IMG/VR virus record: IMGVR_UViG_3300045256_000805
Location: 1 to 29,863 of that record
Length of the DNA: 29,863 nt
DNA from: a virus
Direction: 5' to 3' (one strand)
Shown here: piece by piece, positions 1 through 29,863 of the stretch
Position numbering within the stretch: position 1 is the first letter of the stretch
Layout: every line of letters starts with the position of its first letter
Made by a program: the position numbers and the translations under genes
Notes under the pieces: generated by a model
What the model was told of the DNA's origin: nothing
What the model saw: only the letters and a program-made list of their open reading frames with translations
Database searches by the model: none

Positions 1-390
1 TTAGGTCCCGGTCAGGCGTTCCATCACCGCCGTCACGGGATGGGGCGGCAGGCCCAGGTCGGCGCGCAGAACCTTGACGCGCGCGATCGCCGACGCCGCA
101 CCAGCGAGGTGATCCGAGAAGCGCTTCGCCGCGGCTGCGTGGCGCCTCGCCATGGCCTCGCGCTGCCAGGCGGCCAGCGCCCGCGTCTCCAACTCGCCGG
201 CGATGTCCTCCATCTCCGCAGCGCAGCGCTCGGCGTCATCGAGGTCGCGGGTGGCCTGGGCCTCCAGCACGGCGAGGGTGCCGCGATTACGTCGGCGCGC
301 GCGCCGCTCGTCGGCGACGTGTTGCGGCGGGATCGGTCCGTCGTAGCGCAGCTCGAGGTCGCGCAGGGTCGAAAGCGGCAGATCGGACAT
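1..390 (-). CDS. Small early phage protein of unknown function, downstream of the repressor
   Basis: Complete 129-residue leftward ORF with ATG at 388-390 and TAA at 1-3. I do not recognise the family. The protein is charged and Ala/Arg/Glu-rich, with a long predicted helical stretch (about residues 25-105) that could form a coiled coil, and no signal peptide or membrane segment. It lies downstream of the repressor gene on the same strand. A perfect palindrome of the repressor-operator type lies 37 bp upstream of its start (427-442), so it is probably a separately controlled early or lysogenic gene. The reading frame and GC-rich third positions support it being real. Function is not inferable. 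Confidence 0.6.
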   Translation of the reverse strand: MSDLPLSTLRDLELRYDGPIPPQHVADERRARRRNRGTLAVLEAQATRDLDDAERCAAEMEDIAGELETRALAAWQREAMARRHAAAAKRFSDHLAGAASAIARVKVLRADLGLPPHPVTAVMERLTGT

Positions 391-426
391 GACCGGTCCC
401 GGCAGGGCGAGGCTCCGCCGAGGATA

Positions 427-442
427 ATCGGAAATATCCGAT
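427..442. promoter_or_regulatory. Candidate operator palindrome upstream of the 1-390 gene
   Basis: ATCGGA-AATA-TCCGAT is a perfect 6-bp inverted repeat with a 4-bp spacer, in the 87-bp gap between the repressor stop and the next leftward gene. The TCGGA-N4-TCCGA core recurs at 1233-1246 in front of the repressor. This suggests that the same regulator binds both places. Seen directly: the repeats. Inferred: the regulator. Confidence 0.5.
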
Positions 443-477
443 CACGGTAGCTGCATGCGCCGCCGGCTGCAGACTGG

Positions 478-1143
478 CTAGGTCACCACCCGCAGCGTAC
501 CGACGATGAGGTGGACGCTCTTCACCGATGAGCGCTCGATCTTGAACTCCTTGGCGGGGTTGTACTGGCGCAGGACGAGGTGGGTCTCGGTGCGGCGCAC
601 CAGCGTCTTGACCAGGGCCTGGCCGTCCTGGAGCTGAACGACGACGTCGTCGCCGGGCTTGACCGGTTTGCGCGGATGAACCCAGCCGAGATGACCGTGC
701 TTCAGCGCCGGCTCCATGCTGGTGTCCCAGAATTCCACTGCGTAGGCATCGGCGACGCCATCGAGCACGTGCGGCCGCATGGTGTAGCCGGCGATCTCGC
801 CGTTATCGATGAAGAATGCGTCCTCTCCGCCCTTGGCGTGGCCCAGGATCGGCAGATTGCGGGTTCCCGTCATCATCGGCGGCGCCTGGGGCAGGGCAAC
901 GCCGGCCTGGTCGGGGGGGGCGTCGTCGCGCAGCTCCGCCTCACTGCAGCCGAATATCCCGGCGAGGACATGGCGATCGCGCTCACGCAATTCGCGCGGA
1001 CTCCCGGCGACCATGTACTGGTGCAGATAGGCGTGATTGCGGGACAGCGCCCGCGACAGACTCTGAAGCGTGTGCTGGGGATTGGCCGCGACCAGCTCGG
1101 CGAGGCGCCGGCGCGCGCGGCTGGCAGGGGGGCGGGCAGCCAT
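478..1143 (-). CDS. Phage repressor, HTH plus S24 (LexA/CI-fold) domain
   Basis: 221 residues. The N-terminal third carries a helix-turn-helix (about 26-44, with RNHAYLHQYM), as in S24-type XRE-like regulators. The C-terminal half has the S24 peptidase layout: LPILG at 97-101, then the catalytic Ser142 in DTSMEP and Lys179 in ALVKTL. The segment matching the LexA scissile Ala-Gly reads Gly105-Gly106 by my alignment, so self-cleavage may be impaired. It is divergent from the rightward genes and preceded by a cluster of inverted repeats (1181-1246), as expected of an autoregulated lysogeny repressor. It is most likely the master CI/C2-type repressor. A host S24 regulator is possible but less likely given the phage late genes starting 300 bp away. 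Confidence 0.85.
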   Translation of the reverse strand: MAARPPASRARRRLAELVAANPQHTLQSLSRALSRNHAYLHQYMVAGSPRELRERDRHVLAGIFGCSEAELRDDAPPDQAGVALPQAPPMMTGTRNLPILGHAKGGEDAFFIDNGEIAGYTMRPHVLDGVADAYAVEFWDTSMEPALKHGHLGWVHPRKPVKPGDDVVVQLQDGQALVKTLVRRTETHLVLRQYNPAKEFKIERSSVKSVHLIVGTLRVVT

Positions 1144-1180
1144 CGGACAGGTGTCCTCTCACGGGTTATCCACAAGCGCC

Positions 1181-1198
1181 ATTCTCCAATAGGAGAAT
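1181..1198. promoter_or_regulatory. Candidate operator, perfect palindrome
   Basis: ATTCTCCAATAGGAGAAT has 7-bp perfect arms around AATA, 38 bp upstream of the repressor start codon. It has the size and position of a phage repressor operator. Its half-site differs from the TCGGA-type repeats next to it, so it may bind a second regulator such as the two-HTH protein at 1457-1969. Confidence 0.5.
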
Positions 1199-1246
1199 TC
1201 CGAAATCTAGTCGGAAAATGTAGGTGGCGGGATCGGAGATTTCCGA
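1198..1246. promoter_or_regulatory. Two further TCGGA-type inverted repeats
   Basis: TTCCGA-AATCTAG-TCGGAA (1198-1216) and TCGGA-GATT-TCCGA (1233-1246). The second shares arms and spacer length with the palindrome at 427-442. They fit a multi-site operator for the S24 repressor. Assignment rests on motif recurrence only. Confidence 0.45.
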
Positions 1247-1376
1247 CGATTATGGCGAGGCCGGTGCGGGGCGACCCAGCGGCGCGGCCTCGACGGGGCC
1301 GGCCCGGCACTCGCACCGGCACCGTTCCATGCACCCCTTGCTGCGGCCCCCGTGCCGCAGCGGGGCCGGGCGGGGG

Positions 1377-1393
1377 CCCCCCCCCCCCCCCCC
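1377..1393. repeat. 17-nt poly-C tract
   Basis: Seventeen consecutive C directly after five G, in a stretch (about 1360-1440) of nearly pure G/C. It is upstream of the GTG start chosen for the next gene, so it would not alter that protein. It could be a slippage-prone tract affecting expression, or a sequencing/assembly artefact. Confidence 0.9.
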
Positions 1394-1456
1394 GGCCCCG
1401 GCCGGCTCCCCCCATCCCCCGGCCGGCCGGGGCCCCGGAACACAGCGGAGGCGGAC

Positions 1457-1969
1457 GTGAGCCGATTCGACCTCGACGAAGCGACGTTCCGCGCTCTCGC
1501 CGCCAAAGCGCCGTTCTACGCCATCGCCGCGCGCTTCGATGTCGACACGCGCACGGTGGCCGCGCTGGCCGCGCGGTACGGCGTCGCCTCGGCCTTCGTC
1601 GCCAAGGGCGCGACCGCTGCCGAAGAAGCCGAGATCCGCGCGCGCTCCGCCGAGGGCTGGTCGATCAAACGGATCGCCACTGCTCTCGGACGATCGCAGG
1701 ACTTTGTCGCCCGCCGTATTCATGGACTGTCCGCTCCGGAAGACCTCGCCCTGACGGGCCGGCCGCCGCGCGGTGCCTGGCCCCGGCCAACAACTACGGC
1801 GGCGCAAGCGCTGCGCGGGCGCAGTTACGATGATGTTCCCGCGGCGGTCCTCGCGCGCGAGTGGCCCCCGCGCCGCGGAGCCGTGAACGGAGCGGCATTG
1901 GCGACGGCGGGCCGCCTGAGCGCGCACAGCACGTCGCGCTCCACGGCCGACCTCTGCGCCGATTTCTGA
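1457..1969 (+). CDS. Putative DNA-binding protein with two helix-turn-helix-like segments
   Basis: 170 residues from GTG at 1457, which is preceded by GGAGGCGG. An in-frame ATG at 1352 would add 35 Pro/Gly-rich residues translated from the low-complexity C/G tract, which I reject. Two HTH-like segments are readable: about residues 16-40 (YAIAARFDVDTRTVAALAAR) and about 56-82 (WSIKRIATALGRSQDFVARR). The second resembles the GcrA/resolvase-type 'IA..LGRS...V..RI' pattern. The C-terminus is Arg/Ala-rich with no recognisable domain. It is the first rightward gene after the operator region, where Cro-like or late-activator genes often sit. The regulator role is inferred. Confidence 0.6.
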   Translation: MSRFDLDEATFRALAAKAPFYAIAARFDVDTRTVAALAARYGVASAFVAKGATAAEEAEIRARSAEGWSIKRIATALGRSQDFVARRIHGLSAPEDLALTGRPPRGAWPRPTTTAAQALRGRSYDDVPAAVLAREWPPRRGAVNGAALATAGRLSAHSTSRSTADLCADF

Positions 1970-1978
1970 GCGCAGGCC

Positions 1979-2509
1979 GTGAGTCGCACACGCGCCCGGC
2001 GCGGTCTCCCGAAGGCCGGCCTTCGAATCCACAAGGGCGGCCGGCCGCGGAATCAACGGCCGACCCATGATCTTGGTACGCCGGAGCTTGCTGCAAAACG
2101 CGCGGCGCTGGCGCCCGATCCGACCCTGTCGACATGTCCGCTCGACCTTGCCCTGGCGAAGGGCTTGATCGACCGGGATACTCACACCGCCGCGGGGTAT
2201 TTTGCCGCCTGCCGGTCCCTTGTGCACGGCTCGCCGCATCCGAAGGCCCTCGACCTACTGCGCGTTTCCGGCGCAGACCGCATCCCCGAGACTTCGCATG
2301 CGGAGCGGCGGTACCGCGCTGCCTGCGACCGGCTGGCGCGCCGCGGGTCCCGGCTCCTCGGCGCCGTCGAATCGTTCGTGATCCATGAGCGGTTTCCGGC
2401 CTGGCTGCTCGAGAACACCGAGTCCGCCGCACGCAACGACACGCTCGCCGGACTCGCTGTGCTGCTCGACTGGTACAAGCGGCGCGGCCAGCCGGCCTGC
2501 GCGGCATGA
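1979..2509 (+). CDS. Hypothetical phage protein, early/middle operon
   Basis: 176 residues from a GTG start nine bases after the preceding stop. The N-terminus is basic (RTRARRGLPKAGLRIHKGGR), followed by a mostly helical body with 'CPLDLALAKGLIDRDTHTAA' and a C-terminal helix ending in DWYKRRGQPACAA. No signal peptide or membrane segment. I do not recognise the family. The conserved-looking helical body and basic tail would fit a small nucleic-acid-binding or terminase-adjacent protein, but this is not evidence of function. Strong GC third-position bias supports real coding. Confidence 0.6.
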   Translation: MSRTRARRGLPKAGLRIHKGGRPRNQRPTHDLGTPELAAKRAALAPDPTLSTCPLDLALAKGLIDRDTHTAAGYFAACRSLVHGSPHPKALDLLRVSGADRIPETSHAERRYRAACDRLARRGSRLLGAVESFVIHERFPAWLLENTESAARNDTLAGLAVLLDWYKRRGQPACAA

Positions 2510-2646
2510 AGGCGACGATTGAAGTTGACGGGATTCCGCAATCGCCCGTACAGGTGAAATGCGATCCTGCAGGTTCTGCGCCGCCGCCGACCTCTCGCGG
2601 GGCGGCTTCCCCACGCTTCCCGGCCCTTTCAGCGCACGAGGCTCCC

Positions 2647-2919
2647 ATGGCCGATGCGGTCAGCCTGACCGTGCATCGCAACACCCTTGCCAAGCGGGCG
2701 GAACGCGAGCGCGCCGCGGCTCTCATGGCCCGCGCCCGCGCCGCCGCGCGACTGGAGGGCGGACTGGGCGGATTCGCGCTGATCGCCTGGAACGGGGCGG
2801 GCGAGCCGACGGCATGGTGGGATTGCGGCGCGCTGCCGGCCTGGTCGCTGCCGGATTTCGCCCGCCGCGTCCTGGAGAACAATCAGGATCGCGAGAGCGA
2901 ACACGCCGCCGATGGATGA
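2647..2919 (+). CDS. Hypothetical small phage protein
   Basis: 90 residues from ATG 2647, beginning MADAVSLTVHRNTLAKRAER, with GAGG five bases upstream. The frame stays open to an upstream ATG at 2506, which overlaps the previous stop (ATGA). The extra 47 residues have clearly weaker GC third-position bias (about 63% by my count, against about 90% downstream), so I prefer 2647. The N-terminal half is an Arg/Ala helix; the C-terminal half has an 'AWNGAGEPTAWWDCG' segment. Family not recognised. Its end overlaps a small ORF at 2912 by ATGGATGA. Confidence 0.5.
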   Translation: MADAVSLTVHRNTLAKRAERERAAALMARARAAARLEGGLGGFALIAWNGAGEPTAWWDCGALPAWSLPDFARRVLENNQDRESEHAADG

Positions 2920-3091
2920 CCTCTCGCGACGCCGCGCGCGGCAGGTGCTGCTCGCATGGCTGGAGCCGCAGCACCTGCCATTTCTCGCCTTCCCGCAGCC
3001 GACTTCGGAGCACGACCATGCCCAAGACCAAGCCATCGTCGAAGAAGACGTCGACCGCCAAGCCGAGCCCGAATCCGAAGCCGTCCGGTGA
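2912..3091 (+). CDS. Possible 59-residue small protein
   Basis: ATG 2912 overlaps the previous stop (ATGGATGA) and gives a 59-residue product starting MDDLSRRRARQVLLAWLEPQ. Its first 35 codons show the GC third-position bias of the phage. Its 3' third overlaps the better supported 3018-3137 gene in another frame. It may be a real, translationally coupled small gene or a relic. No family recognised. Confidence 0.3.
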   Translation: MDDLSRRRARQVLLAWLEPQHLPFLAFPQPTSEHDHAQDQAIVEEDVDRQAEPESEAVR

Positions 3092-3137
3092 TGGCCTCGC
3101 CCAGGCCGTGCAGGAACTGGCGAAGCGGCTGATCTGA
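3018..3137 (+). CDS. 39-residue Lys/Pro/Ser-rich small protein
   Basis: ATG 3018 is preceded by GGAG with a seven-base spacing. The product begins MPKTKPSSKKTSTAKPSPNP and ends in a helix (LAQAVQELAKRLI). Its TGA overlaps the next ATG as TGATG at 3135-3139, the same coupling seen elsewhere in the operon. The basic, disordered N-terminus suggests nucleic-acid binding, which is inference only. It is easily missed because it is short. Confidence 0.55.
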   Translation: MPKTKPSSKKTSTAKPSPNPKPSGDGLAQAVQELAKRLI

Positions 3138-3433
3138 TGCCGGGGCGGAGCAGTCGCGCGCGCGCAGCGAGGAAGGCGCCCGGGATGCGCGCGCCGATGG
3201 CGCGCCAGCTCGCCGCGGCGGTGCGCAAGGCGCTGCAGCGCGCAGCGGACGCGCGACCCGATCCGCGAGGGTCGCGGCTCGATCTGGTGGCACACGCCCT
3301 GGTCGCCAAGGCCTGCACCGGCGACGTGCAGGCGATCAAGGCCGTGTTCGAGCGCATCGACGGCCGCGCTGCGCCGGAGACGGATGGCCCGCAGACGATC
3401 GAGGTCGTTCACACCTTCGCGTCCAAGATCTAA
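3137..3433 (+). CDS. Probable small terminase subunit / DUF5681-like protein
   Basis: 98 residues starting MPGRSSRARAARKAPG, with a basic N-terminus. The C-terminal motif 'LVAKACTGDVQAIKAVFERIDGRA' is the hallmark seen in small proteins just upstream of large terminases (DUF5681 / small-terminase-like, consensus GD..AIK...DR..G). Such proteins are thought to help recognise the packaging site. It is coupled to the preceding small gene by TGATG and lies 61 bp before TerL. The family match is from memory of the motif and was not searched. Confidence 0.6.
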   Translation: MPGRSSRARAARKAPGMRAPMARQLAAAVRKALQRAADARPDPRGSRLDLVAHALVAKACTGDVQAIKAVFERIDGRAAPETDGPQTIEVVHTFASKI

Positions 3434-3494
3434 ATCGTCGGCGTCGACCGGGCCGGACCGCCGGGGTCATGACCTCTTACCTCGGGGCGCACCA

Positions 3495-4754
3495 ATGCCC
3501 GTGTCGGAGCGGCGGCGCATGCTGTACACCCCGCGGCCGCATCAGGCGGAGATTCACCGAAGCCTGCGGCGTTTCAACGTCCTCGTCTGCCATCGCCGAT
3601 TCGGCAAGACCGTGCTCGGCGTCAACCAGCTCATCGGCTCCGCGCTGCGTTGCCGAAAGCCTGCGCCGCGATTTGGCTATGTGGCGCCGCTGCTGAAGCA
3701 GGCCAAGGCGGTGGCGTGGGACTTCCTTCAGCATTATGCCGACCCGTTCCGCACGCGAACGAACAGCTCGGAGCTGCAGATCGATCTCCTGAACGGCGCG
3801 CGCATCTCGCTCTACGGTGCAGACAACCCCGATGCCCTGCGTGGAGTCTACTTCGACGGCGTCGTGCTGGACGAGTTCGCCGACATGCAGCCGCGCACCT
3901 GGTCCGAGGTGGTGCGTCCGGCGCTGGCGGATCGGCGCGGGTGGGCGATCTTCATCGGCACACCCAAGGGGCAGAACGGATTCCACGATCTGTACCGCGC
4001 CGCGAGGGATCAGTCGGATTGGTACGGCGGGCTTTTCCGGGCGTCGGAGACGGGCGTGATCCCGGGAGCCGAGCTGAATTCCCTTCGGGCAGCCATGGCG
4101 CCGGAAGAATACGACCAGGAGTTCGAATGCTCGTTCCAGGCGGCCAACGCCGGTGCCTACTATGGGAAGGCGCTCCAGGACGCGGATGCCGACGGCCGGC
4201 TGACGCGGGTGCCGTGGGAACCCACGATCCCCGTGACGACGGCCTGGGACCTCGGCATCGACGATGCGACGGCCATTTGGTTCTGCCAGCAGGTCGGCCG
4301 CGAAGTGCGCTTGATCGACTATTACGAGTCGTCGGGGGAGGGCCTGCCGCACTACGTCGCCCATCTGCGAACGAAGCCTTACGTCTACGGCGAGCACTTG
4401 CTGCCGCACGACGTCGAAGTGCACGAACTGACCGAGGGCCGCTCGCGTCTCGAGGTGCTGCGGAGCCTCGGCGTCAATCCCACCGTGCTGCCGCGGCAGA
4501 AGGTGGAGGACGGGATCAACGCGGTACGCGTGCTGCTGCCGCGCTGCTGGTTCGACCGCGAGAAGTGCGGCCGCGGCCTCAAGGCGCTCGGCGCGTATCA
4601 GCGCGAGTGGGCGCCAAAGCTGAACAGCTGGCGCGCGCGGCCGCGCCACGACTGGTCGAGCCACGCCGCGGATGCATTCCGCTATCTCGCGCTCGGTCTA
4701 AGACCAGCAGAAAGCGCGCAACCGCTCGCCTATCCCGGCCAAGGCATCGTCTAA
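3495..4754 (+). CDS. terL: Terminase large subunit (ATPase plus nuclease)
   Basis: 419 residues from ATG 3495 (MPVSERRRMLYTPRPHQAEI); an ATG at 3519 is an alternative. ATPase motor: Walker A CHRRFGKT at 32-39, Walker B VVLDEF at 123-128 with Asp126/Glu127, and the coupling motif FIGTPKG at 153-159. RNase-H-like nuclease: first Asp252 in AWDLGIDD, and the closing HDWSSHAADAFRY with Asp393. The length is typical of compact terminases. It cuts phage DNA and pumps it into the prohead through the portal encoded two genes on. The longer open frame from 3384 overlaps the previous gene and lacks a ribosome site. Confidence 0.93.
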   Translation: MPVSERRRMLYTPRPHQAEIHRSLRRFNVLVCHRRFGKTVLGVNQLIGSALRCRKPAPRFGYVAPLLKQAKAVAWDFLQHYADPFRTRTNSSELQIDLLNGARISLYGADNPDALRGVYFDGVVLDEFADMQPRTWSEVVRPALADRRGWAIFIGTPKGQNGFHDLYRAARDQSDWYGGLFRASETGVIPGAELNSLRAAMAPEEYDQEFECSFQAANAGAYYGKALQDADADGRLTRVPWEPTIPVTTAWDLGIDDATAIWFCQQVGREVRLIDYYESSGEGLPHYVAHLRTKPYVYGEHLLPHDVEVHELTEGRSRLEVLRSLGVNPTVLPRQKVEDGINAVRVLLPRCWFDREKCGRGLKALGAYQREWAPKLNSWRARPRHDWSSHAADAFRYLALGLRPAESAQPLAYPGQGIV

Positions 4755-4775
4755 GGCAGCGCCCGCGGAGGATTC

Positions 4776-5021
4776 ATGTTCTATCGCGTCACCGTGCGCC
4801 GCTGCACCGATCACGGTCCGGCGGATGACGTCGTGCTGATCCTCGAGGCCGCTTCCGGCGATGCCGCGGCAGCGGCGGCGCACCACAAGGTCAAAGCGGA
4901 CGGCGGCGGGCGCACGCTGGTGGTGGGGGTGATGCCAACCACGGACGAACCACCGCCGCCGCCGGTCCGACAGCGACCTCGCGCCGGCAAGGGTTCGGCG
5001 AAGCCGCGCAAGCGTCGTTAG
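4776..5021 (+). CDS. Small hypothetical phage protein between TerL and portal
   Basis: 81 residues from ATG 4776 with GGAGG seven bases upstream (gcggaggattc). The N-terminal 50 residues (FYRVTVRRCTDHGPADDVVL onward) look like a small alpha/beta fold; the tail is Pro-rich then basic (GKGSAKPRKRR). It lies in the late operon and is cotranscribed with TerL and portal. No family recognised; packaging or head-assembly accessory is only a positional guess. Confidence 0.6.
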   Translation: MFYRVTVRRCTDHGPADDVVLILEAASGDAAAAAAHHKVKADGGGRTLVVGVMPTTDEPPPPPVRQRPRAGKGSAKPRKRR

Positions 5022-5073
5022 GCGCGTCCGGCCAGTTTCGGGACTCGCACCGCATTCCATAAGGAGCCGCGTG

Positions 5074-7146
5074 ATGCCGCGCATGGACGATTCGCGCTTG
5101 CAGGCGATCTGCGAGGCCAAGCTCACCAACGCGCTTGGCTGGTTCGGCGGGCGGCTGTCCAAGGAGCGGCAGCTCGCCATGAGCTACTACCGCGGCGATC
5201 CGTTCGGCAACGAACAGGAAGGCCGTTCGCGGGTGGTCTCGCGCGATGTCGCCGAAGCGATCGACAGCGTGATGCCGAGCCTTGTGAAGGTCTTCGCGGC
5301 CACCGACACGGTGGTCGTGTGTCAGCCGCGCACGCCCCAGGACGAAGCCGCGGCGAAGCAGGCGACGGATTATCTCAACTGGGTGTTCCAGACGCAGCCG
5401 AGCGCCTTCGACCTGCTGCAGACATGGATCAAGGACGCGCTCCTGGCGAAGCTGGGGGTGGTGAAATCCTGGTGGGACGAGAGCACGGACGTCGCCACCG
5501 AGCGTTACGAGGGATTGACCCGGTTCCAGTACCTCACCCTGCTCGGCGACGAGAACGTCGAAGTGGTGAGCGTCACCAGCCGGCCGCCGACCGCGGCAAT
5601 GACGATGCCGGAGCCGGCGCAGCCCAACGACGGGGCGGCGATGGATTGCATCATCCGACGCACCAACAAGACCGGTCGCATCCGCATCGAGGCGATCCCG
5701 CCGGAGGAATTCCTGACCGACCGCCGCGCCGTCTCGCTGGCGGACGCCACGTTCTGCGCCCACCGCAGCCGGCGCACCGTCTCGGACCTGATCGCGATGG
5801 GCTATCCCAAGGCGCTGGTGCAGGACCTGCCCGGCGGCGACGAGCTCGACCTCAATCCCGAGGTGCTGACCCGGTTCGCCGACGACGACGAGATGCCGCA
5901 GCGGGAGGACGGCGACCTGGACACGGCGATGCGGCCGGTCTGGATCGCGGAGTGCTACCTCAAGGTGGACTACGACGGCGACGGTGTTGCCGAGTGGCGC
6001 AAGGTGATCCTGGCCGGCGGCGCCTCGACGCGACTGCTGGAGCACGAGCCTTGCGACGGCCACCCGTTCAGCGCCTGGACGCCGAACAAGCTGCCGCACA
6101 AGCTCTACGGCGAATCCCTCGCCGACAAGACCATGGACCTCCAGCTCATCAAGTCGACGGTGTGGCGGCAGTGCCTGGACGGAATGTATTTCAACAACGC
6201 GCCGCAACTGGTCGTGGTGGAGGGCCAGGCGAATATGGACGACGTCCTCACCCGCCGCCCCGGCGGCGTGATCCGGGCGCGCAGCGCCGGGGCGGTGACG
6301 CCGCTGCCGGTGCAGGACGTCTCGCAGCCAGCCTTCGCGATGATCAACTATCTCGACGCGGTGCGCGAGGCGCGGACCGGCGTGCGCCGGTTCAGCGCCG
6401 GACTCGACGCCGACGCCCTGAACCCCTACGGCGGTACCGCCACCGGTGCGCGGCTGGTGGAGGACTCGAGCCAGGACCGCATCATGCTGCTCGCCCGCAA
6501 TTTCGCCGAGCAGGGCCTGAAGCCGCTGTTCGAGCGGTTGCTGGAGCTCACGTGCAAGCACCAGGACAAGCCGATGACGGTGCGGCTGCGTGGGGCCTGG
6601 GTGGACATCGACCCTTCCACCTGGGCGACCAAGATGGACATGACGGTGACGGTGGGCCTGGGAACCGGCAATCGCGACACCCAGGTGGGCCAGCTCCTCA
6701 CCATGCTTACCCAGATCGACCAGCCGATCGTGCAGCTTCAAGGCGGGTTGGGCGGACCCCTGCTGACGCCGAACCACATCTACAACAAGCTGGCGAAAAT
6801 GGTGGAGGCGATGGGGTATCGCAACGTCGCCGCGTTCTACGGCGACCCTGCCACGTCACCGCCGCCGGCCGCCGCGCCGCCCCAGGCGCCGCCGCCGAAT
6901 CCCATGGTCGACCTGGCGCGTGCGCAGATCGCCCTGGAGCAGACCAAGGCCGCCGCGGCGCTCGATCTCAAGCAGCAGGAGGCGGCAAGCCGCGCGGCGC
7001 TGGCGCGGGAAAAGGCGCTGCACGACATGCAGCTCGCCCAGCTCAAGGCCGAGCATGAGATTGCCCTCGACAAGCTGCGCGCCGCCGCAGAGGTGGAAAG
7101 CGCGCGCCTGAAAGCGGGCGCGGCGCCGGCTCCGCCCGCGCCTTAG
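5074..7146 (+). CDS. Portal protein (podovirus/P22-like long type)
   Basis: 690 residues from ATG 5074, with AAGGAG seven bases upstream; a GTG at 5071 is also in frame. The N-terminus (MDDSRLQAICEAKLTNALGW) and the segments 'RSRVVSRDVAEAIDSVMPSL' and 'FVKV..FAATD' match the long portal family of P22/BPP-1-like podoviruses (head-to-tail connector). The C-terminal 80 residues, after a Pro-rich linker (APPQAPPPNP), are a long charged coiled coil, like the C-terminal barrel helices of long portals. It forms the DNA channel and docks TerL. The position right after TerL and before scaffold and capsid supports the call. Confidence 0.88.
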   Translation: MPRMDDSRLQAICEAKLTNALGWFGGRLSKERQLAMSYYRGDPFGNEQEGRSRVVSRDVAEAIDSVMPSLVKVFAATDTVVVCQPRTPQDEAAAKQATDYLNWVFQTQPSAFDLLQTWIKDALLAKLGVVKSWWDESTDVATERYEGLTRFQYLTLLGDENVEVVSVTSRPPTAAMTMPEPAQPNDGAAMDCIIRRTNKTGRIRIEAIPPEEFLTDRRAVSLADATFCAHRSRRTVSDLIAMGYPKALVQDLPGGDELDLNPEVLTRFADDDEMPQREDGDLDTAMRPVWIAECYLKVDYDGDGVAEWRKVILAGGASTRLLEHEPCDGHPFSAWTPNKLPHKLYGESLADKTMDLQLIKSTVWRQCLDGMYFNNAPQLVVVEGQANMDDVLTRRPGGVIRARSAGAVTPLPVQDVSQPAFAMINYLDAVREARTGVRRFSAGLDADALNPYGGTATGARLVEDSSQDRIMLLARNFAEQGLKPLFERLLELTCKHQDKPMTVRLRGAWVDIDPSTWATKMDMTVTVGLGTGNRDTQVGQLLTMLTQIDQPIVQLQGGLGGPLLTPNHIYNKLAKMVEAMGYRNVAAFYGDPATSPPPAAAPPQAPPPNPMVDLARAQIALEQTKAAAALDLKQQEAASRAALAREKALHDMQLAQLKAEHEIALDKLRAAAEVESARLKAGAAPAPPAP

Positions 7147-7213
7147 CCGGCGCCGGTCTGCGCATCCGATCTCACACCCACCAACCCCGATCCCTGCAAG
7201 AGGAGTCTCCGCC

Positions 7214-7748
7214 ATGAATTCCCACTCTCATCGCGCGGGCGCGGACAGCGACGCGAGCCGCCTGGCGTATATCCTCGAGGTGCTGGAACGGCCCGACCCG
7301 GACGCGGCGGTGAGGGCGGCGGGCATGGCGCTGGCGCGGGCGCGGGACGCAGGCAGCGGCGGCTTGCGCCAGCAGCACCTGGCGGAAGCGCAAGCGCACA
7401 TCGCCCGGATCGACCCGCGGCGGCAGGGCCGCGCGGTGCAGCAGTTGCAGGGCCAGGTGCTGGCGCTGCAAGGCCGGCGAGGCGACACCCGGCTGGCCCA
7501 CGTGACCCCGGGGGAGGTGGTGATCCCGCAACGCCTGCAAACGCCGGCGGTGATGGGGTACCTGGCGGCGGCGGCGCGAGCCGCGGGGCTCGATCCGCGC
7601 AGCCTGCTGGTGGGGCACCCGGCCGGCAAGATCAACCCCCGCACCGGGCAGCAGGAGTTCTGGTCGATCATCGGTGCCTCCGACGACGAGGACAACCCCG
7701 GCTGGGACGTCACCGGCGACGAGGGCGACTTCGATCCGGGCGACTACG
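7214..7748 (+). repeat. Direct repeat copy 1 (module N-terminal half)
   Basis: About 535 bp that align without gaps to 11094-11628 (constant offset 3880), with only scattered substitutions. A 58-bp stretch at 7563-7620 is also identical to 9383-9440, and 7523-7604 partly matches 13163-13247. These are substrates for homologous recombination across the island. Confidence 0.9.
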
Positions 7749-8164
7749 ATGGATGGGACGGCGGAGAAGGGCCGGACGGCGGCAGCGACGGCCCAATCGA
7801 GACCGTGACCGTCACCGCGCCACGCGATCATACGGATTCATTCTGGCAGAACCTCAACCCGATTTCGTCAGCCAACGCGGCGAACGATCCGCCGGGACCG
7901 TATCCTTCAAATCAACAAATCTATCGGGGCATATTCGCACCGAGCGATCCCGATGTCATTAAGGGGCTTTCGGACGAGAACTTATACCACTATCAGCACA
8001 GACTTGAGGCAGAGCGGGCATTTCAGAAAATTTTCCAGTACGGCATGGGCAAGTATGCTGGTCCGCTCGGGGAGGCGGGGGCTTCATCGGCGTTCAGAGA
8101 CCTCGATCCCATCTTCTCGCTCTATGCTGCGGAATTCGCTCGTCGCGGGTTACAGTATCCGTGA
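7214..8164 (+). CDS. Modular phage protein, copy A: conserved N-terminus with unique C-terminal domain
   Basis: 316 residues, ATG 7214 after AGAGGAG. Residues 1-173 are nearly identical to the gene at 11094. They include a helical part (about 14-88), the motif GDTRLAHVTPGEVVIP (90-105), LAAAARAAGLDPRSLLVGHP (117-136) and NPRTGQQEFW (141-150). The 'GDT.LAH.TPGE' and 'NPRTG..EF' motifs recur in phage tail/virion-associated proteins known to me. An acidic Gly/Asp linker (155-194) leads to IETVTVTAPR (195-204), then a 112-residue C-terminus (Tyr/Phe-rich, with YHYQHRLEAERAFQKIF) found nowhere else here and clearly AT-richer. I infer a carrier-plus-payload design. The payload function is unknown; no catalytic motif is visible. 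Confidence 0.75.
   Translation: MNSHSHRAGADSDASRLAYILEVLERPDPDAAVRAAGMALARARDAGSGGLRQQHLAEAQAHIARIDPRRQGRAVQQLQGQVLALQGRRGDTRLAHVTPGEVVIPQRLQTPAVMGYLAAAARAAGLDPRSLLVGHPAGKINPRTGQQEFWSIIGASDDEDNPGWDVTGDEGDFDPGDYDGWDGGEGPDGGSDGPIETVTVTAPRDHTDSFWQNLNPISSANAANDPPGPYPSNQQIYRGIFAPSDPDVIKGLSDENLYHYQHRLEAERAFQKIFQYGMGKYAGPLGEAGASSAFRDLDPIFSLYAAEFARRGLQYP
7778..7824 (+). repeat. Junction block before the variable C-terminus (copy A)
   Basis: 47 nt encoding GGSDGPIETVTVTAPR that match 9604-9650 at 45 positions. Flanking sequence upstream is diverged and downstream is unrelated. It is placed exactly where the conserved carrier ends and the unique C-terminal domain begins, so it is a likely exchange point. 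Confidence 0.7.
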
Positions 8165-8170
8165 AGTGAA

Positions 8171-9307
8171 CTAACGCGTCGGACTATTCAAACCCGCACG
8201 TAGAGCGCTTACGCAATTCCCAGTATTCACGATCTCGAACGTGATCCTCAGGGCATCGTCGGGACCCTCAAATCCCACGGTGTTTGTAATGCCGTCGACC
8301 GGAACAGGCGCTTGGGAAAGGCGCACCGTTTTATCCCAAGCCCTTTCATAAGCCGTCATATCGAACGGCCCTGGGGAGATTGCGAGGAGGCGCGCGAACC
8401 AAACCGAGAGCGCATGCGCTTCGAATAGACCGTGGTCCATTGCGTAGTCGAGATGGTCGAGCATCTCGGTCTTGCGGTCCTTCCAATTCGTCACATAGAT
8501 CACGCAGGCCAGCGCAAACCGGGCATGCGGCAGGCCGAGTGCCGCGGCTTTGACAAATAGCTCCTCGGCTTCTGCGGGTCGGGCGAATGCCTTAGGTCGA
8601 TCCAGAAGATCTACACCCTTGCGATACACCGCGATCGCTTCCGGATCGGCCGAACGGGGCCTTTCGTATGTAGTGCGGATCGCGGACTCGTCGTCCGGCG
8701 TCGGGAACATTGCCTGGTAGGGCACCCAGATTTCCATCGGCTCACTGTAAAAGGGTTGAGCGCAAATGCCAGAAACAAGCGCGTGCGTGATCAGCCGCCG
8801 GGCTGCTGCAGCGCTTCCGATCGTGATCGTGCCGGGCGCGCCCGTCACGAGCTTCGGATCGTTGGCCCGGTCATAGAGCTGCCTCACCAATAGCGATGCG
8901 CGGGAATAGTTTGAAATCGCCGGGGTGCCGAATCCCGAGTACTCGTAATTGATCAGCAGGGCCTGGGCCTCCAATACGCCATGCGTGGCGGCGTATAGGG
9001 CAAGGTTGTAGGCCTCGCGCGTCCGGCCCTTAGCAGCCTCGGTATGAAAACTGGCCGAGTAGATGGTGCAGGCGAGACCGTAGTAGGCGTGCGGAAGGCC
9101 AAGGTTTGCGGCCCTGACGAAGAGCTCTTCGATGGCGGTGAAATCGCGCTTCCCCTGATACTGCTCGAGCAGACGCATGCCTTCGTTGTACGCGGCGACC
9201 GCTTCGGGATTCGCCGGTGGGATAGCGGCCTCTGGCGCGACCTTGGGAGCGGCGGCGCAGGAAGCCAGACCGAGGGCAAGCACGCCGACGATGACGATGC
9301 ACCGCAT
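8171..9307 (-). CDS. Secreted Sel1-like-repeat lipoprotein, copy 1
   Basis: 378 residues on the opposite strand, converging on copy A with a 6-bp gap. The N-terminus is a lipoprotein signal (VGVLALGLASC, lipobox LASC, Cys17). The mature protein is two related halves (about 33-200 and 221-370). Each starts with a 'PEA.A.Y..G' helix pair, then a Sel1/TPR-like repeat (EELF.(R/K)AA.LGLPHA..(G/A)LAC.IY), then a GAPGTITI-like beta segment. It is paralogous to 11986-13095, including the upstream region. Periplasmic or membrane-anchored location is expected. Candidate roles are immunity factor for the linked module or superinfection exclusion; both are inference. Sel1 repeats mediate protein-protein contacts. 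Confidence 0.75.
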   Translation of the reverse strand: MRCIVIVGVLALGLASCAAAPKVAPEAAIPPANPEAVAAYNEGMRLLEQYQGKRDFTAIEELFVRAANLGLPHAYYGLACTIYSASFHTEAAKGRTREAYNLALYAATHGVLEAQALLINYEYSGFGTPAISNYSRASLLVRQLYDRANDPKLVTGAPGTITIGSAAAARRLITHALVSGICAQPFYSEPMEIWVPYQAMFPTPDDESAIRTTYERPRSADPEAIAVYRKGVDLLDRPKAFARPAEAEELFVKAAALGLPHARFALACVIYVTNWKDRKTEMLDHLDYAMDHGLFEAHALSVWFARLLAISPGPFDMTAYERAWDKTVRLSQAPVPVDGITNTVGFEGPDDALRITFEIVNTGNCVSALRAGLNSPTR

Positions 9308-9381
9308 GGGAGTCTCCTCTCCAAGAGGTTGAGAATATCAAAGCCCGAGGAACCGGACAAAGCGCGTATGCACGGAGACCT

Positions 9382-9969
9382 GTGGCGGCGGCGGCGCGAG
9401 CCGCGGGGCTCGATCCGCGCAGCCTGCTGGTGGGGCACCCGCGCGGACGCATCAACCCTCGCACCGGGCAGCAGGAGTTCTACGAAGGCTGGGAGACCAT
9501 CGGCAGCGAAGGCAACTTCGACCCAATCAGCGAAGATTGGTGGAACGACGGCGAGATGCGGGACTTTGGTGCGGATGGCGGGTCGCCGGGCGGTGGAGGC
9601 AACGGCGGCAGCGACGGCCCGATCGAGACCGTGACCGTCACCGCGCCTCGAACCCCTGATTTCCGACCCGACCCGCCGAAGTTGATAGATCCTGGTCTAC
9701 CCGACATCGGAGTGCCCACTGCCTTCACTGTCGGTCCCAGTAAGGAAGATCTTATTAAGGCGCGGGATGCACTGCGCGAAGCAATCCGGCGGATAGAAGT
9801 AGGACAGCATGTCATTCACGGGGCGTCGATTGCGGGAATCGTAGCGGGTGCGCCTGTAGAATTACCGACAGGTCTCGCTTGGGCGGCATCGGAGATTGGA
9901 TCGCAATATCTGAACAGCAAGCTAGACGATCTAAACAGGCAGATAGAGCAGTTCGATGGACCGAAATGA
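9382..9969 (+). CDS. Truncated module, copy B: orphan C-terminal domain
   Basis: 195 residues from GTG 9382 (GGAG eight bases upstream, a weak start). It begins inside the shared module at LAAAARAAGLDPRSLLVGHP; its first 58 bp (9383-9440) are identical to 7563-7620. The whole N-terminal carrier (about 117 residues) is missing. It keeps NPRTGQQEF, a Gly/Asp linker and ETVTVTAPR, then a unique 106-residue C-terminus with a hydrophobic stretch (HGASIAGIVAGAPVELPTGL) and a coiled-coil end (SKLDDLNRQIEQF). It may be a silent cassette, translated only after recombination with copy A or C, or a pseudogene. The layout resembles orphan toxin modules of polymorphic toxin loci. Confidence 0.55.
   Translation: MAAAARAAGLDPRSLLVGHPRGRINPRTGQQEFYEGWETIGSEGNFDPISEDWWNDGEMRDFGADGGSPGGGGNGGSDGPIETVTVTAPRTPDFRPDPPKLIDPGLPDIGVPTAFTVGPSKEDLIKARDALREAIRRIEVGQHVIHGASIAGIVAGAPVELPTGLAWAASEIGSQYLNSKLDDLNRQIEQFDGPK
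9383..9480 (+). repeat. Partial direct repeat of the module (copy B breakpoint)
   Basis: 98 bp aligning without gaps to 7563-7660 (offset 1820); the first 58 bp are identical. Similarity stops abruptly at 9382, marking the junction between the inverted Sel1-like gene's upstream region and the broken module. Confidence 0.85.
9604..9650 (+). repeat. Junction block before the variable C-terminus (copy B)
   Basis: 47 nt encoding GGSDGPIETVTVTAPR, matching 7778-7824 at 45 of 47 positions. The sequences after the two blocks are unrelated, so this is the border of the variable payload. Confidence 0.7.
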
Positions 9970-10004
9970 TTGGATTGGTTATCTTGCCAAGTAGGGCATA
10001 GGCA

Positions 10005-10352
10005 ATGACAGACGAACCAAGGCCGATCCAGCGCACAATCGCCGGGACAGCGGGCGCGAGTTGCTTGCTAGGTCTTGCGAGTGGCTGGTCTGTCTTGGCT
10101 CTGCCTTTTGGACTCGCGAATCTGTTCCACAACAGTACAGGTGAAATCGGAGCGTTCGTCTTCTTTATCGTGTGGATCGTGTACGTGGTCTACAGGTGCT
10201 GGTTCAACTTGCTGGTTCCCTCGCTGCTACGCGGCGAAGTGTTCGAGGGCTTGCGCACATATCGCTTACAGATGCTTTATTCGCAAAGCGCGGTTGTTGG
10301 CGCGATCGCTGCAGCACCTATCGCTATTCGAACATGGGCCTCCGTGACGTGA
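10005..10352 (+). CDS. Small membrane protein, about three TM segments
   Basis: 115 residues from ATG 10005, 35 bp after orphan module B. Hydrophobic segments at about 12-38 (LLGLASGWSVLALPFGLANL), 48-71 (FVFFIVWIVYVVYRCWFNLL) and 91-112 are likely membrane helices. GC content is visibly lower than the phage structural genes, as in the module C-termini. Its end overlaps the next ORF by 19 bp. Family not recognised. Its place after a payload that itself has a hydrophobic stretch makes an immunity role plausible but unproven. Confidence 0.5.
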   Translation: MTDEPRPIQRTIAGTAGASCLLGLASGWSVLALPFGLANLFHNSTGEIGAFVFFIVWIVYVVYRCWFNLLVPSLLRGEVFEGLRTYRLQMLYSQSAVVGAIAAAPIAIRTWASVT

Positions 10353-10711
10353 TCGACGGCGAAAAGGCCGACGCCATTGCGGCCGAAGCCGCGCGTGCCA
10401 CCGCGCATGGCTTCGCGGCCGGACTCATCATGAGCGGGTCGGCGGCACTGGGCATTTGGATTACCGGTTCGCTCGCCCCAATCTCCGCTGCGATAGCCGT
10501 CGGAGGCGTGATTCTGGGGGTGGCGATGTACGTCGCCTACTTCGGACTGTTCAGCACGGCAAAGGTGACGGCCCGCCTTGAGAAACTTGGCCTGACGCCC
10601 GCGCCCGAGTTGACGTTCGGACGCATGGACAGGCTGATGCGCCGCCTGTGGATGTTCGGGTGGACCTTCGGGTTTTTCGAAGGTCTCCTGCTCAATGTCC
10701 TCGCGATCTAG
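10334..10711 (+). CDS. Small membrane protein, about three TM segments
   Basis: 125 residues from ATG 10334, overlapping the previous gene's end. The first 22 residues are a charged amphipathic helix (GLRDVIDGEKADAIAAEAAR). Likely membrane segments are about 24-45, 49-70 and 106-125 (WMFGWTFGFFEGLLLNVLAI). It is probably co-translated with 10005-10352. I do not recognise the family. The two genes together may form a membrane complex tied to module B. Confidence 0.5.
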   Translation: MGLRDVIDGEKADAIAAEAARATAHGFAAGLIMSGSAALGIWITGSLAPISAAIAVGGVILGVAMYVAYFGLFSTAKVTARLEKLGLTPAPELTFGRMDRLMRRLWMFGWTFGFFEGLLLNVLAI

Positions 10712-10792
10712 GGGCGGCATCTCGCCTCCGTTGACGGCCAGGGCGCGCAAGGGCTTCCGGCGCGATGCTTCCCGACTGACAGGATGTCCCCG

Positions 10793-11053
10793 ATGACCCG
10801 CGAAGACGCTATCCGGCGGGGGGAGGCGGCGCGCCGCCTCTTGGAGGATGCGACCGCGCAGGCGGCGCTGGCGGAGATCGCGGCGGAGTGCACGGCGAGC
10901 TGGGCGGACTCCAGTCCTGCGGATGTGGCGGCCCGGGAAGATGCCTATCGCCTGCATCGCTGCGTCGCGCTGCTGCGTCAGAAGCTGGAAGCCTGGGCGG
11001 CAGGCGCTGCCCTGGAGAAGGACCGGGCGACCGCACGTCCGACCGAGCCATGA
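10793..11053 (+). CDS. Small phage protein typical of the portal-scaffold interval
   Basis: 86 residues from ATG 10793 (AGGA nine bases upstream); ATG 10784 would add three residues. The product, starting MTREDAIRRGEAARRLLEDA, is a short helical protein with a conserved-looking 'ADVAAREDAYRLHRCVALLR' segment. From memory, similar small helical proteins sit between portal and scaffold in related phages, so this is probably an original structural-operon gene left between accessory insertions. Role unknown. High GC returns here, contrasting with 9650-10711. Confidence 0.6.
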   Translation: MTREDAIRRGEAARRLLEDATAQAALAEIAAECTASWADSSPADVAAREDAYRLHRCVALLRQKLEAWAAGAALEKDRATARPTEP

Positions 11054-11093
11054 GCCGATCTTTGAGACAGCTCAACACAGGAGGGCGTCTTCC

Positions 11094-11628
11094 ATGAGCA
11101 GCCACCTTCATCGTGCGAGCGCGGACAGCGACGCGAGCCGCCTGGCGTATATCCTGGAGGTGCTAGAGCGGCCCGACCCGGACGCGGCGGTGAGGGCGGC
11201 GGGCATGGCGCTGGCGCGGGCGCGGGACGCAGGCAGCGGCGGCCTGCGCCAGCAGCACCTGGCGGAAGCGCAAGCGCACATCGCCCGGCTGGACCCGCGG
11301 CGGCAGGGCCGGGCGGTGCAGCAGTTGCAGGGCCAGGTGCTGGCGCTGCAAGGCCGGCGGGGCGACACCCGGCTGGCCCACGTGACCCCGGGGGAGGTGG
11401 TGATCCCGCAACGCCTGCAGACGCCGGCGGTGATGGGGTATCTGGCGGCGGCGGCGCGCGCCGCGGGGCTCGACCCGCGCAGCCTGCTGGTGGGGCACCC
11501 GCGCGGGCGCGTCAACCCCCGCACCGGGCAGCAGGAGTTCTGGTCGGTGCAGGGTGCCTCCGACGACGAGGACAATCCCGGCTGGGACGTCACCGGCGAC
11601 GAAGGCGACTTCGACCTGGGCGACTACG
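11094..11628 (+). repeat. Direct repeat copy 2 (module N-terminal half)
   Basis: Gapless partner of 7214-7748. Recombination between the two would delete or duplicate the 3.9 kb between them, which holds Sel1-like copy 1, module B and the membrane genes. Confidence 0.9.
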
Positions 11629-11900
11629 GGCAGGGTGGCGGCGGAGAGGGGCCGGGCGGCGGAGAGAGTCCCGCGGACTCGCCAGAGACGAACCTACCGC
11701 CGCCGCAATACGGTCCTTGGGGCCACTGGAACCAGCCAACGACGGAGCCATCGAATACCCGCCCGCCACCGCCTCCTGCCGGTCCGTATGGAACAATCAT
11801 TCAGCCGACCGCCCAGCAGCCGACGGATACTCATCAGCCTCCCGACACGAACGGGCCTTGGGCCGATGGACCCATCTTCGGCTACCGATTCTGGCCATGA
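11094..11900 (+). CDS. Modular phage protein, copy C: conserved N-terminus with Pro-rich C-terminus
   Basis: 268 residues from ATG 11094, with AGGAGGG nine bases upstream. Residues 1-173 match copy A almost completely (helical part, GDTRLAHVTPGEVVIP, NPRTGQQEFW). After the acidic Gly linker it lacks the ETVTVTAPR block and ends in a low-complexity Pro/Gln/Thr tail (PPPPPAGPYGTIIQPTAQQP, then GPIFGYRFWP). This may be a natural short form, a degraded payload, or a structural tail. The longer frame starting at 10848 runs through the previous gene in another frame and is not the real start. Function inferred only from the shared carrier and the position after the portal region. Confidence 0.72.
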   Translation: MSSHLHRASADSDASRLAYILEVLERPDPDAAVRAAGMALARARDAGSGGLRQQHLAEAQAHIARLDPRRQGRAVQQLQGQVLALQGRRGDTRLAHVTPGEVVIPQRLQTPAVMGYLAAAARAAGLDPRSLLVGHPRGRVNPRTGQQEFWSVQGASDDEDNPGWDVTGDEGDFDLGDYGQGGGGEGPGGGESPADSPETNLPPPQYGPWGHWNQPTTEPSNTRPPPPPAGPYGTIIQPTAQQPTDTHQPPDTNGPWADGPIFGYRFWP

Positions 11901-11985
11901 TGAGGCTCGATCCACGGGGCGCCGCGATCATGGAAGCCGATGGCTGAGACTCTCGCTCTGACCGCCATTCCGCGATATCAAGCGC

Positions 11986-13095
11986 CTAACGGGGCGCCGG
12001 CTTGGGGCTGATATCCCAGGAGTCCCAGCACGTGCCGAAGTTGGCGATCCTGAAGATCACCCTCAAGGCCTCGTCGGGACTCTCAAAGGTCACCGTCCCT
12101 GGGGCGCCGCTCACAAGGTCGGGATTCTGCGAGAGTTGAACGGTTTCGCGCCACAGCTTACCGACCTTCTCCAGGTCCGGAGGGAGGCTGATGCCCCGGT
12201 GCCGCAAGAACCAGACCAAGAGCGCCTTTGCCTCAAGGACATTGTGATCCGCAGCATATGCCGCGTGTGCGATCATCTCATCTCTTCGGTCTGTCCACCC
12301 AGCCGCATAGATCAGGCAAGCCAACCCAAAGCGCGCATGGGGAAGATCCAAGTCGGCGGCCTTCTTGAACAGGCGCTCAGCCCCGGAGAAGTCCGCGTAC
12401 TGCCAGGGACGATAGAGAAGATCGGTCCCTTGCCGGTATAATGCGACCGCCTCGGGTTTCGCGGCGGGTATCTTTGGCTGATCGACGCGCGCATTCGGAT
12501 CGGCATCCGGCATCCACAGTTGCTTCTCTTCCTCATAGAAGACCGGGCCGCACGGCTCCGACAGAAGCGCTTTCGTAATCAGTCGGCGTGCGTCGGCGGG
12601 GCTACTTATCGTGACGGTTCCCGGTGCGCCACTGATGATACCTGGCGAACGTGCGCGCTCGTATAACTGCTTCAGCAGGCGCGTTGCGACTCTATAGTCT
12701 TTGGCCTTCGTTGTGCCGATTCCCGAGAACTCGTAGTTTATCAGCAGCGCTTGCGCTTCCAGGACATTGCGGTATGACGCATAGAGCGCGAGTTCATAAG
12801 CCTCGTTGAGACGCTCCTTCGCCGCCGGTACCGAGCTCTGAGATGCATAGATCGTGCAAGCCAGCCCGTAATAGCCGTGCGGCAATCCGAGGCTTGCAGC
12901 CTTTCGAAACAGGGCCTCGATCGCGGCGAAGTCGTGCGGTGTTCCTCGAGCTTCCAGCCGTCGCATACCTTCGTTGTACGCAACGACGGCCTCAGGGTTG
13001 GCCGGCGGCAGCGAAATATCTTGAGCCTGTGTCGGCGCGCCTGCGACTAACGCGGCACACAACGCAAGATAACGCGTAAGGCAATAATGGAACAT
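11986..13095 (-). CDS. Secreted Sel1-like-repeat protein, copy 2
   Basis: 369 residues, leftward, converging on module C (85-bp gap). The N-terminus is a type I signal peptide (YLALCAALVAGAPTQAQ, likely cleavage near TQA-QD) rather than the lipobox of copy 1. The mature part aligns end to end with 8171-9307: the PPANPEAV start, FRKAASLGLPHGYYGLACTI, VLEAQALLINYEFSG, ISGAPGTVTIS, then a second half with the same order ending SGAPGTVTFESPDEALRVIF. I judge about half of the residues identical. The 5' leaders also look related. It is predicted periplasmic, acting by protein-protein contact. Same role options as copy 1: immunity to a module payload, or an exclusion/fitness factor. Confidence 0.75.
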   Translation of the reverse strand: MFHYCLTRYLALCAALVAGAPTQAQDISLPPANPEAVVAYNEGMRRLEARGTPHDFAAIEALFRKAASLGLPHGYYGLACTIYASQSSVPAAKERLNEAYELALYASYRNVLEAQALLINYEFSGIGTTKAKDYRVATRLLKQLYERARSPGIISGAPGTVTISSPADARRLITKALLSEPCGPVFYEEEKQLWMPDADPNARVDQPKIPAAKPEAVALYRQGTDLLYRPWQYADFSGAERLFKKAADLDLPHARFGLACLIYAAGWTDRRDEMIAHAAYAADHNVLEAKALLVWFLRHRGISLPPDLEKVGKLWRETVQLSQNPDLVSGAPGTVTFESPDEALRVIFRIANFGTCWDSWDISPKPAPR

Positions 13096-13454
13096 CGGAG
13101 CCTCCAGTCTGCCGAGGTCATATTATCAACGCCTTGGAAGGGCACCAAGCTAACCGAGGCCCGTGATCCTGCAACGCCTGCAGACGCCGGCGGTGATGGG
13201 GTATCTGGCGGCGGCGGCGCGGCGGGCGGGTCTCGACCCGCGCAGCCGAAGATCCGGTCGAATGCTCCGCCGATTGGACGACCGTGCGTGTGCTCTTGCA
13301 GGCACCGTGAGCTTTGACGAGCCCACGAATCGCGCGTAAACGGGTAATGCAATCCTGACATCGGTGCGCCGACGAAGAGCCGCGACGAAGAAGTCGGCGG
13401 CGCGCGGCACCGTCTCCCGCTGCGGCGGACCCATTCACCACAGGCGAGGCTGTC
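13096..13454. other. Gene-free stretch with module remnant D
   Basis: 359 bp between the inverted Sel1-like gene and the scaffold gene. It holds the leader of the Sel1-like gene (13096-13162), an 85-bp module remnant (13163-13247), and about 200 bp in which I see nothing except the scaffold ribosome site (GAGG at 13446-13449). Confidence 0.7.
13163..13247 (+). pseudogene. Module remnant, copy D
   Basis: 85 bp aligning without gaps to 11400-11484, encoding the module's VI.QRLQTPAVMGYLAAAAR.AGLDPRS region (residues 103-130). One change turns IPQ into ILQ, and the AAG run reads RAG. Both ends break off abruptly, and the frame runs into unrelated sequence. It is a leftover of a former module copy on the far side of the Sel1-like gene, as copy B is for the first Sel1-like gene. 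Confidence 0.8.
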
Positions 13455-14417
13455 ATGGCCGACCGCGAGGCAGCGCCGTCCCTGGACGGCGTCGCCAACG
13501 AAATCCTGACGATTCTCGGCGAGGACGACCCCCGGTCGCCGCCGAACCCCGAACGCGAGGGCGACGACGGCGACGCCGAAGCCACCCCCGAGGAGGCGGC
13601 CGACGCCGCCGACCCAGCCGCCGACACGGAAGCGGAGACGCCCATCCAGGCGCCGGCGAGCTGGAAAGCGGATGCCAAGGAGCGGTTCAAGGACCTCCCA
13701 CCCGCGCTGCAACGGACCATCGTTGAACGGGAGAGGGAACGCGAATCCCACTTCAGCAAGACGCAGCAGGACGCCGCCCGTGCGCGCAAGGTCCTCGAGG
13801 CCGAACGCCAGGCGGTGCAGCAGGAGCGACGCGGCAGTCTCGATACCCTGTCGCTGCTTTCGGAAGCGTTCCAGACCCTAGACCCCGTCCTCGCCGAGGG
13901 CGCCAAGACCGATTGGCAGAAGCTTTCGCGCGAGGACCCCGCTGCCGCCCAGGCGAAGTGGGCGCAGTACCGGGACCGCCTGCAGGCCTTGCAAGCGGTC
14001 CAGGCGCGGCGCGCACAGGCTCACGAGGCGGCGCAGCAGGAGGGAGTACGCCACGCCCACCGCACCCTCCAGGACAAGCTGCCGTTCTGGAACGATGCCG
14101 GCCGGCGCGGCGCGTTCCTCGATGCCCTCGACCACTATCTGCATGAGCACGGGTTCACGCCGGCGGAGCGACGCTCCCTGGCGGACCCGCGTGCGATCTT
14201 GGTGGCGCGAGAGGCGATGCTGTATCGCCAGCTGATGGCGCAGCAGGCCCAGATCGCCGCACGGCGGCGGGGCGCGGCCGGCGGACGGGTGCTGAGGTCC
14301 CAGGCATCGACCGAGAGCAGGGAGGTTTCGGGACGGGCGCAGGCTCTTGCCAAGCGTGCCGCGCGAACCGGCCGCCTGGACGATCAGGCGGCGGCGATTC
14401 TCGCGGCCTTGGACTGA
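13455..14417 (+). CDS. Capsid scaffolding-like protein
   Basis: 320 residues from ATG 13455 with GAGG upstream. The acidic, disordered N-terminus (about 25-75, Asp/Glu/Ala/Pro-rich) is followed by ASWKADAKERFKDLPPALQR, a conserved-type scaffold motif. Then come long charged coiled-coil segments (about 90-240) and a basic C-terminus (AALAKRAARTGRLDD region). The composition, length and place directly before the major capsid gene match podovirus scaffold proteins, which guide capsid assembly and then leave. No protease gene is seen nearby. Confidence 0.75.
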   Translation: MADREAAPSLDGVANEILTILGEDDPRSPPNPEREGDDGDAEATPEEAADAADPAADTEAETPIQAPASWKADAKERFKDLPPALQRTIVERERERESHFSKTQQDAARARKVLEAERQAVQQERRGSLDTLSLLSEAFQTLDPVLAEGAKTDWQKLSREDPAAAQAKWAQYRDRLQALQAVQARRAQAHEAAQQEGVRHAHRTLQDKLPFWNDAGRRGAFLDALDHYLHEHGFTPAERRSLADPRAILVAREAMLYRQLMAQQAQIAARRRGAAGGRVLRSQASTESREVSGRAQALAKRAARTGRLDDQAAAILAALD

Positions 14418-14439
14418 ACCCCTCCACGGAGAGAAACCC

Positions 14440-15414
14440 ATGGCGATCGTCACGAATACCGCGCTGACGTTCTCGTCGATCGGAAATCGCGAGGACCTGT
14501 CGGACAAGATCTTCAACCTGAGCCCCACCGACACCCCGTTCCAGGCCGGCATCGGCAAGACCAAGGCCGAAGGCACATTCCACGAGTGGCAGACCGACGT
14601 GCTGGCGGCGGCCGCCAACAATGCCGTGATCCAGGGCGACGATACGTCGACCTCCTACACGTTCTCCGCCGTCGCGCCGACGGTGCGCCTGGGCAATCGC
14701 ACGCAGATCAGCCGCAAGGACGTGGTGGTCTCCGGCACCCAGGACGCGGTGAGCAAGGCCGGCCGCAAGAAGGAGATCGTCTATCAGCTCCTGAAGAAGG
14801 CCAAGGAGCTGGCCCGCGACATGGAGTACGTGCTGGTCCAGAACGGCGTGAAGGTGACCGGCAATTCCACCACCGCGCCGCAACTGGCCGGGCTCGAGTC
14901 CTGGTACGGCCAGACGACGTCCACCGTCAGCACCAACGTCAGCCGCGGCGCCGGTGGCGCCAATGCGAGCTCGAACCAGACCGTGGCGCCGACGGACGGA
15001 ACCCAACGGGCGCTGACCGAATCCCAGCTCAAGAGCGTGATTCAGGGCTGCTGGACCAACGGCGGCGACATCGACCTGATCATGGCCGGGCCGTTCAACA
15101 AGACGGTGATTTCCACCTTCACCGGCAACAACACCCGCACCCAGGACACCAGCGACAAGAAACTGGTGAGTGCGATCGACGTGTACGTGTCGGATTTCGG
15201 CACCCATCGCGTGGTGGCGAACCGGTTCCAGCGCGAGCGCTCGCTGCACGTGCTGATGACGGACATGTGGGCGGTGGCCTACTTGCGGCCGAAGCAGACC
15301 ATCGATCTGGCCAAGCTGGGCGACAACAGCAAGGCCATGATCATCGCCGAGTATTCCCTCGAGAGCCGCAACGACTCCGGCTCGGGCGTGGTGGCGGACC
15401 TGACCACGTCGTAA
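14440..15414 (+). CDS. Major capsid protein (SU10/DUF5309-like, HK97 fold)
   Basis: 324 residues from ATG 14440, preceded by GGAGAG. The N-terminus (MAIVTNTALTFSSIGNREDL) and the segments 'LSPTDTPFQAGIGKTKAEGT' and 'FHEWQTDVLAA' are the signature of the SU10-type major capsid family (DUF5309). Later segments 'ELARDMEYVLVQNG' and 'VYVSDFGTHRVVANRFQRER' fit the HK97-fold core. The size is typical. Hundreds of copies build the icosahedral head around the scaffold encoded just upstream. Confidence 0.87.
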   Translation: MAIVTNTALTFSSIGNREDLSDKIFNLSPTDTPFQAGIGKTKAEGTFHEWQTDVLAAAANNAVIQGDDTSTSYTFSAVAPTVRLGNRTQISRKDVVVSGTQDAVSKAGRKKEIVYQLLKKAKELARDMEYVLVQNGVKVTGNSTTAPQLAGLESWYGQTTSTVSTNVSRGAGGANASSNQTVAPTDGTQRALTESQLKSVIQGCWTNGGDIDLIMAGPFNKTVISTFTGNNTRTQDTSDKKLVSAIDVYVSDFGTHRVVANRFQRERSLHVLMTDMWAVAYLRPKQTIDLAKLGDNSKAMIIAEYSLESRNDSGSGVVADLTTS

Positions 15415-15483
15415 GCACGCGGAGAGGCGGAACGAACCCGGGGCGGCCCGACGCGGCCGCCCCTCCATTCCGGAGCACCGATC

Positions 15484-15963
15484 ATGGACTTGCGGCAATA
15501 CCCCGACGGCTCGCTGGGCGTCTGGTCAGGCACCGAGGGCCTCGACGTGATGCGCCTCGGCGGGCCGAAAACCCCGACCGTGGCGACGGGCTGCGCCTAT
15601 CGCGGCCAAACGGTGGCGAAGATCCCGCTCGGCACCGCCGCCGGCAACGGCGGCGTGGTGTCCTGGCAGCCGTCCAATGCGAACATCGATTACATCGTTG
15701 AGCAGGTCATCGTCGACATCACCGCCGCGCAGGCGGGGCAGACGGTGAGCATCGGCACCGCCGCCAACGGCAGCACCTCGAGCGCGAACCTGATCGACAC
15801 CCTGTCCACCGCGGCGACGGGCACTTTCGACAACGTGACCGACAAGGGCACCAACGGAAAGTCGCGCCAGCGCCTGACGGCGGGGCAGTTCATCACCGCC
15901 ACCGCGTCGGGGACGCCGGCGAGCCTGGCGGGCAACCTGTACGTCACGATCTGGGCGGTGTGA
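15484..15963 (+). CDS. Head-associated protein of unknown function (possible decoration/fibre)
   Basis: 159 residues from ATG 15484 with GGAG eight bases upstream. The sequence is beta-rich, Gly/Thr/Ala-rich, with 'VIVDITAAQAGQTVSIGTAA' and 'GQFITATASGTPASLAGNLY', typical of jelly-roll or Ig-like surface proteins, and it ends in VTIWAV. It follows the capsid gene, where decoration or head-completion proteins usually lie. Decoration is inferred from position and composition only. Confidence 0.6.
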   Translation: MDLRQYPDGSLGVWSGTEGLDVMRLGGPKTPTVATGCAYRGQTVAKIPLGTAAGNGGVVSWQPSNANIDYIVEQVIVDITAAQAGQTVSIGTAANGSTSSANLIDTLSTAATGTFDNVTDKGTNGKSRQRLTAGQFITATASGTPASLAGNLYVTIWAV

Positions 15964-15966
15964 GCC

Positions 15967-16281
15967 ATGGGAACCGCGATCAAGTTCGAAGCCTATCGCA
16001 TCCTGAACACCGGCACGACGATGGCGGTGACCACGACCTCCGCGCGCACCGCGTTGCCGCAGATCAGCGACGCGGTGGACGGCAACCCGCGCTTCGTCCG
16101 GCTGCTGCCGGAAGCGGCGTGCTACGTCAAGTTCGGCGACGGCAGCGTGACCGCAACCCTGAACGACATTCTGGTCCAGCCCAACATGGCGGAGGTGTAC
16201 AGCGTGCGCGGCTGCACCAACATCGCCGCCATCACCCGCAGCGGTACCGCCAACCTGAACGTCGTTCCGGTGGAAGTATGA
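15967..16281 (+). CDS. Small head/neck-region hypothetical protein
   Basis: 104 residues from ATG 15967, three bases after the previous stop. Beta-rich, with 'YVKFGDGSVTATLNDILVQP' and a final strand NVVPVEV. Its TGA overlaps the next ATG (ATGA at 16278). Such short beta proteins after the capsid gene often take part in head completion, but the family is not recognised. Confidence 0.6.
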   Translation: MGTAIKFEAYRILNTGTTMAVTTTSARTALPQISDAVDGNPRFVRLLPEAACYVKFGDGSVTATLNDILVQPNMAEVYSVRGCTNIAAITRSGTANLNVVPVEV

Positions 16282-16610
16282 GCCGGCGATTGCTGGTCGA
16301 CGCCGCGCCCGACGGCACGCGGGAGATTGCGCACTTCGACGCCGACGGCAACCTGACGGCGCTGCAGTGGACCGCCGACGTGGAGCCGGTGATCGAAGCC
16401 AACAAGCGCGCCCAGAACGACGGCAGCCGCGGCTGGGGCACCACGCGCGAGTGGCGCAAGGTCGCCTCGATCCCGGTCGCGGTGCTGATGGAATACTGCC
16501 AGAGCCGCGGCATTCCCCTGGAGCACGCCCTGGGCGGCCCCGGCCAGCGGGAGGCGATCGGCCGGATGTTGGCCGACAGCGACTATCGCTATCTGCGCAC
16601 GGACACCTAG
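16278..16610 (+). CDS. Small hypothetical structural-operon protein
   Basis: 110 residues from ATG 16278, ATGA-coupled to the preceding gene. The N-terminus reads as two short strands (LLVDAAPDGTREIAHFDADG), then a helical region including 'TTREWRKVASIPVAVLMEYC', and ends DSDYRYLRTDT. This pattern (REW..VA.IP..V...) is familiar from small phage proteins next to capsid genes, but no function is known to me. Confidence 0.65.
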   Translation: MSRRLLVDAAPDGTREIAHFDADGNLTALQWTADVEPVIEANKRAQNDGSRGWGTTREWRKVASIPVAVLMEYCQSRGIPLEHALGGPGQREAIGRMLADSDYRYLRTDT

Positions 16611-16613
16611 GCG

Positions 16614-17243
16614 ATGGCCCTCGGGACCTATTCCGACCTTCAGGCGGCGGTGGCGTCGTGGATGGACCGTACCGACCTGGGCGCCGCGATTCCCGACTTC
16701 ATTGCCCTATTCGAGACCGCCGCCAAGGCCGAACTGCCGCTGCGCACGCGCTACAATCTCGCCGCGACCACCCTGACCACGACGGCCGGGGTTGCCACCG
16801 TGGCGCTTCCGGCGGATTTCCTCGAGGCGCGCGCGCTGGTGAACCAGACCGACCCCAAGGACGTGCTCGACCCCTACACGCCGGCGGCGCTGTATACCCA
16901 GTTTCCGGACGGACAGGGCGGGCGGCCCCGGGGCTTCACCACCGTGGGCGGCACGCTGGAGCTGGCGCCCAAGCCGGACGCGGCCTATGGGCTCAAGCTC
17001 TACTACTACCAAAGGATAACGCCGCTTTCGAACGAAGCGCCGACCAACTGGCTGCTGGCGAACTTCCCGAACCTGTATCTGTTCGGCGCCCTGGTGGCCG
17101 CGGAAGCCTATCTCGGCACCGACCCGCGGCTGAAGCTGTGGGGCGACCTGTACGACGACCTGTTGCAAAAGCTGGCGGCCGCCAACGAGCGCGCGCAGTA
17201 CGGCGGGGCGGCGCTGGCGGTGAAAACCGACGCGGTGGCGTGA
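16614..17243 (+). CDS. Head-tail adaptor protein (SU10-adaptor-like)
   Basis: 209 residues from ATG 16614, three bases after the previous stop. The N-terminus (YSDLQAAVASWMDRTDL), 'FIALFETAAKAELPLRTRYN', 'LPADFLEARALV' and 'YYYQRITPLS' fit the adaptor family that docks under the portal ring in SU10-like and related podoviruses. The C-terminal helices are mixed charge. Its stop overlaps the next start as TGATG. Assigned from motif memory and gene order (capsid, small genes, adaptor). Confidence 0.72.
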   Translation: MALGTYSDLQAAVASWMDRTDLGAAIPDFIALFETAAKAELPLRTRYNLAATTLTTTAGVATVALPADFLEARALVNQTDPKDVLDPYTPAALYTQFPDGQGGRPRGFTTVGGTLELAPKPDAAYGLKLYYYQRITPLSNEAPTNWLLANFPNLYLFGALVAAEAYLGTDPRLKLWGDLYDDLLQKLAAANERAQYGGAALAVKTDAVA

Positions 17244-17506
17244 TGCCGCCGGCCGGAGCAGCGCCGCGCGCGCCCGAAGACGCGCCGCCCTGGGCCTCGC
17301 GGATGGTCCATGACCTCGTTTCATGGACCGAGTGGACGCTGCGCGGACCGTTCCGCCTGACGCGCTATGCCAAGGCGAGCCTGCCGGCGCTGGCGGCCCA
17401 GGACGCCGGCGCGACGGCCTGGTGCACCGACGACGCGACATTTCCGCGCCAGGTGTGGTGGACCGGCACCGGCTGGGTGCGATCCGACAATTCGACGGTG
17501 GCGTGA
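17243..17506 (+). CDS. Small hypothetical tail/neck protein
   Basis: 87 residues from ATG 17243, TGATG-coupled on both sides. Pro/Ala-rich N-terminus, a middle 'DLVSWTEWTLRGPFRLTRYA', and a C-terminus with 'ATAWCTDDATFPRQVWWTGT', which looks like the short Trp-rich sugar-binding or fibre-attachment segment seen in tail accessory proteins. Function not known. Confidence 0.6.
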   Translation: MPPAGAAPRAPEDAPPWASRMVHDLVSWTEWTLRGPFRLTRYAKASLPALAAQDAGATAWCTDDATFPRQVWWTGTGWVRSDNSTVA

Positions 17507-18495
17507 TGGCAGACACGGCGACGAGCCGCAAGCGGCTGCGCAAGCAGTCACTGGGCTCCAACACCAACACCTGGGGCGACACCAAGCTCAACGAGGTGCT
17601 GGACGTCATCGACCAGTGCATGGACGGGTATGTCGCCGTTGCCTTGACCGGGAGTCTCGATCTCTCGGCCGCGACGACCAACTACACCGCCGCCGACAAC
17701 ACCAAGTACCGGGCCATCGCCTTCACCGGGACGCTGGGGGCGCCGGCAACCGTGACCTTCCCGTCCGTGCAATGCTGGTACCTGATCTTCAACACCACCA
17801 ATCAGACGGTGACCGTCCTGTGCTCCGGCGGCACGGGCGTCGCGGTGCCGCCCGGCACCAATGCGCTGGTGTATGGCGACGGCGCCGACCTGCGCAATGC
17901 CGCGCCGCAGCTGTTCGGCGGCCCGTTGACCGTGAACGGACAGATCCGCGGCGTTGCGGCAGGCGCGGCCTCGACGGACGCGGTCAACGTGGCACAGATG
18001 GCGGCGGCGATCGCGACGGCGGCGCTGCCGGCCACAGCGGGCACAATCCTGAACAGCGTCAGCGACACGATGGCGAGCTATGCCGCGCAGAAGCTGCCGG
18101 CCTATGGATTCCTCAAGCGCCGTACCCTCGCCGCCGGCGGCAACGAACAGCAGCAGATCAAGCCCCAGCGCGACGCCACCGTAACGGCGAACACGACCGT
18201 GATCATCGGTGCGATCACGCCGGTGGACTCCAGCGGCGGTGCGATCGCGGCGCTCAATCTGCCGGCGGCGGGCACCGGCGACACCGCGCTCCAGGACGGC
18301 GACTTCGTGTGGCTGATCGACGTCGGCGGCGCCGTCGAGAGCAACACCGTGACGGTGGTCGGCAACGCCGGCACCATCAATTTCATGGGCCAGGGCGCGG
18401 CTGCGAGCCTGACATGGAACGGCCCGAAATACTCCATGCTGAAGTTCGGCTGGAACGCCGGCCTCGGTCAGTGGATCGGCAACGGCTACGACTGA
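17506..18495 (+). CDS. Tail appendage/fibre-like protein
   Basis: 329 residues from ATG 17506. The N-terminus is SRKRLRKQSLGSNTNTWGDT followed by KLNEVLDVIDQCMDGY, the usual anchor region of phage tail fibre proteins ('LG.N.NTWG..LN.....ID'). The remainder is beta-rich and Thr/Ala/Gly-rich, with the fibre-type motif 'IRGVAAGAASTDAVNVAQM' at about 150-168. It ends in a compact beta domain (LKFGWNAGLGQWIGNGYD). It probably attaches receptor-binding parts to the tail. Confidence 0.72.
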   Translation: MADTATSRKRLRKQSLGSNTNTWGDTKLNEVLDVIDQCMDGYVAVALTGSLDLSAATTNYTAADNTKYRAIAFTGTLGAPATVTFPSVQCWYLIFNTTNQTVTVLCSGGTGVAVPPGTNALVYGDGADLRNAAPQLFGGPLTVNGQIRGVAAGAASTDAVNVAQMAAAIATAALPATAGTILNSVSDTMASYAAQKLPAYGFLKRRTLAAGGNEQQQIKPQRDATVTANTTVIIGAITPVDSSGGAIAALNLPAAGTGDTALQDGDFVWLIDVGGAVESNTVTVVGNAGTINFMGQGAAASLTWNGPKYSMLKFGWNAGLGQWIGNGYD

Positions 18496-18504
18496 GGAGC
18501 GACC

Positions 18505-20187
18505 ATGGTCGACACCATCAGCATGCTCGCCAAGGGCGGCGCCGGCCCCGGCTATCCGAAGGGCAACGAGGTCTTCATCGACCTGTCCGCGCAGGGCGGC
18601 ACGCCCTATGCGATGACCGCCGCCCACATCGGCCGCACGCTGGTGCTCCACTCCGGCGCGGACGGCCAGGCGTTCAAGTTCCTCGCCGCGAACAACGCAT
18701 CCCTCGCACCCGGCAAAGGCGTCGGCATCGTGGTGGCGAAGAAGTCGCGGCCGATCAAGATTCTCAACGGCGGCACGGCCGGCACGGACCCGATCCTCGA
18801 AGCGTTCCTGATGCCGGGGGCCGCCGTCACCTTCATCCTTACCAGCGCGTCCGCGCCGTCCGCGGCGGCCGGTACATGGACGGCCTACGGCAGCGGCATG
18901 TTCGCCGGCCCGGTGCCGGTGACGCTGCCTTCGGTGGAGGATCCGGGGATCGATTTCGGGAGCGTTGTCAACTACAGCGCGACCTGCACAGGCAGTGCGA
19001 ATGGAAACAATGCCCTCCCGGGCCAGCACTTGGCGCGGGTCAATAGTACTACCTACGCCTGGGGCGCTCCACCGAATGCAGGCACCTCCATCGTCGGCTA
19101 CGGCCTGATCTATAACCATGCGACAGATGCTTGGACTTGGAGCACCGGTACCACGATCTTCTCCAGCGCCAATAGCTGGTACGGGCCGATGGTGGCCGGC
19201 ATCAACGGCAATGCGGTCTACTCAGCCTTCGAGACCACAACGGACAAGTTGAGTATGAAGGCTTGCACCTTCAGCGGGGCGACGCAAACCTTCGGCTCGG
19301 CGATCCAGAGCGGCGGATGGGGTTGCAACCCAACGGGGTCCGGGCAAGCCCAGTGGGGGAAGATGTCGATCATCCCCGACAACGTGGCGGGCGGCTTCTT
19401 TCAAGTCTATCCGCGCTATGACGACAACAACAGCCACTTCGGCGTCAACCATTTCACGCTATCGGGCGGCACGACTCTTGCGCAAGACGGTGGATACACG
19501 ACGACGATGGCTGCGGGCGATGTATTCGTTTATGGAGCGAGCTTGCAGAACAACAAGCTCGTGACGGGAGAAACTTCCGATGGCACCAACGGTGTCGGCA
19601 TTTATACTTACAACGCGGGGGCGATCACGGTCTCGAACGTGAAGGGGCGCGGAAACACGGCCACAGGGGGCGTGTTCTGCGTCGATACGGCGAATCGCGT
19701 ATTCATCGCGTCTGCGGGGATGGCGGCTACCGGAAACCGCTTCGTGCTCAACGCCAGCTACACAGATATGAAGGAAAACGATGTCATCTGCGAACCGTCG
19801 CCCGGCGACTACAACCAGCCGCCGACGGGCTTCACATGGTGGCTTTCTGAGGATGAGGGACTGAACCTTGCCTATGGCTCTGGTTCTTGGCGTGGCTTCA
19901 CCCTCTTCAATGTACATCTCACTGCTCGCATTAGGAAGGGATCACCGGCCGCCAGCGGATACAATGCGCCGATAACGACCACCATCGTCCCGGCGCAGCT
20001 GGCATATGGCGGGATGGCCTCGATCACAATGCTGAATGGGTACGTGTTCGGCGTGGACATCAATTGGAGTATCCGTCGGATGGCGATGGTCTACGGCTCA
20101 TCGGACCAGTCTCTCGCTGTCAACCGCCGCGTCCGCGCGGCGATGTTTGAACTCCCGCGTAACTACGACCATTGCTTGATCATATAG
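18505..20187 (+). CDS. Tail fibre/tip protein with composition-shifted C-terminal half
   Basis: 560 residues from ATG 18505 with GGAG upstream. About 150 N-terminal residues have the same GC-rich codon bias as the structural genes and are beta-rich (GNEVFIDLSAQGGTPYAMTA). From about 19010 on (residue 168) codon use is visibly less GC-rich, and the protein becomes a Ser/Thr/Asn/Gly-rich series of beta segments (WSTGTTIFSSANSWYGPMVA, FFQVYPRYDDNNSHFGVNHF), suggestive of a beta-propeller or other receptor-binding fold. This is the usual pattern of a swapped host-range domain. Enzymatic activity cannot be seen. Confidence 0.7.
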   Translation: MVDTISMLAKGGAGPGYPKGNEVFIDLSAQGGTPYAMTAAHIGRTLVLHSGADGQAFKFLAANNASLAPGKGVGIVVAKKSRPIKILNGGTAGTDPILEAFLMPGAAVTFILTSASAPSAAAGTWTAYGSGMFAGPVPVTLPSVEDPGIDFGSVVNYSATCTGSANGNNALPGQHLARVNSTTYAWGAPPNAGTSIVGYGLIYNHATDAWTWSTGTTIFSSANSWYGPMVAGINGNAVYSAFETTTDKLSMKACTFSGATQTFGSAIQSGGWGCNPTGSGQAQWGKMSIIPDNVAGGFFQVYPRYDDNNSHFGVNHFTLSGGTTLAQDGGYTTTMAAGDVFVYGASLQNNKLVTGETSDGTNGVGIYTYNAGAITVSNVKGRGNTATGGVFCVDTANRVFIASAGMAATGNRFVLNASYTDMKENDVICEPSPGDYNQPPTGFTWWLSEDEGLNLAYGSGSWRGFTLFNVHLTARIRKGSPAASGYNAPITTTIVPAQLAYGGMASITMLNGYVFGVDINWSIRRMAMVYGSSDQSLAVNRRVRAAMFELPRNYDHCLII

Positions 20188-20416
20188 GTGGCCCATCGGC
20201 GACCCCTTTCGTTCCATATTCGGCGAGCGCCTACTGGATTGCGGCGCCGCTGAATCCAATGGGCCGGGACCGACTCTGTAGCCGATTGACGTCGCTGCCG
20301 CGAGCCTTCCGACTCATGCGATCGCCGATCGAATCTGCTGCCAAATAGAATCTAGTTAGGCGATGCAAGCGGAACCCAACCCATCATCGCAGGCTCTTCG
20401 GGGGCGGACCAGCCAC

Positions 20417-21658
20417 TTACCGAGGCGGCAGATAGTCGGTGAGATTTCGACGTACAAACTGCTCTAGCCTAACAGTAGCATATTCTCCCGGCGAGAAATC
20501 GAGGTACTGCTGCAACAGCCCGATACGTGCGGGCATGTCGAAATCAAGGTCGACCGTGCCGTCCACCGCCGCCTCGATCTCGGCCTCGAAGTGTTCGCGA
20601 TCGAACAGGAAGCAGATGTGTTTGCGGTGCTCCGGGTCTTCCCGCCAGAAGGTCTGGTCGTCGCGCGGCCGGCGCGCGTCGCCCCATTGGGGCACCAGGA
20701 TTCGCACCGGCGCGAGGAGCGATTCCAGCAAGGCCAGGGAATTGTATCCGATCACGACCCGCGCCCGCGGCGCCACGAGCGAAACGGGCTCGATCGACAG
20801 ATCCAAGAATCGCTCAGCTCCGGGAGGAAGCAATTTCCGGACGTCTTCACGGTCGGCGATATGTTTGCATTTCACAATGAAGCGGACACCAGAGGCTAGA
20901 TGCCGCTCGGCGCAGGATGCAAATATCAGGAGCATCTCACGGAAGCTTTCTCCCCCGAGGTAACCTTGATCGGCGTAGGATAGAAACACGATGCCATCGC
21001 GTGCCGCGTCCGCGACGGGATTTTGCAATCGGTCGACCCACGGGTCGAGCCGCGGAAAGCCGGTGATGAAGACCTTCTCGGATGGAAAGACTCGATTCTC
21101 GATAAGTTCTTCGCTTGCAGACCGTCCACCAACCGCGATGCCCTTGACGTCAGGTCTGAGGGTGTAAGTCTTGTAATAGTTCTTGTTCGATTCCCAGTGC
21201 CGCGGAAGGATTCCAACCTCTCTGTAAAGGACGAGGAAGGGAATACCGGACTTGGCGCAGGCGCGGCGCAGCCCTTCTTCGAAGCCGTAGTCGAACGCGG
21301 CCGAAATGATCGCCGCCAAGCGCACATGCCGTCTTAGCTTCTCGAGGAGAAGTGCTGCAAATTCCTCGGCCTTGGCCCAGCGATGTTCGAAGAGCGGTCC
21401 AACGCAGGCCCCATAGCTTGCCTGTCCCGCCATTTCCTTGGTCATCCACCTCGTCTGGGGCCGATACCACACAACAGCCGGGAGCTTGAGCCAGTTGAAC
21501 TCCCTGGCGCGGATTCGAAGCTCGTTCACGTCGTGATCGAATTGATCTCGCGACAGGCAGACGACCGAAGGCAGCGCCGGATCTCGAATCTGCTTCTTCA
21601 AGACCTCGGCGATGAGTGACGGCCAATCGGTGTTCGGGTCGTCGTAAGACTCTTCCAT
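20417..21658 (-). CDS. Probable GT-B-fold glycosyl/glycerophosphate transferase (surface polysaccharide)
   Basis: 413 residues, leftward, inserted between rightward tail genes. No signal peptide. The C-terminal half carries 'VFITGFPRLDPWVD', 'RFIVKCKHIADREDVRKLLP' and 'VVIGYNSLALLESLLAPVRI', the order and spacing seen in GT-B capsule/teichoic-type transferases and 'surface carbohydrate biosynthesis' proteins, where the last motif lines the donor nucleotide-sugar site. The lower GC content and opposite strand mark it as cargo. It probably changes the lipopolysaccharide or capsule of the lysogen; substrate unknown. Confidence 0.65.
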   Translation of the reverse strand: MEESYDDPNTDWPSLIAEVLKKQIRDPALPSVVCLSRDQFDHDVNELRIRAREFNWLKLPAVVWYRPQTRWMTKEMAGQASYGACVGPLFEHRWAKAEEFAALLLEKLRRHVRLAAIISAAFDYGFEEGLRRACAKSGIPFLVLYREVGILPRHWESNKNYYKTYTLRPDVKGIAVGGRSASEELIENRVFPSEKVFITGFPRLDPWVDRLQNPVADAARDGIVFLSYADQGYLGGESFREMLLIFASCAERHLASGVRFIVKCKHIADREDVRKLLPPGAERFLDLSIEPVSLVAPRARVVIGYNSLALLESLLAPVRILVPQWGDARRPRDDQTFWREDPEHRKHICFLFDREHFEAEIEAAVDGTVDLDFDMPARIGLLQQYLDFSPGEYATVRLEQFVRRNLTDYLPPR

Positions 21659-22220
21659 GCTCGAGTTCTGACTATGCTGGGATGCGGGCTCAAGGGTCAG
21701 ACGCGTAGCTCAGAACGCACTGACAGATTGAGGGCGGCATGCGATGTTCGGTGCCCCGAACGCTTCGAGCCGATTACTGCAATCATGGCATGCGGGAGAT
21801 CACGGGAGACCATGAGAACGGGCAGGTGCGCCCTGCCGCAAAGTGCAAACTTGACCGGCTACCTTCGCCGGGGCTCAGACGCCGAAAGGAAGGATGGGTA
21901 AAACGGCTGGTCACGCAAGGAGGCATCGAATGGTTATTGATGCGCTGTTTGTGCCATGGGCCCCGGCTCGGTACCGTCAGATCCTCTGGCGCCGCAGCTT
22001 GAGTAGATCGCCAAAAAACCAAGTGACTGGGTCCTAATGTCCAAAGAGCCCCTCCTGCCCCAGTCTCCACAGGGACAATAGCCAGCTGGAGACCAAGATA
22101 AGCCGATAAGATCAGGTTCGTGCGCGGACTTCCAGAGGCGATTTAGGGCTGAGAGAAAGCTTCGAAACCAGCTTGTTGGGCCTCCGCCGCGGCGCGCATC
22201 GGCCACGCGTCGCGTAGCCA
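21659..22220. other. Gene-free stretch between the two glycosyltransferase genes
   Basis: 562 bp. The left 350 bp must include the leftward gene's promoter, but I see no gene or clear motif there. The right part (22017-22197) is a decayed duplicate of the start of the tail gene at 23481. Short open frames in this stretch have no ribosome sites or coding bias. Confidence 0.6.
22017..22197 (+). pseudogene. Decayed duplicate of the 5' end of the 23481 tail gene
   Basis: The stretch aligns with 23461-23654: a similar 20-bp leader, ATG at 22037 matching ATG 23481, and then the first about 55 codons with one deletion of roughly a dozen bases near 22095. Over 22103-22197 about five in six positions match, including an identical GTGCGCGGACTTCCAGAG. 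The frame is broken: codons for IYGW read ATT TAG GGC TGA. The rest of the gene is absent. It marks the old border of the inserted GT61 gene. Confidence 0.8.
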
Positions 22221-23465
22221 TCAAGGAATCCGATCGCCCAAGCGTGCGCAGTCGACTCTAATGTTGGTGTCCTTCTGATGACGTCGCAGACCAGGATCAC
22301 TTGCAGTTTCGCACAGGAAGTCCTGGTGGCGCATGCCAAGGATCGCGGCAGTGGGAGCCAAGCACGGGTCCTGTCCCGGATCGTGCGTCAGGACGATGAC
22401 ATTGGCGCCGGCGGGAGCCAGATACAGGGCAAGCATATTGGAGCCAAAGACTCCGAGCAGAGTCTCGCAATCGCCGAATAGGCTTTGCTGTTCGGCGAGT
22501 GACAGGTCGGCGGGATCGACGGAAATGAAGTTCTCGCTCTCCAAGAAGCTTTCAAACTCAAGCCTGTTCTCGATGAGGCGGGTACCGACACTTATTCGAT
22601 TCAAGAACACGCGCTTTCTCGGGGTCGGCGCCGCCGCGTGACGAGAAATTGCGCCCCTGACGAACCTCACATGCTCCGGGTTGGGGGGCAACGATCTTCC
22701 GGGTCGATAGACGTGCAACTTCCCGAAGGTGATTTTCGTTCCGGAGTCGCAAGGCAGAATGAGGCGGTCAGGAACGCCACATGCGCTGAGAGTCTCCAAC
22801 TGCCTTTCTGCCAGGCCGGAGGGTACGACCAGTGGAACATCCGGCGCAAAGCGGCGCGCGAGCGTTCGGGGAAGGAAGTCGATAAACCAATGTCCGACAT
22901 TCACGCTCGTCGGGGCCGAAATGAAAATGGCCTCCGGGATGTCGACCGTCTGCGGAGGCTCGTAGTAGGCGACGCCACCGTGGGCGCAGAAGTGCGGACG
23001 CGCAGCGAGCTTTGCAGTGACGTCCATATAGCCGCTGTCACCGAGGACCGTGCCGTCTTCAGCAATGACAAAATCCCACCCCGGGCACCACCGGGCGCCC
23101 TCGAGAAGCACATAGGTCGAGGGTTCGGTACGGTACGCGAAGGCCCTCGAATAAGGCGTCGAGGCACGGAGATCGACATCTCGAGCCGGAAACAGAACGT
23201 GCAACTCTGTCCCCTTAGCGCGGCACCACTCCTCCATTGTCGCGGTCGGCGCAGCCGTGAGCGGCAATTGCAGGTTGCTCTCCGGCCAGCCGCGCCGGAC
23301 CAGCGGCTCGATCAACCGCTGATCCCCGCATGCCGCCGCCGCGACGATTACGGCTTCCGCAGCATTTCGCTTCGCCGACGGGCTTGAAAAGAGTGCATCG
23401 CGGAGTTGAGCGTAGGATGCGCCGACTTCGCGCTTCCACTCCACAGGACTAGGACGTTGCACCAC
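22221..23465 (-). CDS. GT61-family (DUF563) glycosyltransferase
   Basis: About 414 residues; stop at 22221-22223, start uncertain (GTG at 23463, 23460 or 23442, all without a clear ribosome site). The frame is open far upstream, but antisense to the tail gene. Motifs of DUF563/GT61: 'NVGHWFIDFLPRTLARRF', 'RKRVFLNRISVGTRLIENRL', then 'ADLSLAEQQSLFGDCETLLG' and 'VFGSNMLALYLAPAGANVIV'. These enzymes add xylose or other sugars to glycans; phage copies are expected to modify lipopolysaccharide. It lies between the decayed and the intact tail gene start, so it arrived as cargo. Its 5' end may have been trimmed by insertion. Confidence 0.7.
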   Translation of the reverse strand: MVQRPSPVEWKREVGASYAQLRDALFSSPSAKRNAAEAVIVAAAACGDQRLIEPLVRRGWPESNLQLPLTAAPTATMEEWCRAKGTELHVLFPARDVDLRASTPYSRAFAYRTEPSTYVLLEGARWCPGWDFVIAEDGTVLGDSGYMDVTAKLAARPHFCAHGGVAYYEPPQTVDIPEAIFISAPTSVNVGHWFIDFLPRTLARRFAPDVPLVVPSGLAERQLETLSACGVPDRLILPCDSGTKITFGKLHVYRPGRSLPPNPEHVRFVRGAISRHAAAPTPRKRVFLNRISVGTRLIENRLEFESFLESENFISVDPADLSLAEQQSLFGDCETLLGVFGSNMLALYLAPAGANVIVLTHDPGQDPCLAPTAAILGMRHQDFLCETASDPGLRRHQKDTNIRVDCARLGDRIP

Positions 23466-23480
23466 CTGACCTACGGTCCC

Positions 23481-25616
23481 ATGCTCCAAAAACTCCCCTT
23501 CCGCCCTGGCCTCTACAAGGACGACAGTCCGCTCGAGGCCAAGGGCTATTGGGTCGAGGCCGATAAAATCAGGTTCGTGCGCGGACTTCCAGAGACGATT
23601 TACGGCTGGGAAAAGGCCTCCAACGCCAGCCTGCTGGGCCTTTGCCGCGGCGCGCTGACCTGGGCCGACAACGGCCGCAATCCGTACGCCGCGCTCGGCA
23701 CCCATCTGCGGCTCTATGCCATGGACGTGGATGGGAACGTGACCGATATCACGCCGGCGGTCGCCAGGGCCCAGGGCGTGGCGATCACGATCGCGACCGT
23801 CGCCGGGTCCGCCGCGGTCACGGCGGGATGGACCGCGCACGGGCTGGTGCAGGATCAGAAGTTCGCGTTCGACGGCGCCACGGTGACGTCGATCGGCGGC
23901 GTGACCGTCAACGGTACGTTCGCCGTTGCCTCGGTCGTCGACGCCAACACGTTCACCTTCGTCGCGGCGCAGACCGCCGCTGCAAGCGCGGGGCCGACGG
24001 CGACGACAGTCAACACCACCGTTTTCCTGGCTCCCGGCCAGGTCGACGGCCTGGGCGGTCTCGGCTACGGCACAGGCGGCTACGGCACCGGCGGCTATGG
24101 CAGCTCCGCCGCCGGATTCAGCCTCTACCCGCGCACCTGGTCGCTGGCGCCCTGGGGGCAGAACCTGATCGCCAACCCGCGCGGCGGGGGCATCTACGAG
24201 TGGGCGCCCAACGTCGCGGCGACGGAGCTGGTCGCCAACGGCAGCTTCACCGGCTCGGCCGCCGGCTGGAGCCTGGGGGCCGGAATCAGCTACGGCACGA
24301 ACAATCTCGTGTTCTCCGCGGCGAACGGCTCCGTCACCCAGACGGTCACCACGAGCATCGCCGCCTGGCACCTGCTGAGCCTCGACGTCGGGTCGTGGTC
24401 CACCGGCGCGATCCAGCCGGTCTACAACGGCACGAGCATCGGCCCGCCGATCGCCGCCAACGGCACGTATCGCACCGCATTCCATTCCGGCGCCGGCGGG
24501 GCACGCACCCTGGCGATCGCCGGCAGCAACGCATCGTGCACTGTGGACAACGTGTCGGTGCAGGTGCTGACCTCCGCCAGCCTCATCCCATCCGCTCCGC
24601 CCCAGGCGACGTGCATCTTCGCGACCGGCGAACGGATTCTGGTGGCCTGCGGCTGCGCCGACGCGAGCGGCAACTTCGACGCGCTGCGGGTGCGCTGGAC
24701 CGACACCCAGAACAACCAGAGCTGGGCGCAGGCCGCGACGAACCTCGCCGGCGCCTTCACCCTGACGAACGGAAGCCGGATCGTCCGGGGTTTGGCGGGC
24801 ACGCGGGAGAACCTGCTGTTCACCGATACCGCCGTCTACACCATGCGGTACGTGCCGGACCCCGCGGTCGTCTACAGCTTCACGGAAATCGCGACCGGCT
24901 GCGGCCTGATCGGGCCCAATGCGGTCGCGCAGGCCGCGGGGCGGACGTTCTGGCTGAGTCCGGCGGGAGAATTCTTCGCCTACGACGGCAGCCTGCCGCG
25001 GCCGCTGGCGTCGACCCTGCAACGGGACGTGCAGGACAACCTCGCCTGGGTGCAGCAGGACAAGGTCCATGCCTTTCCGATCGCCGCCCGCAACGAGGTG
25101 TGGTGGATCTATCCCGATGCGCGGGACGGCAACGAATGCTCGCGCTACGCGATCTACAACTTCATCGAGGATCACTGGAGCGCGGGCACGTTCGACCGGA
25201 CCGCGTGGGCCGACGCCGGCGTGTTCCCCTATCCGCTCTCGGTCGACACCTCCGGCGCGATCCGGTTCCAGGAAAAGGGCTTCACGGCGGACGGCGCGGC
25301 GCGGAGCTGGTCGATCGCATCGGCCTACGTCGATCTCGCCGACGGCGACACCCACATGAGGCTTGTCGGTATCGAACCCGATGCGGAAGACCTCCAGGGC
25401 GGATATCAGATCGCCGTGGGCACGCGTCTGCGCAGCGCCGCCGGATTGACCAGCCGCAATTTCGGTCCCTACGGCATCACCGGCGCGACCGGAAAAGTGA
25501 GCGCGCGCGCCAACGGCCAGGAAGCCAGGTTCACCTTCTCCGCCACCGCGGCGCCGTCGTTCTGGCGCCTGGGCGCGCTTCGTCTCGACTTGCAGGAAAC
25601 CGGGCGCAGACGGTGA
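23481..25616 (+). CDS. Tail hub/nozzle-like structural protein (beta-propeller type)
   Basis: 711 residues from ATG 23481 (MLQKLPFRPGLYKDDSPLEA); an upstream in-frame ATG at 23406 runs through the GT61 gene and is rejected. The opening 'FRPG...D.S..EA.GYWVEADKIRFVRGLPETIYGWEK' is a family signature of large podovirus tail proteins. Further on there is a Gly/Tyr repeat (GYGTGGYGTGGYGS, about residues 195-210), a carbohydrate-binding-like beta insert (about 245-370), and 'TEIATGCGLIGPNAVAQAAG', 'RTFWLSPAGEFFAYDGSLPR' in propeller-like repeats. It probably forms the tail tube or stabilises the head-tail joint, as P22 gp10-type proteins do. Confidence 0.72.
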   Translation: MLQKLPFRPGLYKDDSPLEAKGYWVEADKIRFVRGLPETIYGWEKASNASLLGLCRGALTWADNGRNPYAALGTHLRLYAMDVDGNVTDITPAVARAQGVAITIATVAGSAAVTAGWTAHGLVQDQKFAFDGATVTSIGGVTVNGTFAVASVVDANTFTFVAAQTAAASAGPTATTVNTTVFLAPGQVDGLGGLGYGTGGYGTGGYGSSAAGFSLYPRTWSLAPWGQNLIANPRGGGIYEWAPNVAATELVANGSFTGSAAGWSLGAGISYGTNNLVFSAANGSVTQTVTTSIAAWHLLSLDVGSWSTGAIQPVYNGTSIGPPIAANGTYRTAFHSGAGGARTLAIAGSNASCTVDNVSVQVLTSASLIPSAPPQATCIFATGERILVACGCADASGNFDALRVRWTDTQNNQSWAQAATNLAGAFTLTNGSRIVRGLAGTRENLLFTDTAVYTMRYVPDPAVVYSFTEIATGCGLIGPNAVAQAAGRTFWLSPAGEFFAYDGSLPRPLASTLQRDVQDNLAWVQQDKVHAFPIAARNEVWWIYPDARDGNECSRYAIYNFIEDHWSAGTFDRTAWADAGVFPYPLSVDTSGAIRFQEKGFTADGAARSWSIASAYVDLADGDTHMRLVGIEPDAEDLQGGYQIAVGTRLRSAAGLTSRNFGPYGITGATGKVSARANGQEARFTFSATAAPSFWRLGALRLDLQETGRRR

Positions 25617-25966
25617 TCGAGGATTGGATCCGGGCCAGGGACTGGCTCCTGCCGGCGCTTGCCCTGAACGGGGGCACGCACACCGAGGACGACATCGTCG
25701 CCGGGCTCTACGTCGGCCGCTACCATCTCTGGATCGCGGAGCGGGGCGCCATCGTCACCGAGTTCGTCACGTACCCGCGCCTGAAGGCGCTGAACTTCTT
25801 CCTTGTCGGGGGCAACCTGGAGGCTGTGCTCGCCCTCGAGCCGGGGATCGTCGCATTCGCGCGGGAGAACGGCTGCAAGCGCGTGATCTGTGCGGGCCGC
25901 AAGGGCTGGGAACGGGTTCTCAAGGACTATGCCCCCGCGTGGTTGGGACTGCGGAAGGACATCTAG
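25613..25966 (+). CDS. Small virion-associated protein, GNAT-like/gp13-like
   Basis: 117 residues from GTG 25613, overlapping the previous stop as GTGA. 'GRYHLWIAERGAIVTEFVTY' and 'PRLKALNFFLVGGNLEAVLA' lead to 'ARENGCKRVICAGRKGWERV', then LKDYAPAW. This order matches a small protein found in podovirus tail/ejection clusters with an acetyltransferase-like fold (T7 gp13-like context). No acetyl-CoA P-loop is obvious, so a structural role is more likely than catalysis. Confidence 0.65.
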   Translation: MIEDWIRARDWLLPALALNGGTHTEDDIVAGLYVGRYHLWIAERGAIVTEFVTYPRLKALNFFLVGGNLEAVLALEPGIVAFARENGCKRVICAGRKGWERVLKDYAPAWLGLRKDI

Positions 25967-27088
25967 ATGAGCAAGGGCGGCAGCGAATCGTCATCGAGCC
26001 AGCATTCCTCATTCGCCGGGAACAGCACGACAACGCCCGTCATCCCCGAGGATTGGCTTGACCTCAATACCAGGATCCGAGCGTTGCTCGGCGACACCGG
26101 CGCGACACCGGCTCAGCAGTCCGCGATGTCGTTCACTGCAGGCCAGCTTGGTGGAAACAGCCCGGTCAATGCTGCCTTGCCGGGCATCAACAGCTTGCTC
26201 TGGGGGATCGATCAGCAGTACGGCGGCATCAACAAGAACCTTTACGATCTGGCGATGAACGGCCCTCGCCAAGCCGGCGCGGCTCTCTCCGGCGGTTCCA
26301 CGGCCCATGCGGCATTGGCCGGGCCGGTCGCAAACGCGGCTGCAGGCACCGGTGCCGCGGCATCCTCTCCCTACGCGCAGCTTTACGGAAGCGCGGTCAC
26401 CGATCCGGCTCTTGCCGCATACGACTACGGCACCGCCCGCGGTCTCTCGGCGCTCGATGCCAGGACCGCCGCCGGCGGTGCGTTCGCCAACTCGCGCAGC
26501 GAAATCCCCTACGACGACTTGATTTCGCAAGCCGCCCTCGGGCGGGGCCAGTTGTCCGCCTCCCTCAACCAACAAGGTCTCAATCAGGCGTTCGGCTTCG
26601 GCCAGCAGGACGCGAACCGGTCGGCCGATCTGGCGAAGTTCAACTCCGATCTGGCTTTCCGGCGCGACATGTTCAATACGGGCAACCAGCAGGCGGCGAA
26701 CATCTTCAACGCTCAGCAGCAGCAACAGAACGACCAGTTCAACGCCGGCGCCCTGAACCAGAACTCCCAGTTCAACGTGGACGCAGCCAATCAAGCGGAT
26801 CGGATGAAGGCGTCGTTTCTCGCACAGGCCGCGCAGAATCTGGGGGCGAGGGTCGGGCTCTCCCAGGCGGTCATGAACAATATCGTCACCGCCAACGGAC
26901 TCGACCTTGGGGCGGCCAAGACCCTGTTCGACCAAGGCGCGATCACAGCCAACCAGCTCCAAGAATTGCTGAAGATTGGAACGGCACGGTTCGGCCGCAA
27001 CACGACGTCCTCCGGGTCGCAGGATGCGGTCGGCAATTCGTCCAACTCGAAATTCGGCTTCGGAATCGGCGACCTTCTGAATCTCTAA
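25967..27088 (+). CDS. Asn/Gln-rich ejection-type internal virion protein
   Basis: 373 residues from ATG 25967 directly after the previous TAG. Ser-rich start, Ala/Gly-rich middle, then a stretch (about 205-290) of Phe-Asn/Gln repeats (NIFNAQQQQQNDQFNAGALN, NQNSQFNVDAANQADRMKAS), typical of internal/ejection proteins in podoviruses. These leave the particle with the DNA and help form the channel across the envelope. No enzymatic motif. The function is inferred from composition and from its place after the tail hub gene. Confidence 0.65.
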   Translation: MSKGGSESSSSQHSSFAGNSTTTPVIPEDWLDLNTRIRALLGDTGATPAQQSAMSFTAGQLGGNSPVNAALPGINSLLWGIDQQYGGINKNLYDLAMNGPRQAGAALSGGSTAHAALAGPVANAAAGTGAAASSPYAQLYGSAVTDPALAAYDYGTARGLSALDARTAAGGAFANSRSEIPYDDLISQAALGRGQLSASLNQQGLNQAFGFGQQDANRSADLAKFNSDLAFRRDMFNTGNQQAANIFNAQQQQQNDQFNAGALNQNSQFNVDAANQADRMKASFLAQAAQNLGARVGLSQAVMNNIVTANGLDLGAAKTLFDQGAITANQLQELLKIGTARFGRNTTSSGSQDAVGNSSNSKFGFGIGDLLNL

Positions 27089-27234
27089 CAGCCGCGATCA
27101 AGACGTGATTCGCTTCCTGTCGAGGGACGCGGCAGGCGTCAAGTGCCAAGCCGAGCAGTTCCCCGGGGTCAGGTCCGCATGCGCTCTGCTGCGCTTCCAC
27201 GTAAAGCTGCAGGCGATACGGCGATGAGGGTGAA

Positions 27235-27576
27235 TTGAACACGCCCGGAGGCTCGGCTCCAAACCGCATTGTCGTGGCGCTCCAGAACGGGACGGGGGCC
27301 ATCCTCGCCAAGCTCGCCGTGATCAGCGTGCCGTTTCTCCTTGGCGCGACCGGCTATCTGCTGAACGCGGCGATTGCCGCTCGCGACGCCGTGACGCACC
27401 AAGAGATTCTTGCCATTGGCGGCAAGGTGGACGACTTGGCGGGTCGGATCGACGCTCTGGCAAGCATCGTCAGGGCCGACAACGACCGGGTCATCGCCAC
27501 GCAAGGCGACGTGCGCGAACTCCAAGCACAGCAGAGGGCGACGGAGCGCAGGCTGGACGAACGAAGCCGCCACTGA
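27235..27576 (+). CDS. Holin-like single-TM protein with coiled-coil tail
   Basis: 113 residues from TTG 27235, with GAGGG six bases upstream; no ATG or GTG start fits the frame before GTG 27274. One likely membrane segment at about 25-47 (AVISVPFLLGATGYLLNAAI), followed by a charged coiled coil (GKVDDLAGRIDALASIVRAD, RELQAQQRATERRLDER). It is placed just before the lysis genes. The small size and single membrane helix with coiled coil resemble holins or holin antagonists of the XhlA kind, though with the order reversed. Moderately sure. Confidence 0.5.
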   Translation: MNTPGGSAPNRIVVALQNGTGAILAKLAVISVPFLLGATGYLLNAAIAARDAVTHQEILAIGGKVDDLAGRIDALASIVRADNDRVIATQGDVRELQAQQRATERRLDERSRH

Positions 27577-27656
27577 GGCACCGCCGCCTCTGGCGCGTGC
27601 GCGAGAACCCCGTATGATCCGCGGATCCGTTCCGCAATTAGGGAATTCGCGCCGTC

Positions 27657-28187
27657 ATGATCCGACGTGGCATTCATCCCAGCGCCGTCATCGACATACT
27701 CGGCCAAGCAATCATTCCCCATTCGACAATTGCCGAGCCGCTGGCGGTCATCTTTGTCGGTCTTGAGGGCAAGCTGGAACTGGGGGAGAGGAACACCCTT
27801 TATCCCCATGTTAGTCTGCGCATCGATAAGGGCTGGATGCGGAGCGGAGAGGAAGTATCGTTCGGCCCTGGCGTCAGCATTTACGAGCCGCGTGCCGGCC
27901 TCGAAATCGGCAGCCATTGCATGATCGCTGCCGGGGTTGCGATCTGCGGCACCTCGCACACGACAGCGCGTACCGACGTGCCCATGCGCCATCAAGAGGC
28001 GATTGCGCAGAAGATCGTTATCGAAGACGACGTGTGGGTGGGGATGCGCGCGGTCATCCTGCCGGGCGTGACGATCGGGCGCGGCTCGATCGTTGGCGCC
28101 GGCTCGATCGTGACTCGCGATATTCCACCGTTCAGCGTCGCATGGGGAAATCCCTGCAGCGTGCAACGATCGCGGCGTAACGACTGA
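27657..28187 (+). CDS. Left-handed beta-helix O-acetyltransferase (WbbJ/CysE-like)
   Basis: 176 residues from ATG 27657. Hexapeptide repeats run along the protein, most clearly IGSHCMIAAGVAI (84-96) and IEDDVWVGMRAVILPGVTIG onward (122-154). The catalytic His101 sits in CGTSHT, as in the maltose/galactoside O-acetyltransferase family, and the ending 'VTRDIPPFSVAWGNP' is typical. The N-terminus has extra beta-helix turns. It would transfer acetyl groups to a sugar, most likely the host O-antigen or capsule. Its place between holin and endolysin is unusual and indicates cargo. Confidence 0.8.
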   Translation: MIRRGIHPSAVIDILGQAIIPHSTIAEPLAVIFVGLEGKLELGERNTLYPHVSLRIDKGWMRSGEEVSFGPGVSIYEPRAGLEIGSHCMIAAGVAICGTSHTTARTDVPMRHQEAIAQKIVIEDDVWVGMRAVILPGVTIGRGSIVGAGSIVTRDIPPFSVAWGNPCSVQRSRRND

Positions 28188-28253
28188 GCGCAGTCCGAAT
28201 CGGGCCGCCGCTTCCGCGACCCACAGCCCTCTCCCCTGGTTCGGAGTCCCCGC

Positions 28254-28943
28254 ATGAAGCTGAATGCGGCCGGCATCGCGCTGATCAAGGAACGGGAAGC
28301 ATGCCGGCTTGAGGCGTATCTGTGTCCCGGTGGCGTGTGGACCATCGGATACGGCCACTCAGGTTCGGAGATTCATGAGGGTCTCGCTATCACGCCCGCC
28401 GATGCCGAAGCCCTGCTGCATGCAGACCTGCTTCGCATCGACGCGTGCGTTGCACGCCTCTGTCCCTCAGCAACCGAATCTCAACACGCCGCAATGGTCT
28501 GTCTGGCCTATAATATCGGGTGCGGGGCATTCTCTCGGTCTTCCGTCGCGCGATTGCACAATGCGGGAAGAACGGCCGAAGCCGCTCAAGCATTCGCATT
28601 GTGGAACAAGGCGCGTGGCCGGGTCCTGCCGGGACTGGTCGCGCGGCGCGCAGCGGAAGTCGCGCTGTATCTCGCCGATGACGGCACGGCGGCCGGGTTT
28701 GCGGACGGCGAGAAGCCCCTATCCGAATCGCGCACTCTTGCCGGTAGCAGTCTAGGCGGCGCGGCCGTCGGCGCGACGGCGCTGGGCGAGCTTGCCTCGC
28801 AAGTCGATGCGTGGCGCAGCCAGACGCTCGCCTTGCTGCCCTACTTCGAATCACTGCGGTGGGCGCTGTTGGTCCTCATTCTTGCGGGGCTTTCGCTGGC
28901 GGCCTATGCCCGCTGGCATGACCGGCGGGAGGGTCGCAGTTGA
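28254..28943 (+). CDS. GH24 endolysin (lysozyme) with C-terminal membrane segment
   Basis: 229 residues from ATG 28254. The GH24 core is clear: Glu15, then Cys24 in LCPGGVWTIGYGH where T4 lysozyme has Asp20, and Thr30, giving the T4 spacing (E+9, E+15). 'FNIGCGAF'-like YNIGCGAFSRSSVARLHN and 'LWNKARGRVLPGLVARRAAE' follow. Residues about 150-195 are a linker, then one membrane segment (about 202-219, ALLVLILAGLSLAAYARW) and a basic end. It cuts the glycan chain of peptidoglycan. The Cys for Asp change is known in RrrD/P21-like endolysins. It is TGATG-coupled to the spanin gene. Confidence 0.88.
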   Translation: MKLNAAGIALIKEREACRLEAYLCPGGVWTIGYGHSGSEIHEGLAITPADAEALLHADLLRIDACVARLCPSATESQHAAMVCLAYNIGCGAFSRSSVARLHNAGRTAEAAQAFALWNKARGRVLPGLVARRAAEVALYLADDGTAAGFADGEKPLSESRTLAGSSLGGAAVGATALGELASQVDAWRSQTLALLPYFESLRWALLVLILAGLSLAAYARWHDRREGRS

Positions 28944-29410
28944 TGGCTCTTTTCGGCGGCCTGTCATGGCGCCTCCTGGGCATTGCGGCCGGTCTGCTGA
29001 CCGTCGTGGCGCTCGCGACTGCCATCAAGCGCATCGGTCACCTCGAAGCGCAGCTCGACGCAGCAACAGAGATCGCAAACGCGAATGCGGCCATTGCCGA
29101 AGAGGATCGACGCCTGCGGGAGAAGGCCCTCGCCATCGCCGCCGAGAGTGCGGCGGCAGCGGAACGCACGCGCCAACGCTATGCGCAGCAACGTCGGGAG
29201 ATTGCCGATGCCCCGCAGACGACCGACGGTTCTCTGGCTCCTGTGCTGCGCCGTGCTCTTGATGGGTTGCCAGAGTCGCCCGTCTCCACCCCGTCTCGTC
29301 CTGCTGCCGCGCATAGTGCCGCCGGATATGCTGACCTGCCAGGAAGGCCCGACCCGGCCGCCCCCTCAGGCAACCCAGAAGGACGCAGCCCTGGTCGTGC
29401 TGGACCTTGA
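28943..29410 (+). CDS. Rz: Inner-membrane spanin (Rz-like)
   Basis: 155 residues from ATG 28943, overlapping the endolysin stop as TGATG; a TTG at 28940 gives one extra residue. An N-terminal membrane anchor (about 8-28, WRLLGIAAGLLTVVALATAI) is followed by a long charged coiled coil (about 33-88) with a basic stretch, then a Pro/Ala-rich end. That is the i-spanin plan. It works with the outer-membrane lipoprotein encoded in another frame inside its 3' half (29208 on), the classic Rz/Rz1 nesting. Confidence 0.78.
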   Translation: MALFGGLSWRLLGIAAGLLTVVALATAIKRIGHLEAQLDAATEIANANAAIAEEDRRLREKALAIAAESAAAAERTRQRYAQQRREIADAPQTTDGSLAPVLRRALDGLPESPVSTPSRPAAAHSAAGYADLPGRPDPAAPSGNPEGRSPGRAGP

Positions 29411-29471
29411 GGAGGCTCTGTCCGACTGCAAGGCGAAACTGTCCGCGATCGGCAAGATCATGACCCGCTAG
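29208..29471 (+). CDS. Rz1: Outer-membrane spanin lipoprotein (Rz1-like), nested in Rz
   Basis: 87 residues from ATG 29208 (GGGAG seven bases upstream), in a different frame within the 3' part of Rz and extending 61 bp past its stop. The signal peptide RRPTVLWLLCCAVLLMGC has a lipobox (LMGC, Cys19), followed by a Pro-rich segment (PSPPRLVLLPRIVPP) and a short C-terminal helix (LDLEEALSDCKAKLSAIGKI). Pro-rich outer-membrane lipoprotein plus nesting is diagnostic of o-spanins. A start at 29181 or 29085 is possible but would bury the signal peptide. Confidence 0.78.
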   Translation: MPRRRPTVLWLLCCAVLLMGCQSRPSPPRLVLLPRIVPPDMLTCQEGPTRPPPQATQKDAALVVLDLEEALSDCKAKLSAIGKIMTR

Positions 29472-29492
29472 CCGGGTCGCCCCGAGAGACGA

Positions 29493-29524
29493 GCGCCCCC
29501 GTCCGAAAGGGCGGGGGCGCTTTT
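29493..29524 (+). terminator. Strong rho-independent terminator after the lysis genes
   Basis: A 12-bp stem (GCGCCCCCGTCC pairing with GGGCGGGGGCGC, one G-T pair) capped by a GAAA tetraloop and followed by TTTT. It lies 22 bp after the Rz1 stop, at the end of the long rightward late operon, and separates it from the convergent gene at 29552. Confidence 0.85.
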
Positions 29525-29551
29525 GCTGTTTCCGCCTGGCAGAGGAGGCAA

Positions 29552-29863
29552 TTACATCGATGCGGCGGGCTTTGCCGGATGCTTCTTCTTATGGGTCGAC
29601 GTCTTCGCCTTTGTCGGCTTGTCGGTGTGGCTGATGCTCCCGCTCTTGGTATCGGCCTTTTCCTCGACCTTAGCTTCGGCTTTCGGCTCGGCCTTCACCT
29701 CGGACTTGACCGAAGGCGAAGGCGTTGCAGACGCGGAGGGGGCGGGTGCCGCTATCGTCTTCTCGATCGGCTTCGCCGGGATTGCCGCCGGCTCGCCGGC
29801 GAAGGCCGGAATCGCCAGGCTGAAGGCAGCGGCCGCGGCGAGAGCGAGCTTCAAGGTACGCAT
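29552..29863 (-). CDS. Small secreted Ala/Lys/Pro-rich protein, possibly host
   Basis: 103 residues, start ATG at the window edge, leftward and convergent with the late operon. A clear signal peptide (MRTLKLALAAAAAFSLAIPA, cleavage near AFA-GEP) is followed by a repetitive, disordered Ala/Lys/Glu/Pro/Ser-rich chain (KAEPKAEAKVEEKADTK) ending in a basic tract (HKKKHPAKP). Such short periplasmic proteins are common in alphaproteobacterial chromosomes, so this may be the host flank. A phage moron is the alternative. No family assigned. Confidence 0.6.
   Translation of the reverse strand: MRTLKLALAAAAAFSLAIPAFAGEPAAIPAKPIEKTIAAPAPSASATPSPSVKSEVKAEPKAEAKVEEKADTKSGSISHTDKPTKAKTSTHKKKHPAKPAASM

What the first reader, a model, noticed from the sequence alone, without database searches (positions are those of the whole stretch)
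7214..11900. Possible new polymorphic effector family directly downstream of the portal gene
Seen: two genes (7214, 11094) share a nearly identical 173-residue N-terminal half and then differ completely. A third (9382) keeps only the last part of the shared half and has yet another C-terminus. The variable ends of A and B are AT-richer than the carrier. Known: polymorphic toxins, including MuF-type prophage toxins located near portal genes, have exactly this carrier/variable-payload layout. Inferred: the shared part is a virion- or secretion-associated carrier and the C-termini are exchangeable payloads. I see no MuF domain, so this would be a separate carrier type.
Basis: partly seen in the sequence, partly recalled or inferred. 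Interest (0 to 1): 0.85.

Follow-up and report, generated by a model that had tools for sequence, protein, structure and literature searches.

The report
Phage-borne swappable toxins with immunity genes
A phage protein has been reused as a carrier onto which bacteria and their phages bolt many different predicted toxins, mostly cell-wall cutters, each with its own predicted protective gene beside it; the window holds two full carriers and two broken pieces, beside two secreted protector-like genes.

Summary
A (7214) and B (11094) share a 95%-identical 173-residue half. C (9382) keeps its last third plus a linker also found in A. A fourth fragment, missed, lies at 13160-13282. Relatives show a new polymorphic family: one carrier occurs about 70 times in 20 of 73 genomes of one Rhodospirillales-like family, up to 8 per genome, and in related phages. 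The attached domains are unrelated: GH24, M23, M15, GH73, SleB, DPBB, 3D, Ntox44, DUF6973. Copies with the same payload share the same adjacent small gene (9/48 pairs against 10/1709), and that gene usually encodes a secreted or membrane protein (22/35 against 126/577): a toxin-immunity layout. In the window the convergent genes beside A and B are Sel1-repeat secreted proteins, like known T6SS immunity proteins. The carrier core is a virion-type domain, single-copy in other phages. T6SS and carriers never co-occur. A TonB-box-like motif sits in 17 of 60 linkers, including A and C. Not shown: toxicity, immunity or delivery route. Payloads A and C match nothing known; B probably carries no payload. 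A new variant of prophage polymorphic toxins, not MuF.

The parts
7214..8164 (+). Carrier A: helical N-terminus and core (7214-7732), disordered linker with the TonB-box-like motif IETVTVTAP (about 7796-7822), payload A (about 7828-8161)
8171..9307 (-). SelA: lipoprotein-like Sel1-repeat secreted protein, convergent with A; candidate immunity protein
9382..9969 (+). C: carrier truncated at residue 117, with the shared linker (9602-9650) and a different payload (about 9652-9966); displaced cassette
10005..10352 (+). g10: small protein with hydrophobic segments directly behind C; candidate membrane immunity protein
   Evidence: crude hydropathy only
10334..10711 (+). g11: small membrane-protein-like ORF behind g10; candidate immunity protein
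   Evidence: crude hydropathy only
10784..11053 (+). g12: small phage gene; similar small genes lie near the portal and carrier in L193, L227 and L255 (by eye; one weak match)
11094..11900 (+). Carrier B: same carrier half as A, then a Pro-rich tail without any recognisable payload
11986..13095 (-). SelB: paralogue of SelA (52% identity) with a Sec-type signal, convergent with B
13160..13282 (+). D: fragment of the carrier core without payload
5071..7146 (+). Context: SU10-type portal, upstream neighbour of A
   Evidence: PF23899, E 1e-207
13455..15414 (+). Context: scaffold (13455-14417) and SU10-type major capsid protein (14440-15414)

Best explanation
The locus is a small toxin-immunity cluster of a new polymorphic family built on a phage virion-type protein. 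SHOWN: one carrier (N-terminal helices plus the core GRxGDTxxAHxTPGExxxP...QTP...NPxTGxxEF) is followed, after a linker, by many unrelated domains, mostly peptidoglycan hydrolases, and the payload type predicts which small gene lies next door. INFERRED: the carrier loads the protein into the virion or the protein is released at lysis (no signal peptide); the payload acts in the periplasm or envelope of a neighbouring or newly infected cell; the neighbouring secreted, lipo- or membrane protein is the immunity protein, encoded on the opposite strand in the window so that it could be made without the late operon. In the window, A with SelA is the intact cassette, C with g10/g11 is a displaced cassette, and B with SelB has lost or never had a payload. 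Direct copies of the core flank each cassette (A-SelA-C and B-SelB-D), so homologous recombination could swap payloads.
For: Carrier found in 20/73 genomes of one family, up to 8 copies each. Pfam domains over cut-off on the same carrier: Phage_lysozyme, Peptidase_M23, Glucosaminidase; Ntox44, DPBB_1, 3D, DUF6973; M15_4/VanY, Hydrolase_2. Same-payload pairs share the immediate neighbour family 9/48 against 10/1709, permutation 1/20000. Immediate neighbours are secreted- or membrane-like 22/35 against 126/577, p 6e-7. SelA/SelB have the Sel1 fold, as have the immunity proteins Sel1E (PMC7108748) and Tli5b (PMC13133936; PA5086-PA5088 structures appear). Homologues of SelA/SelB occur in 2/73 genomes, one about 1.5 kb from a decayed carrier, one beside an SU10 portal. 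No T6SS sheath gene in any carrier genome. SU10 portals concentrate in carrier genomes, 5 of 7 (p 0.014). Core is single-copy and payload-free in 76 of 77 other viral contigs.
Against: Payloads A and C have no homologue and no confident fold. SelA and SelB are alike although A and B differ behind the carrier, so a strict one-toxin-one-immunity pairing is not shown in the window. Some payload-partner exceptions exist (L097b/L193a share a partner with different payloads). Nothing has been shown to be toxic, protective or packaged.
Confidence: 0.7

Rival explanations
1. Ordinary virion-associated lysins or ejection proteins: the C-terminal hydrolases open the cell wall during phage entry, and the variety reflects host adaptation, not warfare.
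For: Most recognised payloads are murein hydrolases; the core is a virion-type domain in other phages; genes sit in morphogenesis clusters in the window, L193, L227 and L091.
Against: Many copies lie singly among host genes; Ntox44, a named bacterial toxin family, and DUF6973 are also carried; payload-specific secreted neighbours have no use for an entry enzyme; several copies per phage.
Confidence: 0.15
2. Delivery variant of the best explanation: TonB-dependent bacteriocins. The proteins leave at lysis and cross the outer membrane of kin cells through a TonB-dependent receptor, using the linker motif as a TonB box, as colicin M does and, from my own knowledge, pesticin.
For: TonB-box-like motif in 17/60 linkers against 0.08 expected by shuffling and 4/752 other genes; one of those four is a receptor-like host gene with VEEIVVTGTR behind its signal peptide; linker predicted disordered. 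Colicin M has the TonB box ETLTV, targets the cell wall and has its immunity gene on the opposite strand (PMC8469651).
Against: The motif lies in mid-protein, not at the N-terminus; 43 of 60 copies lack it under this regex; the regex was chosen after seeing examples; no receptor-binding domain was identified.
Confidence: 0.25
3. The window's copies are decaying duplicates without function: a failed remnant of the family.
For: C and D are truncated and B lacks a payload; decayed copies exist elsewhere (L188).
Against: A keeps an open frame with the family linker and a convergent partner gene; nearly half of the A/B nucleotide differences in codons 1-178 are synonymous (17 against 19 nt).
Confidence: 0.1

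Closest known systems
MuF polymorphic toxins of temperate phages (PMC5576092)
   Same: Prophage-encoded carrier with variable C-terminal toxin domains; genes in the packaging/head region; proposed delivery by phage particles
   Different: No MuF domain; unrelated carrier core; mostly murein hydrolases; many free-standing chromosomal copies; found in an alphaproteobacterial family, whereas MuF toxins were described in phages of Firmicutes
Colicin M-like bacteriocins (ColM polymorphic toxins, PMC5821083, PMC8469651)
   Same: Act on cell-wall synthesis from the periplasm; TonB box; immunity protein facing the periplasm; immunity gene on the opposite strand
   Different: Different catalytic domains; the carrier is a phage-type protein; the TonB-like motif lies mid-protein and is unproven
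T6SS murein-hydrolase effectors with immunity proteins, including Sel1-repeat immunity (Sel1E, PMC7108748; Tli5b, PMC13133936)
   Same: Same kinds of payload and of periplasmic partner; Sel1-like repeat fold; gene next to the toxin gene
   Different: No T6SS in the genomes that carry it; a different carrier; SelA and SelB are phage-borne and convergent; protection untested
Core-domain proteins of marine podovirus-like contigs
   Same: Same core motif
   Different: One copy per contig, amphipathic or glycine-rich tails with a tape-measure-like end, no payload exchange, no TonB-like motif

Membership tests
Polymorphic toxin system (general) | Conserved N-terminal trafficking part with non-homologous C-terminal domains | tested here: met
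Polymorphic toxin system (general) | C-terminal domains are toxic | not testable with these tools
   Ntox44 and hydrolase homology only; none found for the window's payloads
Polymorphic toxin system (general) | Cognate immunity gene adjacent to the toxin gene | tested here: met
   Payload-specific adjacent genes, secreted or membrane-like; protective activity untested
Polymorphic toxin system (general) | Displaced cassettes and recombination near the payload junction | tested here: met
   C and D with 93-96% DNA repeats of core and linker; actual swaps not observed
MuF toxins | MuF domain | tested here: not met
   No Pfam or PHROG match in A, B or C
MuF toxins | Encoded in temperate phages, in the packaging module | tested here: inconclusive
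   True for the window and some relatives; most other copies are among host genes
T6SS effectors | T6SS present in the genome | tested here: not met
   VipB in 10/73 genomes, none of them among the 20 with carriers
TonB-dependent bacteriocins | TonB box | tested here: inconclusive
   Motif enriched, position unusual, binding untested
TonB-dependent bacteriocins | Receptor-binding domain and TonB-dependent killing | not testable with these tools
   No match for the carrier fold
Sel1-repeat immunity proteins | Sel1-like repeat fold | tested here: met
   Profile of SelA, SelB and relatives against PDB Sel1 proteins E 2e-32; Foldseek top matches are Sel1 proteins
Sel1-repeat immunity proteins | Protects against the neighbouring toxin | not testable with these tools
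   needs experiment

The most novel reading that the evidence does not exclude
A phage virion-type protein has become the shared chassis of a swappable arsenal that is encoded both in prophage morphogenesis clusters and as free-standing chromosomal toxin-immunity cassettes. It is released with or inside phage particles at lysis and pulled into kin cells through TonB by a colicin-M-like linker, so prophages would act as delivery vehicles for the host's own orphan toxins.
Probability: 0.25. Interest if true: 0.9.

Novelty: new variant of a known kind. Interest (0 to 1): 0.74.

Why it matters
The literature searched here named one phage-specific polymorphic toxin class, MuF. A second, unrelated virion-type carrier with dozens of payload-partner pairs would show that phage structural proteins are repeatedly turned into antibacterial delivery chassis. 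It also gives a list of candidate murein-hydrolase/inhibitor pairs from bacteria in which no T6SS was found, and testable predictions on virion loading and TonB dependence.

Tried and rejected
Family searches of the window's own proteins in Pfam, PHROGs, NCBIfam and PADLOC gave nothing useful for A, B and C. The carrier half found nothing among 50,697 phage records. A first pattern scan had a miscounted gap and returned nothing; the corrected one found the family. Payloads A and C: no convincing homologue in 73 genomes. Fold searches of model A: no significant match (the model is weak, pTM 0.33). T6SS cargo was rejected by co-occurrence. The idea that A and C share one helical-hairpin payload was not supported (z -0.5), although L097a-L227a and L227b-L227c are similar (z 5.2 and 7.3). 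A first, stricter signal-peptide count (13/35) suffered from wrong gene starts and was replaced by a count with generous starts on both sides. A simple promoter scan was uninformative.

Full report
OBSERVATION. The window is a 29,863-base IMG/VR virus record with an SU10-type portal and major capsid protein, a scaffold gene and a CI-like repressor gene (478-1143, by eye), so a temperate phage is likely. A and B share 173 residues at 95% identity, C keeps the last part, and a fourth copy of the core lies at 13160-13282. DNA repeats run at 93-96%. A and C also share the linker GSDGPIETVTVTAPR. The layout is: portal, A with convergent SelA, C, g10, g11, g12, B with convergent SelB, D, scaffold, capsid. 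C and D each start just beyond the start of a Sel gene, so each payload-plus-Sel block is flanked by direct copies of the core. Recombination between copies would exchange payloads; this is an inference from the sequence.

THE FAMILY. A degenerate pattern for the core found relatives in viral contigs and in Rhodospirillaceae MAGs; their N-terminal helices align with the whole carrier of A and B. A profile found 20 of 73 genomes of one family positive, with up to 8 copies each, but only 5 of 385 in the class sample. I fetched the neighbourhoods. Sixty copies had a usable post-core region, including those of the window; they fall into many payload clusters.

PAYLOADS. Over curated Pfam cut-offs: Peptidase_M23, Glucosaminidase and Phage_lysozyme; Ntox44, DPBB_1, DUF6973, 3D and M23; M15_4/VanY, Phage_lysozyme, Glucosaminidase, Hydrolase_2 and DUF6973. 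Below cut-off or by eye: M74-like, NlpC/P60-like, GH104-like, glycine-zipper and PBECR-RNase-like. The payloads of A and C match nothing convincing. The B tail is Pro-rich.

PARTNER GENES. The immediate downstream gene has a signal-peptide- or TM-like N-terminus in 22/35 cases against 126/577 other genes of up to 400 aa (a crude hydropathy rule with generous start choice on both sides). Pairs of copies with the same payload share the immediate neighbour family in 9/48 against 10/1709. Several of the ten exceptions are probably same-payload pairs split by the clustering (glycine-zipper L179/L195/L216, GH104-like L197/L207, L097a/L227a). The four GH73 copies L183b, L203, L212 and L219 lie in different genomes, next to different host genes as far as I looked, yet share a secreted neighbour at 38-51% identity. 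This is the strongest sign of toxin-immunity pairs.

THE WINDOW'S PARTNERS. SelA and SelB are Sel1-repeat proteins. Their only homologues in the 73 genomes lie about 1.5 kb from a decayed carrier (L188) and about 300-400 bp from an SU10 portal (L255). In the L097 and L227 phage loci, payload-bearing carriers likewise face convergent small genes, most with a signal peptide and several Sel1-like. Sel1-type immunity is established elsewhere: Sel1E against VgrG4 (PMC7108748), Tli5b (PMC13133936). A convergent arrangement would let immunity be expressed in the lysogen; that step is inferred.

DELIVERY. Carriers have no signal peptide by eye, many of their partners do: the toxin should leave by lysis and act in the envelope. 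Against T6SS: no carrier genome has the sheath gene (p 0.03). For a virion origin: the same core is a single-copy protein in 76 of 77 other viral contigs, with amphipathic or glycine-rich tails; only one contig is multi-copy with payloads. In several of these phages it lies behind a homologue of the window's g24 tail gene. For a TonB route: the linker motif [DE][TEGQ][IVM][TVIE]V[TNRK] is in 17/60 copies against 0.08 by shuffling, and a receptor-like host gene has it behind its signal peptide. The regex was written after seeing the examples, so the enrichment is partly descriptive, though the gap is very large. Virion cargo and TonB entry do not exclude each other.

LIMITS. The hosts are MAGs of unknown completeness, and absence counts are weak. 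The shared-neighbour test uses copies that are not fully independent. Gene starts are approximate. Structure models are of low to medium quality (mean pLDDT 71 for SelA, 63 for A). No toxicity, protection or virion data exist.

VERDICT. The payload idea is right at the level of the family, and the system is arranged like a prophage polymorphic toxin system. It is not MuF and not T6SS. I rate it a new variant of a known kind.

Noticed in passing
window 9308-9380 (-) and 13096-13165 (-): The leaders of SelA and SelB look alike by eye (TTGxxx, 15 nt, GATAWT, then GGAG-rich stretches before the start), which hints at their own promoters; the consensus scan did not flag them.
   Followed up: partly
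window 20417-21658 (-), 22221-23315 (-), 27657-28187 (+): Two minus-strand genes in the tail region look like glycosyltransferase or polysaccharide genes and a hexapeptide acetyltransferase-like ORF lies before the lysozyme gene (by eye): possible surface-modifying cargo.
   Followed up: no
L264-L329 (viral contigs): The core domain is widespread in marine podovirus-like contigs, one copy each; many end in a tape-measure-like DDVPAMLTAGEFVMT stretch. No Pfam or PHROG family covers the core.
   Followed up: partly
L183:7418-11827: Three carriers in tandem, with M23, GH73 and M74-like payloads, each followed by its own small secreted gene, near ribosomal protein S4-like genes.
   Followed up: yes
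L211:7083-8541: Three tandem copies of one putative immunity family (YTITGxxxxDPxPEEKKDRV) behind a single M74-like carrier.
   Followed up: partly
L099, L101 (genome contigs): Records titled Candidatus Marinimicrobia fall in the same genome family as Rhodospirillaceae MAGs: probably mislabelled.
   Followed up: no
L182:8849-9751 (-): In a prophage close to the window's (g24 70%, g18 76% identity), the N-terminal part of a carrier runs into an unrelated glycosyltransferase-like stretch beside TerS: a deletion junction or an assembly join.
   Followed up: no
L043:1-768: A phage contig of another lineage has the core followed by a different C-terminal domain, so payload exchange may not be confined to this family.
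   Followed up: no
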